Origin: Rhizobium phaseoli
Lineage (GTDB): Bacteria; Pseudomonadota; Alphaproteobacteria; Rhizobiales; Rhizobiaceae
Assembly: GCF_003985125.1 (NCBI RefSeq)
Contig: NZ_ML133567.1
Span: 186,001 to 250,000 of the forward strand
Direction of reading: 5' to 3'
Length of the DNA stretch: 64,000 nt
A program made the position numbers and the translations under genes. Below the pieces are notes generated by a model. The model ran no database searches and was not told the origin of the DNA. It saw nothing but the letters and a program-made list of their open reading frames with translations. Below are positions 1-64,000 of this stretch, piece after piece; positions within the stretch are counted from its first letter, which is position 1; the number at the start of each line of letters is the position of its first letter.

Positions 1-1116
1 CGAAGCGCCAAAGCAGGTAAGCCAGCATACCGGCGCCCTGTAGTTATTTGCAACGCGATCCACCATTGAGGCAGTCGCGATTGCGATTCTGGCGACTTCA
101 TGTGGATCGCTGTCATAAGCCGTGCCGAAGTCGACATCGATCCTGACGTAATCACTGGAGAACGACCAGTTGACGACCTGTTGGGAGATGAAGTCCTCGT
201 TGGGGATCAGGTATTCTTTGCCGTCACGCGTGATGACCGAGACGAACCGCGAGCGCAAATCGCGGATCGAACCGAAGGTATCTCCGAGCGTGATCGTGTC
301 GCCCGGCTTGATGGATTTATCGAGCAGGATGATGATGCCCGAGATGAAGTTCGATACGACTTTCTGAAGGCCGAAACCTATGCCCACGCCGACTGCGCCG
401 GAAAAAATGGTCAATGCGGTAAGGTCGATGCCGGTCGCCGACAAGGCAATCGCGCCGGCGATCATGATCAATCCAATTTTGATGAACTTGCTGATCAGGA
501 CCTTGATCGACGGCGAAAGATCGCCCGACCTCTGCACCCAACGGGACAGGACATTGCCGACGAGAACCGCCACCCAGATGAGCGCGACAGCCAAGACGGC
601 CGCTTTCAGCACAAGAAAGAGTGACAGGCGCACGGCCCCCAGATTGACAGCCAGGCCATCGAGCGCGGAGAGCACCGGACCGTCAAGCCGGAGCGCGTAC
701 AGCGCGACATAGCTCCAGCTGGCGATTGCGACCGTGCGCGACAAAGTGGGATTATGAATAATCTTGGTCAGCACGGAGATGATGAACCACGCCGCCGTCA
801 GCGTCAGGGCAGTCGAGACGAGCCACCGTTGCGACGGCCAGGTGTTTTGCGTGAGAGCGACATTTGCAAGCCACAGCCAGACCGCAAGAAAGAGCCACTT
901 CAAGCGCCGCATGAAGGCGATTATGACGCGCAGGAGGTCCGGATTCCCTTTGATGCGCCTGGCTCTCGCTTCCAACGCAGGTTCCGTGCGTGATGCCAGG
1001 AACGACGCTGCGACGTAACCGACGGCGATAATCCCGAATTGGTAGAGCGTCCATTCACTGAAGACAAACGTTCGGAACCACAGTTCGAACGCGTCGATTG
1101 TCTGCCTGACGTCCAT
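1..1116 (-). CDS. MscS-family mechanosensitive ion channel (3' end cut by window)
   Basis: Reading leftward from ATG at 1116 gives 372 codons with no stop, so the C-terminus lies outside the window. The product opens MDVRQTIDAFELWFR and has several hydrophobic segments in its first 200 residues. These are followed by a Gly/Ala-rich pore-lining helix (GAIALSATGIDLTALTIFSG, then GVGIGFGLQKVVSNFISG) and the beta domain (PGDTITLGDTFGSI, LIPNEDFISQQVVNWS). This order is diagnostic of the MscS fold. Such channels open under membrane tension to release solutes during hypo-osmotic shock. Extra N-terminal membrane helices place it among the larger MscS relatives rather than the minimal E. coli type. 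The family is certain; the specific role is inferred. Confidence 0.9.
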   Translation of the reverse strand, partial: MDVRQTIDAFELWFRTFVFSEWTLYQFGIIAVGYVAASFLASRTEPALEARARRIKGNPDLLRVIIAFMRRLKWLFLAVWLWLANVALTQNTWPSQRWLVSTALTLTAAWFIISVLTKIIHNPTLSRTVAIASWSYVALYALRLDGPVLSALDGLAVNLGAVRLSLFLVLKAAVLAVALIWVAVLVGNVLSRWVQRSGDLSPSIKVLISKFIKIGLIMIAGAIALSATGIDLTALTIFSGAVGVGIGFGLQKVVSNFISGIIILLDKSIKPGDTITLGDTFGSIRDLRSRFVSVITRDGKEYLIPNEDFISQQVVNWSFSSDYVRIDVDFGTAYDSDPHEVARIAIATASMVDRVANNYRAPVCWLTCFGAS

Positions 1117-1401
1117 GGTCCCGGCCTTTGTAGCCCTTCAAGGCAGATAAAGGCGTCGACACGATTTTTGTTCAATTATCCGACGATAGCCAGTGATGAA
1201 GTTCCGCCGTAGGGGGAGCCAAGGGCGATAGCTGCCATTTACTATTTTTGAGATCGTTGTCGCGGATTTCGAGGACGAGAGCGGGACGACGATAAGATGT
1301 GCAGCACCGACCTTTCCTCAGTATTCAGCGGGGCGTGTGGCGTGATGGGGAGCCCGCCATTCCGGCGGCTACAGTTTACTGAGGCTTGCTACGCTCCCAC
1401 G
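1117..1401. other. Non-coding interval between mscS-like gene and argG
   Basis: I see no credible gene here. The only open frame, on the plus strand from 1297, runs into the 3' end of argG and has no ribosome binding site, so I treat it as chance. The right part holds the argG terminator, listed separately. The left part should carry the promoter of the leftward mscS-like gene. Confidence 0.6.
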
Positions 1402-1431
1402 AAAACGCCCGCGCGGCAAAGCCGGCGGGCG
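1402..1431 (-). terminator. Rho-independent terminator of argG
   Basis: Downstream of the argG stop on the minus strand, CGCCCGC pairs with GCGGGCG. An inner CGGC/GCCG helix is closed by an AAA loop (TTT when read on the minus strand). The hairpin is followed on that strand by GTTTTCG. It lies about 30 bp after the argG stop. Confidence 0.75.
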
Positions 1432-1459
1432 CATATCCAGTTCGAAAAACGAAGCGTGA

Positions 1460-2683
1460 TTACTTCGCGAGGTTCCGCTTGCCGAGCGTGCGCAGGCGCA
1501 GCGCGTTGAGCTTGATGAAGCCGGCTGCGTCCTTCTGATCGTAGGCGCCCTGGTCATCCTCGAAAGTGACGAGCTTGTCGGAGTAGAGCGACTTTTCGCT
1601 TTCGCGGCCGATGACCATGACGTTGCCCTTGTAGAGCTTCAGCGTCACTTCGCCTTCGACATGCTCCTGGCTCTTGTCGATCAGCGCCTGCAGCATCTCG
1701 CGCTCCGGCGAGAACCAGAAACCGTAATAGATCAGCTCGGCGTAACGCGGCATGATCTCATCCTTGAGATGGGCGGCACCGCGGTCGAGGGTGATCGATT
1801 CGATGGCGCGATGCGCCGAGAGCAGGATCGTGCCGCCGGGCGTTTCGTAGACGCCGCGCGACTTCATGCCGACAAAGCGGTTCTCGACGAGGTCGAGACG
1901 GCCGATGCCGTTGTCGCGGCCATAGGTGTTGAGGGTGGCCAGCAGCGTCGCCGGCGACATCTCGACGCCGTTGATCGAGACGGCGTCGCCCTTGCGGAAC
2001 CCGACCTTGATCACCGTCGCCTTGTCGGGCGCGGCCTCAGGCGAGATGGTGCGCATGTGCACATATTCCGGCGCCTCCTGGGCGGGGTCCTCGAGAACCT
2101 TGCCCTCGGAGGAGGAATGCAGCAGGTTGGCGTCGACGGAGAACGGTGCCTCGCCCTTCTTATCCTTGGCAACGGGGATCTGATGCTGCTCGGCGAAGGC
2201 GAGCAGGTCGGTGCGGCTCTTGAACGCCCAGTCGCGCCACGGCGCGATGATCTTGATGTCGGGGTTCAAAGCATAGGCGGACAGCTCGAAACGAACCTGG
2301 TCGTTGCCCTTGCCGGTCGCGCCATGGGCGATCGCATCCGCACCCGTCTTGCGCGCGATATCGATCAGGTGCTTGGAAATCAGCGGCCGGGCGATCGAGG
2401 TGCCGAGCAGGTAGACGCCTTCGTAAACGGCATTGGCACGAAACATCGGGAAGACGAAATCGCGCACGAATTCCTCGCGCACGTCCTCGATGTAGATCTC
2501 CTTGATGCCGAGCATCTCGGCCTTCTTGCGCGCCGGCTCCAGCTCTTCGCCCTGGCCGAGATCGGCGGTGAAGGTGACGACTTCGGCGCCGAGCTCGGTC
2601 TGCAGCCACTTCAGGATGATCGAGGTGTCGAGACCGCCGGAATAGGCGAGAACGACTTTCTTCACGTCTTTGTATGATGCCAT
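1460..2683 (-). CDS. argG: Argininosuccinate synthase
   Basis: The enzyme condenses citrulline and aspartate with ATP to argininosuccinate, the penultimate step of arginine biosynthesis, in the cytoplasm. The 407-residue product matches the usual family length of about 400. The N-terminus carries the ATP-pyrophosphatase P-loop AYSGGLDTS (residues 13-21). Further on are [13 protein letters not shown] and the substrate-binding region [13 protein letters not shown]. The gene is monocistronic, with a strong hairpin terminator downstream and a divergent dehydrogenase gene upstream. The chosen ATG is followed directly by the conserved [10 protein letters not shown]. Confidence 0.98.
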
Positions 2684-2858
2684 GATGATGAGGTCCGTTG
2701 CATAAAAGGCCGGCGAAAACCCGGTATCGCGGCACTTTTAGCGAGATTGGCGCGTGACGCAAGGGCAAGTGCTAAGCCGCCGGCGCGATAGCGTTGACAG
2801 CGCCAAAGCGGAGCCCATATTCGCCAACGTCCTAGCAATGATCGAGGAGAGGCTCCCC

Positions 2859-3710
2859 GTGACCAATATTCAAGACATTTTCAAAAAATCCAATGTTGCC
2901 GTCGTCACCGGCGGCGCGTCCGGCATCGGCCTGGCGGCAGCGAAATATTTCGCCGGACGCGGCATGAGTGTCGTCATCGGCGATCTCGGCGGCGATCGGC
3001 TGGCCGCTGCCGCCGACGAACTCAAGGCCATTGCCGGCGAAGAAGATGTGATGGCGGTCGAGACCGATGTCGCCACTAGAGACTCTCTTGAGGCGCTCGA
3101 ACGCGCCGTGCTCCAGCGTTTCGGCCGGGTGCACGTGCTGATGAACAATGCCGGTATCGGCCCCGAGACCTCGATCTTCAGCTCGCAGGCAAACTGGGAT
3201 CATATCTTCGCCGTCAACCTGATGGGGGTCATCAACGGCACGCGCACCTTCGGCCCGAAGATGCTGTCGCACGGCGAGCCTGGCCTGATCATCAACACCG
3301 GCTCGAAGCAGGGCATCACCACGCCGCCCGGCAATCCCGCCTACAATATCTCGAAATCAGGGGTGAAAGTCTTCACCGAAGCACTCGAGCACGAACTGCG
3401 CAATATCGAAGGTGGAAAAATCTCCGCCCATCTGCTCATCCCGGGCTTCGTCTTCACCGGCCTGACCAAGGGCGACCGCGCGGAAAAACCGGCCGCCGCC
3501 TGGACACCGGAGCAGACCGTCGACTTCATGGTCGAAAGCCTCGAGCGCGGCGATTTCTATATCCTCTGCCCCGACAATGATGTTGCCCGGCCGGTCGATG
3601 AGCGCCGCATGGCCTGGGCCGCCGGCGATATCATCGAAAACCGCCCGCCGCTGTCGCGCTGGCACAAGGACTATGCCGACAAGTTCAAAACCTTCCTCGA
3701 ACAGAAGTGA
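2859..3710 (+). CDS. SDR-family NAD(P)-dependent oxidoreductase
   Basis: A classical short-chain dehydrogenase of 283 residues using the GTG at 2859, which has GAGGAGAGG six bases upstream. In-frame codons further upstream lack a comparable site. The Rossmann motif TGGASGIG lies near residue 18, followed by NNAG, the catalytic serine region NTGSKQG and the YNISK active site (Tyr and Lys four apart). The cytoplasmic product should oxidise or reduce a small alcohol or carbonyl compound. The sequence does not reveal the substrate. It stands alone, divergent from argG, and no pathway partner is nearby. Confidence 0.9.
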   Translation: MTNIQDIFKKSNVAVVTGGASGIGLAAAKYFAGRGMSVVIGDLGGDRLAAAADELKAIAGEEDVMAVETDVATRDSLEALERAVLQRFGRVHVLMNNAGIGPETSIFSSQANWDHIFAVNLMGVINGTRTFGPKMLSHGEPGLIINTGSKQGITTPPGNPAYNISKSGVKVFTEALEHELRNIEGGKISAHLLIPGFVFTGLTKGDRAEKPAAAWTPEQTVDFMVESLERGDFYILCPDNDVARPVDERRMAWAAGDIIENRPPLSRWHKDYADKFKTFLEQK

Positions 3711-3870
3711 TTGGCAGTACTGCATATCATCAGGCCATATGCATAAAACCAACAGCGAATGCGCGTCGCATCAATCAAGTTTAATGCGACGAGCATGAGA
3801 AGGTTTGATTGGTAATTTTTGGAAAGCCGGGTAGGAAATTATCCTTTCCGTCCGGCTTTCCGAGCGTGCC

Positions 3871-4512
3871 ATGGATTTCCTGCCGAGCCTGTCGACCCTT
3901 CTCGCCTTTGCCGCCGCAACGCTGCTGCTCGCGGCGACGCCGGGTCCCGACATGACGCTGTCGATCAGCCGTTCGTTGGCGCAGGGCAAGAAGGCGGCTC
4001 TCTTCGTTGTCGTCGGCACCAGCCTCGGCATCGTCGTCCACACCATGCTGGTCGCTTTCGGCATCTCGGCGCTGATCACCGCCTCGCCGACCGCCTTCCT
4101 GATCCTGAAGACCGGTGGCGCCGGCTATCTGCTCTGGCTCGCGGTGCAGGCGATCCGCTTTGGTTCGAAGCTGACCGTTGCCAAGGTCGAGGAGCAAAAG
4201 GGCACCGCCCTTTCGAACATCTCATCGGGCTTCTGGGTCAACCTTCTGAACCCGAAGGTCATCATCTTCTTCATGACCTTCCTGCCGCAATTCGTCAGCG
4301 CAGGCGATCCCGCCGTCACCCAGAAGCTGCTGTTCCTCGGGCTTTGCTTCATCCTGATCGGCATGCCGGTCAATGTCGCGGTGGTCCTTGCCGCCGACTG
4401 GCTGGCCTCCTGGCTGCAGAACAACAGGAAGGTGCTGCGCGGCATGGACTATACGTTCGCCGGCGTCTTCTCGATCTTCGCCGCCAAGATCCTGCTCACG
4501 CAGGCTCGATAG
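3871..4512 (+). CDS. LysE/RhtB-family amino-acid exporter
   Basis: A 213-residue integral membrane protein with about six hydrophobic segments. It carries the family signature near the N-terminus, LLLAATPGPDMTLSISRSLAQGKKAA, and the second conserved region SGFWVNLLNPKVIIFFMTFLPQF around residue 120. Members export amino acids or homoserine-like compounds across the inner membrane by proton motive force. The substrate cannot be assigned from sequence. The gene is convergent with the ABC ATPase gene that ends at 4544 and has no operon partner. Confidence 0.92.
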   Translation: MDFLPSLSTLLAFAAATLLLAATPGPDMTLSISRSLAQGKKAALFVVVGTSLGIVVHTMLVAFGISALITASPTAFLILKTGGAGYLLWLAVQAIRFGSKLTVAKVEEQKGTALSNISSGFWVNLLNPKVIIFFMTFLPQFVSAGDPAVTQKLLFLGLCFILIGMPVNVAVVLAADWLASWLQNNRKVLRGMDYTFAGVFSIFAAKILLTQAR

Positions 4513-4543
4513 GCCGAATTCAGCCGATCAGCCCGCTGTTGGT

Positions 4544-5338
4544 TTAGCCAATCAGCAAAGCATCGTCGTCGAGCGTCTGGCCGCGCATCTTGCGGAACAT
4601 GGCGATCAGATCCTCGACCTGCAGGTTCTTTCGGTTGTCGCCCGCCACGTCGAGAACGATCTCGCCGCCGTGCAGCATGATCGTGCGGTGGCCGTAATCT
4701 AGCGCCTGGCGCATGGAATGCGTCACCATCATCGTCGTCAGCTTGCGCTCGGCAACGATCTTCTGCGTGAGATTCATCACGAATTCGGCCATCCCGGGAT
4801 CGAGCGCTGCGGTATGTTCGTCGAGCAGCAGCACCTCGGAACCGGCAAGTGTGGCCATGACGAGCGAAACGGCCTGCCGCTGCCCGCCGGAGAGCAGATC
4901 CATGCGGTCCTTCAGCCGGTTTTCCAGCCCGAGATTGAGTTCGGCGATCCGCTCCTTGAAATAATCGCGCCTCTTGCCGGCGAGCGCCGGCGCAAGCCCG
5001 CGCCTTTCGCCGCGGCGGGCGGCGAGAGCGAGATTTTCCTCGATCGACAATGAGCCGCAGCTTCCCGTCAGCGGATCCTGGAAGACGCGCGCCACCAGGC
5101 CGGCACGCGCCGCCGTCGACTTGCGCGTCACTTCAGTCTTGCCGATCAGCACCTGTCCCTCGCTCGGAATGACATCTCCCGCGAGCACGCCGAGCAACGT
5201 CGATTTGCCGGCGCCGTTGGAGCCGATGACGGTAACGAAGGAGCCCTGCTCGATGGTCAGGCTGACGCCGTTCAGCGCCTGCTTCTGCAGCGGCGTGCCG
5301 CGCCCGAAAACGACCTTGATGTCCTTGACGCTGATCAT
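4544..5338 (-). CDS. ABC transporter ATP-binding protein (TrpXYZ/YtrF-type importer)
   Basis: A 264-residue ATPase with Walker A GSNGAGKST near residue 39, signature LSGGQRQAVSL, Walker B VLLLDEHTAALDP and the switch histidine in VTHSMRQAL. It is the last gene of a three-gene leftward operon. Its ATG overlaps the permease stop by four bases (ATGA), which suggests translational coupling. It energises import by the upstream permease and binding protein. DEHTAALDP in place of the usual DEPT is a known variant in this transporter group. Confidence 0.93.
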   Translation of the reverse strand: MISVKDIKVVFGRGTPLQKQALNGVSLTIEQGSFVTVIGSNGAGKSTLLGVLAGDVIPSEGQVLIGKTEVTRKSTAARAGLVARVFQDPLTGSCGSLSIEENLALAARRGERRGLAPALAGKRRDYFKERIAELNLGLENRLKDRMDLLSGGQRQAVSLVMATLAGSEVLLLDEHTAALDPGMAEFVMNLTQKIVAERKLTTMMVTHSMRQALDYGHRTIMLHGGEIVLDVAGDNRKNLQVEDLIAMFRKMRGQTLDDDALLIG

Positions 5339-6213
5339 GACGCGGCACCTCTGCGAAGGCGGGGAAGAATGAGCGCGAAGGTCACCAGAACCGCCGTCAC
5401 GAAATTGAGGTCGGAGGCCTGCAGGCCGATGACGTCGCTCGACAGCGCCAACTGGATGGCGATGCGATAGAGGATCGAGCCGAGCACGCAGCCGATGAGC
5501 GCAATCAGCAGGCCGCGGCGCCCGAGCAATGTCTCGCCGATGATGACGGCAGCAAGCCCGACGACGATCGTGCCGACGCCCGAGGTGACGTCGGCAAAGC
5601 CGTTGGTCTGGGCAAACAGGGCGCCGCCGAAAGCGACCAGCGCATTCGAGATCGCCATGCCGAGATAGATCTGCCGGCTGGTGTCGACGCCCTGGGCGCG
5701 AGCCATGCGTGCATTCGCGCCGGTTGCGCGCATGGCAAGTCCGGCGTCGCTTTCGAGGAACCGCCAGACCAGGACGAGCGCGACGATGACGAGAACGCCG
5801 ACGAAGAGCGGCCGCACGTAGAAATCGCGCAGGCCATGGCCGAAGAACGGGCTGATCATCGTATCGGCATTGATGAGCGCGACATTGGGTTTGCCCATCA
5901 CTCTGAGGTTGACGGAAAACAGCGCGATCATCGTCAGGATCGAGGCAAGCAGGTTGAGGATCTTGAAGCGCACATTGAGCAGCGCCGTCACCATGCCGGC
6001 GGCGGCACCGGCCGCCATGGCAATCAGCGCCGCAAGCCAGGCATTGACGCCGGCGATGATCAGCACAGCGGTCACCGCTGCTCCGAGCGGAAAGGAACCG
6101 TCGACCGTCAGGTCGGGAAAATCGAGGACGCGGAAGGCGAGATAGACGCCGAGGGCGACGAAGGAATAGACCAGGCCGAGCTCGACGGCCCCCCAGAATG
6201 CGATTTGGCTCAA
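5335..6213 (-). CDS. ABC transporter permease (branched-chain/purine-type fold)
   Basis: A hydrophobic protein of about 292 residues and eight or so membrane segments, beginning FWGAVELGLVYSFVALGVYLAF. It contains DLTVDGSFPLGAA, typical of the permeases that pair with ABC_sub_bind-type periplasmic proteins. I chose the TTG at 6213 as start because AAGGGG lies about ten bases upstream and the protein then starts at the first membrane helix. The longer in-frame extension is Arg/Ser-rich and reads into the intercistronic hairpin, so it is unlikely to be translated. The last four bases overlap the ATPase gene. Confidence 0.85.
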   Translation of the reverse strand: MSQIAFWGAVELGLVYSFVALGVYLAFRVLDFPDLTVDGSFPLGAAVTAVLIIAGVNAWLAALIAMAAGAAAGMVTALLNVRFKILNLLASILTMIALFSVNLRVMGKPNVALINADTMISPFFGHGLRDFYVRPLFVGVLVIVALVLVWRFLESDAGLAMRATGANARMARAQGVDTSRQIYLGMAISNALVAFGGALFAQTNGFADVTSGVGTIVVGLAAVIIGETLLGRRGLLIALIGCVLGSILYRIAIQLALSSDVIGLQASDLNFVTAVLVTFALILPRLRRGAAS

Positions 6214-6274
6214 GGCTTTCAGCCCCTTTTTGTTTCCGTTCCGCCCGTCGCGAAACCGGAGCCTTGTAATACTA

Positions 6275-6304
6275 CAGCCGCCCCCGCGCAAACGGGAGCG
6301 GCTG
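6275..6304 (-). terminator. Intercistronic hairpin between binding protein and permease genes
   Basis: CAGCCGC pairs with GCGGCTG, with further GC pairing inside. The hairpin lies about 30 bases after the stop of the binding-protein gene. There is no strong U-tract, so I read it as an mRNA stabiliser or partial attenuator. Either would favour the binding protein over the membrane components, as is common in ABC import operons. Confidence 0.5.
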
Positions 6305-6334
6305 AATGTGAACGGTCGATGGACCTGCGGCCGA

Positions 6335-7288
6335 TTATTCGATGACTTTGTTGGCGCGCGAAAGCACGCTCTCAGGCAGAGTGACGCCCATCTTGGCAGC
6401 CGCCGCCTTGTTGACGACGAGGTCGCTGCCGGCGGCGGTCTTGACCGCAATATCGCCCGGGTTTTCGCCCTTCAGAACGCGCACGACAATTTCGCCCGTC
6501 TGCTTGCCGACATCGTAATAGTTGAAGCCGAGCGCGGCGATCGAGCCGCGCGACACTGAATCCGTATCGGCGGTGAAAAGCGGCAGCTTGCTTTCCTCGG
6601 CAACCGCAACGGCGCCTTCGAGCGCCGAGATAATCGTGTTGTCGGTCGGGACGTAGATCGCATCGGCGCGGCCGACGAGGGCGCGCGCCGCACCCTGAAC
6701 CTCGGCCGACTTGGTGGCGGCCGATTCGACCACCGTCAGGCCGGCCTTTTCGGCTTCGGCCTTCAGCACGGCGAGCAGCGAAACCGAATTCGCCTCACCG
6801 GAGTTGTAGAGATAGCCGATGGTTTTCACCTTCGGCAGAATTTCCTTGATCAGCGCCAGGTGCTCGCCGACGGGCGACATGTCGGAGAGGCCGGTGACGT
6901 TGCCGCCGGGCTTGTCCATGTTCTTGACGAGCTGGGCGCCGAGCGGATCGGACACGGCGGTGAAGACGACAGGAATGTCGCGCGTCGCGGAGACGACGGC
7001 CTGGGCGGACGGCGTGGAGATCGGCACGATGACATTCGGTTCGTCGCCGGCGAACTGGCGGGCGATCTGGGCTGCCGTCGCCGGATTGCCCTGCGCCGAT
7101 TCGAACACGAATTTCAGGTTCTCGCCTTCCCTGTAGCCGGCGGCCGTCAGCACATCGAGAACGCCCTTGCGAGCCGCATCCAGCGCCGGATGTTCGACGA
7201 TCGCCGTTACGGCAACGGTCACGTTATCGGCCCTTGCAGGCAGCGAAAGCGCCAAAGTGGCGGCAAGAGCGAGCAGAATCGGGCGCAT
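6335..7288 (-). CDS. ABC transporter substrate-binding protein (ABC_sub_bind family)
   Basis: A 317-residue secreted protein with a clear signal peptide, MRPILLALAATLALSLPARA, cut after residue 20 or so. The mature part shows the two-domain periplasmic-binding fold of the TrpX/YtrF type: AAQIARQFAGDEPNVIVPISTPSAQAVV, VFTAVSDPLGAQLV and GGNVTGLSDMSPVGEHL. It is the first gene of the importer operon. Relatives bind aromatic amino acids or other small ligands. The ligand here is not determined by the sequence. Confidence 0.92.
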   Translation of the reverse strand: MRPILLALAATLALSLPARADNVTVAVTAIVEHPALDAARKGVLDVLTAAGYREGENLKFVFESAQGNPATAAQIARQFAGDEPNVIVPISTPSAQAVVSATRDIPVVFTAVSDPLGAQLVKNMDKPGGNVTGLSDMSPVGEHLALIKEILPKVKTIGYLYNSGEANSVSLLAVLKAEAEKAGLTVVESAATKSAEVQGAARALVGRADAIYVPTDNTIISALEGAVAVAEESKLPLFTADTDSVSRGSIAALGFNYYDVGKQTGEIVVRVLKGENPGDIAVKTAAGSDLVVNKAAAAKMGVTLPESVLSRANKVIE

Positions 7289-7381
7289 TTATTTCCTCCT
7301 GATTGATTTTGGCGGCACTATTAGGAAAAGCGCATGCTTAAATCAATGCAGGAGAATTGTAGCGAGGATCAAACTTGCTGA

Positions 7382-8617
7382 TCAGTCGTCGGCGCCGTGA
7401 TTGGCGATCATCATCGCCTCGAAGGCCAGGCGCTCGGTCTTGCGCATGCGTTCGGATTCCGATTTCAGCTGACCGCAGGCCGCAAGAATGTCGCGGCCGC
7501 GCGGCGTACGGATCGGCGAGGCATAACCTGCCGAATTGATGAAATCGGCGAACTTCTCGATCTGCTCCCAGTCCGAACACTGGTAGTTGGTGCCGGGCCA
7601 GGGATTGAACGGAATGAGGTTGATCTTCGCCGGCACGCCTTTCAGGAGCTTGATCAGCCCCTTGGCGTCTTCCAGGCTGTCATTGACGTCCTTCAGCATC
7701 ACATATTCGAAGGTGATGCGCCGCGCATTGGAAAGGCCGGGATAGGCCTTGCAGGCGTCGATCAGTTCCTTGAGCGGATACTTTTTGTTGATCGGCACCA
7801 GAATATCGCGCAGGTCGTCGCGCACCGCATGCAGCGAAATCGCCAGCATGACGCCGATCTCCTCGCCGGTGCGGAAGATCTCCGGCACGACGCCCGAGGT
7901 CGAAAGCGTCACCCGGCGCCTGGACAGCGACAGGCCGTCGCCATCCGTGGCGATCAGCAGCGCCTGCTTGACGGCATCGAAATTATAGAGCGGCTCGCCC
8001 ATGCCCATCATCACGATATTGCTGACCTTGCGGCCTTCGGCCGGCATGATCGTGCCTTGCGGCGCTTCGCGATCGGGAAAGTCGCCGAGCCGGTCGCGGG
8101 CGAGCAGCAGCTGCGACAGGATTTCCTCCGCCGTCAGGTTGCGCACCAGCCGCTGCGTGCCGGTGTGACAGAAGGAACAGGTCAGCGTGCAGCCGACCTG
8201 GCTGGAAATGCACAGCGTGCCGCGGCCCTCTTCCGGAATGTAGACGGCTTCGATCTCGACCGGCCGGCCGGCGCCCCGCGCGGGAAAGCGCAGCAGCCAT
8301 TTGCGGGTGCCATCGTTGGAGACCTGCTCTTCGACGATCTCAGGACGGGCGATGGTGAAATGCTGCTTCAGCATTTCACGCATGTCCTTGGCGACATTCG
8401 TCATGTGATCGAAATCGGAGACGCCGCGCACATAGATCCAGTTCCAGAGCTGCGCGACGCGCATCTTGATCTGCTTCTCGGCCACGCCTTTTTCCCTGAG
8501 CGCCGCCGCCATCTCCTCGCGCGACAGCCCGATCAGGGAAGGCTTCTCTGCGCCGGAAGCGGCGCCTGGCGCCTGCGGCTTGGTGATATCTATCGCATCC
8601 ATGACGGACATAGGCAT
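7382..8617 (-). CDS. rlmN: Dual-specificity 23S rRNA A2503 / tRNA A37 C2-methyltransferase
   Basis: A radical-SAM RNA methyltransferase that forms 2-methyladenosine at 23S rRNA A2503 and in some tRNAs. The 411-residue product has the cluster-binding motif CSFCHTG (the three cysteines of CxxxCxxC within [14 protein letters not shown], residues about 146-159). It also has [10 protein letters not shown] and the conserved late cysteine region [13 protein letters not shown]. The N-terminal 30 residues are a variable extension. An internal ATG two codons on (MSVMDAIDI) is an equally possible start. It reads alone between the IalB-like gene and the ABC operon. Confidence 0.96.
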
Positions 8618-8802
8618 TCATCCCGAATTCGAACACGTAACCGCCTCGCAAGCCTCGCGGACTTCAGGAGCAAACCGGAAGACGTGAGGCGCATGACGGC
8701 ACATGGGCAGAAATTGAATGCGGAACGGCGACGGATACCGCGCTCTGTCCGCTGTTGGCGCGGGCTTTAGCATCATTTTGCCCGCGCGTCACTAGAGATA
8801 GA

Positions 8803-8832
8803 AACGGCAAGGGCCGGCGCAAGGCCGGCCCC
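8803..8832 (-). terminator. Terminator of the IalB-like gene
   Basis: GGGCCGGC (8811-8818) pairs perfectly with GCCGGCCC (8824-8831) around a five-base loop. On the minus strand it is followed by TTGCCGTTTC. It lies about 28 bases after the stop of the secreted-protein gene. Confidence 0.7.
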
Positions 8833-8859
8833 GTCGAAATTCTGCGGTTGGGAGACCGC

Positions 8860-9372
8860 TTACTTGCAGCTTTCGATCTGCTTCAGCGCAGCCGAGATGC
8901 CCGAGAGCGAATAGCTGTAGGAGGTGCCGGTACCCTTGCGGGAAACGGCATTGACCGTCATCGAATGACCGGTCTTCATCGCTGCGACGAGGGCGGGCTC
9001 CTGCGCCGCGTTCTCGACCCAGCCGGCCTTGTCCTTGGTGAACATCACGAAGGTCTTGTTGTCGATGACGACGTTGATCTTCGAATTTTCCTTCACTGTA
9101 TAGCCCATCATCGCCTGCGGCTCGTAGGAGATGTTCTGGCCGGGACGCTGCGAGACGATGAAGAAATTGTCGCCGTGGTCGACGCTGGCCGGTTGCTTTG
9201 CCGTCGGCACGGACAGCACGTAGCAGACGGTGCTGGCGCCCGACTTGTAGGAATAAGCGCCCCATGCCTGAAACTGCTGTATGCGGGTTGGCGCCGCGGC
9301 TTGCTGCGCTGTCGCAACTCCGGCCATACCAAGGGTGAGTGCGAGGGCGGATACGATACTTTTCACAAACAT
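8860..9372 (-). CDS. Invasion-associated locus B (IalB) family secreted protein
   Basis: A 170-residue protein starting at ATG 9372, with AGGA close upstream. The N-terminus MFVKSIVSALALTLGMAGVATAQQ is a signal peptide. The mature region matches the IalB family: WGAYSYKSGASTVCYVLSVP, NFFIVSQRPGQNISYEPQAMMGY, VIDNKTFVMFTKDKAGWVEN and a C-terminal SLSGISAALKQIESCK. Two cysteines, one early and one at the C-terminus, probably form a disulfide. Family members are periplasmic or surface proteins named from Bartonella. Their biochemical role in free-living rhizobia is not established. Confidence 0.88.
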   Translation of the reverse strand: MFVKSIVSALALTLGMAGVATAQQAAAPTRIQQFQAWGAYSYKSGASTVCYVLSVPTAKQPASVDHGDNFFIVSQRPGQNISYEPQAMMGYTVKENSKINVVIDNKTFVMFTKDKAGWVENAAQEPALVAAMKTGHSMTVNAVSRKGTGTSYSYSLSGISAALKQIESCK

Positions 9373-9698
9373 GGATTCCTGCCGGTTCTTGCGATTCAAG
9401 GCCCGAAGCGATCATAGCGGGCGGCGCATAATCACGATCTGCTTTATTTTGACTTAATTCAGGTTACCAAATGGTCAACAATAGCTGCGATTTGTATGTG
9501 CCTGTGTCATTTCAGCTCGACCACGATTTTTGCCCCTTGCTGAAATCGGCTGCGATGCCGGTGCGCCTATGGCACCGGCCGGCCGTTCGGGTGAATCTAA
9601 GACACAAAGATTCAGGCAAGAGTTTGACCTTGCAAAAATCCGTTGTACCTCATTAAGACTTTGGAAATCCGGGACGAAATTTTCGCCGCAGGGGGCTC
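9373..9698. other. Divergent promoter region, IalB-like gene and ECF sigma gene
   Basis: About 325 bases without a credible gene. It contains an imperfectly GC-flanked hairpin (CCGGTGC at 9558-9564 with GCACCGG at 9572-9578) between the two divergent start codons. I could not identify a convincing -35/-10 pair. A short open frame on the plus strand from 9471 lacks coding character. Confidence 0.5.
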
Positions 9699-10268
9699 GT
9701 GAGACACATGGATGCCGAGGAAAGACGGCGTTTCGCTGCCCTCGCAAAGGCTGTCGCAGACGATCGCGACCAGCAGGCCTTTTCCATCCTGTTCGACTAT
9801 TTCGCCCCGCGCCTGAAGAGCTGGCTGATGCGCCGGAAGATGACATCGGGCGAGGCCGAAGAGCTGGTTCAGGAGATCATGATCGTGCTCTGGCATAAGG
9901 CGGATCTCTACGACGCCACGCGATCCTCGCTCTCGACCTGGCTCTTTCGCATTGCCCGCAACCGCCGTATCGATCTGCAGCGCCGCGCTAACGCCCGCAT
10001 CTTCGACGAGACGGACCCGGCCCTGCAGCCGCCGGCTGATATTGGCGCCGAAGAAATCATCGTCAATGACGATCGCGACGCCATAATCCGTGCCGCGGTC
10101 GGCCAGCTACCGCAGGAACAGCGCGAGTTGCTGCGTGCTGCCTTTTTTCTCGGCCAATCTCATTCCGAGATCGCCGAAGCGACCGGGCTGCCGCTCGGCA
10201 CGGTGAAATCACGGATCCGACTTGCCTTCGGCAAACTCCGCAAAGTGCTGGAACAGGAACGCGGCTGA
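9699..10268 (+). CDS. ECF-family RNA polymerase sigma factor
   Basis: A 189-residue sigma-70 family protein with only regions 2 and 4. Region 2 spans about residues 25-95 (FSILFDYFAPRLKSWLMRR, EELVQEIMIVLWHKADLYD, LSTWLFRIARNRRIDLQRR). Region 4 spans about 130-185 (LPQEQRELLRAAFFLGQSHSEIAEATGLPLGTVKSRIRLAFGKLR). The GTG at 9699 follows AGGGGG; the in-frame ATG at 9708 is an alternative. Such factors redirect polymerase to stress genes. Most are encoded next to an anti-sigma gene, but the next gene here is on the other strand and is not one. Control may be through a distant partner or at transcription. Confidence 0.95.
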   Translation: MRHMDAEERRRFAALAKAVADDRDQQAFSILFDYFAPRLKSWLMRRKMTSGEAEELVQEIMIVLWHKADLYDATRSSLSTWLFRIARNRRIDLQRRANARIFDETDPALQPPADIGAEEIIVNDDRDAIIRAAVGQLPQEQRELLRAAFFLGQSHSEIAEATGLPLGTVKSRIRLAFGKLRKVLEQERG

Positions 10269-10284
10269 ACCCCGCGCGGGACCT

Positions 10285-10686
10285 TCAAATCGTTTTCATC
10301 GTATCCGCAGGGGGGTCGGCGAGGACGCGGTCCGCCGCGTCGTAATGGCTTGGCCGGATATGGCCGCGCACCATGGCGAAGGCGGCCGAAAGCACGGCGA
10401 CGTCGTCAGAAAAGCCGATGACGGCGAAAATATCCGGGATGATGTCGACCGGCATGACGAAATAAGCGAGTGCTGCGAGCAGCACACCGCGCACCTTGGT
10501 CGGCGTTTGCGGATCGAGCGCGCAGTAGAAGCCGGCAACGACGTCGCGCGAGAACGGGATCTGCCGCACGGCCCGGCGAAACGTCGGCCAGAACTTCTGC
10601 CGCACCGTCTTCTCCCGCCGGCTCTGTGTGTCCTCGTCGCCCGGCAGCAGGATTTCCCCGAACTTGACCTCGTCCATCCCTGACAT
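10285..10686 (-). CDS. YkvA-family (DUF1232) membrane protein
   Basis: About 133 residues from the ATG at 10686, with AGGGACGAAAGG upstream. The core is the DUF1232 signature TKVRGVLLAALAYFVMPVDIIPDIFAVIGFSDDVAVLSAAFAMV, a hydrophobic stretch with the characteristic P-x-D-x-I-P-D motif. The function of the family is unknown; the helices suggest membrane association. It is convergent with the sigma-factor gene, 16 bases away. Confidence 0.85.
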   Translation of the reverse strand: MSGMDEVKFGEILLPGDEDTQSRREKTVRQKFWPTFRRAVRQIPFSRDVVAGFYCALDPQTPTKVRGVLLAALAYFVMPVDIIPDIFAVIGFSDDVAVLSAAFAMVRGHIRPSHYDAADRVLADPPADTMKTI

Positions 10687-10770
10687 CCTTTCGTCCCTGC
10701 GCACATATGGTGATGGCGCCCAGGCTTTCAATCGACCCCTTTCAATCGGCCCCTTTCAATTGGGTCGCCT

Positions 10771-11073
10771 TCAGCGACGTCGCGCCGCAGCCTTCTCCAT
10801 CGCCTTGGCGAGCTTGAAATCCAGCTCCGTCAGTCCGCCGGAGTCATGCGTATTCAACGTCACATCCACCCGGGAATAGACGTTGAACCATTCGGGATGA
10901 TGGTTGAGCTTCTCGGCCGTGATCGCTGCCTCCGTCATGAAGCCGAAGGCTTCGATGAAATTCGAAAACTTGAATGTCTTCGAGATCGAAGAGGCCGCGT
11001 CATTGAGCGCCCAGCCGGCAAGCCCCGCCAGTTCCGCCTCAACCGCTGCCCGTTCCAGTCTTTCCCATTTCAT
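10771..11073 (-). CDS. 4a-hydroxytetrahydrobiopterin (pterin-4a-carbinolamine) dehydratase
   Basis: About 100 residues from ATG 11073, which has AGAGGAG eight bases upstream. The longer frame lacks a site. The family core is [60 protein letters not shown]. It includes the catalytic histidine pair in NHHPEW and the distal TH.DSGGLT...D segment. The enzyme dehydrates the carbinolamine left after aromatic amino-acid hydroxylation. No phenylalanine hydroxylase is nearby. It is divergent from the phosphatase gene, with only 35 bases between start codons. Confidence 0.92.
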
Positions 11074-11108
11074 GCCATGCTCCTCTGGCTCTTCCGACAG
11101 GTCCACCG

Positions 11109-11609
11109 ATGACGCCTATCAGTATCCTTTTCGTTTGCATGGGCAATATATGCCGTTCTCCGCTTGCCGAGGGAATTTTTCGGCATCTTGTCACCGAGGC
11201 TGGCCTCACCGGCCGTTTCACCATCGATTCCGCCGGCACCGGCGGCTGGCATGAGGGCGAGTCGCCCGACCGGCGATCGATCGCCATCGCGCAACCCCAT
11301 GGCATCGACATATCAGGGCAGCGCGCCCGTCGCATCCGGCCAACTGATTTCAATGGTTTCGATATGATCCTCGCCATGGACCGCGACAATCTGGCGACGC
11401 TTGGCAAGATCGCGCCGCCCGAGGCGAATATCCGCCTGTTTGGAGATGCCGCGCTCGGAACGGGAGAGGATATTCCCGATCCCTATTATGGCGGCCCTGA
11501 TGGTTTCGAGCTGGTCTATACCAGGCTCTTGACCGGCTGCAGCAGCCTGCTCGAAGCGCTGGGCGTCGAACGCGCCTCGTGCAGCGGGAACACTTCCTCT
11601 GTCAGATAG
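11109..11609 (+). CDS. Low-molecular-weight protein-tyrosine-phosphatase family protein
   Basis: A 166-residue cytoplasmic phosphatase with the active-site loop [10 protein letters not shown] near residues 9-18 (Cys-x5-Arg-Ser) and the catalytic aspartate in DPYYGG near residue 124. The alternate conserved AMDRDN is at about 90. It should hydrolyse phosphotyrosine or phosphoarginine. The last 94 bases overlap the 3' end of convergent thpR, so its C-terminal tail [14 protein letters not shown] is encoded opposite thpR and goes slightly beyond the usual family end. Confidence 0.95.
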
Positions 11610-12109
11610 GGTCCGCCGCCAACTGATTCGCGCGACGAAAGCAGCACGAAGCGGGGTGCCGTGAAGGTCGCGGTGTGGAAGTTGCCGCGTCCGGCCAGAT
11701 ATTGCACGACATCGTCGAGCCGCGAGGATTTCAGCCGTGCCAGCGTCACATGCGGCATGAATTTGCGCGGGTCCGGCGGCAAGCCGATGCGCTGGCAGAT
11801 GCGCTCGATCTCACCCTGCAGAGCATACATCTCCGGCGATTGCGAGACGCCGGCCCAGACCGAATGCGGTTTCTTCGAGCCGAAGGAACCAATGCCTTCG
11901 AGCCGGAACTGGAATTCCGGCCGGTCGATCCGGTCGAGCCGTTCGACGATTTCATCGGCCGTGCGGCCGTCGACATCACCGATGAAGCGCAGGGTGATGT
12001 GGTAATTCTCCACATCGATCCATCGTGCTCCGGGGAGGCCACCGCGCAGCAATGAAAGGCTCATCGCCGCATTGCGCGGAATTTCGAGGGCGGTAAACAG
12101 TCTCGGCAT
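11516..12109 (-). CDS. thpR: RNA 2',3'-cyclic phosphodiesterase (LigT/2H family)
   Basis: About 197 residues from ATG 12109, preceded by GGGGAG. The two catalytic H-x-T-x motifs, HITLRFIGDV and HVTLARLKSS, are about 90 residues apart as expected for the 2H phosphoesterase fold. The opening MPRLFTALEIP is typical. The enzyme opens 2',3'-cyclic phosphates on RNA ends. The C-terminal 31 codons are antisense to the phosphatase gene. Confidence 0.93.
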   Translation of the reverse strand: MPRLFTALEIPRNAAMSLSLLRGGLPGARWIDVENYHITLRFIGDVDGRTADEIVERLDRIDRPEFQFRLEGIGSFGSKKPHSVWAGVSQSPEMYALQGEIERICQRIGLPPDPRKFMPHVTLARLKSSRLDDVVQYLAGRGNFHTATFTAPRFVLLSSRESVGGGPYLTEEVFPLHEARSTPSASSRLLQPVKSLV

Positions 12110-12177
12110 AACGAGCACTCCCCGAATCTTTTGCAGGTGCTTACACGGAATCACGCAATCAATGACCGCGCAAGCCC

Positions 12178-12822
12178 CTATTTCTTCACACTAGAAATCG
12201 TCCCGACGAAATTTGTGACATCGGCTTCCATCTTTTCGACCATGACGTCGACACCCCTTGCATTCGGATGCATCCCGTCGTCGAGTTTCAGCCCGGCATC
12301 GAGCGCCACCCCGTCTAGGAAGAAATCATACAGCCGAACTCCATGTTTCTCGGAAAGTTTCCGATAAATCGGATTGAAGCGTGCGGCATAGTCCGCCCCC
12401 ATATTGGGCGGCGCCATCATGCCGACGAGCAGCACGGCGATGCCGCGCTGCTTCAGCCGGCCAATCATCTGGTCGAGGTTCTTCTCGCTCTCTTCCGGCG
12501 GGATGCCGCGCAGCGCATCGTTGGCGCCGAGCTCCAGGATGACGCCGTCGGTGCCGTCGGGCACCGACCAGTCGATCCGGGCAAGCCCCCCGGTCGTCGT
12601 GTCGCCCGAGACGCCGGCATTGGCAATGGCGACGTCGAGCCCCTTCGCCTTCAAGGCGGCCTGCAGCTTCTCCGGAAAGCCGCTCCCGGGCGGTAGCTGA
12701 TAGCCTGCCATCAGGCTGTCCCCGAACCCGACGAGATTGATCGTCCGGGCCGCGGCGGCACCGGTAAAAATCAGCGAGACGGCAATGACGGTGAATTGAA
12801 GGGCGGCAACTTTAAATCTCAT
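12178..12822 (-). CDS. SGNH-hydrolase arylesterase / TesA-like lysophospholipase
   Basis: About 214 residues from ATG 12822, with AGGGAAG upstream. The N-terminus MRFKVAALQFTVIAVSLIFTGAAAA is a signal peptide, so the enzyme is periplasmic. The SGNH blocks are present: GDSLMAGYQL (serine), NAGVSGDTT (glycine), LELGANDALRG (asparagine) and DGMHPNARG (aspartate and histidine). Family members hydrolyse thioesters, aryl esters and lysophospholipids. It is divergent from a LolD/FtsX-type transporter, the same layout as E. coli tesA-ybbA-ybbP. Confidence 0.92.
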   Translation of the reverse strand: MRFKVAALQFTVIAVSLIFTGAAAARTINLVGFGDSLMAGYQLPPGSGFPEKLQAALKAKGLDVAIANAGVSGDTTTGGLARIDWSVPDGTDGVILELGANDALRGIPPEESEKNLDQMIGRLKQRGIAVLLVGMMAPPNMGADYAARFNPIYRKLSEKHGVRLYDFFLDGVALDAGLKLDDGMHPNARGVDVMVEKMEADVTNFVGTISSVKK

Positions 12823-12894
12823 TCTGGCTTCCCTAGATTGGCGAGGTGCCGTCATGCGGCCATTCGGTTAGAGATTTATATAGGGCGATTTCTG

Positions 12895-13602
12895 TTGGCA
12901 AAAACCATCATCGAGTTGAAGGGCGCCGATCTGACCCTTGGCAGTGCAGCCGCTTCCGTCCATGTGCTGAAGGGCATCGACCTCGATATATCAGCCGGCG
13001 AATCCGTCGGAATCGTCGGCCCTTCCGGTTCCGGCAAGTCGACTCTGCTGATGGTACTTGCCGGGTTGGAGAAGCTCGACAGCGGCGAAATCAACATCAA
13101 CGACACGCCGCTCCATGCGCTCAGCGAGGACGAGGTCGCCGACTTCCGCGGCCGTAACATCGGCATCGTCTTCCAGTCCTTCCACCTGATTGCCAATATG
13201 ACGGCGCTGGAAAACGTCGCCGTGCCACTGGAGCTCGCCAATGTCCGCAACGCCTTCGAAATCGCCCGCCGCGAGCTGAATTCGGTCGGCCTCGGCGAAC
13301 GGTTGAACCACTATCCCGGCCAGCTTTCCGGCGGCGAACAGCAGCGCGTCGCGATCGCCAGGGCGCTCGCCCCCTCGCCCGCTCTGCTGATCGCCGACGA
13401 GCCCACGGGCAATCTCGATACCGAGACCGGCCGCCAGATCGCCGACCTGCTGTTTTCCAAACAGGCCGAACGCGGCATGACCCTGCTGCTCGTCACCCAC
13501 GACGTCTCCCTTGCGAACCGCTGCTCGCGCCAGATTCGCGTCCGCTCCGGCCGGATCGAAGGCGACAGCGCCGCCCGCCGCAGCGAGGCGGCAATCGCAT
13601 GA
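12895..13602 (+). CDS. ABC transporter ATP-binding protein (YbbA/LolD type)
   Basis: About 235 residues from a TTG at 12895, with AGGG about ten bases upstream. Upstream in-frame ATGs read into the divergent esterase gene. Motifs are Walker [10 protein letters not shown], signature [15 protein letters not shown], Walker [13 protein letters not shown] and the switch VTHDVSLA. The spacing is that of the MacB/LolD exporter group. It is translationally coupled (ATGA overlap) to the FtsX-type permease gene. The pair probably extracts or moves a lipid or lipoprotein-like substrate at the inner membrane; the substrate is not known for YbbA-YbbP. Confidence 0.93.
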
Positions 13603-16142
13603 GAATGATCGCGCCGCGCACCGCACTTGCTTTTCGCCTGGCGCTCCGTGAGCTGCGCGGCGGCATTCGCGGCTTCTACATCTTCCTCGCCTGCATCGCC
13701 CTCGGTACAGGCGCGATTGCCGCCGTCAATTCGGTTTCGCAGTCGATCACCGACACGATCGCCTCGCAGGGACAGGAGCTCTTGGCCGGCGACGTCCGCT
13801 TCGAGCTCAACAACCGCGAGGCCACAGCTGAGGAAATGGCCTTCCTCGAAAGTCTAGGCACCGTCTCGGTGTCGACCGGCCTGCGTTCGATGGCCCGCAA
13901 GCCTGATGGTTCCGACCAGGCGCTGGTCGAAGTCAAGGCCGTCGACGACGCCTACCCGCTCTATGGCAGCTTCGCGGCCGAGCCGGATTATCCGCTTGCC
14001 GCCCTGCTGTCGGCCCAAAGCGGCACCTATGGCGCGGTCGCAGCGCCCCTGCTGCTCGACCGGCTTGGCCTTGCGGTCGGTGACGAATTGCTGCTCGGCA
14101 ACGTCAAACTCAGCATTACCGGCACCGTCAAGACCGAGCCGGACGCCCTCTCGGAAGGTTTTGGCTTTGCGCCGCGCCTGCTCGTCAGCCGCCGGGCGCT
14201 CGAGGCCTCGGGCCTGATCCAGACCGGAAGCCTGGTCGAACATGCCTACAAGATCCGGCTGGAGAACAAGAGCGCAATGCAGGGCATCCAGGCGCGCGCC
14301 GCCAAGGAATTTCCCTCCGCCGGCTGGGCTGTCCGCACCAGCGACCGCGCCGCCCCCTCGCTTACCGAAAACATCACCCGATTCTCGCAGTTCCTGACGC
14401 TGGTCGGCCTCACCGCGCTGATCGTCGGCGGCGTCGGCGTCGCCAATGCCGTGCGCGCCTTCCTCGATTCCAAGCGCACCACCATCGCCAGCTTCAAATG
14501 CCTCGGCGCACCGGCCCAGGTCGTGGTTCTGATCTATCTCTTCCAGATCGCCATCATCGCCCTTGGCGGCATCATGATCGGCCTCGTCATCGGCGCCCTG
14601 TCGCCGATCTTCGCCGCCCAGTTCCTGGCGCAATTCCTGCCGGTATCCACCGCGCCGGCGCTCTATCCCGACGCCCTGCTGCTTGCGGCGCTCTTTGGCA
14701 TCCTGACGACGCTCGCCTTCGCCATCCTGCCGCTCGGCCATGCCCGCGAAGTGCCGGCGACGGCCCTCTTCCGCGAGCAGGGCTTCGAGGCCCGCCGCCT
14801 GCCGTCTTGGCCCTACATCCTGCTGGCCGCCCTCTTCATGGCGGCCCTTGCCGGTCTCGCCGTCCTCACCGCCTATGATCGCTACATCGCCATTGTCTTC
14901 GTCGGTGCGATCGTCTTCGCCTTTGTCGTGCTGCGTCTTGTCGCCGCCCTGATTGCCTGGCTCGCGCGCCGCAGCCCGCGCGTCAACTCGCCGGCGCTCA
15001 GGCTTGCGATCGGCAACATCCACCGTCCCGGCGCCCTGACGCCCTCGGTAGTGCTGTCGCTCGGCCTCGGCCTGGCATTGCTGGTGACGCTGACCCTGAT
15101 CGACGGAAACCTGCGCCAGCAGCTGACCGGCCGCATGAACGAGGGCGCGCCGAACTTCTTCTTCGTCGATATCCAGAGCGCCGAGGTCGACGCGTTCCGC
15201 AATCTCGTCCAGACGCAGGCGCCGAATGGCAAGCTCATGGAAGTGCCGATGCTGCGCGGCCGCATCGTTGCCTTCAACGGCGAAGACGTCACCAAGATGA
15301 ATGTGCCGCCCGCCGGCCGCTGGGTGCTGAACGGCGATCGCGGCATCACCTACGACGACACCTTGCCGGAAAATGCGGCGCTGACCGAAGGCAGCTGGTG
15401 GGACAAGGATTACAGCGGCGAGCCGCTCGTCTCCTTCTCCTCGGAAGAAGCGCACGAACTCGGCCTGAAGATCGGCGACACCGTCGCCGTCAATGTGCTC
15501 GGACGCAACATCACGGCCAAGATCGCCAATCTGCGCCGCGTCCAGTGGGAATCGCTGTCGATCAATTTCGTCATGGTCTTCTCGCCGAACACCTTCCGCG
15601 GCGCTCCGCATGCTTGGCTCGCGACCCTGACCGATCCCGCCTCGACGCCGGCCGAAGATGCGGCGATCTTGAGATCTGTCACCAACACCTATCCCACGAT
15701 CACCAGCGTGCGCGTCAAGGATGCGATCGACATCGTCAACCAGCTCGTTGCGCAGCTTGCGACTGCGATCCGCGCCGCGGCATCGGTGGCTCTGATCGCC
15801 TCGATCCTCGTCCTCGCCGGAGCCCTTGCCGCCGGCAACCGGGCGCGCACCCACGATGCAGTAGTGCTGAAGACGCTGGGCGCCACCCGGGCCATGCTGA
15901 TCCGCGCCTTCAGTTACGAATATCTGATCCTCGGGCTCGCAACCGCGATTTTCGCGCTATTCGCCGGCGCCGTCGCCGCCTGGTTCATCGTCGCCCGCAT
16001 CATGCGCCTGCCCTCGGCCTTTCTGCCCGATGTGGCGGGGCTGACGCTGGTGACGGCGCTCGTCCTGACCGTCGGTATCGGCCTGATCGGCACCTGGCGC
16101 ATCCTCGGCCAGAAGGCGGCCCCGGTTCTGCGCGAACTTTGA
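13599..16142 (+). CDS. FtsX/YbbP-type ABC transporter permease
   Basis: An 847-residue membrane protein with an N-terminal transmembrane helix (GFYIFLACIALGTGAIAAVNSV), a large periplasmic domain, and a central FtsX block (FSQFLTLVGLTALIVGGVGVANAVRAFLDSKRTTIASFKCLGA). A long central section contains several helices, and a second FtsX block lies near the C-terminus (HDAVVLKTLGATRAMLIRAFSYEYLILG). Two FtsX domains in one chain is the YbbP/LolC-E-like arrangement of a 10-helix permease. It overlaps the ATPase gene by four bases, and a non-coding leader follows. Confidence 0.93.
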   Translation: MRMIAPRTALAFRLALRELRGGIRGFYIFLACIALGTGAIAAVNSVSQSITDTIASQGQELLAGDVRFELNNREATAEEMAFLESLGTVSVSTGLRSMARKPDGSDQALVEVKAVDDAYPLYGSFAAEPDYPLAALLSAQSGTYGAVAAPLLLDRLGLAVGDELLLGNVKLSITGTVKTEPDALSEGFGFAPRLLVSRRALEASGLIQTGSLVEHAYKIRLENKSAMQGIQARAAKEFPSAGWAVRTSDRAAPSLTENITRFSQFLTLVGLTALIVGGVGVANAVRAFLDSKRTTIASFKCLGAPAQVVVLIYLFQIAIIALGGIMIGLVIGALSPIFAAQFLAQFLPVSTAPALYPDALLLAALFGILTTLAFAILPLGHAREVPATALFREQGFEARRLPSWPYILLAALFMAALAGLAVLTAYDRYIAIVFVGAIVFAFVVLRLVAALIAWLARRSPRVNSPALRLAIGNIHRPGALTPSVVLSLGLGLALLVTLTLIDGNLRQQLTGRMNEGAPNFFFVDIQSAEVDAFRNLVQTQAPNGKLMEVPMLRGRIVAFNGEDVTKMNVPPAGRWVLNGDRGITYDDTLPENAALTEGSWWDKDYSGEPLVSFSSEEAHELGLKIGDTVAVNVLGRNITAKIANLRRVQWESLSINFVMVFSPNTFRGAPHAWLATLTDPASTPAEDAAILRSVTNTYPTITSVRVKDAIDIVNQLVAQLATAIRAAASVALIASILVLAGALAAGNRARTHDAVVLKTLGATRAMLIRAFSYEYLILGLATAIFALFAGAVAAWFIVARIMRLPSAFLPDVAGLTLVTALVLTVGIGLIGTWRILGQKAAPVLREL

Positions 16143-16251
16143 CCGAAGGGGTACGCCAAACCCTTCACCTTACGGCGATTTAACCGGCCGGGCCTTTGCA
16201 ACCCTCTTGTTTGCAAAGAGCGAAGGCCTCATATTGTCTGCAGGCATGCTG

Positions 16252-16308
16252 GAGCTCCGCAGCGGCGCCCGGGTCGAAAACCCCGACACCGTATCTCCAT
16301 CGGAGCTT
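16252..16308 (+). ncRNA. Structured 5' leader of the Bax-inhibitor-1 gene (ybhL-leader-like)
   Basis: AGCTCCG (16253-16259) pairs with CGGAGCT (16301-16307), enclosing an inner GTCG/CGAC hairpin, and the helix ends 14 bases before the start codon. A cis-regulatory RNA called the ybhL leader is known upstream of Bax-inhibitor-1 genes in alphaproteobacteria. Position and architecture fit, but I could not compare the consensus directly. Confidence 0.55.
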
Positions 16309-16321
16309 GTAAGAGGAAACT

Positions 16322-17050
16322 ATGGCTGACCTTCGTAACTATCAAAGCCGCGCTCAGACCGGCGAGATGATTGATCAAGGCCTGCGCGCTTATATGCTCA
16401 AGGTCTACAACCTGATGGCGCTGGGTCTGGCAATCACCGGTGTGGCCGCATATCTGTCGTTCCAACTCGCGTTCTCCAATGGCGAGATCACCGCTTTCGG
16501 CCAAGCGATCTATCTGAGCCCGCTGAAATGGGTGGTCATTCTGGCGCCGCTGGCTCTGGTGTTCTTCCTGAGCTTCCGGATCCATAGCATGACGGTGAGC
16601 GCCGCCCAGACGACCTTCGCGATCTATGCCGCGCTCGTCGGTCTGTCACTCTCGTCGATCTTCCTGATCTATACCGGTCAGAGCGTCGTTCAGACCTTCT
16701 TCGTCACCGCCGCCTCCTTCGGCGCGCTGTCGCTGTACGGCTACACGACGAAGCGTGACCTGTCGGCAATCGGCTCGTTCCTGATCATGGGTCTCTTCGG
16801 CCTGATCATCGCCTCGCTCGTCAACGTCTTCCTGGCTTCGTCCGCAATGCAGTTCGCCATCTCGGTGATCGGCGTGCTGATCTTCGCAGGCCTCACCGCC
16901 TACGACACGCAGCGGATCAAGGAGCTCTACTATGAAGCTGATGACGTCGCTGTTGCCGGCCGCAAGGCGATCATGGGCGCACTGACGCTCTATCTCGACT
17001 TCATCAACCTCTTCATGTTCCTGCTGCAGTTCATGGGCAACCGTAAATAA
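16322..17050 (+). CDS. Bax inhibitor-1 / YccA (YbhL) family membrane protein
   Basis: A 242-residue protein with seven hydrophobic segments and family landmarks including MLKVYNLMALGLAITGVAAYLSF, the FGALSLYGYTTKRDL region, and the C-terminal GLTAYDTQRIKELY with the conserved aspartates that form the pH-sensing pair. Bacterial members behave as calcium- or pH-gated leak channels of the inner membrane. It is monocistronic, with a structured leader in front and a strong terminator 20 bases behind. Confidence 0.93.
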   Translation: MADLRNYQSRAQTGEMIDQGLRAYMLKVYNLMALGLAITGVAAYLSFQLAFSNGEITAFGQAIYLSPLKWVVILAPLALVFFLSFRIHSMTVSAAQTTFAIYAALVGLSLSSIFLIYTGQSVVQTFFVTAASFGALSLYGYTTKRDLSAIGSFLIMGLFGLIIASLVNVFLASSAMQFAISVIGVLIFAGLTAYDTQRIKELYYEADDVAVAGRKAIMGALTLYLDFINLFMFLLQFMGNRK

Positions 17051-17068
17051 GCAGGTCCATCAAGATCG

Positions 17069-17095
17069 AAAAGGCGGCTTCGGCCGCCTTTTTTG
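17069..17095 (+). terminator. Terminator after the Bax-inhibitor-1 gene
   Basis: AAGGCGGC pairs perfectly with GCCGCCTT around a TTCG tetraloop (17071-17090), followed by a run of T. This is a textbook intrinsic terminator. Confidence 0.92.
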
Positions 17096-17158
17096 TTGCG
17101 CCGTTTTCGGAGGAATGGTTTTAGAGGAGTTCTGCCCCGCCGCTGGACCAACTGCTCG

Positions 17159-17716
17159 ATGTCCTTCCTTCTGCGTGACGCCTCTGAGGCCGATATCCCC
17201 GCCATTACCGGGATCTATCGCGACTCCGTCCTGAACGGCGTTGCAAGCTACGAAATCACACCGCCCCCCGAGGCCGAGATGGCGCAGCGTTTTGCCGCGA
17301 TCGTCGGCCAGCAATATCCTTATATCGCCGCCATCGATGACGACGGAAACTTCCTCGGCTACGCCTATGCCTCGGCCTTCCGCACCCGCCCGGCCTATCG
17401 CTGGATGGTGGAGGATTCGATCTACCTGGCGCCCCAAGCCCGCGGTCAAGGCATCGGCAAAGCGCTGATGAGTGAGTTGATCGACCGCTGCACCGCCCTC
17501 GGCTTCCGTCAGATGGTGGCCGTCATCGGCGGTGCGAGCCCTGCCTCGATCGCGCTTCATCTCAAGGCGGGTTTCGTAGAGGTCGGCCTGATGCAGGGCA
17601 CAGGCTACAAGCATGGTCGCTGGCTCGATACGATGCTCATGCAGCGCAGCCTCGGCGCGGGCACGACGACGGATCCGGATCCATCCACCTATCCCGGGAC
17701 ACTGTTTGCCGGCTGA
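17159..17716 (+). CDS. GNAT N-acetyltransferase (phosphinothricin-acetyltransferase-like)
   Basis: About 185 residues from ATG 17159 (MSFLLRDASEADIPAITGIY). Later motifs YAYASAFRTRPAYRWMVEDSIYLAPQARGQGIGKALMSELI give the acetyl-CoA loop (R/Q-x-x-G-x-G/A), and AVIGGASPASIALHLKAGF is the family's second conserved block. These match the Pat/Bar-like subgroup, which acetylates phosphinothricin or methionine derivatives; the natural substrate is uncertain. No strong binding site precedes the ATG. A TTG frame from 17093 overlaps the upstream terminator and is less likely. Confidence 0.88.
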   Translation: MSFLLRDASEADIPAITGIYRDSVLNGVASYEITPPPEAEMAQRFAAIVGQQYPYIAAIDDDGNFLGYAYASAFRTRPAYRWMVEDSIYLAPQARGQGIGKALMSELIDRCTALGFRQMVAVIGGASPASIALHLKAGFVEVGLMQGTGYKHGRWLDTMLMQRSLGAGTTTDPDPSTYPGTLFAG

Positions 17717-17722
17717 TCAGGC

Positions 17723-18124
17723 TTACTTGTCGACCAGCTTCAAGGCCTTGTCGAATACCTTGAGCACTTGGTTGAGCTCGTGTCCGCGCTTCAGGATCAT
17801 ACCGTTGACGTTGATGACGGAATAGGCGCCTTGCTTGGCCGCGAGCTTCGGGTTCTTTTCGATTCGGAAGAACGGCATTTCGCCGGAGCGCTTGAAGACG
17901 GAAAACACCGCCCTGTCTTTCAGGTGATCGATGGCGTAATCGCGCCATTCGCCCTCGCCGACCATGCGGCCGTAGATCCAGAGGATCGCGTCGAGTTCGC
18001 GCCTATGGAAAGTCACCGGAAGCGGATCTTTGCTTTGCTTGTATTCCCTGAGATCGACGACGACTGAGGAAGTGTTGTCGACGGAGCGGCTTTCGCCGTG
18101 TCGCAAATCCGGCTGATCTGTCAT
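17723..18124 (-). CDS. DUF2794 domain-containing protein
   Basis: About 133 residues from ATG 18124, with GGGAGA just upstream. The conserved block VTFHRRELDAILWIYGRMVGEGEWRDYAIDHLKDRAVFSVFKRSGEMPFFRIEKNPKLAAKQGAYSVI...GMILKRGHEL defines DUF2794, a small cytoplasmic family found in alphaproteobacteria. The function is unknown. It is convergent with the acetyltransferase gene. Confidence 0.88.
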   Translation of the reverse strand: MTDQPDLRHGESRSVDNTSSVVVDLREYKQSKDPLPVTFHRRELDAILWIYGRMVGEGEWRDYAIDHLKDRAVFSVFKRSGEMPFFRIEKNPKLAAKQGAYSVINVNGMILKRGHELNQVLKVFDKALKLVDK

Positions 18125-18414
18125 CAGTCTCCCGAGGCCTCCGCTTGTGACAGGAGAATGACAGTTTGCCCGAGCCGCCACAAATTGCAAGAGTGCGGCC
18201 CGTCACATTCGGCCGCAGTGGACTGTGGACAGAGCCGACGCTTTCTCGGCAGCGCCGCATTTCAGTCAAAACAGCGCCTCATTTGCAGGGGAATTATGCA
18301 TCCCGGTTTGGCGCCAGCGCGCCAAAGGGCCCGGCGGAGCGTATCGACCTTAACCCCAGCCCCGAATACGCTCAGCCGGGCCGCCCGGACCCTACATCCG
18401 CAAGCGGATGAATC
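18125..18414. other. Intergenic interval without a convincing gene
   Basis: About 290 bases between the start of the DUF2794 gene and the end of the DUF1223 gene, both on the minus strand. A plus-strand frame crosses it but runs into the DUF1223 gene as antisense and shows no coding bias. I see no clear structure. Confidence 0.45.
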
Positions 18415-19155
18415 TCAAATATTTTTGCCTGCCATCACCACGGTCGCGCCAAGGATCGCGGCCGGATCGCCGTCCGCGGTCGCCGACTGCAGCAGGATAG
18501 CGCAACCCTCGAGCTGCGGCCGCTGCAGGACGCTTGCCGGCAGCGTCAGATTGGTCGCCTTGCCATCCCACATGCCGACGGTTTCGACATTGGTGACGCT
18601 GTGCAGATAGGAGATCTTCTTGCCGCTGTTTTCACCCTTCTCGACGTCGATCGTCTTCTCCTTGTCGAAATAGACCATGACGACATTGGCTTTACCCTGC
18701 CCGGCGCCGATCTTGATTTCCAGTTCGTCGCCGCGCATCGATGCGCTGATGGGAACGGTCAGTCCGTTGCCTTCGCTGCTGTAAATGTCGATCTTGCTGT
18801 TGATGCCGGTGAGATCGGAGCCGGCCAGATGACTGCGCCCATTGACGATGGCCTGCGGCGTGTAGACGTTGCTGCGGCCCATTGTCCTGGCATAGCCGTA
18901 CTGCCGCTCGGTGTTTTCCTTCGAGCTCAGCGTATCGGCCCAGCCGAGATAATTCCAGTAATCGACGTGATAGGCGAGCGCGATGACATTGCCCTGGTTC
19001 ACCAGCTTGCGGAAGGCCGCGTCAGCAGGGGGACAGGAGGAGCAGCCCTGCGCCGTGAACAGCTCGACGACGCCTTTCGGGGTGCCGTCTTCGGCATGCA
19101 ACGGGCCTGCGAGAACAACACCGGCGAACAGCGGGATCAAGAAACGGGGGGACAT
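18415..19155 (-). CDS. DUF1223 thioredoxin-fold periplasmic protein
   Basis: A 246-residue protein with signal peptide MSPRFLIPLFAGVVLAGPLHAE. The mature part starts VVELFTAQGCSSCPPADAAFRKL, a CxxC-like redox motif in a thioredoxin-like fold. It continues YHVDYWNYLGWADTLSSKENTERQYGYARTMGRSNVYTPQAIVNGRSHLAGSD, which defines DUF1223. The role is probably periplasmic and redox-related, but no substrate is known. It lies upstream of nothing obvious. Confidence 0.88.
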   Translation of the reverse strand: MSPRFLIPLFAGVVLAGPLHAEDGTPKGVVELFTAQGCSSCPPADAAFRKLVNQGNVIALAYHVDYWNYLGWADTLSSKENTERQYGYARTMGRSNVYTPQAIVNGRSHLAGSDLTGINSKIDIYSSEGNGLTVPISASMRGDELEIKIGAGQGKANVVMVYFDKEKTIDVEKGENSGKKISYLHSVTNVETVGMWDGKATNLTLPASVLQRPQLEGCAILLQSATADGDPAAILGATVVMAGKNI

Positions 19156-19329
19156 TCACCTGCACCTCTTTTTCAGCGCCGACGGCGGACTGGTACCGGA
19201 GGCTCTGAGATATGAACGTACGAATAATCCTTCCGGGTCCAAACGAAAAGTCACGAACGGGTGAGACGTAGCTCGACCGGAAGCCGCAGAAAACAAATCA
19301 TCGTGAGCCCGCTCGAATGCTGCCGCCGC

Positions 19330-19364
19330 AAAAGAAAAGCCGCCGGAAATTGCTCTCCGGCGGC
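19330..19364 (-). terminator. Terminator of acnA
   Basis: GCCGCCGGA (19339-19347) pairs with TCCGGCGGC (19356-19364). On the minus strand the hairpin is followed by TTTTCTTTTG. It lies 26 bases beyond the acnA stop. Confidence 0.88.
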
Positions 19365-19389
19365 CACAATCATCTCAGGCTCTTAACGA

Positions 19390-22080
<2,691 letters not shown>

Positions 22081-22342
22081 GAGAGACCCCGTTTCTGATA
22101 GCCAACACAGTCGTGCGAACGCCTATGCACTTAATGCACATCAGGATGCGGGTACGGCCATTTCCGCTGTCCGCACGTGGAGCAGACGCTCCAAGTTCGG
22201 CGCAAGGATGAAATTCACGCCGACCGCTGGCGTGGTTGCAGGTCTTATAGATAATTTCCTAAAAACTTGCCATACCCGGAAACGAGCAAAATCGGACATT
22301 TTTTGACCCATCCGGAAGCCGAAACGAAGAAAGAACCGATGC

Positions 22343-22990
22343 ATGCATCTCACCGCCGAAAATCTGGCCGCAAGGCGCGGTGACGATCTGATTTTCGTTA
22401 ATCTTTCCTTTCACTTGGCGGCCGGCGAGGCGCTTGTGCTGACTGGGAGAAATGGATCCGGAAAGTCCACTTTGCTGCGTGTTGTTGCCGGCCTCCTGCG
22501 GCCGGAAAAAGGCACTGTCGTCTTTCATGGCGACAGCAGCCGGGAAGGCCGGCATCCCGGCGAGGTCAGCCACTACCTCGGCCATCGAAACGCAATGAAG
22601 AATGAACTTACGGTTGCAGAGAATCTCGATTTCTGGCGCACCTTTCTCGACGAAACGGAAGCTTCTGCCGGCCTGTCCCTTGAGGAGGCAGCCGAAGCCG
22701 TCGGCCTCTCGGGAATAACCCACCTTCCCTTCGGTTATCTCTCCGCCGGCCAGCAGCGCCGATTCGCCTTCGCCAAGCTGCTCGTCGCCCATCGCCCCGT
22801 CTGGATCCTCGACGAGCCCACAGCGGCGCTCGATGCCAGCGCCGACCGGCTGTTCGCCGGATTGATCGAAACGCATCTGGCAAAGGGTGGCATTCTTCTG
22901 GCGGCGACACATCAGCCGCTGGGCTTGAAGAATATGCAGGAATTGAAGATGACGGGCTTTGCCGGCGTGGATCAGGGAGTGTGGGGATGA
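22343..22990 (+). CDS. ccmA: Cytochrome c biogenesis heme exporter ATPase CcmA
   Basis: A 215-residue ABC ATPase with Walker A LTGRNGSGKST, signature GYLSAGQQRRFAFAKLL (the CcmA form of the motif) and Walker B PVWILDEPTAALD. With CcmB and CcmC it drives release of holo-CcmE in System I cytochrome c maturation at the inner membrane. It is the first gene of ccmABCDG, with an ATGA overlap to ccmB. The region between it and divergent acnA, 262 bases long, must hold both promoters; I see no clear operator in it. Confidence 0.95.
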   Translation: MHLTAENLAARRGDDLIFVNLSFHLAAGEALVLTGRNGSGKSTLLRVVAGLLRPEKGTVVFHGDSSREGRHPGEVSHYLGHRNAMKNELTVAENLDFWRTFLDETEASAGLSLEEAAEAVGLSGITHLPFGYLSAGQQRRFAFAKLLVAHRPVWILDEPTAALDASADRLFAGLIETHLAKGGILLAATHQPLGLKNMQELKMTGFAGVDQGVWG

Positions 22991-23646
22991 CTGCCCTCTT
23001 CCTCCGCGACCTGAAACTTTCCATCCGCGCCGGCGGCGGTGCGCTGATCGGCGTGCTGTTCTTCCTGACCGTCGTCGCCGTCATCCCCTTCGGCGTCGGG
23101 CCGGATCTCAAGCTGCTTTCGCGCATCGGCCCGGCCATCGTCTGGATCGGCGCGCTGCTTGCCGCCCTTCTCGGCCTGGACCGCCTGTTCCAGGCCGAGC
23201 GCGACGACGGATCGCTCGACCTGATGCTGATGCAGGAAACACCGCTTGTCCTGACCGTGCTGGTCAAATGCTTCGCCCATTGGGCCGCCACCAGCCTGCC
23301 GCTGGTGATCGCCTCACCGCTGCTCGGCCTCTTCATGAATATGGACGAGGCAGCGATCGGCGCGACCATGCTGACGCTTCTTGTCGGCTCGCCGGCCATT
23401 ACCTTCATCGGCGCCGTCGGCGCTGCCGTTGCCGTCGCCCTGCCCCGCGGCGGCCTGCTGGTTTCGATCCTGGTCCTGCCGCTGACCATCCCGGTGCTGA
23501 TCTTCGGCGTCAGCGCCACCTATGCCGCGGTCGAGGATCCCGCCCCTTTCCTGCCGCCCTTCCTCATCCTGACTGCGCTGACGCTGTTCTTTGCGGTGAT
23601 CGGCCCGGCCGCCGCTGCGCTCGCGCTGCGAAACACGTCGGATTGA
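22987..23646 (+). CDS. ccmB: Heme exporter membrane protein CcmB
   Basis: A 219-residue polytopic membrane protein of six helices starting MTALFLRDLKLSIRAGGGALIGVLFFLTVVAVIPFGVGP. It carries the CcmB signatures LDRLFQAERDDGSLDLMLMQ and FAHWAATSLPLVIASPLLGLFMNM. It is the permease partner of CcmA. The start at 22987 overlaps the ccmA stop. The next in-frame ATG upstream, two codons earlier, lies inside ccmA. Confidence 0.95.
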   Translation: MTALFLRDLKLSIRAGGGALIGVLFFLTVVAVIPFGVGPDLKLLSRIGPAIVWIGALLAALLGLDRLFQAERDDGSLDLMLMQETPLVLTVLVKCFAHWAATSLPLVIASPLLGLFMNMDEAAIGATMLTLLVGSPAITFIGAVGAAVAVALPRGGLLVSILVLPLTIPVLIFGVSATYAAVEDPAPFLPPFLILTALTLFFAVIGPAAAALALRNTSD

Positions 23647-23693
23647 ATGTCACTCGATTGCGGGAACAGCCGGATAGGGATAAGGAAGCGGCC

Positions 23694-24455
23694 ATGAACG
23701 ACATAAGCCTTGCCATCCGTAAATTCAGCGATCTCGCCAATCCGACGCGATTTCTGGCGCTGGCGGCCCGCGTCATTCCTTGGCTGGCTTGCATCACCGC
23801 GCTGTGTTTCGCGGCCGGCCTCTATCTCAGCTTCTCGACCGAAGGCGATTACCAACAGGGCGAGACCGTTCGGATCATGTATATCCACGTGCCTGCCGCC
23901 TGGCTTTCGATGATGTGCTACACCATCATGAGCGCCTCGGCGATCGGCACGCTCGTCTGGCGCCACCCGCTGGCCGACGTCTCCGCCAAGGCCGCAGCCC
24001 CGCTCGGCGCCGCCTTCACCTTGCTCGCGCTGGTCACCGGCTCGCTCTGGGGAAAGCCGATGTGGGGTACCTGGTGGGTGTGGGACGCGCGCCTGACCTC
24101 GGTCTTCGTGCTCTTTCTGATGTATCTCGGCCTGATTGCGCTGAGCCGCGCCATCGACGATCCGTCGAGGGCGGCGCGGGTCTCGGCCGTGCTCATCCTT
24201 GTCGGCTTCGTCAACATTCCGATCATCAAGTTCTCCGTCGAATGGTGGAACACGCTGCACCAGTCGGCGAGCGTGCTCAGGATCGGCGGTCCGGCGATCG
24301 ATCCGGAATTCCTGCGCCCGCTGCTCGTCATGGCGATCGCCTTCACCCTCCTCTTCTTCACCCTGCACATCATGGCGATGAGGAACGAGATCTGGCGCCG
24401 CCGGATCGCCGCGCAGCGCCGTCTCGCCGCCCGGATGGCGAGCCGGGAGGAGTAG
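23694..24455 (+). CDS. ccmC: Heme-handling protein CcmC
   Basis: About 253 residues from ATG 23694, with AAGGAAG eight bases upstream. The same frame is open further upstream, antisense-free but inside ccmB, and is not coding. The tryptophan-rich heme-binding motif WGTWWVWDARLTS lies near residue 120 between helices. The flanking histidines are in MYIHVPAAWLSMM and EWWNTLHQSASV. CcmC loads heme onto CcmE. Confidence 0.96.
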   Translation: MNDISLAIRKFSDLANPTRFLALAARVIPWLACITALCFAAGLYLSFSTEGDYQQGETVRIMYIHVPAAWLSMMCYTIMSASAIGTLVWRHPLADVSAKAAAPLGAAFTLLALVTGSLWGKPMWGTWWVWDARLTSVFVLFLMYLGLIALSRAIDDPSRAARVSAVLILVGFVNIPIIKFSVEWWNTLHQSASVLRIGGPAIDPEFLRPLLVMAIAFTLLFFTLHIMAMRNEIWRRRIAAQRRLAARMASREE

Positions 24456-24458
24456 ATC

Positions 24459-24626
24459 ATGACGCATGCCTTCTACGTCTACGCCTCCTACGGCTTTGCG
24501 GCGCTCGTGACGATCGCGGTCACGCTCTGGACCTGGGCCGACGGCCGGGCGCGCCGGCGTGAGCTCGCAGCCCTCGAAGCCGCGGGCATTCGCCGCCGCT
24601 CGGCGTCCGCGAGGGACGGCGAATGA
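24459..24626 (+). CDS. ccmD: Small heme-exporter subunit CcmD
   Basis: A 55-residue protein, [20 protein letters not shown] then [20 protein letters not shown] and onward. It has one transmembrane helix followed by an Arg-rich cytoplasmic tail, exactly the CcmD pattern. It starts three bases after the ccmC stop and its last four bases (ATGA) overlap ccmG. CcmD stabilises the CcmABC-CcmE complex. Confidence 0.9.
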
Positions 24627-25231
24627 GCGAAACACCCGAAGCCAAGCCCGGCAAGCCGAGCGGACTCAGCCGCTACGCCCTGGCGCTTCTGCCGCTGTTC
24701 GTCTTTGGCGCCATTGCCGCGACGGCCGCAAAGATGCTCTATGACCAGGATTTCCATGGCAAGAACATCGCCGAAATCCCGTCGGCCCTGATCGGCACCA
24801 AAGCGCCGGCGCTGAACCTTCCGCCGCTCGACGGCGCAAATCTGCCGGCGCTGACCGATGCGGCGATCACGGGCAAGCTGACCCTGGTCAACGTCTTTGC
24901 CTCCTGGTGCATCCCCTGCCGGGACGAACACCCGATCTTGAAGGAACTGGCGAAGGACGGTCGGCTGAACATCGTCGCCATCAATTACAAGGACAAGAAC
25001 GACAACGCCCTGCGTTTCCTCGGCGAGCTCGGAAATCCCTATCGGGCGATCGGCGTCGACCCGAACGGCAAGGCGGCGATCGACTGGGGCGTCTACGGGA
25101 TCCCGGAAAGTTATCTGGTCGCCCCCGACGGCACCATCCTCTACAAACGCGTCGGCCCCTTCGACGATATCAGCCTGAAGGAAGGGCTGTTTCCGGCGAT
25201 GGAAAAGGCGCTGGCGAAGCCGGCTTCGTAA
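24623..25231 (+). CDS. ccmG: Thiol:disulfide interchange protein CcmG/DsbE
   Basis: A 202-residue membrane-anchored periplasmic thioredoxin with an N-terminal anchor ([22 protein letters not shown]), the active site [13 protein letters not shown] and the cis-proline region [14 protein letters not shown]. The acidic GVxGxPE-type loop specific to CcmG is present. It reduces the apocytochrome CxxCH thiols before heme ligation. It is the last gene of the operon; ccmE, ccmF and ccmH are not in the window. Confidence 0.96.
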
Positions 25232-25270
25232 GCATTATTCCGGGTGAGGGGTCTTTGCAACGACGTGGGC

Positions 25271-25858
25271 CTAAACCCCACCCTGCCAGACCTTGATCGC
25301 CTCCACCGGCCAGATCAGCATCAGCACGTTGAGCGTCAGATTATCGCGGATCACGTAGCCGGTGAAAATCTCGAAGAAGATGGCGATCGCCACCGTCAGC
25401 GCCACCGGCGCCCGCGATGCAAAGAAGAAGCCGACGCACATGAAAACGGTGTCCATCGCCGAATTCAAAATGCTGTCGCCGTAATAATCGAGCGCGATCG
25501 TCGCCGTGCGGTAGCGGTCGATGATGAGGGGCGAATTCTCCAGCAGCTCCCAGCCGGATTCGATCACCAGCGCCAGGAGCAGCCGTGCCGCCAGCGGCTT
25601 GCGGCGCAGGACGAGATGGCCGAGGCCGTAAAACAGGAAGCCGTGGATGATATGCGACGGCGTGTACCAGTCGGACAGATGCTGCGAATTGCCGCTGGTA
25701 TTGACCCCGCCTTCCCACAGCTTGACATATCCGCAGGCGCAGATCGGCACGCGGCCCATCAAATATTCGGTGACGATCTGCGCGACCAGCACCGCAACGC
25801 AGGCGACGAACCAGAAACTCTGGTGTCTGACACGATATTCGGCGTCTGCGGCACTCAC
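25271..25858 (-). CDS. UPF0314 / DUF2585 family membrane protein
   Basis: About 195 residues from a GTG at 25858 that overlaps the yciB stop (GTGA). It has hydrophobic segments and the family core [47 protein letters not shown], then [37 protein letters not shown]. The histidines and aspartates in this core resemble a membrane-embedded enzyme, but the function is unknown. It ends the dapF-mtaB-ftsY-yciB run and is convergent with ccmG. Confidence 0.88.
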
Positions 25859-26499
25859 TTCTCGCCGTCCGTTTCCAGATTGATACTGTGTTTCAGCACC
25901 AACGGCATCTGCGCCAGCGTGAAGATGATGGTGATCGGCATCGTGCCCCAGACCTTGAAGGCGACCCAGGTATCGTCGGAAAAATTGCGCCAGACGACTT
26001 CGTTCAGCACGGCGAGGAACAGAAAGAAGATGCCCCAGCGGATGGTGAGCTTTCGCCAGCCTTCGGCATCGAGCTGAAAAGCGGCGTTGAAGACGTAGCC
26101 GAGCAGCGACCGGCCGAAGGCGAGCCCGCCGAGCAGCGCGACGCCGAAGAGCGTGTTGACGATGGTCGGCTTCATCTTGATGAAGGTCTCGTTCTGCAGC
26201 CAGATCGACAGCGAGCCAAAGATAACGACGACGATGCCGGAGACGAAGGGCATGATCGGCAGATGGCCGAGCACGATCTTCGAAACGATCAGCGAAAAAA
26301 CCGTCGCCGCCATGAAGAGCCCGGTTGCGACGAACAACGGACCGCCAAGCTCCGAAAGAGCAGGAAACCGCTCCACCAGCCACTGGCCGCGCAGATTGGC
26401 AAAGAAGAAAATCAACAGCGGCCCGAGCTCCAGCGCCAGCTTCAACAGCGGATGATGCCGGTCGGCCGCGCTCGGGATGATATCGCTTTCGGTGGTCAT
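25855..26499 (-). CDS. yciB: Inner-membrane-spanning protein YciB (intracellular septation protein A)
   Basis: A 214-residue protein with about five helices and the IspZ/YciB signature: [99 protein letters not shown]. It is implicated in envelope integrity and septation. It sits downstream of ftsY and overlaps the UPF0314 gene by four bases. Confidence 0.95.
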
Positions 26500-26575
26500 G
26501 CGTTCGTCAAACCTGCTGTTCCTGAAAACCTGTTCCCGTCATGCCCTGCAGGCTTTCGGCGGCATATCTGTGGCA

Positions 26576-28138
26576 TCATTGGGGAAGTCCGGCAATGGCG
26601 TGCGCGAAGTCCTCGGCCTCGAACGGCTCCAGATCGTCGACGCCTTCGCCCACGCCGATGAAATAAACCGGCAGCTTGTGCTTGGCGGAGATGGCCACCA
26701 GGATGCCGCCACGCGCCGTGCCGTCGAGCTTGGTCATGATCAGGCCGTTGACGCCGGCGACATTGCGGAAGATCTCGACCTGGCTCAGCGCATTCTGTCC
26801 CGTCGTCGCGTCGAGCGTCTGCAGCACGGTATGCGGCGCATCGGGATCGAGCTTGCCGAGAACGCGCACGATCTTCTCGAGCTCGGCCATCAGCTCGGCC
26901 TTGTTCTGCAGGCGGCCGGCCGTATCGACGATCAGCACGTCGCATTTTTTCGCTTTCGCCTGTTCGAAGGCGTCATAGGCAAGGCCGGCAGCATCGGCGC
27001 CAAGCTTGGTGCCGACGAATTCCGAGTTCGTCCGCTCGGCCCAGATCTTCAGCTGCTCGATCGCTGCCGCGCGGAACGTATCGCCGGCAGCCACCATCAC
27101 CTTCAGCCCGGCGCCGGAAAGCTTCGCCGCCAGCTTGCCGATCGTCGTCGTCTTGCCGGTGCCGTTGACGCCGACGACGAGGATGACATGCGGCTTGTGC
27201 GAGAGATCGAGCTGCAGCGGCTTGGCGACCGGTTTCAAAACCTTGGCGATTTCGGACGCCATGATCCTGCTGACATCCTCGCCGGTGACGTCCTTGCCGT
27301 AGCGCTCGGAAGCCAGGGTATCGGTGACGCGCAGCGCCGTCTCGACGCCGAGATCGGCCTGGATCAACAGGTCTTCGAGATCCTGCAGCGTCTCGTCGTC
27401 AAGCTTGCGCTTGGTAAAGAGCGCGGTGATCTGACCGGTCAGCTGCGAGGAGGTGCGCGCCAGACCGTTTCGCAGCCGCTGGAACCAGCTGAGTTTCGGC
27501 TGCGGGGCAATGGGCTGCGGTTCGACGATTGCCGGGCCGGTGGCGAAGCCTTTGGGAAGAACGGGAGATTCCAGCGTCGGCTGTTCCGCCGCAGTTTCGG
27601 AGGAGATACCGTCCGCTGTCCTGCCGGGCATCTCCCCCACAGGGGGCGAGATCGGCTGAATGGAGATGTCTTCTTTTACATCGATCTCAGCAGGAATTTC
27701 TTCCGAGAGCGCTTCTGTTACCTCAGCGGCCTCTTCGATCGAAACCGGCGCGTCAGCCTCCGAACGATCTACCCCCTGGTGGGGAAGATATCCCGAAGGG
27801 ACAGAGAGGGTTTCTTCCGCCTCGCTCTCTGAAATTGCCCGCGTCTCTGCTTCAGCTTGCAGCAGTGAAAGCGGCACCAAGCCGAAATCGCTCATCTGAT
27901 CCGCGGGAGGCAAAGGCAAGGTCTCGTCGACGATGTCCGCTTCCTCGGCCTCACCCTCGCCGACATCGGCCGCTGGTCCGCCGGCCGTATCCATTTCCTC
28001 GGGAAGAACGGGATCGTCCGCGATCGGCAGATCTTCGTCACGCGAGCGCGGCTCGAGCTCCCTTTCCACGGCCTCAGGCACGGGCTCTTCAGCCGGCTTG
28101 CCGAAGGTGAAGACCTTTTTGATGAAACTGAGCGCCAT
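26576..28138 (-). CDS. ftsY: Signal recognition particle receptor FtsY
   Basis: A 520-residue SRP GTPase. Residues 1 to about 200 form a highly acidic low-complexity A domain. The NG domain follows, with helical N part FQRLRNGLARTSSQLTGQITALFTKRKLDDETLQDLEDLLIQADLG, P-loop GVNGTGKTTTIGKLA, DTAGR and TKLDGTARGG. It docks ribosome-SRP complexes at the membrane and pairs with Ffh, encoded at 31065. The acidic domain contains two segments encoded by palindromic repeats (listed separately). It is downstream of mtaB, with 16 bases between the genes. Confidence 0.97.
   Translation of the reverse strand: MALSFIKKVFTFGKPAEEPVPEAVERELEPRSRDEDLPIADDPVLPEEMDTAGGPAADVGEGEAEEADIVDETLPLPPADQMSDFGLVPLSLLQAEAETRAISESEAEETLSVPSGYLPHQGVDRSEADAPVSIEEAAEVTEALSEEIPAEIDVKEDISIQPISPPVGEMPGRTADGISSETAAEQPTLESPVLPKGFATGPAIVEPQPIAPQPKLSWFQRLRNGLARTSSQLTGQITALFTKRKLDDETLQDLEDLLIQADLGVETALRVTDTLASERYGKDVTGEDVSRIMASEIAKVLKPVAKPLQLDLSHKPHVILVVGVNGTGKTTTIGKLAAKLSGAGLKVMVAAGDTFRAAAIEQLKIWAERTNSEFVGTKLGADAAGLAYDAFEQAKAKKCDVLIVDTAGRLQNKAELMAELEKIVRVLGKLDPDAPHTVLQTLDATTGQNALSQVEIFRNVAGVNGLIMTKLDGTARGGILVAISAKHKLPVYFIGVGEGVDDLEPFEAEDFAHAIAGLPQ
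27615..27656. repeat. Palindromic repeat inside ftsY, copy 1
   Basis: A 40-bp unit with the form CTGTCC...CGGGC-ATCTCCCCCACAGGGGG-CGAGATCGG, whose centre is self-complementary (CCCCC/GGGGG and ATCTC/GAGAT). It is read in frame by ftsY on the minus strand as ISPPVGEMPGRTA. It resembles an inverted second copy at 27764-27813 and the small palindromes scattered through rhizobial intergenic DNA. Confidence 0.7.
27764..27813. repeat. Palindromic repeat inside ftsY, copy 2 (opposite orientation)
   Basis: On the minus strand this reads CTGTCCCTTCGGGATATC, then TTCCCCACCAGGGGG, then TAGATCG, and aligns with copy 1 over about 40 bases with a few differences. In the ftsY frame it gives LSVPSGYLPHQGVD. 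It lies about 110 bases from copy 1, in the acidic A-domain region. Confidence 0.7.
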
Positions 28139-28154
28139 GAGGATTCCGTGAAAG

Positions 28155-29426
28155 TCAGGCCGCTGCGGCCGTCAATTGCATGTCGAGATGCTTGCCATTG
28201 TGGCCGGTGATGGTGACCGGCACAAGTTCGCCGGGGCGAAGGTCGGCTGCTGCGACCAACGTGAAGTTCTCCGTATGCGCCAGGCCGTTGTTTTCGACAA
28301 GCAGCCATTGCCGGGTTCCGACCATGCCATCGAGATGGGACAGATGGAGCCTATGTCCAGTGGCGCGCAGCCGGGCGGCGCGATCCTTGACCAGCGACCG
28401 GTCGAGCTGCGGCATGCGAGCGGCGGGCGTGCCGGGACGCGGGCTGTAGGGAAAGACGTGCAGATGCGCGATGCCGGCCTCTTCGGCGAGCCGCACGGCA
28501 TTGTCGAACATCTCTTCCGTCTCTGTCGGGAAGCCGGCGATCATATCGGCGCCGAAGCTCATTTCTGGGCGCAGGCTGCGCGCATCCGCGATGAAGCGCA
28601 GCGCATCGGCGCGTAAATGTCGGCGCTTCATCCGCTTCAGGATCATGTCGTCGCCATGCTGCAGCGACAGATGCAGATGCGGCATGAAGCGCGGTTCTTC
28701 GGCGATCAGATCCATCAGATGCGCATCGGCCTCGATGCTGTCGATCGAGGAAAGCCTGAGGCGGCGGATATCCGGAACCTGCTTCAGGAGGGTCTTGGCC
28801 AGAAGCCCGAGCGTCGGGGCGCCCGGCAGGTCGCCGCCGTAGCTGGTGGCGTCGACCCCGGTCAGCACGATCTCGCGATAGCCGCTGTCGGCCAGCCTGC
28901 GGGCCTGGTCGACGACGGCTCCCATCGGCACGGAGCGGGAATTGCCGCGGCCATAGGGGATGATGCAGAAGGTGCAGCGGTGGTCGCAGCCGTTCTGCAC
29001 CTGGATGAAGGCGCGCACATGGGCGTCGATGTGCCTCACCATCTGCGGCGCCGTCGCCTTGACGCTCATGATGTCGTTGACGCGCAGCTTCTCCTCGGCC
29101 GAAACGCCGAAATCCGGTAGGCTGCGATAGGAGGCGCTCGAAAGCTTCTCCTCATTGCCGAGCACGGCGTCGACCTCCGGCATGGCGGCGAAGGTCTGTT
29201 TTTCCGTCTGCGCGGCACACCCGGTGACGATGATGCGGGCATGCGGATTGTCGCGCCGCGCCCGGCGGATCGCTTGGCGGGCCTGACGAACGGCCTCGCC
29301 GGTCACCGCACAGGTGTTGACCAGCACGGCATTGTTGAGCCCGGCCTTCTCGGCCTGCGCCTTCATCACTTCGGATTCATATGTGTTGAGGCGGCAGCCG
29401 AAGGTAATGACCTCGATGCCGCTCAC
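28155..29426 (-). CDS. mtaB: tRNA t6A37 C2-methylthiotransferase MtaB
   Basis: A radical-SAM methylthiotransferase that converts t6A37 to ms2t6A in tRNAs reading ANN codons. About 423 residues from GTG 29426, which overlaps the dapF stop (GTGA). The N-terminal UPF0004 domain has its three cysteines in [19 protein letters not shown] and TGCAAQTE. The radical-SAM motif is [17 protein letters not shown] near residue 160. A C-terminal TRAM-like region ends the protein. A longer in-frame extension upstream is antisense-like and overlaps dapF throughout, so I reject it. Confidence 0.94.
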
Positions 29427-30328
29427 TGCGCCTCGGCTCCCCGGTCCGCATCGCGCGACCAGAGGCCGGTCGCAGGATTGAGCCTGCCCGACCATTCCCA
29501 CTCGGCCGGACCGGTCATGATGACGTGATCGTCGCGCTCGCGCCATTCGATCGAAAGTGTCGCCGGCGGCTTGGCGCTTGCCACATTGATCGTCACCGTG
29601 CGGCCGGTACGCCCAGTGCGCGCGGCGCTGACGGCGGCGGAACAGGCGGCCGAGCCACAGGCAAGCGTCAGGCCGGCGCCGCGCTCCCAGGTGCGCGTCG
29701 TCATCGATGTCGGCGAGGTGACCTGCGCCAAGGTGATATTGGCGCGCTCGGGAAACATCGGATGGTTTTCGAGCAGCGGCCCGAAGCGGGCGAGATCGTA
29801 GGACATCACGTCTTTGTCCACCCAGAAGATCGCATGCGGATTGCCCATCGACATGGCAGACGGCGAATGCAGCACGGGATTGTCGATCGGGCCGATCTGC
29901 AGTTCGATGCGGCTGGTATCGTGGAATTCTTCCGAGAGCGGGATCCTGTTCCAATCGAACACCGGCTTTCCCATATCGACGGAGATCGTCCCGTCCTCGT
30001 GCTCGACGGCGTTGAGAATGCCGGCGACCGTCTGGAAGGTGAAGGCCTTCCGGCCGGTCTCGGCCGCGAGCGCCTGCACGACGCAGCGTGTGCCGTTGCC
30101 GCAGGCCTGCGCCTTCGAGCCGTCGGAATTCAGGATATCGATGAAGGCATCGGTGCCGTCGGCCTTGGGATCATGGATCGCCATGATCTGATCGAACTCG
30201 GTTTCAGGATCGGCATTGAGCGCGACGGCTGCCGCGGGCGTCACCTTGTCGGGCCGGCCGCGCATGTCGACGACCAGGATCTTGTTGCCAAGCCCGTTCA
30301 TCCTCGCGAATTCGACCGTTGCGCTCAT
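29423..30328 (-). CDS. dapF: Diaminopimelate epimerase
   Basis: Interconverts LL- and meso-diaminopimelate for lysine and peptidoglycan. About 301 residues from ATG 30328 ([21 protein letters not shown]). The two catalytic cysteines are in QACGNGTRC (around residue 85) and [11 protein letters not shown] (around residue 235). The gene leads the dapF-mtaB-ftsY-yciB-UPF0314 run. Confidence 0.96.
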
Positions 30329-30440
30329 CGTATCATTCCGTCCGTGTTTCCGCTGTATATGGCGGAAATGCGAAGGAATTACCAGTGGGTGAGTGCCGGG
30401 CAGCCACTGCCGCCGGCCGTCCTTGCCAGGCAGTCCGGTT

Positions 30441-30644
30441 TTACCGCTCAGCACCGTTAGAATGGAAAGACGCCGCATGCGCCTCGACGATGGCGGCGGT
30501 GATGACCTTTCTCAGCTCATAGACCAGCGAGCGGGATCGCTTGCGATCCAGATCCTGTGCCGCCTTTGCAAGACTAAGGCCTTCGTTCAGAACAATATGA
30601 TGAGCCCGCGCCAGTGCCCAGCTCTCAATATCAGGATCTATCAT
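30441..30644 (-). CDS. Small hypothetical protein with helix-turn-helix-like core
   Basis: A 67-residue frame from ATG 30644, with GGAG eight bases upstream ([20 protein letters not shown] and onward). The middle, [22 protein letters not shown], has the spacing of a helix-turn-helix. I do not recognise the family. The good ribosome binding site and balanced composition argue for a real gene. It lies 112 bases upstream of dapF on the same strand. Confidence 0.5.
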
Positions 30645-30849
30645 TCGATATCTCCGCCGGATCATCCGGCATCAAGGATATTCACGAATCATTTTACAGG
30701 ATGCACTTAAGTAGAAAGTAGAATCACAAGTGGAATATTTTGCAACTGGCCGATATCGTGATTTTAGGCCATCAGCCGGAATTTTGACGGCTAACCTATA
30801 GGCGAGAGGGCATCCGACCTTCCGCCAGGCGGCCATTCCACGCATTCGC

Positions 30850-30879
30850 CTTGACTTTCGCGCCGCTTTCCTGTTTATC
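30850..30879 (+). promoter_or_regulatory. Candidate housekeeping promoter upstream of ffh
   Basis: CTTGAC (30850-30855), an 18-base spacer and TTTATC (30874-30879). CTTGAC is the usual rhizobial -35. Initiation would fall near 30886, immediately before the structured RNA segment. Confidence 0.5.
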
Positions 30880-30885
30880 GCGCCC

Positions 30886-30981
30886 AATCCGCGACGAGCC
30901 GCATGACTCCGAGCCGCCGACCGGGACCTGAGATCCCGGAGGTCAACACCCGACAGCGCGATGCGCCCTCGGGTGCTTTTT
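30886..30981 (+). ncRNA. Candidate structured RNA / leader upstream of ffh, ending in a terminator
   Basis: Three helices can form. CCGGGA (30921) pairs with TCCCGG (30934). An overlapping alternative pairs GACCT (30925) with AGGTC (30940). A terminator-like hairpin pairs ACCCGA (30948) with TCGGGT (30969), with an inner GCGC/GCGC helix, followed by TTTTT at 30977. The segment starts at a plausible promoter and ends 84 bases before ffh. It could be an attenuated leader of ffh or an independent small RNA. It does not look like the SRP RNA itself, since I see no GGAAG-type tetraloop domain. Confidence 0.5.
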
Positions 30982-31064
30982 GGCTTTGCGTCTTGTTTTC
31001 GTCAAGGAAAAGCACGACGTTTCCGGGCAGATCGAACCGCCCGAAACGTATCAAGGAAGAGCCG

Positions 31065-32642
31065 ATGTTTGAAAACCTCCAGGACCGTCTTGGATCCATT
31101 CTGAATGGACTGACAGGCCGTGGCGCGCTTTCGGAAGCCGATGTTTCCGCAGCGCTGCGCGAGGTTCGCCGTGCGCTGCTGGAGGCCGACGTCGCCCTCG
31201 ATGTCGTGCGCTCCTTCACCGACCGCGTGCGTGAAAAGGCTGTCGGCGCCGAGATCCTGAAGTCGATCAAGCCCGGTCAGATGGTCGTCAAGATCGTCCA
31301 TGACGAACTGATCGAGATGCTCGGTGGCGAAGGCGTTGGCATCGACCTGCACGCGCCCGCTCCCGTCGTCGTCATGATGGTCGGCCTGCAGGGCTCCGGC
31401 AAGACGACGACAACTGCCAAGATCGCCCATCGCCTGTCGACGCGCGAGAAGAAGAAAGTGCTGATGGCGTCGCTCGACACGCGCCGTCCGGCAGCCCAGG
31501 AGCAGCTTCGCCAGCTCGGCGCCCAAGCCAGCATCGACACGCTGCCTGTTATATCAGGCCAGTCGCCGACGGATATCGCCGCCCGTGCGGTACAGGCGGC
31601 GAAGCTCGGCGGCCATGACGTCGTCATCCTCGACACCGCCGGCCGCACCCATATCGACGAGCCCTTGATGGTCGAGATGGCCGACATCAAGAAGCGTTCG
31701 AACCCGCATGAAATCCTGCTGGTCGCCGACTCGCTGACCGGTCAGGACGCCGTCAACCTCGCCCGCAATTTCGACGAACGCGTCGGCATCACCGGCCTCG
31801 TGCTGACCCGCATGGACGGCGACGGCCGCGGCGGCGCGGCGCTTTCGATGCGCGCCGTCACCGGCAAACCGATCAAGCTGATCGGCGTCGGCGAGAAGAT
31901 GAGCGAGCTCGAGGAGTTCCATCCCCGCCGCATCGCCGACCGCATCCTCGGCATGGGCGACATCGTCTCGCTGGTCGAGCGTGCCGCCGAGAATATCGAC
32001 GCTGAGAAGGCGGCCGCCATGGCCGCCAAGATGGCCAAGGGCAAGTTCGATCTCGACGATCTCGCCGATCAGCTGCGCCAGATGCAGAAGATGGGCGGCA
32101 TGGGCGGCATTATGGGCATGATGCCCGGCATGGCTGGTATGAAGGACAAGATGGCCACCGCCGGCCTCGACGACAAGCTTTTCGGCCGCCAGATCGCCAT
32201 CATCCAGTCGATGACCAAGGCCGAGCGCGCTAATCCCGACCTGCTCAAGCATTCGCGCAAGAAGCGCATCGCCGCCGGCTCCGGCACCGATGCCGCCGCC
32301 ATCAACAAGCTTCTGAAGATGCACCGCCAGATGGCCGACATGATGAAGATGATGGGCGGCAAGGGCAAAGGCGGCATGATGAAGCAGATGATGAGCGGCC
32401 TTGCCGGCAAGATGGGGCTTGGCGGCGGCATGGGTGGCGGCATGCCCGATCTCTCGAATATCGATCCCCGGCAGCTCGAGGCCCTGCAGAAGCAGGCCGA
32501 AGCGGCGGGGCTTGGAAAGCCGGGTGGGGGCATGCCCGGTCTCGGCGGTCTGCCGGGTGGTTTGCCTGGTCTCGGCGGCGCCAAGCTGCCGGGCCTCGGC
32601 GGTGGTTTCCCGGGATTGCCCGGCTTGCCGAAGAAGAAGTGA
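31065..32642 (+). CDS. ffh: Signal recognition particle protein Ffh
   Basis: A 525-residue SRP54 homolog from ATG 31065, with AAGGAAG upstream. N domain, then GTPase motifs GLQGSGKTTTTAKIA, DTAGR and TRMDGDGRGG, then a methionine-rich M domain (KMGGMGGIMGMMPGMAGM and later Met clusters) for signal-sequence and 4.5S RNA binding, including the SKKR-like SRKKRIAAGSGT helix. The C-terminus is a long Gly/Pro/Leu-rich tail (PGLGGLPGG repeats), longer than in E. coli (453 residues). It targets nascent inner-membrane proteins together with FtsY. First gene of the ribosome-biogenesis cluster. Confidence 0.97.
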   Translation: MFENLQDRLGSILNGLTGRGALSEADVSAALREVRRALLEADVALDVVRSFTDRVREKAVGAEILKSIKPGQMVVKIVHDELIEMLGGEGVGIDLHAPAPVVVMMVGLQGSGKTTTTAKIAHRLSTREKKKVLMASLDTRRPAAQEQLRQLGAQASIDTLPVISGQSPTDIAARAVQAAKLGGHDVVILDTAGRTHIDEPLMVEMADIKKRSNPHEILLVADSLTGQDAVNLARNFDERVGITGLVLTRMDGDGRGGAALSMRAVTGKPIKLIGVGEKMSELEEFHPRRIADRILGMGDIVSLVERAAENIDAEKAAAMAAKMAKGKFDLDDLADQLRQMQKMGGMGGIMGMMPGMAGMKDKMATAGLDDKLFGRQIAIIQSMTKAERANPDLLKHSRKKRIAAGSGTDAAAINKLLKMHRQMADMMKMMGGKGKGGMMKQMMSGLAGKMGLGGGMGGGMPDLSNIDPRQLEALQKQAEAAGLGKPGGGMPGLGGLPGGLPGLGGAKLPGLGGGFPGLPGLPKKK

Positions 32643-32658
32643 AAGGATCGCTTGCCCC

Positions 32659-32979
32659 ATGATTGATCCAGCCGTCAAAGCCCAGCTCACGAGCTATCGC
32701 CAGTCGATCGACAATATCGACGCCGCTCTCGTGCACATGCTGGCCGAACGCTTCCGCTGCACCAAAGAGGTCGGCGTGCTGAAGGCCAAATACAATCTGC
32801 CGCCGGCCGATCCGGCGCGCGAGGAATACCAGATCGAACGCCTTCGCCAGTTGGCGAAAGCCGCCAATCTGGACCCGGATTTCGCCGAGAAGTTCCTGAA
32901 CTTCGTCATCAAGGAAGTCATCCGGCATCATGAGCAGATCGCTGCGGACCACGCTGAACAGAGCGCCGCAGCCCGATAA
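32659..32979 (+). CDS. Chorismate mutase (AroQ class)
   Basis: A 106-residue all-helical protein starting 16 bases after ffh (MIDPAVKAQLTSYRQSIDNI and onward). The AroQ landmarks are in RQSIDNIDAALVHMLAERFRCTKEVGVLKAKYNLPPADPAREEYQIERL. This is the single-domain form, converting chorismate to prephenate. Its place between ffh and rpsP is a conserved arrangement in rhizobia. Confidence 0.93.
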   Translation: MIDPAVKAQLTSYRQSIDNIDAALVHMLAERFRCTKEVGVLKAKYNLPPADPAREEYQIERLRQLAKAANLDPDFAEKFLNFVIKEVIRHHEQIAADHAEQSAAAR

Positions 32980-33027
32980 CCCTACCGCCTCACGAAGCGG
33001 TCAAGAAAAGCCTAAGGAGTAAAGAAC

Positions 33028-33399
33028 ATGGCACTGAAAATTCGTCTCGCCCGCGGTGGCTCCAAGAAGCGCCCGTATTACCACGTCGTTCTCGCCGATG
33101 CGCGCAGCCCGCGTGACGGCCGCTTCCTCGAAAACCTCGGTTCCTGGAACCCGATGCTCGCCAAGGACGACGAGAAGCGCGTTCAGCTGAACGCCGAGCG
33201 CATCAAGCACTGGCTCGACAACGGCGCCCAGCCGACCGACCGCGTTCTGCGCTTCCTCGATGAAGCCGGCGTTGCCAAGCGCGAAGCCAAGAACAACCCG
33301 GTCAAGGCAAAGCCGGGCAAGCGCGCCCAGGAACGCGCCGCCGAAAAGGCTCAGAAGGCCGCTGACGCCGCCGCTGCTGCTGCCGACGCCGCGGAATAA
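33028..33399 (+). CDS. rpsP: 30S ribosomal protein S16
   Basis: A 123-residue protein starting [38 protein letters not shown], the invariant S16 N-terminus, with AAGGAG upstream. The conserved core ends near residue 85. The remainder is a Lys/Ala-rich tail ([24 protein letters not shown]) absent from the 82-residue E. coli protein. A strong terminator-like hairpin follows within 25 bases. Confidence 0.97.
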
Positions 33400-33420
33400 T
33401 CGGGACCTTCCCCAATCGAA

Positions 33421-33451
33421 CGGGCGGCATGGCGACATGCCGCCCGTTTTC
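33421..33451 (+). terminator. Terminator/attenuator between rpsP and rimM
   Basis: CGGGCGGCATG (33421-33431) pairs perfectly with CATGCCGCCCG (33436-33446) around a GCGA tetraloop, followed by TTTTCG. It lies inside the otherwise co-directional cluster, so it probably lowers expression of rimM and trmD relative to rpsP. Confidence 0.88.
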
Positions 33452-33512
33452 GTTTCCAATTACCCGCACTTCGGCTATGAGAAACCTGTCTTTCCGGCAC
33501 ATGAAGGAACCC

Positions 33513-34082
33513 ATGACAAAGCTCGAAAACCCCGTTCTGATGGCGACGATCGGCGGCGCACAGGGCCTGCGCGGCGAAGTGCGCGCCAAGGCCTACACCG
33601 CCGACCCGGTCGCGCTCGGCGACTACGGTCATCTGCACAGCATGGATGGACGCAGCTTCGAAATCCTCGAAATCCGCGAGATGAAGAATGTCGTTGTCGT
33701 CCGTTTCCGCGGCATCAACGACCGCAACGCCGCCGAGGCCCTGAACGGGCTGGAACTTTACATCGAGCGCGACAATCTGCCCGACGAGGAGCTGGAGGAC
33801 GACGAGTTCTACTATGCCGATCTCGAAGGGCTCGAGGCGCGAGACGACCAGGGCGTCAGCTACGGCACGGTTACCGGCGTCTTCGATTTCGGCGCCGGCG
33901 ATCTCCTGGAGCTCAAGGGTCCGGGCAAGCGCCCGGTGCTGATCCCCTTCTCGGAAGCCTCTGTGCTGGAAATCGATTTGGAAGCCGGCACGCTGCTGAT
34001 CGATCCGCTGGCGGCGGGGCTGGTCGACGATCCCGAAGAGCTGTCGAAATTCACCCCGGACAAGCCGAAAAAGAAGAAGTGA
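33513..34082 (+). CDS. rimM: 16S rRNA processing protein RimM
   Basis: A 189-residue 30S maturation factor from ATG 33513, with GAAGGA upstream. It starts with the RimM domain ([25 protein letters not shown]) and has a PRC-barrel half ([39 protein letters not shown], later [18 protein letters not shown]). It ends in a Lys tail, PDKPKKKK. It binds S19 in the 30S head. Its stop shares one base with the trmD ATG. Confidence 0.96.
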
Positions 34083-34783
34083 TGGCTTTCCGGGCGAGCG
34101 TGCTGACACTCTATCCGGAGATGTTTCCGGGACATCTGGGCTTTTCCCTCGCCGGCAAGGCAATGCAGCGCGGGCAATGGTCGCTGGACGCGGTGCAGAT
34201 CCGCGATTTCGCCACCGATAAACACCGCACCGTCGACGACACGCCGGCCGGCGGCGGCGCCGGCATGGTGCTGAAACCCGACGTTCTCGCCCGCGCCATC
34301 GACAGCACGTGTCAAAACGATACCCGCCCGCGCCTGCTGATGAGCCCGCGCGGCCGGCCGCTGACGCAGCAGCGCGTGCGCGAACTTGCGGCAGGCGAAG
34401 GCGTCGTTATCGTCTGCGGCCGCTTCGAGGGCGTCGACCAGCGGGTGATCGAAGCACGCGGACTGGAAGAAGTCTCGGTCGGTGACTACGTGCTGTCCGG
34501 CGGCGAGCCGGCGGCGCTGATCGTGCTCGATGCGATCATCCGCATCCTGCCCGGCGTGATGGGCAACGATCTTTCCGGCCTGCATGAAAGCTTTGAAGGC
34601 GGACTGCTGGAACATCCGCATTATACGAGGCCGCAGGAGTGGGAAGGCCGGGAAATTCCTTCCATCCTGACATCGGGCAACCACGGCGCCATCGAAAAGT
34701 GGCGCCACGAGGAGGCGGTGCAGCTGACGCGGGAGCGGCGGCCGGATCTCTTCGAAAAGGCTGAATCCGAGAAAAACGGCTGA
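34082..34783 (+). CDS. trmD: tRNA (guanine37-N1)-methyltransferase
   Basis: A 233-residue SPOUT enzyme from ATG 34082 ([20 protein letters not shown]). Motifs are [32 protein letters not shown], the trefoil knot [31 protein letters not shown] and the substrate loop [25 protein letters not shown]. It methylates G37 next to the anticodon to prevent frameshifting. The frame stays open far upstream only because it shadows rpsP and rimM. Confidence 0.97.
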
Positions 34784-34995
34784 TTCCACCCTCCCCTTCA
34801 CAAAAATGTCGTGCGAGGGATGACAAGCCCCGGCCTTTCGTGTATTGGCGCACGCGGAAATGGGGTTAGCCCCGTCTGCCAGCAAACAAAGAATGGCGAA
34901 TCCGCTCCCGCCCCAAAGGGGCAAAATCCTGAGGCTGCTCCAAGGGATCCGTGTCGAGCGCTCTGGCTGTTTCAGAAGAACCAAAGGTTAAGACG
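34784..34995 (+). other. Leader region of rplS
   Basis: A 212-base untranslated interval. It contains small GC hairpins (GGGG/CCCC around TTAG at 34862-34873; GCCCC/GGGGC around AAA at 34910-34922, followed by AAAA). It may carry an autoregulatory L19 leader or an internal promoter. I could not define a conserved structure. Confidence 0.4.
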
Positions 34996-35532
34996 ATGAA
35001 CATCATTCAGCAGCTCGAGGCCGAACAGGCCGCCAAGATCGAAGCCAAGCGCACCCTCCCCGAATTCTCCCCGGGCGACACCGTCCGCGTCAACGTGAAG
35101 GTCACGGAAGGCAACCGTACCCGCGTTCAGGCCTATGAAGGCGTCTGCATCGCCCGCTCAGGCGGCGGCCTGCAGGAAAACTTCACCGTTCGCAAGATCT
35201 CCTACGGCGAAGGCGTCGAGCGCGTATTCCCGGTCTACTCGCCGCTGATCGAAAGCGTCGACGTCGTCCGCCGCGGTAAGGTCCGTCGCGCCAAGCTCTA
35301 TTACCTCCGCGACCGTCGCGGCAAGTCTGCCCGTATCGTTGAAGACACCGGCGTTCGCGCCCGCAAGCTCAACGACGCCGAACGCGCCGCCGTTGCCGAG
35401 GAAAAGGCACGCATCGAAGCTGAAAAGGTTGCCGCCGCTCAGGCGCTCGCCGCCGAAAAGGCAGCGGCAGAAGCTGCCGAAGCCAAGGCCGCCGCTGAAG
35501 CAGCAGCCGCCGCGGAAACGGCAGCAGAATAA
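34996..35532 (+). CDS. rplS: 50S ribosomal protein L19
   Basis: A 178-residue protein from ATG 34996 ([20 protein letters not shown]). The L19 core [73 protein letters not shown] ends near residue 120. The last 50 residues are an Ala/Glu/Lys-rich, probably helical, tail not found in E. coli L19 (115 residues). L19 sits at the 30S-50S interface. Last gene of the cluster, with a terminator behind it. Confidence 0.96.
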
Positions 35533-35557
35533 GATCTGCGAAAAATTCTATTTCTGG

Positions 35558-35591
35558 AAAGGCGGTCTTCGGATCGCCTTTTCTCTTTTTT
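35558..35591 (+). terminator. Terminator of rplS
   Basis: AAAGGCGGTC pairs with GATCGCCTTT (one G-U pair) around a TTCG loop, then TTCTCTTTTTT. A typical intrinsic terminator. Confidence 0.9.
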
Positions 35592-35669
35592 GCGCACCCG
35601 CGCAGCCGGCGGCCTTGCCTCGAACCTATCTTCCGTGACAATTTTCGCTGTCAATTTTGGAGCCACCCC

Positions 35670-36467
35670 ATGCTGTTTCGCCGCACCGTTCTTGCGAGCT
35701 TCGCCGCTCTTGCGCTTTCGTCACTGGCCGTATCGGCTGCCGAGCTGCCCGATCTCGGCGGCAAGAGCGTCGTCGTCGTCACCGAGAATGCCTATCCGCC
35801 GCTGCAGTTCGTCGATCCGAAATCCGGCAAGGCGATCGGCTGGGAATATGATGCGATGAACGAGATCGCCAAGCGGCTGAACTTCAAGGTCGAATACCAG
35901 AACACCAGCTGGGACGCAATGATCCAGGCGGTTTCCGACGGCCAGTACAACATCGGCATGACCGGCATCACCATCAAGGACGACCGCAAACAGAAGGTCG
36001 ACTTCTCCGATCCCTATATGCGTTCGCAGCAATTCATGCTGGTGCGCGGCGACGAGAAGCGCTTCACCGACGCCAAGAGCTTTGCCGCCTTCAACGACGG
36101 CCTGATTGGCGCCCAGCCCGGTACCTCGCCTTTTTATACCGCCGTCTATGAAATCCTCGATGGCAACGAACAGAACCCGCGCATCAAGCTCTTCGAAACC
36201 TTCGGCGCAACCGTGCAGGCGCTGAAGACCGGCGACGTCGACCTCGTACTGACCGACAGCGTCGCTGCCAAGGGCTATGTCGATTCCTCGAATGGCGGGC
36301 TGAAAGTGGTCGGCGAAGCGCTCGGCACCGAGGATTTCGGCTTTATCTTCCCGAAGGGCTCCGATCTCGTCGCTCCCGTCAATGCCGCCATCGCCGCTCT
36401 CAAAGCGGACGGTACCTTTGATGCGCTGAACAAGAAGTGGTTCCTCGACTACAAGATGGGCGAATAG
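35670..36467 (+). CDS. Polar amino-acid ABC transporter substrate-binding protein
   Basis: A 265-residue secreted protein with signal peptide MLFRRTVLASFAALALSSLAVSA. It has the SBP_bac_3 fold: VVVTENAYPPLQFVDPKSGKAIGWEYDAMNEIAKRLNFKVEYQNTSWDAMIQAVSDGQYNIGMTGITIKDDRKQKVDFSDPYM, with the ligand-contacting arginine and aspartate. It feeds the permease encoded 16 bases downstream. The substrate is likely a polar or basic amino acid. GGAG lies eight bases before the ATG. Confidence 0.95.
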   Translation: MLFRRTVLASFAALALSSLAVSAAELPDLGGKSVVVVTENAYPPLQFVDPKSGKAIGWEYDAMNEIAKRLNFKVEYQNTSWDAMIQAVSDGQYNIGMTGITIKDDRKQKVDFSDPYMRSQQFMLVRGDEKRFTDAKSFAAFNDGLIGAQPGTSPFYTAVYEILDGNEQNPRIKLFETFGATVQALKTGDVDLVLTDSVAAKGYVDSSNGGLKVVGEALGTEDFGFIFPKGSDLVAPVNAAIAALKADGTFDALNKKWFLDYKMGE

Positions 36468-36483
36468 TCCCGAGCGATCGCAG

Positions 36484-37299
36484 ATGGCGCCACAACCATC
36501 CCCGCGACACGAGAAGGACGACCGTCCCTGGTGGCTGGCCGTCCTTGTCCTGATCGGCATCATTCTCGCCGTCGTCATTATCACCAACGACATTTACGCG
36601 CAGGTCTTCCGGACCGTCGTGAATGGCGCCGGCATCACCATATTCGTGACACTCGTCGCCTTCGTGCTGGCGACAGTGCTCGGTCTCGGCATCGCCCTGC
36701 TTGGCCTGGCCGACAGCATCGTGCTGCGCCAGATCGCCCGTTTCTACATCGAGATCATCCGCGGCATTCCGATCCTGGTGCTGCTGTTCTACGTCGCCTT
36801 TGTCGGCGCGCCGGGTCTCGTCGCGGCCTATAACTTCATCATCTCGCCTCTGGTGCCGGCCGGCATTGCTGAGCCGATCCTCGTGCGCGACCTGTCGCTG
36901 ATGTGGCGGGCCATCATCGCGCTGATGATCGGCTATTCCTCCTTCATTGCCGAAATCTTCCGTGCCGGTTTCCAGTCGGTCGATATCGGCCAGATCGAAG
37001 CAGCCAAGTCGCTCGGCCTGTCGCGCTATCGCCGCTTCCGGCTCGTCGTCTTCCCGCAGGCGATCCGGGTCATCTTCCCGCCGCTTTCCAACGACTTCGT
37101 CTCGATGGTGAAGGACTCATCGCTCGTCTCGGTCCTCGGGGTGGCCGACATCACCCAGATGGGCAAGGTCTATGCCTCCGGCTCGTTTCGCTTCTTCGAG
37201 ACCTATTCGATCGTCACCTATATCTACCTGATCCTGACGATCGGCCTGTCACTGGCGCTGCGGCGCATTGAAAAGAAGATGAAGCAGAAGCCGCGCTGA
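36484..37299 (+). CDS. Amino-acid ABC transporter permease (HisMQ type)
   Basis: A 271-residue membrane protein with an N-terminal helix and the HisM/GlnP signature: NGAGITIFVTLVAFVLATVLGLGIALL, RFYIEIIRGIPILVLLFYVAF, and the coupling loop EAAKSLGLSRYRRFRLVVFPQAIRVIFPPLSNDFVSMVKDSSLVSVLG that docks the ATPase. No ATPase gene follows, so the ATP-binding subunit must be encoded elsewhere or shared. Confidence 0.95.
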   Translation: MAPQPSPRHEKDDRPWWLAVLVLIGIILAVVIITNDIYAQVFRTVVNGAGITIFVTLVAFVLATVLGLGIALLGLADSIVLRQIARFYIEIIRGIPILVLLFYVAFVGAPGLVAAYNFIISPLVPAGIAEPILVRDLSLMWRAIIALMIGYSSFIAEIFRAGFQSVDIGQIEAAKSLGLSRYRRFRLVVFPQAIRVIFPPLSNDFVSMVKDSSLVSVLGVADITQMGKVYASGSFRFFETYSIVTYIYLILTIGLSLALRRIEKKMKQKPR

Positions 37300-37484
37300 G
37301 CCACATCATGATTCGAATTGCCGTTTCGATCAAAAATCGCTATATCCACCGCCATGGAATCCAAGTTCAGATGCACTGGTGCGCATATTTTCGTGCTGCA
37401 GGACCACTATCGCCTGCCGGCCCGATTTTTTGCATGCGTATCCGGTGCGCTCAACAGCCGACTTCGTTGATCGAATGACGGCCG

Positions 37485-37506
37485 GCGGAGCCTGATCCGC
37501 TTTTTT
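37485..37506 (+). terminator. Terminator or attenuator ahead of leuC
   Basis: GCGGA (37485-37489) pairs with TCCGC (37496-37500) around GCCTGA, followed directly by TTTTTT, 38 bases before the leuC start. The stem is short. It could end transcripts of the permease gene 190 bases upstream or act as an attenuator of leuC. I found no leader peptide rich in leucine codons between the genes. Confidence 0.5.
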
Positions 37507-37543
37507 CCGATTTTCCAAAGCTTCCAAAAACGGACTTAACGCC

Positions 37544-38953
37544 ATGAGCGCACCGCGTACCCTCTACGACAAGATCTGGGACGACCACCTGGTCGACGAA
37601 CAGGCCGACGGCACCTGTCTTCTCTACATCGACCGCCACCTGGTCCACGAAGTCACCTCGCCGCAGGCCTTCGAAGGCCTGCGCATGAGCGGCCGCAAGG
37701 TCCGCGCGCCGGAAAAGACGCTCGCCGTCGTCGACCACAACGTTCCGACGTCGCCGGATCGCCATCTCGGCATCAAGAACGAAGAAAGCCGCATCCAGGT
37801 CGAGCAGCTTGCCAAGAATGCCGCCGAGTTCAACGTCGAATATTATTCCGAGAACGACAAGCGCCAGGGCATCGTCCACATCATCGGGCCGGAACAGGGC
37901 TTCACCCTGCCGGGCATGACGATCGTCTGCGGCGACAGCCACACCTCCACCCATGGCGCCTTCGGCTCGCTCGCCCATGGTATCGGCACGTCTGAGGTCG
38001 AGCACGTGCTCGCCACCCAGACGCTGATCCAGAAGAAGGCCAAGAACATGCTGGTGCAGGTCGATGGCCAGCTGCCGGCAGGCGTCACTGCCAAGGATAT
38101 CGTTCTCGCCATCATCGGCGAGATCGGCACGGCGGGCGGCACCGGCTACGTCATCGAATACGCCGGCGAAGCGATCCGTTCGCTGTCGATGGAAGGCCGC
38201 ATGACGATCTGCAACATGTCGATCGAAGGCGGCGCCCGCGCCGGCCTGATCGCGCCTGATGAGATCACCTTCGAATATATCAAGGGCAAGCCGCGCGCGC
38301 CGAAGGGCGAAGCGCTCGAACAGGCGATCGCCTACTGGAAGACGCTGAAATCGGATGAAGGCGCGCATTTCGACCGCGTCGTCAAGCTGAACGCCGCCGA
38401 ACTGCCGCCGATCGTGTCCTGGGGTTCGTCGCCCGAGGACGTCGTCTCGGTCCAGGGCATCGTACCGAATCCTGATGAAATCCAGGACGAAACGAAGCGT
38501 GCCTCCAAGTGGCGCGCGCTCGAGTATATGGGCCTGAAGCCGGGCACGCCGATGACCGACATCAGCATCGACCGCGTCTTCATCGGCTCCTGCACCAACG
38601 GCCGCATCGAAGACCTGCGCGCCGTCGCCAAGGTGGTCGAGGGCAAGACCGTTGCCTCGACCGTCAACGCCATGATCGTTCCGGGCTCCGGCCTCGTCAA
38701 GGAACAGGCAGAAGCCGAAGGCCTCGACAAGATCTTCAAGGCCGCCGGCTTCGACTGGCGCGAGCCGGGCTGCTCCATGTGCCTCGCCATGAACGACGAC
38801 CGGCTGAAGCCGGGCGAGCGTTGCGCCTCGACCTCGAACCGCAACTTCGAAGGCCGTCAGGGCTTCAAGGGCCGCACGCACCTCGTCTCGCCGGCCATGG
38901 CCGCCGCCGCCGCAATCGCCGGCCACTTCGTCGATATCCGCGAGTGGAACTGA
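37544..38953 (+). CDS. leuC: 3-isopropylmalate dehydratase large subunit
   Basis: Isomerises 2- to 3-isopropylmalate in leucine synthesis, with LeuD. The 469-residue product has the aconitase-family substrate site [31 protein letters not shown] and the [4Fe-4S] cysteines in [11 protein letters not shown] (around 347) and GCSMCLAMN (around 407-410). Start at [15 protein letters not shown]. leuD is not adjacent here. A long perfect hairpin terminator follows. Confidence 0.97.
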
Positions 38954-38976
38954 CGCGTCCGACGGAATGAAAGATA

Positions 38977-39018
38977 AAGCCGCCCGATGCGTCTCGGCGC
39001 ATCGGGCGGCTTCTTTTA
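38977..39018 (+). terminator. Terminator of leuC (possibly bidirectional)
   Basis: A 15-bp perfect stem, AAGCCGCCCGATGCG (38977-38991) with CGCATCGGGCGGCTT (38998-39012), six-base loop, then CTTTT. It lies between convergent leuC and the aldo/keto reductase gene. The opposite strand ends TTTATCTTT and may also terminate. Confidence 0.93.
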
Positions 39019-39063
39019 TTGCGGCGTCGACAGCCGATCGGCGGCAATGATCGCAACCGGCGA

Positions 39064-39894
39064 TTAGAAGGCCGCCGTCATCGGGTCCGGTCCCATGCGG
39101 GCGCCGGCGCTGTCGAGCTTGGCGATCGCCGCCATGTCATCGGCATCGAGCTTGAAGTCGAACACCTGGAAATTCTCCTCGATGCGCGACGGCGTCACCG
39201 ACTTCGGGATGACGACGAGGCCGGTGTCGATGTGCCAGCGGATAATGACCTGAGCCGGCGTCTTCCGATGTTTCCTGGCGATCTCGCCGATGACAGGGTT
39301 CGAGATGAACTGACCCTGGCCGAGCGGGCTCCAGGATTCGGTGGCGATACCAAGTTTCTTGTGAACCTCTTGCGCCGTCTTCTGCTGGAAATCGGGATGC
39401 AGCTCGATCTGGTTGATAACAGGAACGACGCCGGTTTCGCCGATGATCCGCTCCAGATGTTCCGGATAGAAATTCGACACGCCGATCGAGCGGGCGCGCC
39501 CCTCTTCCCTTATGCGCACGAATGCCTTCCAGGTTTCGGTGTAGAGGCCGCGATGGGGCGACGGCCAATGAACGAGATAAAGGTCGACATAGTCGGAGCC
39601 GAGCTTCTTCAGGCTGCCGTCGAAGGCACGCAGCGTATTGTCGTAACCCTGGTCGGTGTTTCTGAGCTTGGTGGTGACGAAGATGTCCTTGCGGTCAAGG
39701 CCGGAGGAGCGGATGCCTTCGCCGACACCCTCCTCATTGTCGTAACCGGACGCCGTATCGATATGGCGATAGCCGGCGGCAATGGCTGTGCGCACCGTCG
39801 GGGCGGCAATCTCCTGCGGTGTCTGCCAGACACCGAGCCCGACCTGCGGAATGGAATGTCCGTCATGGAAAGTGATGATGGGTTGAGCGGTCAC
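39064..39894 (-). CDS. Aldo/keto reductase
   Basis: About 276 residues from GTG 39894, with GGAG eight bases upstream. The catalytic tetrad is visible: Asp and Tyr in GYRHIDTASGYDNEEGVG, Lys in VTTKLRN, His in LYLVHWPSP. The NADPH-binding end is VVIPKSVTPSRIEENFQVFDF. The opening ITFHDGHSIPQVGLGVWQT resembles 2,5-diketo-D-gluconate reductases (AKR5 group). The natural substrate is uncertain. Convergent with leuC. Confidence 0.92.
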   Translation of the reverse strand: MTAQPIITFHDGHSIPQVGLGVWQTPQEIAAPTVRTAIAAGYRHIDTASGYDNEEGVGEGIRSSGLDRKDIFVTTKLRNTDQGYDNTLRAFDGSLKKLGSDYVDLYLVHWPSPHRGLYTETWKAFVRIREEGRARSIGVSNFYPEHLERIIGETGVVPVINQIELHPDFQQKTAQEVHKKLGIATESWSPLGQGQFISNPVIGEIARKHRKTPAQVIIRWHIDTGLVVIPKSVTPSRIEENFQVFDFKLDADDMAAIAKLDSAGARMGPDPMTAAF

Positions 39895-40028
39895 AATATA
39901 TCTCCGGGAGTTTGAAGAATTGGACGAGGCATGAATTGCGCCCGCACACACATGGGGCGTCCCGAAGCGCATCTCAGCCTGAGCGTTCGGTCACCGGAAA
40001 GATATAGGCAGCCGCATCCGGAAGACAA

Positions 40029-40577
40029 TCAGACCACCCGCACAATCGTCCCCTTGCGAAGATGCGGCAGCAGGCGGCGCATGTCGCCGAGGCTCACCGC
40101 CACGCAGCCGGCCGTCGGCTCGTAGCCCGGCCGGATGAGATGGAAGAAAATCGCCGAGCCGCGGTTGCGCGCCCGGCAGGAGATGTTCCAGTCCATCACC
40201 AGGCAGATATCGTAGAGCCCGTCGCTGCGCCGCATCTCCTCGTGACTGGCACCGAACGGCGCCTTGACGAGGCGGTTGTAGTTGGCATCGCCGGACTGGT
40301 CGCACCAGAGCATGCCGGCGCCGATGCGGCGGATGGGAAGCGCAGTGGCGAGCCGGCCGTTCCGCTCGCCGCGCCGGAAGCCTGACAGCAGCTTCATCGA
40401 TGTGATCGGCGTGGCGCCGTCACCCTCGCGTTTCATGACGGTGCGGCCGGAGCGGCCGATCGCGGCAGGCACGATGATCGCGCCGAGCCGGACGATCGCG
40501 CGGCTCTTTCTCCCCGGTACCGGGCGCACCACGACCGTCGACGACCTAACTCTCGGCTTTCGCCTTGCTTTTTCCAT
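40029..40577 (-). CDS. L,D-transpeptidase (YkuD) family protein
   Basis: About 182 residues from ATG 40577. The C-terminal half holds the YkuD active-site pattern: histidine in AIFFHLIRPGYEPTAGCVAVSLGDM, with the nucleophilic cysteine in AGCVAVS. Such enzymes crosslink peptidoglycan or attach proteins to it. I see no convincing signal peptide, only a basic N-terminus (MEKARRKPRVRSSTVVV). The true start may be further upstream, where the frame is open, but no good binding site is present. Confidence 0.82.
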   Translation of the reverse strand: MEKARRKPRVRSSTVVVRPVPGRKSRAIVRLGAIIVPAAIGRSGRTVMKREGDGATPITSMKLLSGFRRGERNGRLATALPIRRIGAGMLWCDQSGDANYNRLVKAPFGASHEEMRRSDGLYDICLVMDWNISCRARNRGSAIFFHLIRPGYEPTAGCVAVSLGDMRRLLPHLRKGTIVRVV

Positions 40578-40717
40578 TTTTCTCGCATGTCTTGCATTGC
40601 CTGAGGCTTTGATTGAAATCATATGCAAACATGCCCGGCAACAGCCCCGCCGGCCGATCCTTGCCAAACCTGCAATTTGGCGTAGGACTAGGGGACCTAA
40701 CATGAGGACGCAACGGC

Positions 40718-41401
40718 ATGACCGCACGCACCATTCTTTTGGTGGATGACGACGAGGACCTTCGGCAGACGCTAACGGAGCAGTTGTCGCTTTATGAGGA
40801 ATTCACGGTGCTGCAGGAAGCCAACGCCGGCAAGGGTGTTGCGACCGCCCGTTCGACCCCGGTCGATCTGTTGATCATGGATGTCGGCCTGCCCGACATG
40901 GATGGCCGCGAAGCGGTGAAGCTCCTGCGCAAGGGCGGCTTCAAGGCGCCGATCATCATGCTGACCGGTCATGATACGGATTCCGATACGATCCTCGGCC
41001 TCGAAGCCGGCGCCAACGATTATGTCACAAAACCCTTCCGCTTCGCCGTGTTGCTCGCGCGCATTCGCGTGCAGCTGCGCCAGCACGAGCAGAGCGAGGA
41101 CGCAACCTTTACCGTCGGCCCCTATCTCTTCAAGCCGAGCCAGAAGCTGCTGACCACCGACAACGGCCAGAAGATCCGCCTGACGGAAAAGGAAGCGGCG
41201 ATCATCCGTTATCTCTACCGCGCCGAACAGAAGGTCGTCACCCGCGACGTGCTTCTCGAAGAGGTCTGGGGCTACAACTCCGGCGTGACCACGCATACGC
41301 TGGAAACCCATGTCTACCGGCTGCGCCAGAAGATCGAGCGCGACCCCTCCAACGCCGAAATCCTGGTGACGGAAAACGGCGGCTACAAGATCATCCCCTA
41401 G
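40718..41401 (+). CDS. OmpR-family two-component response regulator (CenR-like)
   Basis: A 227-residue regulator. The receiver domain (residues 1-120) has the acidic pair in LLVDDDEDL, phospho-acceptor aspartate in LLIMDVGLPDMDGREAV, then MLTGHD and the lysine in VTKPFR. The winged-helix domain has LTEKEAAIIRYLYRAEQKVVTRDVLLEEVWGYNSGVTTHTLETHVYRLRQKIE. It resembles CenR, the envelope regulator essential in Caulobacter and Sinorhizobium, as I recall that sequence. No kinase gene is adjacent. Its TAG stop codon is the first part of a repeat element. Confidence 0.93.
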   Translation: MTARTILLVDDDEDLRQTLTEQLSLYEEFTVLQEANAGKGVATARSTPVDLLIMDVGLPDMDGREAVKLLRKGGFKAPIIMLTGHDTDSDTILGLEAGANDYVTKPFRFAVLLARIRVQLRQHEQSEDATFTVGPYLFKPSQKLLTTDNGQKIRLTEKEAAIIRYLYRAEQKVVTRDVLLEEVWGYNSGVTTHTLETHVYRLRQKIERDPSNAEILVTENGGYKIIP

Positions 41402-41512
41402 AACAGGATGATTTTAGGCTGGCTCGGCCTGAAATCTGAATCCTGTTCTCAATGAAAGAGTTGGAGCATGATGTCCCCCGAAAACCGCTCACACTTTTCG
41501 GCGTCATGCTCT
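41398..41512 (+). repeat. Two-module palindromic repeat, copy 1
   Basis: Module A (41400-41449): arms AGAACAGGAT / ATCCTGTTCT, with inner GATTTTAGGC / GCCTGAAATC, fold into one long hairpin. Module B (41464-41512): ends GAGCATGATG / TCATGCTCT, with CCGAAAACCGCT and CACTTTTCGG inside. A near-identical copy lies inverted at 43808-43920. Both share CTAGAACAGGAT at the edge. The TAG is the stop codon of the response-regulator gene. Confidence 0.9.
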
Positions 41513-41539
41513 AGAGTATTTTGGTTTTCTCCGAATCAC

Positions 41540-41613
41540 GGAAATGCTCTATCTCTTTGTTTTCATGCAGTTCCGCACGCAAACCGCTCCGCAGTTTTGT
41601 TGGAATTGCTCTA
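41540..41613 (+). repeat. Third repeat module (type C), copy 1
   Basis: TTTGTTTTCATGCAGTTCC at the left and TGGAATTGCTCTA at the right, with an AACCGCT-type core. It matches a longer copy at 51862-51938. Its ends (GCAGTTCC / GGAATTGC) are near-complementary, so it can fold back. Confidence 0.75.
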
Positions 41614-41628
41614 AGGCGAAAAGCCCGC

Positions 41629-42084
41629 ATGGCGCTGACGGACGATATTCATCTGCTCTCGCAGCTTCCGCTGTTCAAGGACATGAGCGAGGACCAGCTG
41701 CGACTGATCGCCTTCGGCGCCGACCGGCGCATGATCGCGGCCGGCCAGATGCTGTTTCGCCAGGGCGCGCCGGCCGAGAGCGCCTATGTCGTCTTGAGCG
41801 GCAGCCTGGCACTCAGCACGACGAGCAGCGACGGCATGCAGCGGGCCGATGCCGTTGCCGGACCCGGCACACTGATTTCCGAGCTGGCGCTGGTGACGCT
41901 AGTCGAGCGCAAGTTCACCGCGATCGCGCGCGAGGACACGAGCATCATCCGCATCACCCGCGCCCTCTTCCACCGGCTGCTCGAGGAATATCCGGATGCG
42001 GCCCGTCTGATCGAAAATCGCATCCGCGACAATCTCGCCGAACTCGCGGCCAAGGCCGCAAGCCAGTTCCACCGGTTCAGCTGA
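41629..42084 (+). CDS. Cyclic nucleotide-binding (CRP-like) domain protein without HTH
   Basis: A 151-residue protein (MALTDDIHLLSQLPLFKDMS) comprising one cNMP-binding beta-barrel: LRLIAFGADRRMIAAGQMLFRQGAPAESAYVVLSGSLALS, then GPGTLISELALVTLVERKFTAIAREDTSIIRI. There is no DNA-binding helix-turn-helix after the barrel, unlike Crp/Fnr regulators, so it may act as a sensor subunit or partner. The phosphate-cassette arginine is not obvious, so ligand binding is uncertain. Confidence 0.85.
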   Translation: MALTDDIHLLSQLPLFKDMSEDQLRLIAFGADRRMIAAGQMLFRQGAPAESAYVVLSGSLALSTTSSDGMQRADAVAGPGTLISELALVTLVERKFTAIAREDTSIIRITRALFHRLLEEYPDAARLIENRIRDNLAELAAKAASQFHRFS

Positions 42085-42114
42085 TCCACACCGATCCGCG
42101 GCAACAAGGAAGCG

Positions 42115-42903
42115 TCAGTCGCGTGCGAAGCTGTCGATTGCTGCGGCGAGCTTCATGAGGTCGGCGGCATAGAAGCCGGCAGCGTTTAGACAGTTCGTCT
42201 CGAGCAGCTTCAGCCCCTCTTCGGTGCGGCAGAGATCGATGACATAGGCCGGCGAGTACCCAGGATTGATATCGACCATGCGCTGTCCGAACGCCAGCGC
42301 ATCCTCGTCGATCTCATGACGGTGGACGACACGCGATCCGTCCTTGTAGAGCGAATAGGTGACGATCCGCCCGTTGACGGCCCACAGACGCCATTCGCGC
42401 ATGATGCGAACGGGCTTGGTGAGCATCAGAAGCGTGTCGTGGCGAAGCGATCCACCCGGGATTTCGTCTTCGTCAAGCGTGAGGACCCTCTCTGCCATGC
42501 GGATGATCTCGCCTGCCGATTTGACATTGCCGGGCTCTTCCTTGCTGTCATCGACGGGACGTAGAAACCATTCCCGCCCATCGTCAGTCAGCTGGGTAGG
42601 GATGTCTCGGAGAGTGAGGAACAACGCGTCGGCTCCGTTCAGGAGATATGGATGCCACGCCTTTTCCTGGACGAAAGGACGCAGCTTGAACACGCCCGGC
42701 TGGTAGCCGTTCGCCTTGGCGTTTCTCCATAGCGTGTAGGAGCCGAACATGATCACCGAGCCCGGATCGGTGACGATCGGCGCCGGGATCAGCTCGCCGA
42801 CAAACGGGACGACCTTGTGCCATGTGTATGCAATACCGAGCCGGTCGAGTGCCTCGGCCAGCTTGTGCGTGTCCTCGAACTCCTGAAGAATCCACTGCGT
42901 CAG
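42115..42903 (-). CDS. ATP-grasp domain-containing protein
   Basis: About 262 residues (TQWILQEFEDTHKLAEALDRLGIAYTWHKVVPF at the N-terminus). The C-terminal half has ATP-grasp-like features: FLRPVDDSKEEPGN, a basic/aromatic segment MREWRLWAVNGRIVTYSLYKDG, and the metal-ligand region AYVIDLCRTEEGLKLLETNCLNAAGFY. I place the start at CTG 42903, whose CTGA overlaps the xthA stop. No ATG or GTG lies between there and the conserved region until well inside. A longer frame runs antisense-free but entirely within xthA. The substrate is unknown. Confidence 0.75.
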   Translation of the reverse strand: MTQWILQEFEDTHKLAEALDRLGIAYTWHKVVPFVGELIPAPIVTDPGSVIMFGSYTLWRNAKANGYQPGVFKLRPFVQEKAWHPYLLNGADALFLTLRDIPTQLTDDGREWFLRPVDDSKEEPGNVKSAGEIIRMAERVLTLDEDEIPGGSLRHDTLLMLTKPVRIMREWRLWAVNGRIVTYSLYKDGSRVVHRHEIDEDALAFGQRMVDINPGYSPAYVIDLCRTEEGLKLLETNCLNAAGFYAADLMKLAAAIDSFARD

Positions 42904-43703
42904 AGATCGAAATGCGCCGTCACCGGCACATGGTCGGAAGGCCGATCCCAGCCGCGGGCTTCCTTCAGGATTTCGATCCGCTTGAGATGCGGCCCGAGAT
43001 CCGATGACGACCAGATATGGTCGAGCCGGCGGCCGCGGTCGGCCGCTTCCCAGTCCTTGGCGCGGTAGCTCCACCAGGTGTAGAGCTTCTCGCTGGCCGG
43101 CACGTGCTGGCGCATGAGATCGAGCCAGGCGCCGCGCTTCATCACCTCGAGCAGCCCGTCGGTTTCGACAGGCGTATGGCTGACGATCTTCAAGAGCTGC
43201 TTGTGCGACCAGACGTCGTGTTCCAGCGGCGCGATGTTGAGGTCGCCGACCAGGATGGCCGAGGTATTGGCCTCGCCATTGGCCTTCAAGAGCTTCATCT
43301 CCTCGATGAAATCGAGTTTATGGCCGAATTTCGGATTGATCGTCCGGTCCGGCTCGTCACCGCCGGCCGGGACGTAAAAATTATGCAGCCGGATGCGGCG
43401 GTTGCCGCGTTCGAAGATCGCCGATAAGTGGCGGGCGTCGCCGACGCCGCAGTAATCCTGCCGGTGATCTTCGGTCAGCGGAATGCGCGAGGCGATCGCC
43501 ACCCCGTGATAACCCTTCTGACCGTGGATGATGATGTGATCATAGCCCATGGCCCGCAAGGGCGCGGCGGGAAAGAGCTCGTTCGGCACCTTGGTTTCCT
43601 GCAGGCAGAGAATGTCAGGCCTGTGCTTGAGAACGAGCTGCTCGACGATCGGCATGCGCAGCCGTACTGAATTGATATTCCAGGTGGTAACCGAAAAGCT
43701 CAT
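42900..43703 (-). CDS. xthA: Exodeoxyribonuclease III
   Basis: A 267-residue AP endonuclease / 3'-5' exonuclease of base-excision repair. Motifs are TWNINSVRLR, LCLQETKVP (metal-binding glutamate), YVPAGGDEPDR, VGDLNIAP (catalytic Asp/Asn) and SDHVPV (catalytic His). Its end overlaps the ATP-grasp gene by four bases if that gene uses the CTG start. Confidence 0.95.
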   Translation of the reverse strand: MSFSVTTWNINSVRLRMPIVEQLVLKHRPDILCLQETKVPNELFPAAPLRAMGYDHIIIHGQKGYHGVAIASRIPLTEDHRQDYCGVGDARHLSAIFERGNRRIRLHNFYVPAGGDEPDRTINPKFGHKLDFIEEMKLLKANGEANTSAILVGDLNIAPLEHDVWSHKQLLKIVSHTPVETDGLLEVMKRGAWLDLMRQHVPASEKLYTWWSYRAKDWEAADRGRRLDHIWSSSDLGPHLKRIEILKEARGWDRPSDHVPVTAHFDL

Positions 43704-43807
43704 GCGGCAAGCCCTTTCACGCTTTCATGAAAGGGCTTTAGAACAAAGGCGAACCGGAGGGAACCGGGCCGCGTGCAAAAGCGTCAGGAGATCAACCGAA
43801 AAGCCTC

Positions 43808-43920
43808 AGAGCATAATGCCGAAAAGTGTAAGCGGTTTTCGGGCGACATCATGCTCTAACTCTTTAATTTAGAACAGGATTCAGATTTTAGGCCTCAAGC
43901 CTAAAATCATCCTGTTCTAG
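43808..43920 (-). repeat. Two-module palindromic repeat, copy 2 (inverted relative to copy 1)
   Basis: Module B at 43808-43857 (AGAGCAT / ATGCTCT ends) and module A at 43871-43918 (AGAACAGGAT / ATCCTGTTCT with inner GATTTTAGGC / GCCTAAAATC, perfectly paired except for a TCA bulge). On the minus strand the order and sequence match copy 1. The CTAG at its edge supplies the TAG stop of the lolA gene (43917-43919). Confidence 0.9.
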
Positions 43921-44585
43921 TCGCGCGATTGCGGCGTGCCGGGAATGCTCTCATAGGGAACCCGGAAGACGCGATCATCGAACTGCATACCGGTCTTGAC
44001 GTTGAAGATCATCACCGAGGTGTCCTTGCCCTGATTGTCGGTGATCGTCCACTGACGCAGGTCATAGGTTTTCGGGTCGAACATCATGGTGATGGTCGAG
44101 TTTCCGAACACCGTATTGTTGCCGAGCGCGATCGTCGTCAGGTCCGACTCTTCCTTGACGCCCTTCACCATGCCGGCCGACAGATCGATATGCTGCGCCA
44201 GCAGCAGGCTGAGCGGCGTCTTGGAGAGCGGATAGAGATCCCAGGTCTTGAGCTTGGTATTGCCGATGGCGACATTCTTGCCGTCGGCGATCACCCGCAT
44301 CGGCGACGGGTCGTCGTAGTTGAAACGCAGCTTGCCGGGGCGCTGGATGAAAAACTTGCCGCCGGTCTGCTCGCCGCGTGGCCCGAACTGCACGAATTCG
44401 CCCTGCATCGTCGTGACGCCGGAGAAATGGTCGGCAATCGCCTGCGCCGTGCCGGAGGCGGGCGCCGCCGCCTGCGCGAGGGCGCCGAAGGGAATGGCGC
44501 TTGCCATCGCAGCAACGGCGAAAGCGCCGAGAAGATCGCGCCGCGTCATCGTCAGGCCGGAGAGGAAGGAATCGGAGTTACGCAT
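43917..44585 (-). CDS. lolA: Outer-membrane lipoprotein carrier protein LolA
   Basis: A 222-residue periplasmic protein with a signal region RRDLLGAFAVAAMASAIPFGALAQA, of Tat-like RR character. The LolA half-barrel follows: AIADHFSGVTTMQGEFVQFGPRGEQTGGKFFIQRPGKLRFNYDDPSPMRVIADGKNVAIGNTKLKTWDLYPLSKTPLSLLL. It ferries lipoproteins from LolCDE to the outer membrane. It is downstream of ftsK on the same strand, 139 bases apart. Confidence 0.93.
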   Translation of the reverse strand: MRNSDSFLSGLTMTRRDLLGAFAVAAMASAIPFGALAQAAAPASGTAQAIADHFSGVTTMQGEFVQFGPRGEQTGGKFFIQRPGKLRFNYDDPSPMRVIADGKNVAIGNTKLKTWDLYPLSKTPLSLLLAQHIDLSAGMVKGVKEESDLTTIALGNNTVFGNSTITMMFDPKTYDLRQWTITDNQGKDTSVMIFNVKTGMQFDDRVFRVPYESIPGTPQSRD

Positions 44586-44724
44586 CTAAATCTCCTTTAT
44601 GCGATCTGCATGCTGCCGAAAGGCGGCGTCTTCAAGGCGTTGCGATCGGCCCGCGAGAGGAAACGGCTTTGCTGCGATCTGGTTTCCGCAAAAGCGGCCC
44701 TATCTGAAATATATGGCTGTTATC

Positions 44725-47412
44725 TCAGCGATCGAGGATGTCGTCTTCGGTAGGGACGAGGATTTCGCGTTTGCCGGCATGGTTGGCCGGCCCGATGATG
44801 CCCTCCTTCTCCATGCGTTCGATCAGCGAGGCGGCGCGATTATAACCGATGCCGAGCCGGCGCTGCACATAGGAGGTCGAGGCCTTGCCGTCACGGAGCA
44901 CGACGGCGACAGCCTGATCATAAGGATCTTCCGAATCCGAAAGGTTCGACGTGCCGGCCGGGCCACCGCCAGCGCCGCCATAATCGCCATCCTCATCGTC
45001 ATCGGCGGTGATCGCATCGAGATATTGCGGCGAGCCCTGCGTCTTCAGATAGGAGACGATCTCTTCGACCTCGACATCCGAAACGAAGGGACCGTGCACG
45101 CGCTGGATGCGCCCGCCACCGGCCATGTAGAGCATGTCGCCCATGCCGAGCAGCTGCTCGGCGCCCTGTTCGCCGAGGATGGTGCGGCTGTCGATCTTCG
45201 AGGTCACCTGGAAGGAGATGCGGGTCGGGAAGTTTGCCTTGATCGTGCCGGTGATGACATCGACCGACGGGCGCTGCGTCGCCATGATCACATGGATGCC
45301 GGCGGCACGCGCCATCTGCGCCAGGCGCTGGACGGCGCCTTCGATATCCTTGCCGGCGACCATCATCAGGTCGGCCATTTCGTCGATGATGACGACGATA
45401 TAGGGCATCGGCCGGAGGTCGAATTCCTCGGTCTCGTACATCGCTTCGCCGGTATGGCGATCGAAGCCGGTCTGCACCGTGCGTGAGATCACCTCACCCT
45501 TCGACAAGGCCTGCTCGACACGGGTGTTGAAGCCGTCGATGTTGCGCACACCGATCTTCGACATCTTCTTGTAGCGCTCTTCCATCTCGCGCACGGTCCA
45601 TTTCAGCGCGACGACGGCCTTCTTCGGATCGGTGACGACAGGCGAAAGCAGGTGCGGGATGCCGTCATAGACGGAGAGTTCGAGCATTTTCGGGTCGATC
45701 ATGATCAGCCGGCACTGTTCCGGCGTCATGCGGTAGAGCAGCGACAGGATCATCGTATTGATGGCGACCGATTTGCCCGAACCTGTGGTGCCGGCAACGA
45801 GCAGATGCGGCATCTTGGCGAGGTCGGCGATGACGGCTTCGCCGCCGATCGTCTTGCCGAGCGCCATGGCGAGCTTGGCCTTGCTGCCGTCGAAATCTCG
45901 GGAGGCGATCAATTCGCGCAGAAAGACGGTCTCGCGTGTCTGATTCGGCAGTTCGATGCCGATTGCGTTGCGGCCGGGAACGACAGCGACGCGGGCGGCG
46001 ATGGCGCTCATCGAGCGGGCGATATCGTCGGCGAGGCCGATGACGCGCGACGACTTGATGCCGGGCGCCGGCTCCAGTTCGTAAAGCGTAACGACGGGGC
46101 CGGGACGGACGTGAATGATCTCACCCTTGACGCCGAAATCTTCGAGCACGCCCTCAAGCATACGGGCATTCTGCTCGAGTGCGTCGGCCGACAGCGTCGA
46201 ATCGCGCACCACGTTCCTCGGTTCGGCGAGCAGGTGCATCGAAGGCAGCTGAAAGCCTTCTGGACGAATGAATGAACCCTGCGCCTCGCGCTCGACGCGG
46301 GCGCCGGGTTTCGGGCGCGAGATCGCAGGCACGACGCGAGGCTCCGGCTTGCCGGCGGCTTTCGCCGGCGCGCGGATCATCCAGTCGTCGTCATCGTCGT
46401 CTGGCAGGATATCGGCCGGGCGCGGCGGCATGTCGGTATCGAAGGGCGGATCGTCGTCCTCATCCTCGTCGTCGATGGAAAGCGACGGCGCGGCGACAAC
46501 GCGCCGCGGCGAAGCCGCCCTTGCCCCCATTGACGGCTCCATCGACGGTTCCATGCGCTCGCCGCGTACAGCCGGCGTCTTGGCACGGACCGGTTCGTTC
46601 AACGTGCCGAACTCATCATCGTTGAAATCATAGGGCGATTCGAAATCGCCTTGGCGCCGCTTGCGCGGTCCCATGCCGAAGAGGCGACGCAGCCGCCCCT
46701 GGCTCATATACCAGGCATGTGTCATCGCGCCGCTGAAAGCGACCCAGCGCGACTCGTCCTCCTCGTCCTCATCGCCGACGACCCGCGCCTTGCTTGTCGT
46801 CTCGACGTAATCGTCCTCGATTTCGTCATCCGCTTCGCTGCGGCCGACGAGGCCCGAGGCAAACAGCATCATCCAGGCGGTCGGCACGGCAAAGATGCAG
46901 CCGACCACCATGGCAAAGGTGCCTGTGGGATAGGCGCCGACAAACAGTGCCGGAAAACGCAGGATCATATCGCCGACGACGCCGCCGATGCCGTTCGGGA
47001 TCGGCCAGGTGAGCGGCGGCGGAAAACAGCCGATGACGGCGGAAGACAAAATCGAACCGGCAAGCCAGGCGCCGATGCGGGCGGGAATGCGGTTGAAGCT
47101 GCGGCCCGAGATCATCGTCAGCGCCCAGGCGACGATCGGCAGCATCGAAACGACGCTGGCAAGCCCGAGGAACTGCATGACGATATCGGCAAAGGCAGCG
47201 CCGCTGTAGCCGAGGATATTCGTCGGCAGGTTGGCCGTGGCGTAGGAATAGCTCGGATCCGCGACGTTCCAGGTCGCCAGCGCCGCGACGCAGAACGCCA
47301 GCAGCAGAAAGATCGCAAAGCCGATGAGCGCCTGGATCTGCCGCAGCATGAATGCCGAGAAGGAGAACCGATCCGGACGGCCATCCATCGCCGGCGACGT
47401 GCTTCTTGCCAT
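44725..47412 (-). CDS. ftsK: DNA translocase FtsK
   Basis: About 895 residues from ATG 47412. The N-terminal membrane domain (residues 20-190) has four or five helices. An acidic/proline linker with runs of Asp and Glu follows (about 195-400). The motor domain has Walker [17 protein letters not shown] and Walker [15 protein letters not shown]. The gamma winged-helix is [29 protein letters not shown]. It pumps DNA at the septum and activates XerCD at dif. The frame extends upstream through the glnK-side intergenic region, but the ATG chosen gives the standard N-terminus. Confidence 0.96.
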
Positions 47413-47548
47413 GTGTCTAACCCGTCCACTGCCTGAGGGCATGCGAATCACCGAAGCTTCGCCATGCCAAAATGCGTCCGCTCTACCTAACCAGAGCCGG
47501 GTTAAAGCGATGTTAACCATGCGTGCCGGGACGGGCATCCAGCCCAGA

Positions 47549-47584
47549 AAAAGAAAAAAGCCCGAACCTTGGAAGGTCCGGGCC
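47549..47584 (-). terminator. Terminator of glnK-amtB
   Basis: On the minus strand GCCCGGACCTT pairs with AAGGTTCGGGC (one mismatch) around a two-base turn, followed by TTTTTTCTTTTT. It lies about 80 bases beyond the amtB stop. Confidence 0.9.
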
Positions 47585-47660
47585 AAATGCGGCTTATGGT
47601 TAGATAGGCCGCGACGGGCCGTGGAGCGGCGCCCTTGAGCCGGGCGCCGCAAAGCCGATG

Positions 47661-49091
47661 TTACGAGTGGTAGGCGGCTTCGCCGTGGGTCGAGAGGTCG
47701 AGACCTTCGCGCTCGGCCTCGACCGTGACGCGCAGGCCGACGACGACGTCGACGATCTTGTAGAGGATCGCCGAGCCGATGCCCGACCACAGCAGCGTCG
47801 TGAGCACGCCCTTGGCCTGAGCGAGCACCTGGGTTGCCGTGCCGGCATAGGAGGCTGCGAAATCGGCCGTCGAATAATCGACGATGCCTGCGCCGCCCAG
47901 CGCCGGGTTGACGAGGATGCCGGTGCCGAGAGCGCCGATGATGCCGCCGACGCAATGCACGCCGAAGACGTCGAGGCTGTCGTCGTAGTTGAACTTGTTC
48001 TTCACGACGTCGACGAAGAAGTAGCAGACCGGCGAGACGATCAGGCCGAGAACGATCGAGCCCATCGGGCCGGCAAAACCTGCCGCCGGCGTGATGGCGA
48101 CGAGACCGGCGACCGCGCCCGAAGCACCGCCGAGCATGGAAGCCTTGCCGCGGGCGAGGCTTTCAACGATGCACCAGGACACCGCGGCGGCAGCCGTCGC
48201 GACGAAGGTGTTGATAAAGGCAAGTGAAGCATAGCCATTGGCTTCGAGGTTGGAGCCGGCGTTGAAGCCGAACCAGCCGACCCAGAGCAGCGAGGCGCCG
48301 ACCATGGTCAGCGTCATCGAATGCGGAGCCATGATTTCCTTCTTATAGCCCGTACGCTTGCCGAGCATGATGGCGCCGACGAGGCCGGCAATACCGGCAT
48401 TGATGTGAACGACCGTGCCGCCGGCGAAGTCGATTGCGCCGTAGGAGAAGATCAGGCCGGCCGGCGAGGTGTAGGAGCTCGGACCGCCCCAGAACCAGAC
48501 CATGTGCGCCATCGGGAAGTAGATGAAGGTCACCCAGAGCACGACGAAGAGCATGACAGCCGAGAACTTGACGCGCTCGGCGAATGCGCCGACGATCAGG
48601 CCGGGTGTGATGCAGGCGAAGGTCATCTGGAAGACGATGAAGGTGTATTCCGGAATGGCGACGCCCTTCGAGAAGGTTTCGGCGAGCGACGAGGTGTTGA
48701 CGCCGGCCAGGAACGCCTTGGAGAAGCCGCCGACGAAGCTGTTCAGCGAGCCGCCGTCGGTAAAGGCGAGCGAATAGCCGTAGGTCACCCAGAGCAGCGC
48801 CACGACGGCGGTGATCATGAACACCTGCATCAGCACGGACAGCATGTTCTTGGCGCGGACGAGACCGCCGTAGAACAGCGCAAGGCCGGGGATGGTCATC
48901 AGCAGGACGAGTGCCGAGGAGATGAGCATCCAGGCATTGTCACCCTTGTCCATGGTGAAGGCCGGAGCGGCGGCAGCGGTAGTGGCGGCGGCGGGCGCAG
49001 CCTCCTGCGCGAAAGCGACAACCGGCGCCATCAGCGCAGCTGTTGCTGCGCAGATCAGCGCAAAGGGGGAAGAAAACTTCGAAGTCGACAT
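47661..49091 (-). CDS. amtB: Ammonium transporter AmtB
   Basis: About 476 residues from ATG 49091, with AGGAGC upstream. Signal-like N-terminus, then eleven helices with the Amt signature: [35 protein letters not shown], the pore segment [27 protein letters not shown] (twin-histidine region) and [23 protein letters not shown] trimeric ammonia channel gated by GlnK, whose gene lies 25 bases upstream. Confidence 0.97.
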
Positions 49092-49116
49092 TGAAAAAAG
49101 CTCCTTGATCTGCCGC

Positions 49117-49473
<357 letters not shown>

Positions 49474-49539
49474 TTATCCTCGGCGCGGAGCCGACTCTCC
49501 TTGCCGCTGACGTTCCTGAACAGCGACCGGCGATATACA

Positions 49540-49555
49540 TTCAAAGGACGTGCCA
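49540..49555 (-). promoter_or_regulatory. Sigma-54 promoter of glnK-amtB
   Basis: Minus strand TGGCAC-N5-TTGAA (consensus TGGCAC-N5-TTGCA), about 85 bases upstream of the glnK start. The exact -24/-12 spacing and the downstream nitrogen-control genes make this a good RpoN site. Confidence 0.8.
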
Positions 49556-49637
49556 GATTCGAGATGTGGTATAACTTATTGAAATATAAAGAATTTGTGA
49601 AACAGCGCCAATAAACAGGCAAATGATTGGCCAATAA

Positions 49638-49654
49638 GCGCACAAATAATGCGC
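49638..49654 (-). promoter_or_regulatory. Candidate NtrC-type upstream activator site
   Basis: Dyad GCGCA-N7-TGCGC, about 90 bases upstream of the sigma-54 promoter, inside an AT-rich stretch with more TGCA-like half sites. The distance and symmetry suit an enhancer bound by NtrC. The match is by shape rather than by exact consensus. Confidence 0.5.
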
Positions 49655-49681
49655 AAATCTGCAAATATGCACTCTATTTAA

Positions 49682-50560
49682 TCATTTGCCTTTTTCCGAA
49701 TCAGGCCCTCCTGAGCGACGGAGGCGATCAGCACGCCCGATCGGGTAAAAAGACTTCCGCGGCAGCCCCCGAGCGCCCGAGGCCGACGGGCTATCCTGCG
49801 TATAGAGCAGCCAGTCGTCGAGCTTGCAGGGTCTGTGGAACCACATGGAGTGATCAAGGCTCGCCACCTGCAGGCTCTGATCGAAGATGGACGTACCATG
49901 CGCATAAAGCGACGTGTCGAGCAGCGTCATGTCGGAGAGATAGGCAAGGACTGCCGCCTGGTAGCGCCGATCGTCGGGAACCGGCCCGGTCGCCCGCACC
50001 CAGACGTCCTGCCTGGGATCGAGCTTCCTGTCGGAGAAATAATGGGTCAGCGAGACAGGGCGGATTTCGATCGGCCGCTCGCGCTGCCAATATGCCCGGA
50101 TCGCCTCCGGCGCATGCGCGAGATACTGGTCCTTGATCTGCTGCTCTCCGAGCAGCGCCTCCGGCATCTGCACCTCGGGCATGCCGATCTGGTGGTCGAA
50201 GCCCGGCTCCTCCAGCTGGAAAGAGGCCGACAGCGCGAAGATCGCCCTGCCGTGCTGGATCGCGACGACACGCCTGGTATTGAAGCTCGATCCGTCGCGG
50301 ATGCGCTCCACCTGATAGATGATCGGCACCGAGGGATCGCCGGGCCGCATGAAATAGGCGTGCAGCGAATGGACGAAACGCTCCGCCTCGATGGTGCGCT
50401 GCGCCGCCATCAGCGCCTGGCCGATCACTTGCCCGCCGAAGACCCGCTGCCAGCCCGCCTGAGGGCTGCGGCCGCGGAAGATGTCGACCTCGATCGGCTC
50501 CAGGTCGAGTGTCGAAAGCAGCCTCTCCATCGCCGTAGGCCCTGATGTCTCGCGCGTCAT
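49682..50560 (-). CDS. tesB: Acyl-CoA thioesterase II TesB, frameshifted at the C-terminus
   Basis: A 292-residue double-hotdog thioesterase from ATG 50560, with GGGAGG upstream (MERLLSTLDLEPIEVDIFRG). The catalytic region HSLHAYFMRPGD...VERIRDGSSFNTRRV and the C-terminal DMTLLDTSLYAHG...SLDHSMWFHRP are normal. After GARG near residue 267 the frame diverges. The expected ending, RGSLFTRSGVLIASVAQEGLIRK, is present in the -1 neighbouring frame, which would end at 49678. A run of five G (minus strand, 49766-49770) is the likely site of one added base. It may be a true mutation or an error in the sequence. Confidence 0.88.
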   Translation of the reverse strand: MTRETSGPTAMERLLSTLDLEPIEVDIFRGRSPQAGWQRVFGGQVIGQALMAAQRTIEAERFVHSLHAYFMRPGDPSVPIIYQVERIRDGSSFNTRRVVAIQHGRAIFALSASFQLEEPGFDHQIGMPEVQMPEALLGEQQIKDQYLAHAPEAIRAYWQRERPIEIRPVSLTHYFSDRKLDPRQDVWVRATGPVPDDRRYQAAVLAYLSDMTLLDTSLYAHGTSIFDQSLQVASLDHSMWFHRPCKLDDWLLYTQDSPSASGARGLPRKSFYPIGRADRLRRSGGPDSEKGK

Positions 50561-50597
50561 TTTGTATGCCTCCCGGCGGTAGGAAGTGAAGTGGCGA

Positions 50598-50613
50598 TGA
50601 TCTATATAGATCA
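50598..50613. promoter_or_regulatory. Perfect 16-bp palindrome between divergent tesB and monooxygenase genes
   Basis: TGATCTATATAGATCA is fully self-complementary and lies 37 bases from the tesB start and 29 from the monooxygenase start. Size, symmetry and position suit a dimeric repressor operator. The binding protein is unknown. Confidence 0.45.
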
Positions 50614-50641
50614 CATCTGAGGCACAAGGTACGGGAGCGGC

Positions 50642-51859
50642 GTGATGCTTGATATGCTGGTTGTGGGCGGGGGCTATGTCGGCCTTTCCGCTGCCGTTGC
50701 GGTCAAGCAGGCAGCCCCGCATCTGAAAGTCTCGGTGGTCGAGGCCGCACCCGAGCATGTGTGGAAAAGCGACGCGCGCGCTTCCGCCGTCATCGCCGCC
50801 GCCGTGAAGATGCTCGAAATCTTCGGCATCTGGAGCGAGATCGAGCCGGAAGCTCAGCCGATTACCAAGATGATCGTCACCGATTCGAGAACCTCGGACC
50901 CGGTGCGCCCGGTTTTCCTCACCTTCGACGGCGAAGTGGCCGAAGGCCGGCCCTTCGCGCACATGATCCCCAATGTCGCCATGGTCGCGGCCCTGCGCGG
51001 CGCCTGCGAACGGCTCGGCATCGACATCCGCCACGGACTTGGCGCGACGGAGCTCAAAACTGAGGACAGCCATGCCACCGTCACGCTTTCGGACGGCAGT
51101 ATGCTGCAATCGCGGCTGGTGGTGGCCTGCGACGGCGTGCGCTCGAAGCTGCGCGATCTCGCCGGCATCAGAACGGTCACCTGGGACTACGGCCAGTCCG
51201 GCATTGTCGCGACCGTCGAGCACGAGCGATCGCATGACGGCTGCGCCGAAGAGCATTTCCTGCCGGCCGGCCCCTTCGCCATCCTGCCGCTCAAAAACAA
51301 CCGTTCTTCGCTGGTCTGGACCGAGCGCACGCATGATGCAGAGCGTCTGGTCGCCGCCGACGAGCTGGTCTTCGAGGAGGAACTGGAACGCCGCTTCGGC
51401 CACAAGCTCGGGGCACTGAAGGTGATCGGCGACAAGCGCGCCTTTCCGCTCGGTCTGACGCTCGCCCGCGCCTTCGTCGCCCCGCGTTTCGCGCTCGCCG
51501 GCGACGCCGCCCACGGCATCCATCCGATCTCGGGACAAGGCTTGAACCTCGGCTTCAAGGATGTGGCGGCGCTGGCCGAAACCATCGTGGAAGCCGATCG
51601 TCTCGGCCTCGATATCGGCTCGATCAACACTCTCGAGCGCTACCAGACCTGGCGGCGCTTCGACACTTTCCGCATGGGCGTGACGACCGACGTGCTGAAC
51701 CGGCTCTTCTCCAATGACGCAATGCCGATCCGCGTCGCCCGCGATGTCGGTCTCGGCATTGTCGACCGGTTGCCGCGCCTCAAATCCTTCTTCATCGGCC
51801 AGGCGGCCGGAACGACGGCGAAGGACAATCCGCGCCTGCTGGCCGGCGAAGCGATTTAA
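50642..51859 (+). CDS. UbiH/UbiF/COQ6-family FAD-dependent monooxygenase
   Basis: About 405 residues from GTG 50642 (or ATG 50645), with GGAG upstream. The FAD fold is DMLVVGGGYVGLSAAVAVKQA at the N-terminus, the second conserved block VVACDGVRSKLRDLAGI, and the ribityl-binding ARAFVAPRFALAGDAAHGIHPISGQGLNLGFKDVAALAE. These are class A flavin hydroxylases of the ubiquinone-pathway type, probably UbiH- or UbiF-like ring hydroxylation. The ring position cannot be told from sequence. A repeat starts right after the stop. Confidence 0.92.
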   Translation: MMLDMLVVGGGYVGLSAAVAVKQAAPHLKVSVVEAAPEHVWKSDARASAVIAAAVKMLEIFGIWSEIEPEAQPITKMIVTDSRTSDPVRPVFLTFDGEVAEGRPFAHMIPNVAMVAALRGACERLGIDIRHGLGATELKTEDSHATVTLSDGSMLQSRLVVACDGVRSKLRDLAGIRTVTWDYGQSGIVATVEHERSHDGCAEEHFLPAGPFAILPLKNNRSSLVWTERTHDAERLVAADELVFEEELERRFGHKLGALKVIGDKRAFPLGLTLARAFVAPRFALAGDAAHGIHPISGQGLNLGFKDVAALAETIVEADRLGLDIGSINTLERYQTWRRFDTFRMGVTTDVLNRLFSNDAMPIRVARDVGLGIVDRLPRLKSFFIGQAAGTTAKDNPRLLAGEAI

Positions 51860-51940
51860 CTTTTGTTTTCACGCAATTCCCTGCAAAAGCGCTCCGCGCT
51901 TTGCCTGGGAAAACCGCTTCTCACTTTTCCTGGAATTGCT
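51860..51940 (+). repeat. Third repeat module (type C), copy 2
   Basis: TTTTGTTTTCACGCAATTCC at the left and CCTGGAATTGCTTTA at the right, with GGGAAAACCGCTTCTCACTTTT inside. The ends pair (GCAATTCC / GGAATTGC). It is homologous to 41540-41613. It begins directly after the TAA of the monooxygenase gene and fills the whole gap to the Trm112 gene. Confidence 0.8.
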
Positions 51941-52129
51941 TTATTCGTCGAGGCGCCGCGCCTCAGACACCAGCATGATCGGAATGCCGTCGCGGATCGG
52001 ATAGGCAAGGCGCGCCTTTTCCGAAACGAGCTCATTGTGTTCGCGATCATAGGAAAGCCGGCCCTTGGAGAGCGGGCAGACCAGGAGCTCCAGCAGTTTC
52101 GGATCGACGCGGCTGAGTTTTTCGTCCAT
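51941..52129 (-). CDS. Trm112 family protein (UPF0434)
   Basis: A 62-residue protein with the family pattern [50 protein letters not shown]. Only one cysteine remains of the zinc knuckle seen in eukaryotic Trm112. Members act as small partners of methyltransferases. It sits nine bases after the Lon-N gene on the same strand, so the two are probably co-transcribed. Confidence 0.93.
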
Positions 52130-52138
52130 GGCCGAAGT

Positions 52139-52810
52139 TTACTGCAGAACCGTGTCGGAGTCACCGAAGACCCGCGCCAGCACGATCTCGGTAATGGCGA
52201 TCAACGTCTCGGCCCGCGTCTTGAGATCGGGCGCCTCGAGGAGAGCCTGTTTTTCGGCCGGTCCGAACGGCGACATCATGGCGAGCGAATTGACCAGCGT
52301 CAGATTGCTCGCCCGCTCGACGCTCTCCCAGTCGGCTTCCAGCTTGTTGGCATCGAGATAGGCCTTGAAGGCGGTGAGCAGGGCGGTGCGATCGACCGCC
52401 TCCTCCTCGTTCTCGGCCGAGAGGTCGGCGATGAAAGGCGCGATCCGGAAGGTGCGGAAGGGGTCGCTGGTCACCTTCTCCTCCAGTAGCCGGAAGCGGC
52501 AGACGCCAGTCAGCGACACGATATAGCGCCCGTCGCCGGTCTCGGCGAAGGAGGTGATTCGCCCGAGGCAGCCGACGGCGGCAAGACTGGGCTCGCCGCC
52601 CTTGTCCTCATGTTCGCCGAGCGCCGGCTGCACCATGCCGATCAGCCGGTTTCCGGCAAGCGCTGCATCCAGCATCGCCAAATAGCGCGGCTCGAAGATG
52701 TTGAGAGGAAGCTGCCCGGCCGGCAGGAGGAGGGCTCCGGGCAGCGGGAAGACGGCGATCGCATAGGGCAGATCGCCCGGCTTCAGGTATCTGGCATTAC
52801 CGACTTGCAT
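52139..52810 (-). CDS. Lon N-terminal (LON substrate-binding) domain protein
   Basis: About 223 residues from ATG 52810, with GGGAC upstream. The core is IAVFPLPGALLLPAGQLPLNIFEPRYLAMLDAALAGNRLIGMVQPALGEH, then VGCLGRITSFAETGDGRYIVSLTGVCRFRLLEE. There is no ATPase or protease domain, so this is the stand-alone Lon-N family. The role is unknown; it has been linked to substrate binding by similarity only. Confidence 0.92.
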   Translation of the reverse strand: MQVGNARYLKPGDLPYAIAVFPLPGALLLPAGQLPLNIFEPRYLAMLDAALAGNRLIGMVQPALGEHEDKGGEPSLAAVGCLGRITSFAETGDGRYIVSLTGVCRFRLLEEKVTSDPFRTFRIAPFIADLSAENEEEAVDRTALLTAFKAYLDANKLEADWESVERASNLTLVNSLAMMSPFGPAEKQALLEAPDLKTRAETLIAITEIVLARVFGDSDTVLQ

Positions 52811-52901
52811 GAAACCGTCCCGCATTCTTGTAAACGGGCATGCCCGTTCTGACGAGAATGTGGTGCCCCCGCTTAAAAACGCAAGGGCCGACATTCTAAT
52901 C

Positions 52902-53876
52902 TTAGGAGAACAGCATCGCCGAAAGCTTGCGGCGGGCGGCAACCGTCGCCGGATCCTTGAAACCCCAGACCTCGAAGAACTGCAGCAGCTGGCGGCGCGC
53001 GCCGTCATCGTCGAAGCTTCGGTCCTTGCGCATGATCTGAAGCAGATGTTCGGCCGCCTCGTCGCGCCGGCCTTCGACATTGAGGATCTTGGCGAGCTTC
53101 AGCCGCGCTTCGTGATTGTCGGGATCGGCGGCCAGTTCACGCTCGAGGGCAACGGGATCGCCGAGCTTGCGCGCCTCCTCGATCTGGTCGAGCTTCTTCA
53201 AGACCGCCTGGATGCCGGCATCTCTAGCGAGCTCCTCGGGCAGATCGGTCAGTGTCTCGCGCGCCCGCTGGTGCTGGTTTGCGGCGATCATGCATTCGGC
53301 CATTCCGGCAAGCGCCTTGGCATTCTCGGGATCAGCCTGCATGACGGCGCCGTAAAGCTGCGCGGCTTCGTTGAGGTTGCCGGCGGCAAGCAGTTCCGAC
53401 GCTTCCGTCAGGGCGGCCTCGATTTCGGCCGCCTCATCGGCGCCGGCCGGTCCGGCGATCCGGTCGATGAACTGAGTAATCTGGCTTTCCGGCACCGCGC
53501 CCATGAAACCGTCGGCCGGGCGGCCGTTGACGAAGGCGATGACGGCGGGGATAGACTGGATGCCGAGCTGGCCGGCAATCGAGGGATGGTCGTCGATGTT
53601 CATCTTGACCAGTCTGACGCGGCCCTTGGCCTCGTTGACAACCTTCTCCAGGACCGGCGTCAGCTGCTTGCACGGCCCGCACCAGGGCGCCCAGAAATCG
53701 ACCAGCACCGGCTGTTTGCGCGATTCCTCGATGACGTCCTTGCCGAAATTCGCCGTCGTCGTGTCGGTGATGTAGCTGCCGGCCGCAGCCGCCGGTGCGC
53801 CCTGAGCGCCGAAGCTGGCCGTTGCCGACATCTGATTTCCGAAGGAACCGTTATAGGGGTTGTTGCTGCCGCTCAT
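52902..53876 (-). CDS. Co-chaperone YbbN / thioredoxin-TPR protein
   Basis: A 324-residue protein. A Gly/Ala-rich N-terminal 35 residues precedes a thioredoxin domain with VDFWAPWCGPCKQLTPVLEKV and cis-Pro IQSIPAVIAFVNG. A C-terminal TPR-like region follows (EAAEIEAALTEASELLAAGNLNEAAQLYGAVMQADPENAKALAGMAECMI and onward). This is the YbbN/CnoX layout of a redox-linked holdase. WCGPC is fully conserved here, unlike E. coli YbbN, which has a degenerate site. Confidence 0.94.
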   Translation of the reverse strand: MSGSNNPYNGSFGNQMSATASFGAQGAPAAAAGSYITDTTTANFGKDVIEESRKQPVLVDFWAPWCGPCKQLTPVLEKVVNEAKGRVRLVKMNIDDHPSIAGQLGIQSIPAVIAFVNGRPADGFMGAVPESQITQFIDRIAGPAGADEAAEIEAALTEASELLAAGNLNEAAQLYGAVMQADPENAKALAGMAECMIAANQHQRARETLTDLPEELARDAGIQAVLKKLDQIEEARKLGDPVALERELAADPDNHEARLKLAKILNVEGRRDEAAEHLLQIMRKDRSFDDDGARRQLLQFFEVWGFKDPATVAARRKLSAMLFS

Positions 53877-53931
53877 AGGTATCTCCCGCGCGCCGATCCT
53901 GCCGGCATCATTGTAGCGCTAAAATCGTATG

Positions 53932-54441
53932 TCAGGACGTCACTTTCAAGACAAGCGGCTTGTGTCCGGTCGCTTCCATGAAACGGATGAGATCGCCGCT
54001 CGCAATCGAGGTCGTCGCATCGTTGGCGAGCGGATGGCAGTTGACGATCTCTTCGCGCATCAGATCGGCATCGAGCACGAAGGTGACGCTCCCTGCCGTA
54101 TCGTTGATCGCGCCGAAGGCGGTGACCGCGCCGGGAATGACACCGAGATACTCCATGAGCTTCTCAGCCCGGCCGAAGGAAACCCGGCCGGAGCCGCCGA
54201 TGATGGTGTGAACCTGCTTGAGGTCGACCTCGGCATTCTCTTCGACGGTCAGCAGAAAATACCTGTCCTTCTTGTCCTTAATGAAGAGATTCTTGGTGTG
54301 GCCGCCGGGGATCTCGTCGCGCAGCGCAACCGATTCGGCCACGGTGAAAACAGGCGCGTGATCGACCGTCTTATGGGCGATGCCGAGCCCGTCGAGGAAG
54401 GCAAACAGATCTTCTTTCGTCTTGGGGGTGTTTTCGGGCAT
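53932..54441 (-). CDS. YbaK/ProX-type prolyl-tRNA editing deacylase
   Basis: About 169 residues (MPENTPKTKEDLFAFLDGLG). The INS-like editing domain is KTVDHAPVFTVAESVALRDEIPGGHTKNLFIKDKKDRYFLLTV, with the catalytic lysine in TKNLF, and GRVSFGRAEKLMEYLGVIPGAVTAFGAINDTAGSVTFVLD. It hydrolyses Ala- or Cys-tRNA(Pro) in trans. An ATG four codons earlier is also possible. Confidence 0.93.
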   Translation of the reverse strand: MPENTPKTKEDLFAFLDGLGIAHKTVDHAPVFTVAESVALRDEIPGGHTKNLFIKDKKDRYFLLTVEENAEVDLKQVHTIIGGSGRVSFGRAEKLMEYLGVIPGAVTAFGAINDTAGSVTFVLDADLMREEIVNCHPLANDATTSIASGDLIRFMEATGHKPLVLKVTS

Positions 54442-54695
54442 CGGGCAATCCATTGGTGGCGAGGAAAAAGCGAGGCGTCCTGGTTAAGTCCGTCCACATC
54501 ATTTGGCAATCTTCGCCACCGACGCCCGACCCCCACATTTGCGGCCTTTCCGCATGCCTCATGCGACCGCACGAATTTTTCTTCGCCTCTTCGTCATTTC
54601 CCTGTTGCATTTGAAAATCCGTTAGGCCATATAGCGCCCGTCGCCACGAGGCGGCGCCCACGGTCCAACGACTACCCCGGACCGATGCGGATTGA

Positions 54696-54770
54696 GCGGG
54701 TGTAGCTCAGGGGTAGAGCACAACCTTGCCAAGGTTGGGGTCGAGGGTTCGAATCCCTTCGCCCGCTCCA
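54696..54770 (+). tRNA. tRNA-Gly (anticodon GCC)
   Basis: A cloverleaf folds: acceptor GCGGGTG with CGCCCGC, D arm with GGGGTAGAGC, anticodon stem CAACC / GGTTG enclosing TTGCCAA, T arm GGGTTCGAATCCC, and an encoded CCA end. The anticodon GCC reads glycine GGC and GGU. Confidence 0.97.
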
Positions 54771-54850
54771 GTTTTCCCAGTATCATACCAAAAACATATC
54801 AGTAGCCCGTCCCCGTGACATGGATGATAGACCGCAGTCCGAACGGGTTG

Positions 54851-55411
54851 TCAGTGACCCAGCACCTTTTTCACCCAAGTCGCAACCTCGTCGCCGCTGC
54901 TGACGTCCGCCTGCACCAGCCCGTCGATCATAAAGGTCGGTGAGACGTGGATGCCGTTTTGCCGGGCATAGCGGCAGTGCCATTTGATCTCCCGGTCGAA
55001 ATCGGCAATTGCGAAAGCGTCCTTCAGCTTCACACCGCTATAGCCTTCCAGGCGCTCGATGATCTGATTCGGTGTGGCGTCCATGTTCGCGCCGCCGGCG
55101 TGATGATCGAATTCGAATTCCTCCCGATGCGCGGCGACGGCGGCCAGGACCTTCTTTGCCGTCTCCTTGCCGCCTTCCAGCGTCGAAGCTGCGATGATGC
55201 AGCGGACGATCACGCCGGAATACATATGCCAGGGCTGCGATTGCAGACGGATTTTCACCGTGATCTTCTCCTCGCCGGCCTGCTCGAGAAAAGCGTCCAG
55301 CTTGTTGAATGCCTTGGCAGAATAAGGATCGGTCGGCTCGAGGAAGACTTCGAAGATGCGCGGGCCATTGCCCCAGCGCAGCGGATCCGCGTGCCACGAA
55401 GTTTCGGTCAT
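54851..55411 (-). CDS. DsbA-like thioredoxin-fold protein lacking CxxC
   Basis: A 186-residue protein (MTETSWHADPLRWGNGPRIF). The DsbA fold is suggested by FLEPTDPYSAKAFNKLDAFL where CxxC would sit, and the cis-proline loop HVSPTFMIDG near the C-terminus. Both active-site cysteines are replaced (DPYS), so it cannot be a normal disulfide oxidase. No signal peptide is visible. The function is unknown. Confidence 0.82.
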   Translation of the reverse strand: MTETSWHADPLRWGNGPRIFEVFLEPTDPYSAKAFNKLDAFLEQAGEEKITVKIRLQSQPWHMYSGVIVRCIIAASTLEGGKETAKKVLAAVAAHREEFEFDHHAGGANMDATPNQIIERLEGYSGVKLKDAFAIADFDREIKWHCRYARQNGIHVSPTFMIDGLVQADVSSGDEVATWVKKVLGH

Positions 55412-55449
55412 AACGATCTCCTTTCCGTTTCGTGAAATCGGCTATTCGG

Positions 55450-56886
55450 TTAACGAATCAAGCTCCAAAAACCATGCTTCTTTCCGTGTTGACGCTTCAA
55501 CTCGGCGACATAGGCGTCGTGAGGCCGGGCATTGCCGAAATCGTCGATGTGAGGTGCGAGCGATGCGCACTCCGCCAGATGGCGCGCGGCATGCCTGTAA
55601 CGGCTGGATCGGCCGTAATCGAGAGCGAAGCCGATCATCGACCGCAGCAGCATGGTTGCCGCGAGCGGGTGTTTCTCCTGCAGCATTTCGGCGGCCGGCG
55701 TCATCAGCTCGTAGAGGTTGCCATCGAGTTCCGCCTGGCGCTTGGAGACGAGTTTGGCTGCCTCGGCAGCTGCCGGCCAGGCGAGGAAAAAGGCAAGGGC
55801 TCGATGAACATCGGGAAAACCGTGTGCGAAGGCGAATGCTTTCTCCTCAGCCTCGATGTCGTCGAAGTCGGCGAGCTTTCGCAGGAAAGCGCGAAGGTGC
55901 TCCCCATTCAGCGACTGCTCGAAGCATTGCCATCGATAGGCCTGCGCTTCCTCTCCCCGTCCGAGCGCGTCGAGCGCTTCTGCGCGGGCGCGCTGCCATT
56001 CAAAAGGCAGTTCGAACCACCCCCGCTGATCGATGCCATCCAAAATCCTCAACGCCTCCTCGGCGCGTCCCGCCGAAAGCAAGCGGCCGGCGATCTCCGC
56101 CGCGACCGTCGGCGCCCTTAAGGTTTCCTCCGGCTGGTGGGCGATGAAGGCATCGACATCATCCTGGGCATCGGCAATGTCCTGCAGGGCGATGCGCGCC
56201 GTCAGTCGCCGATGGTTGGCGTAGATCTCGTCCTTGTAGATCGGCCCGTTGCCGCCCCAGCCGAATATCTCCCGCTCGGCCTCGGCAGGCTTCTCCTCCT
56301 GTTCGTTCGACCATTGCATCAGTAGGCTCTTCAAACGTTCCAGACCGTCCTTGCCCAGCGCCGGAACCATCTCGGCGATCAGCGGGTCATATTGGCCGTG
56401 GTCGTTATCCTGCAACGCGGTGAAGACCTTGTCGGCAAGGACATCGATACCGATCCCCGCGGACCTGGCGATGACGGCGGCATCGGCGCATGCCTGATGG
56501 AACGTCTCGATGAAGGCGATGTCGCTGCTGTTGGATCGGTGGAATATCGAATCGGCAACGGCAAGGAATTGCCAGATGAGATCGAACGCCTCCTTCGGAT
56601 CGTCGGCGGCCACGACGGTAACGATGGCGGATCGCTGCGTTTCGAGGTCGGCGTTGACGGCCTTTACTTTATGCCATTCGATGACGCTCTGCGCTCGTGC
56701 GATGCTGCCGAGGCGCTTGCGGATTTCACGCGCGACCTCGGTGCTGCCCTGATTGCCGGCCAGCTCCATGCGAAGTCGCCGTTTATGGGCGGCGCTGCCG
56801 GTGCTGATCTCGATTAGCAGTTCGGCGAGGCGCTGCGCACCGAGCGCCTCCAGGTTTTTCGCGTTGAGAGTCGTCTTTGCTGCCAT
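55450..56886 (-). CDS. DUF6880-type protein of unknown function
   Basis: A 478-residue, probably all-helical, cytoplasmic protein. The start MAAKTTLNAKNLEALGAQRLAELLIEISTGSAAHKRRLRMELAG is characteristic, and many paired helices follow with a TPR-like feel (EALRILDGIDQRGWFELPFEWQRARAEALDALGRGEEAQAYRWQCFEQSLNGEHLRAFL). I recognise the family only as a domain of unknown function. It is monocistronic, leftward, behind the DsbA-like gene's start. Confidence 0.82.
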   Translation of the reverse strand: MAAKTTLNAKNLEALGAQRLAELLIEISTGSAAHKRRLRMELAGNQGSTEVAREIRKRLGSIARAQSVIEWHKVKAVNADLETQRSAIVTVVAADDPKEAFDLIWQFLAVADSIFHRSNSSDIAFIETFHQACADAAVIARSAGIGIDVLADKVFTALQDNDHGQYDPLIAEMVPALGKDGLERLKSLLMQWSNEQEEKPAEAEREIFGWGGNGPIYKDEIYANHRRLTARIALQDIADAQDDVDAFIAHQPEETLRAPTVAAEIAGRLLSAGRAEEALRILDGIDQRGWFELPFEWQRARAEALDALGRGEEAQAYRWQCFEQSLNGEHLRAFLRKLADFDDIEAEEKAFAFAHGFPDVHRALAFFLAWPAAAEAAKLVSKRQAELDGNLYELMTPAAEMLQEKHPLAATMLLRSMIGFALDYGRSSRYRHAARHLAECASLAPHIDDFGNARPHDAYVAELKRQHGKKHGFWSLIR

Positions 56887-57124
56887 AGGTCACCGCTGTC
56901 GTTTCGCGCCGACCCTAACTCGGTATTCAAATCAGTCCAAGCTGCCAAGCGAGGAGAGGCAGCTATATCGTACCGCGAATTCGTATGACTTTATCGGCGG
57001 TTAGTCTCGCCGAATCATGGCCGTTAGCTAAAAACTAACGCTGCCTCGTAACGACTCCTAAAGCCGGTTTTGGCACCTTGTTGCCTGTCGAATATTTTTT
57101 CCAAATTTCTCGCTGGGGTTGATT

Positions 57125-57379
57125 ATGAGTCACAATAAAGACGCCTGGGTCAGCCAGCGCGCTTATTCGCTGTGGGAATTGGAAGGCAGGCCGGAAGGGC
57201 GTGGGGAAAGCCATTGGGCGCAGGCGCTCAAGGAATTCGAGCAGCTGGAACTGACGAAGGCCTCGCCCGACGGAAACGATCTCATCGAGAAGCTGAAGGC
57301 AGCCGGGCGGCTGATGCGGGTCTATGATGAGGCGGCCCCCGGCGTCGACAACGACCGGCAGATCAAGGCGGCCCGTTAG
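57125..57379 (+). CDS. DUF2934 domain-containing small protein
   Basis: An 84-residue protein from ATG 57125. The motif AWVSQRAYSLWELEGRPEGRGESHWAQALKEFEQLE is the DUF2934 signature (R-A-Y-x-x-W-E-x-E-G-R-P-x-G). The family is small, soluble and of unknown function, and common in rhizobia. It is monocistronic, in front of a convergent acetyltransferase gene. Confidence 0.88.
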   Translation: MSHNKDAWVSQRAYSLWELEGRPEGRGESHWAQALKEFEQLELTKASPDGNDLIEKLKAAGRLMRVYDEAAPGVDNDRQIKAAR

Positions 57380-57405
57380 ACCCCAATTCCGCACAGCCAA
57401 GATAG

Positions 57406-57972
57406 TCAGCGGCAGTCCAGACGGACGATCGGTCTTGTGGGCAGACGTCTTGCCACTTCGGCAAAATCGGCGTCGAGAAATATCGAAAGTGTGCCCGGGT
57501 AAAGGTCGCCCGTTCCCGCCGCGCGGCGCTGATCGACGGGATAGGCCTCGAGGCATTCGGCCCCATTCCTCCTTGCAAATTCGACGGCATGTTTCAAAAG
57601 CAGGCGAGACAGGCCCTGGCGCCGGAACGGTTTGCGGACGATGAAGCAGTTGATCGACCAGACCGGCCTGTCATCAACCGGAGCGAAGGGTTTTGACCGG
57701 CGCAGCCGGTCGAACACCGCGCGCGGCGCCACACCGCACCATCCGGCCGGCTCGTCGTCGTGATAGCCGAGAATGCCCGGCGGACGCGGCTGGGTGACAA
57801 GATCCCGAAACCAGCTGCGATTTCCCTCACCCCATCCCGCCTTGTAATCGGCATTTGGAAGATACCAGTAGGCGCAGCGGCAATTCCGCCCGCCCGCACA
57901 ATCGTCGAAGACCGATTCGATATCGGTCAGGCGATCGGCGGTGGCGAGGACGAAAGAGAAACGATCCGGCAT
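57406..57972 (-). CDS. GNAT-family N-acetyltransferase
   Basis: A 188-residue protein with the acetyl-CoA motif NCFIVRKPFRRQGLSRLLLKHAVEFARRNGAECLEAYPVD (RxxGxSRxL) and an aromatic/Cys-rich N-terminal part, DDCAGGRNCRCAYWYLPNADYKAGWGEGNRSWFRDLV. That N-terminal cluster is found in GNATs of unknown substrate. I cannot assign a substrate. Confidence 0.85.
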   Translation of the reverse strand: MPDRFSFVLATADRLTDIESVFDDCAGGRNCRCAYWYLPNADYKAGWGEGNRSWFRDLVTQPRPPGILGYHDDEPAGWCGVAPRAVFDRLRRSKPFAPVDDRPVWSINCFIVRKPFRRQGLSRLLLKHAVEFARRNGAECLEAYPVDQRRAAGTGDLYPGTLSIFLDADFAEVARRLPTRPIVRLDCR

Positions 57973-58036
57973 GCCGGCAAGTTATGGCGCGGGCGGGCGA
58001 CCGGCAAGCGGCCGTCCTTTGAGGCCTCGCCCAAAT

Positions 58037-58681
58037 CTACTGGCGGGCGGCCCAGCCGAGGCCGCGCCGCAGGATCAGCGGCATGTAGGGATGGTCGAAT
58101 TCGGCCGCGACATGGCCGAGAGCGGAATAGAAGATACGGCCGGCGCCGAAATGGCGCTTGAAGACAACAGGCATCACGACATTGCGGGCCGCCGGATCAT
58201 ATGCTCCGGTGAAGGTGGTGGTCGCCAGGATTTCGACCGTGGGATCGTAATGCAGATAATATTGCTCCGACCGGTAGTCGAAGTCGGGAATGCCCTCCAT
58301 AACAGGATCGTCCTGGCGGGTGACCGCGACGCGGAAGTCGATAATGTTGCCGGGATGGGCGACCCAGGTGACGCCGGAGACATAGCGGAAAGGCGCGCTT
58401 TCCTTGAAGGAGGTGGCAAGCGCCCCGTGATGGCCGGCAAGCCCGAGCCCGCCGCGCACCGCTTCGACCAGGCCAAGGGCATGATCCTTCTCAAGCTTTT
58501 CGCCAGTGATGATCGGCACCAGCAGATCGGCTTTCGCGAGCGTCGGAGATCCGAATATGCCGAGATCGCCGGTCACCTCGACCGCAAAGCCGTCTTCGCG
58601 CAGGAGATCGGCGACGATATGGGCGCATTGCTCCGGCTCGTGACCCTGCCAGCCGCCCCAGACGACCAATGCCTTCCTCAT
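58037..58681 (-). CDS. ThuA domain-containing protein
   Basis: A 214-residue glutamine-amidotransferase-like fold of the ThuA (trehalose utilisation) type: MRKALVVWGGWQGHEPEQCAHIVADLL, then GLGLAGHHGALATSF, VAHPGNIIDFRVAV and HVAAEFDHPYMPLILRRGLGWA. ThuA in Sinorhizobium oxidises trehalose-derived sugars together with ThuB; no thuB is adjacent here. Probably a sugar-metabolism enzyme, but its substrate is not shown. Confidence 0.9.
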   Translation of the reverse strand: MRKALVVWGGWQGHEPEQCAHIVADLLREDGFAVEVTGDLGIFGSPTLAKADLLVPIITGEKLEKDHALGLVEAVRGGLGLAGHHGALATSFKESAPFRYVSGVTWVAHPGNIIDFRVAVTRQDDPVMEGIPDFDYRSEQYYLHYDPTVEILATTTFTGAYDPAARNVVMPVVFKRHFGAGRIFYSALGHVAAEFDHPYMPLILRRGLGWAARQ

Positions 58682-58916
58682 TCACGCGCTCCCTGGCTGA
58701 TTGCTGCGGACACATGGTGGTGAAAGCCCCTTAAAACGGGCGGTTACGCAAATCACGCGAATAATTCACGAACCGCCGATCCGGCACAATCGCCCGAGTG
58801 CCGGGTGGTTCGACATTGGACCCGTTGCCCATTGACGCCTGTCGCAGTTCCTTCTTTTTATTGCCGTGCTTCTCGTCTAGGTTTCTCCCGTCTTTCAAGA
58901 ACAACAAGGGTGGTGC

Positions 58917-59900
58917 ATGGCAGGTGAAACGATTCTTGTGGTCGGCGGCGCCGGTTATATCGGCTCGCATACGTGCCTCGACCTGGCGAACAAGGGCTAC
59001 AAGCCTGTCGTCTTCGATAATTTTTCCAACGGCCATCGCGAGTTCGTCAAATGGGGGCCGGCCGAGGAAGGCGATATTCGCGATCGCGCCCGGCTGGACG
59101 AGGTGCTCGCCAAGCATAGGCCGGCGGCGATCCTGCATTTCGCGGCGCTGATCGAGGTCGGCGAATCGGTCAAGGATCCGGTTTCCTTCTATGAGAACAA
59201 TGTGATCGGCACCCTGACGCTGCTTTCGGCGGCACAGGCCGCCGGCATCAACGCCTTCGTCTTCTCCTCCACCTGCGCCACTTACGGCCTGCCGCAAAGC
59301 GTGCCGCTTGACGAGACGCACCGGCAGCTGCCGATCAACCCCTATGGGCGGACGAAACATATCGTCGAACAGGCGCTTGCCGATTACGATCAGTATAAGA
59401 GCCTGCGCTCGGTGGTGCTGCGTTATTTCAACGCCGCCGGCGCCGATTTCGAAGGCCGCATCGGCGAATGGCACCAGCCGGAGACGCATGCGATCCCGCT
59501 GGCGATCGACGCGGCACTCGGCCGCCGTCAGGGCTTCAAGGTGTTCGGCAGCGATTATGAGACGCGCGACGGCACCTGCGTGCGCGACTATATCCATGTG
59601 CTGGATCTTGCCGACGCGCATGTGCGCGCCGTCGAATATCTCTTGAAGGGCGGAGAGTCCGTCGCGCTCAACCTCGGCACCGGCACCGGTACGACGGTCA
59701 AGGAATTGCTCGGCGCGATCGAGGAGGTGTCGAACCGGCCGTTCCCGGTCGAATATATCGGCCGTCGCGAGGGCGATTCGCACACCCTGGTCGCCAATAA
59801 CGACAAGGCGCGCGACGTGCTCGGCTGGGTGCCGCAATATGATCTGTCCGCGATCATCCGCTCCGCCTGGAACTGGCATGCACGATCCAACCAGCATTGA
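58917..59900 (+). CDS. galE: UDP-glucose 4-epimerase
   Basis: A 327-residue extended SDR that interconverts UDP-glucose and UDP-galactose, for exopolysaccharide and LPS synthesis. NAD-binding GGAGYIGSHTCLDL at the N-terminus, catalytic Ser-Tyr-Lys in FSSTCATYG and PYGRTKHIVEQ, and DYIHVLDLADAH later. The gene overlaps the sulfatase gene by 23 bases, so the two are surely co-transcribed. Confidence 0.94.
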   Translation: MAGETILVVGGAGYIGSHTCLDLANKGYKPVVFDNFSNGHREFVKWGPAEEGDIRDRARLDEVLAKHRPAAILHFAALIEVGESVKDPVSFYENNVIGTLTLLSAAQAAGINAFVFSSTCATYGLPQSVPLDETHRQLPINPYGRTKHIVEQALADYDQYKSLRSVVLRYFNAAGADFEGRIGEWHQPETHAIPLAIDAALGRRQGFKVFGSDYETRDGTCVRDYIHVLDLADAHVRAVEYLLKGGESVALNLGTGTGTTVKELLGAIEEVSNRPFPVEYIGRREGDSHTLVANNDKARDVLGWVPQYDLSAIIRSAWNWHARSNQH

Positions 59901-61437
59901 GCCAGCTCGAATCAAGAGCGACCGCCGACCGAACATTCTGCTGATCACCGCGGACCAGTGGCGCGGCGACTGCCTGTCTTCTGCCGGTCATGCTTGCGTG
60001 AAAACGCCGAATGTCGATGCCTTGGCACACGAGGGCACGCTGTTCCGGCGGCACTATGCCGGGGCGGCACCCTGCTCGCCGGCGCGGGCGACCCTCTATA
60101 CCGGCCTTTACCAGATGAACCACCGGGTCTGCCGCAACGGCTCGCCGCTCGACGCCCGCTTCGACAATCTGGCGCTGGCGGCGCGGCGGGCGGGATACGA
60201 TCCGACGCTGTTCGGCTATACCGACACGGCGCCCGATCCGCGCGGTATGGATGCCGGCGATCCGCATTTGACGACCTATGAAGGCGTATTGCCTGGCTTT
60301 ACGGTCCGCCAGCTTCTGCCCGAGCATGAAAGACAATGGCTCTCCTGGCTGAGGTCCCGCGGCCATGCCGATGCCGTCAACCGCGACATCCATATTCCGG
60401 TCGGTGCGCAAGCCGGTGAAATTTCCAACGCGGCGCCGGCCTATTCCCGCGACGAGACCCAGACCGCGTTCCTGGCCGGCGAATTCATCCGCTGGATGGG
60501 CGAGCAGGACGGGCCGTGGTGCGCGCATGTCTCTTTTTTGCGTCCGCATCCGCCGTTTTCCGTGCCGGAGCCGTTCAACCGGATGTTCGGGCCGGGCGAC
60601 GGACCGGCTTTTGCGCGCGCGGCAAACGCCCAAGCGGAAGAGGAAAGTCATCCCTATCTCGCTTATGCCATGCCGCGCACCGGCAAGGGCAATTTCATTC
60701 ACGGCGCCACCGGGCCGCTCAGCGGCTGGAATGGCGAGGATTTCGCTGCGATCCGGGCGATCTACTACGGCATGATCTCTGAGGTTGACGCGCAGCTCGG
60801 CCGCATCTGGCAGGCGCTGAAAGATGCGGATGCCTGGGAGAATACGCTTATCGTCTTCACGTCCGATCACGCCGAGATGGCGGGCGATCACTGGACGCTC
60901 GGCAAGGGCGGCTTCTTCGACGGCAGCTATCATGTTCCGCTTGTCATTCGCGATCCCGCAAGCAGTGCCGTCGGCGGGATCGTCGACGAATTCACCAGCG
61001 CTGCGGATATTTTTCCGACATTATGCGAAAAGCTCGGCGTCGAGGCAAAAAACGGCCTCGACGGCCGCTCGCTCATGCCGTTCGTCAACGGCGGAAGTGA
61101 GCCGGGATGGCGGGATATGGCATTCTGGGAATTCGATTTCCGCGATATCGCCGCCTGCGAAGCGGAACGGCATTTCGGGCTGAGGTCCAACCAATGCAAT
61201 CTCGCGGTAATCCGCGATGCACGGTTCAAATATGTGCATTTTACCGCACTGCCGCCGCTGCTCTTCAATCTGCGCGACGATCCGATGGAGCTCGACAATG
61301 TCGCGTCCGATCCGGCCTATGCGGCCGTCCGGCTTGAATATGCCGAGAAGCTGCTGTCGCTGAGAGCGCAGCATCTGGATCAGACGCTGGCCCATACCGA
61401 GCTGACGGAAAAAGGGCCGGTGACGCGCCGGCCCTGA
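59878..61437 (+). CDS. Sulfatase / phosphonate-monoester-hydrolase family protein
   Basis: About 519 residues from ATG 59878. Alkaline-phosphatase superfamily: metal ligands in NILLITADQWRGD, the formylglycine cysteine in CSPARATLYTGLY (C-x-P-x-R), and FTSDHAEMAGDHWTLGKGGF for the second metal site. The overall pattern (NHRVCRNGSPLD, GYTDTAPDPRG, WEFDFRD) resembles rhizobial phosphonate monoester hydrolases. It may hydrolyse phospho- or sulfo-esters. There is no signal peptide, so it is cytoplasmic. No formylglycine-generating enzyme is nearby. Confidence 0.9.
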   Translation: MHDPTSIEPARIKSDRRPNILLITADQWRGDCLSSAGHACVKTPNVDALAHEGTLFRRHYAGAAPCSPARATLYTGLYQMNHRVCRNGSPLDARFDNLALAARRAGYDPTLFGYTDTAPDPRGMDAGDPHLTTYEGVLPGFTVRQLLPEHERQWLSWLRSRGHADAVNRDIHIPVGAQAGEISNAAPAYSRDETQTAFLAGEFIRWMGEQDGPWCAHVSFLRPHPPFSVPEPFNRMFGPGDGPAFARAANAQAEEESHPYLAYAMPRTGKGNFIHGATGPLSGWNGEDFAAIRAIYYGMISEVDAQLGRIWQALKDADAWENTLIVFTSDHAEMAGDHWTLGKGGFFDGSYHVPLVIRDPASSAVGGIVDEFTSAADIFPTLCEKLGVEAKNGLDGRSLMPFVNGGSEPGWRDMAFWEFDFRDIAACEAERHFGLRSNQCNLAVIRDARFKYVHFTALPPLLFNLRDDPMELDNVASDPAYAAVRLEYAEKLLSLRAQHLDQTLAHTELTEKGPVTRRP

Positions 61438-61463
61438 TCGAGCTTTGCCGGGGATGGCCTGAA

Positions 61464-61961
61464 TTAGCCGAGATAATCGCGCTTGCCGATCGGCGCGCCC
61501 TGGTTGCGCAGGATGGCGTGAGCGGTGGCGACGTGGAAATAGAAGTTCGGCAGCGCGAAGGTCGCGACATATTCGTCACCCGGGAGCACGATACCGCTGT
61601 TGCCGGGCAAGGTGATCTGCCGGCCTTCCACGCCTTCCAGCGCCTGCACCGAAAATGTGGCGAGATAGGCTTCGGTCTTTGCCAGGCGCTCGCGCAACTC
61701 GTCGAACGTCTTCTCATTGTCTTCGAATTTCGGGGCGTCCGTGCCGGTCAGCCGAGCGAGGGTGAATTTGGCGCTGTCGCTGGCGCGCTGATACTGGCCG
61801 GAAAGCGGCAGCATGTCGGGCGCAAGGCGGGCGGCGACCAGGACGGCGGGATCGAAATTCTTCTCCTTCGCATAGGCCTCCGCCTTGTCGAGGTAGGTTT
61901 TGAGGCTGGCGAGGCCGCGCTGGAACATGGGGACGGTGAGGCGATACATCGAAACGGACAT
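61464..61961 (-). CDS. DUF1993 domain-containing protein
   Basis: About 165 residues from ATG 61961, with AGGA upstream. The DUF1993 pattern is MSVSMYRLTVPMFQRGLASLKTYLDKAEAYAKEKNFDPAVLVAARLAPDMLPLSGQYQRASDSAKFTLARLTG, and the C-terminal FALPNFYFHVATAHAILRNQGAPIGKRDYLG carries a conserved histidine. This is a DinB-like four-helix fold by family. Function unknown. Convergent with the sulfatase gene. Confidence 0.9.
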   Translation of the reverse strand: MSVSMYRLTVPMFQRGLASLKTYLDKAEAYAKEKNFDPAVLVAARLAPDMLPLSGQYQRASDSAKFTLARLTGTDAPKFEDNEKTFDELRERLAKTEAYLATFSVQALEGVEGRQITLPGNSGIVLPGDEYVATFALPNFYFHVATAHAILRNQGAPIGKRDYLG

Positions 61962-62324
61962 GTGTCCTATCTCCAAATCTTCAAAATGGTCGGGGCAGCA
62001 ATAAGAGAGCCGAGAGCGCCTGCCGCCGTAAGCGTGCCTTCGGCTTCGGATAGATGGATATTCCCGCCGCCTTTGACAATGCAGCGAAAGGCTTTGCTGG
62101 CCCCGCCATCGCAGCACGCCCATCGCTTTCTTGCGGCGAAAGAGACTTGACGTCGCTGCAGGAAAATGGAATGAATATTCCGCAGGACAAATTTTACGGT
62201 TTGTTTGTTCCGTTTTACGGGACGCCGCGGGAGAGGCGGCGCAGCAAATTGCGGCTTCAGGGCAAATGCCTGGGGCTCCGGCGTGAGGAGGGTGCAGCCG
62301 GGCACCGTTTGTGGAGGAAGTACA
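61962..62324. other. Control region between DUF1993 and sugar transporter genes
   Basis: About 360 bases with no gene. It contains a near-palindrome, GTTCCGT-TTT-ACGGGAC (62207-62223), and a second TTTTACGG box at 62192. These might be an operator for a LacI- or GntR-type regulator of the downstream importer. GGAGGAAG precedes the binding-protein ATG. Confidence 0.45.
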
Positions 62325-63254
62325 ATGAAAAAGTTTATCCTGGGCACTGCGATGGCGCTCGTCATGTCGGCGGCCGCTCACGCGGAAACCGTCGGCGTCT
62401 CGATGGCGAAGTTCGACGACAACTTTCTGACCGTTCTGCGCAACGGCATGACCGATTATGCCAAGACACTGAGCGGTGTGACGCTGCAGGTCGAGGACGC
62501 TCAGAACGACGTTTCCAAGCAGCAGAGCCAGATCCAGAATTTCATCGCCTCCAAGGTCGATGCAATCATCGTCAACCCTGTCGATACCGACGCGACGACG
62601 GCCATGTCGAAGCTTGCCGCCGATGCCGGCATCCCGCTGGTCTACGTCAATCGCCAGCCGGTCAACGTCGACACGCTGCCGGAAAAGCAGGCCTTCGTTG
62701 CATCCAACGAGCAGGAATCCGGCACGCTGGAAACCAAGGAAATCTGCCGCATTCTCGGCGGCAAGGGCAAGGCTGTCGTCATCATGGGCGAGCTTTCCAA
62801 CCAGGCTGCGCGCATGCGCACCCAGGACGTTCATGACGTCATCAAGACTGATGAATGCAAGGGCCTGGAGATCGTCGAAGAGCAGACAGCCAACTGGGAC
62901 CGCACCCAGGGCGCCGACCTGATGACCAACTGGCTCTCCAGCGGCATCGAATTCGACGCCGTCATCTCCAACAATGACGAAATGGCAATCGGCGCCATCC
63001 AGGCGCTGAAGGCAGCCGGTAAGGATATGAGCAAGGTCGTCATCGGCGGCGTCGACGCCACGCAGGACGCGCTTGCCGCCATGCAGGCCGGCGATCTCGA
63101 CGTGACCGTGTTCCAGGATGCCGCCGGTCAGGGCAAGGGCGCTCTCGACACCGCGCTGAAGATCGCCAAGGGCGAAAAGACCGAGAAGAAGGTTTATATT
63201 CCCTTCCAGCTCGTCACGCCTGAAAACGTCAAGGACTTCGTCACCAAGAACTGA
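62325..63254 (+). CDS. Sugar/inositol ABC transporter substrate-binding protein (CUT2)
   Basis: A 309-residue secreted protein with signal peptide [20 protein letters not shown]. The ribose-binding-type fold has [56 protein letters not shown], and [17 protein letters not shown]. It looks like the rhizopine- or myo-inositol-binding proteins of rhizobia (MocB/IntA type), which I infer from memory of those sequences. A hairpin follows and then the ATPase gene. Confidence 0.9.
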
Positions 63255-63268
63255 GGCGAACGCCAACA

Positions 63269-63291
63269 GGATGCGGGCAAAACCCGCATCC
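63269..63291 (+). terminator. Intercistronic hairpin after the binding-protein gene
   Basis: GGATGCGGG (63269-63277) pairs perfectly with CCCGCATCC (63283-63291) around CAAAA, followed by TTTCC. It probably holds back read-through or protects the upstream message so that the binding protein is made in excess. Confidence 0.6.
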
Positions 63292-63322
63292 TTTCCGCCT
63301 GCCCGTATCCGGAGGAGATGAT

Positions 63323-64000
63323 ATGGCCGTCAGCCCGACAACCATGGCAGCCGTTCGCGCAAGCGGCGCAGTTCCGAATGCGGAATATCTGCTGAGCGCC
63401 GAAGGTGTTCGCAAGGAATTTCCTGGGGTCGTCGCGCTCGATGACGTGCAGTTCCGGCTGAAGCGCGCCTCCGTGCATGCGCTGATGGGCGAAAACGGCG
63501 CCGGCAAATCGACGCTGATGAAGATCCTCGCCGGCATCTACATACCGGATAAAGGCGATATCCGCCTGAAGGGCATCGAGATCCAGCTGAAATCTCCGCT
63601 TGACGCGCTGGAGAACGGCATTGCGATGATCCATCAGGAACTGAACCTGATGCCGTTCATGACGGTTGCCGAAAATATCTGGATCCGCCGCGAACCGAAG
63701 AATCGCTTCGGCTTCGTCGATCACGGCGTCATGCACCGGATGACCGAAGAGCTGTTTGCCCGGCTGAATATCGACATCGATCCCGATATCGAGGTCCGGT
63801 ACCTGTCGGTTGCCAACCGGCAAATGGTCGAGATCGCCAAGGCGGTTTCCTATAATTCCGACGTGCTGATCATGGACGAGCCGACTTCGGCGCTGACCGA
63901 GCGCGAGGTCGAGCACCTTTTCCGCATTATCCGCGACCTCAGGGCGCAGGGTATCGGCATCGTCTATATCACCCACAAGATGAACGAGCTTTTCGAGATC
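63323..64000 (+). CDS. Sugar ABC transporter ATP-binding protein (3' end cut by window)
   Basis: 226 codons from ATG 63323, preceded by GGAGGAG. The N-terminal ATPase of a CUT2 fused double-ATPase: Walker [10 protein letters not shown], the Q-loop [20 protein letters not shown], signature region [19 protein letters not shown], Walker [14 protein letters not shown] and the switch YITHKMNEL. The second ATPase half and the permease gene must lie beyond the window. It forms an operon with the binding-protein gene. Confidence 0.93.

Follow-up and report, generated by a model that had tools for sequence, protein, structure and literature searches.

A probable RIME1-type palindromic repeat of Rhizobium phaseoli appears to insert at existing stop codons and to leave the upstream protein unchanged

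RESULTS

Two inverted repeat copies abut a response-regulator gene and lolA

We analyzed a window of 64,000 nucleotides (nt) from Rhizobium phaseoli (contig NZ_ML133567.1, positions 186,001 to 250,000; coordinates below are those of the window). A response-regulator gene (40718..41401, plus strand; 227 aa, domains Response_reg and Trans_reg_C) and lolA (43917..44585, minus strand; PF03548) end in TAG codons at 41399-41401 and 43919-43917 (minus), respectively, and each stop is the insertion site of a palindromic repeat. Copy 1, on the plus strand, reads CTAGAACAGGATG...GGCGTCATGCTCTAG from 41398 and has a 111-nt core (G41401 to C41511); the TA on its left (41399..41400) and the first G of the element together form the stop of the response-regulator gene, and the TA on its right (41512..41513) is presumed to duplicate the target TA. 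Copy 2, on the minus strand, has a core of 109 nt (43809..43917), and the TA at its left end (43918..43919) likewise forms the TAG of lolA with the element's first G; the dinucleotide flanking it on the right (43807..43808), read on the minus strand, is TG instead of TA. The original prediction of a two-module palindrome in two inverted copies, with an edge TAG that ends both genes, was thus confirmed, and an inverted-repeat search paired the copies over 101 nt (86%) and 23 nt (100%). The predicted extent of copy 1 (41398-41512) needs a small correction, as the element ends at 41511, or at 41513 with its TA. A smaller, older palindrome of another repeat family (GAGTATTTTGG...CGGAAATGCTC; 41514..41549, plus strand), with TA on both sides, lies beyond copy 1.

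Each copy folds into a pair of strong hairpins (z of -6.3 and -6.6; 0 of 200 shuffles as stable), formed by module A (41400..41449) and module B (41461..41514) in copy 1 on the plus strand, and by module A (43870..43919) and module B (43806..43859) in copy 2 on the minus strand. Weak promoter-like matches inside the copies numbered 2, versus 1.1 expected in the region. We rejected copy 1 as a Brucella sRNA, because the overlapping Rfam match was below threshold (20.4 bits versus a gathering score of 59.8).

The repeat belongs to a family found in rhizobia

The window pair is a family-level repeat and not a chance resemblance, because 40 copies could be aligned in the genome, which holds at least that many; their cores measure 105 to 117 nt and comprise two palindromes per element. 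The element, ~110 nt long, has no coding capacity, as each of the three frames meets a stop in the first ~40 nt from the left end, and it is probably a small passive transposon. The family of the two window copies is probably RIME1, reportedly the Rhizobium-specific intergenic mosaic element described by Osteras, Stanley and Finan in 1995. RIME1 elements are about 110 bp long, carry two large palindromes, and are intergenic, Rhizobium and Sinorhizobium having tens of copies. The present element shares the length, the two palindromes, the multicopy state, and the restriction to rhizobia, making RIME1 the probable identity, where name and comparison both follow this general description and not the published sequence.

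At E values up to 1e-8, 26 of the 37 genomes examined from the genus, this one included, contained the element, versus 0 of 24 from other families of the order; in this set, the family was represented by the one genus alone. Among 386 plasmid records with the element, 360 were from Rhizobium, 23 from Sinorhizobium, and 3 from other sources; the one S. meliloti match among the matches listed was a more diverged copy. In the literature searched, outside the primary RIME papers, we saw neither target duplication nor stop codon insertion described for RIME1, and found no report of a mover.

The stop codons predate the insertions

According to the original prediction, the repeat supplies the stops of both window genes. 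We found that all nine of the closest relatives, which lack the element at these sites, end the response regulator at the same codon with TAG (in the context CCCTAG, or CCATAG in one), and that all nine end lolA at the same codon with TGA. Gene ends were therefore unshifted in the ortholog comparison, an outcome that the prediction itself had named as contrary to it; the stops predate the insertions, and the claim fails for these two genes. Likewise, for all 10 own copies located exactly at a stop, element-free relatives carried a stop at that codon in 77 of 81 loci, the remaining 4 looking like alignment slips. Plasmids lacking the element also stopped at the same codon in doeB (2 of 2 records) and in an ABC-transporter gene (3 of 3). 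Judging from these alignments, the element would have inserted at already existing stops, its first base restoring the stop and leaving the upstream protein unchanged.

Edges fall on stops more often than on random TA sites

The edge TAG was the exact in-frame stop of the flanking ORF in 10 of 40 own copies, a genome-wide count far above that expected for random noncoding TA sites (P = 3e-5), as had been predicted. In the plasmid sample, the edge lay at a stop in 7 of 16 usable annotated rows. Gene ends facing the element were 3' in 47 cases versus 5' in 30. The excess persisted against an intermediate null, in which TA has a C before it or a G after it (7.3% at stops; P = 4.5e-4). Against CTAG sites, in contrast, the excess was not significant (P = 0.27), with a null of only 10 noncoding CTAG sites in about 100 kb, 2 of them stops. 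The null gene calls were ORF-based and undercall genes (70% coding), and the null DNA was partly (L110-L112) picked for containing copies. CTAG itself occurs 15 times in the window, a threefold depletion relative to the 45.5 sites expected under a Markov-2 model. The excess at stops behind the proposal that the element targets, or is kept at, gene ends thus holds relative to random noncoding TA but was not significant relative to CTAG, and the target sequence may explain the stops without gene-end targeting.

Flanking sequences are partly consistent with insertion at TA

We consider it likely that the repeat is a palindromic family of MITE-like, non-autonomous elements whose target is the TA within CTAG-like sites, with ends that restore the stop and leave the protein unchanged. 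The family, its exact edge, and the stops of relatives at all ten exact-stop copies are observed; from comparison of sequences, no movement having been witnessed, we infer TA-target transposition. More specifically, the element would insert at C^TA^G and probably duplicate the TA. The genome is GC-rich and CTAG sites are few in it; a substantial fraction of the noncoding ones appear to be stops. Because G is the first base at both element ends, insertion into the TA of a stop, be it TAG or TAA, would rebuild a TAG, and the codon would remain a stop whichever way the element points.

Comparison of copy 1 with the 9 closest relatives gives a flank overlap of exactly 2 bp in 7 of them, and one or more relatives likewise show an exact 2-bp overlap at copies L009, L010, L011, L015, L019, and others; such overlap alone cannot separate TA duplication from an element carrying its own TA. 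Across the 40 copies, CTAG was found at 21 left edges and 13 right edges, and CTAA at 6 right edges. L033 and L010 have CTAG on the left and CTAA on the right, so the G is probably part of the element. TA is the usual left flank of filled copies, but of the 22 sites that could be compared (19 own and 3 plasmid sites, scored by eye), 11 lacked TA at the target in the empty relatives; 8 of the 11 had TG or CA and 3 something else, with the empties of L038 mixed with TA and those of L009 including one TC. Such sites require an earlier mutation to TA, subsequent decay of CTAG, or an insertion mechanism in which the TA comes with the element. Matched non-TA flanks do not help the duplication model, since at L003 (CA/CA) the right flank is TA in three relatives and at L014 (AA/AA) no 2-bp overlap bears them out.

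An IS630-type element is a candidate mover

The mover is the least certain part of this insertion model, the candidate being of the IS630/Tc1-mariner type. The genome contains one IS630-type DDE_3 match (92 bits). For the insertion sequence (IS) that carries it, CTAG was seen at 12 of 13 distinct flanks on the right and 5 of 7 on the left; the start GAGCA was present in 12 of 13 rows for the left end and in 13 of 22 for the right, and the right end of the repeat starts in the same way. The full GAGCATG was seen in 2 of the 22 right rows, the right end of the own-genome copy reads GACATG, and nothing beyond CTAG and GAGCA (~5 nt) is shared between the IS630-type locus and the repeat ends. No match to this IS turned up in 10 of the 22 genomes searched, including repeat-rich G006, G011, G018, and G025. 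As a candidate mover, the CTAG-flanked IS630-type element is weakly supported. A CTAG preference of IS630-type elements is indicated by the title of Tenzen and Ohtsubo 1991, as listed among the references of PMC2170065. The repeat resembles IS630/Tc1-mariner elements and their MITEs in its TA target, CTAG flanks, and the terminal GAGCA shared with the local IS; it differs in that no internal IS remnant is visible, the end similarity is short, and each half is a long palindrome.

DISCUSSION

Other origins of the repeat were weighed against insertion of a MITE-like family at TA. If a Y1 (HUH, RAYT) transposase had moved the repeat as a REP/BIME-like element and inserted it at CT^R without target duplication, the palindromes would be REP units, and the CTAG at their foot and the TG/CA empty sites would fit; at lolA, insertion of AGAAC..GCTCT without duplication requires no extra mutation. 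GTAG-family REP termini, according to an excerpt of PMC3733652, often provide TAG stops to flanking ORFs, a likeness to the present repeat, but those palindromes are units of 20-40 bp. We consider this origin unlikely, as the genome yielded 0 matches to the Y1/RAYT transposase (PF01797) with a positive E. coli control, although such a mover could have been lost, and as it does contain an IS with the same CTAG flanks.

It is also improbable that selection rather than target choice places the element, the hairpin being retained at gene ends as a terminator or 3' mRNA stabilizer. The strong hairpins at both copies, compensatory changes in 8 of 28 hairpin pairs, and the bias toward 3' ends speak for retention. 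However, a simple scan found no U-tract terminator at either copy, at least one compared relative lacks the element at 19 own sites (L003, L013, and L031 are filled in all compared), and a spreading palindromic element would be expected to show conserved hairpins as well.

We regard as very doubtful a MITE of another IS family, perhaps IS5-type, with 4-nt CTAG/YTAA duplication. Its model is MITEPsy1 of Pseudomonas syringae, a 100-nt element that, according to an excerpt of PMC3189936, inserts after CTAG or YTAA and duplicates that target. Sites with CTAG on both sides would fit, as would the ~100-nt length, but the G that is probably the element's own at L010 and L033 argues against it; by description, MITEPsy1 differs in its 4-nt duplication and is thought to derive from another IS. 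Also by description only (an excerpt of PMC2759123), RU-type sequences of enterobacteria are similarly short, intergenic, and MITE-like, with terminal TA and TA duplication, in an unrelated host group.

Finally, it is barely credible that the window genes once ended elsewhere and now end at the repeat's TAG, a view that draws on the element's own G within that TAG and on a minority of sites elsewhere where donation does hold (betC is 2 codons shorter in 4 plasmids with the element, at 1509 versus 1515 bp in 4 without, and the reading frame ends inside the element in 9 of 40 own copies), because the same-codon stops of element-free relatives, unless secondary, rule it out for both window proteins and recur at the ten exact-stop copies, doeB, and the ABC-transporter gene.

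Two further palindromic families also sit on such stops. The TAAAGCGCGTCGC... family occupies, in two relatives, the same stop codon as own copy L010, with TAA rebuilt, and the left edge of the 36-nt GAGCATTTCC...GGAAATGCTC palindrome, in place of the RIME1-type element, forms the TAG stop of the response regulator in the nine closest relatives; copy 1 inserted at the edge of this palindrome (window 41514..41549). With three palindromic families involved, stop codons may be a general safe harbor for small transposons in these bacteria, a proposal for which the chances are a little short of even. If so, families that insert at TA and start with a purine would rebuild TAG or TAA and accumulate on stops without cost, even stacked.

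For the repeat itself, the element-free sites correct the view that it supplies stops, and neither stop donation nor gene-end sensing is needed. A rare CTAG target found partly at stops, together with stop-restoring ends, would offer a simple reason why short bacterial repeats often start at stops. The analysis also offers a candidate transposase type for the family, and may point to where recent insertions can be sought.

Stop codons at the two window copies in relatives lacking the element

The window carries two copies of the element in opposite orientation, each of ~110 nt and with two palindromes apiece, and two strong hairpins are predicted per copy (z -6.3 and -6.6). The core of copy 1 (G41401 to C41511, + strand) has TA flanks on the left and right, and that of copy 2 (43917 down to 43809, - strand) has TA on the left and TG on the right. 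As originally noted, a TAG at the left edge ends a gene at each copy: the left TA and first G of copy 1 form the stop codon of a response regulator (227 aa), and those of copy 2 form that of LolA. The further claim that the element supplied these stops is refuted by orthologs without it. We compared the locus in 35 same-genus relatives, in all of which the response regulator ends at this codon (TAG, TAA or TGA). The nine closest relatives lack copy 1 and have TAG there; the lolA stop of the same nine is TGA at the same codon, with the element absent from that stop. In G011, a variant element is located further downstream of the lolA stop.

In these nine relatives (loci L071-L079), the response-regulator TAG is the edge of a different, 36-nt palindrome, TA[GAGCATTTCCG...CGGAAATGCTC]TA, recognisable by eye in 9/9 and by script (≤1 mismatch per arm) in 6/9. 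A remnant lies directly after copy 1 at 41514-41549, and is missed by the script because its left arm has decayed. The remaining relatives compared here have the stop and not the palindrome. The order read from these alignments is therefore the stop, next the 36-nt palindrome on the stop, and last copy 1 at the same TA. This palindrome is a separate repeat with 364 occurrences in plasmids, spread over 222 records from Sinorhizobium (107), Rhizobium (102), Shinella (12), and Pararhizobium (1).

Element edges at stops across the genome and on plasmids

A DNA search of the same genome, with 40 of 84 first-look candidates scored, yielded 55 rows representing at least 40 distinct copies (L001-L040), the remaining 15 being palindromic echoes. 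The edge TAG is the exact in-frame stop of a flanking ORF in 10/40 copies, seven at the left edge (L001, L005, L006, L010, L011, L026, and L033) and three at the right (L020, L034, and L040). This count includes L006 from the first ORF tally, though it fell under the cut-offs of the second, and excludes the right-edge frame of L030 (antisense to a called gene) and the weak frames, with a stop at +7, at the right edges of L005 and L013. Covering all ten copies, the aligned codon is a stop in 77/81 element-free relative loci (own locus L116 excluded; the five rows marked FILLED are own loci). The four misses are distant lolA orthologues with an alignment slip, where the sequence reads GAC or GAT and then TGA. 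Elsewhere, shifted frames end within the element, by TGA at +10 (L003, L013, L018, L022, and L030) or deeper inside (L009, L031, and L035); the L024 frame is stopped by TAG at +2, and the left ends of L024 and L035 are degraded.

Independent annotation was available from plasmids. From a 25-row spread of matches (H1-H25), 16 were usable (annotated, query start at base 1-3, coverage ≥93%); we dropped H1, H6, H10, and H19 (unannotated), H21 (starting at base 8), H22 (72% identity, in a record with one feature), and H23-H25 (partial). An annotated gene ends exactly on the element's first TAG in 7/16 (H2, H3, H5, H8, H11, H15, and H16, with H5 and H15 representing one betC site) and inside the element in one (H12); in the other 8/16, no gene is listed beneath the match, the gene table being incomplete. 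We compared element-free alleles for four of these genes, the others being Lrp and hypothetical genes. The stop is at the same codon for doeB (TGA, 2/2 records) and the ABC-transporter gene (TAA, TAG, and TAA; 3/3), and DedA, apparently the L006 site, has TAG (1/1). At betC, element-free alleles continue through CAG GAA to a TGA or TAA (4/4) and filled alleles read TAG (n = 4), so the element removed two codons there.

Target background of the stop association

As a null for the stop excess, we used 100,703 bases of the genome's own DNA. Among stop-plus-noncoding TA sites, 34/653 (5.2%) are stops, a rate far exceeded by the element's 10/40 (P = 2.9e-5); the excess holds against TA sites with a C immediately before or a G immediately after (7.3% stops; P = 4.5e-4). 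Against CTAG sites, 2/10 of which are stops, there is no significant excess (P = 0.27), a comparison of little power. The predicted genome-wide excess of edges on stops is upheld relative to TA sites and not significant relative to CTAG sites. The window contains 15 CTAG sites versus 45.5 expected, three of the 15 being edges of copies 1 and 2. Across the 40 copies, the left edge context is CTAG in 21, and the right is CTAG in 13 and CTAA in 6; gene ends facing the element are 47 three-prime versus 30 five-prime.

Insertion mechanism and candidate mover

At element-free sites, a flank overlap of exactly 2 bp is seen in one or more relatives for L001, L009, L010, L011, L015, L019, and others; further relatives show overlaps of 1 bp or 3 bp, or small indels. 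The 2-bp overlaps fit TA duplication, although by themselves they would also suit an element carrying its own TA. Compared with element-free relatives, L002, L028, and L038 have a right flank in which just the A of the expected TA is missing, resembling an aberration reported for ISY100, of the IS630 family (PMC2170065). By eye, the element-free target at 22 comparable sites (19 own and 3 plasmid; 21 own copies lack a clean junction) is TA in 11, TG or CA in 8 (L038 being mixed and L009 including one TC), and something else in 3. With TA at 11/22 sites, the targets argue against a strict requirement for TA. Given that CTAG is depleted and that element edges show CTGG and CCAG variants, the non-TA targets may plausibly have arisen by CTAG decay. 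Separately, L164 (G009, the site of L014) reads CCC AA G AA GG versus CCC AA [element] AA GG in our genome, the overlap not being the expected 2 bp; this is possibly an excision footprint or chance.

A search of the genome for a Y1 transposase gave no match, and one for IS630-type DDE_3 gave one, in an element with CTAG at both ends (L264:244-1289; G000:C56). This IS630-type element was matched in 12/22 genomes searched. Its distinct flanks are CTAG in 12/13 right and 5/7 left cases, and its ends begin with GAGCA in 12/13 left and 13/22 right rows; the palindromic element's GAGCATG occurs in full in 2/22 right rows, and the right end of the IS in our genome is GACATG. The other 10/22 genomes, some of them element-rich, have no match to it, which counts against this IS as the mover. 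Transposition into TA targets, the kind of transposase involved and the silence of the insertion for gene expression are inferred.

An insertion habit common to three palindromic families

A covariance model from 37 of the 40 aligned copies (second alignment; degraded L024, L035, and L040 left out) gave at least 69 matches at E ≤0.001 in the genome, a few being palindromic echoes, with 150 of 3099 candidates scored. At E ≤1e-8, 26/61 genomes matched: 26/37 of the genus (our own included) and 0/24 from the order's other families, in a set with other genera of the same family absent and up to 61 candidates per genome scored. Plasmid records with the element number 386/72,556 (Rhizobium, 360; Sinorhizobium, 23; other, 3). 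The element resembles RIME1 in size, in having two palindromes and in host range, and the family is probably an already named repeat with an informative insertion habit. The family, its exact edges and the same-codon stops of element-free relatives are established. Left-module variants, GATCCGG or GATGCGG, were seen in L119 (the site of L002), L073, and L036, with complementary arm matches in L119 and L036.

At the L010 site, the same stop codon is occupied in two relatives (L130 and L131) by another palindromic repeat, TAAAGCRCGTCGCG..., and now reads TAA; this repeat is also at the L021 target in one other relative (L213), and its first 16 nt occur at 11 places in our genome versus 0 in a reversed control. 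By eye, its second half resembles module B of the element. The insertion habit is common to the element, the 36-nt palindrome and the TAAAGCRCGTCGCG repeat, and because three palindromic families share it, a bolder reading of such sites as safe harbours may be entertained.
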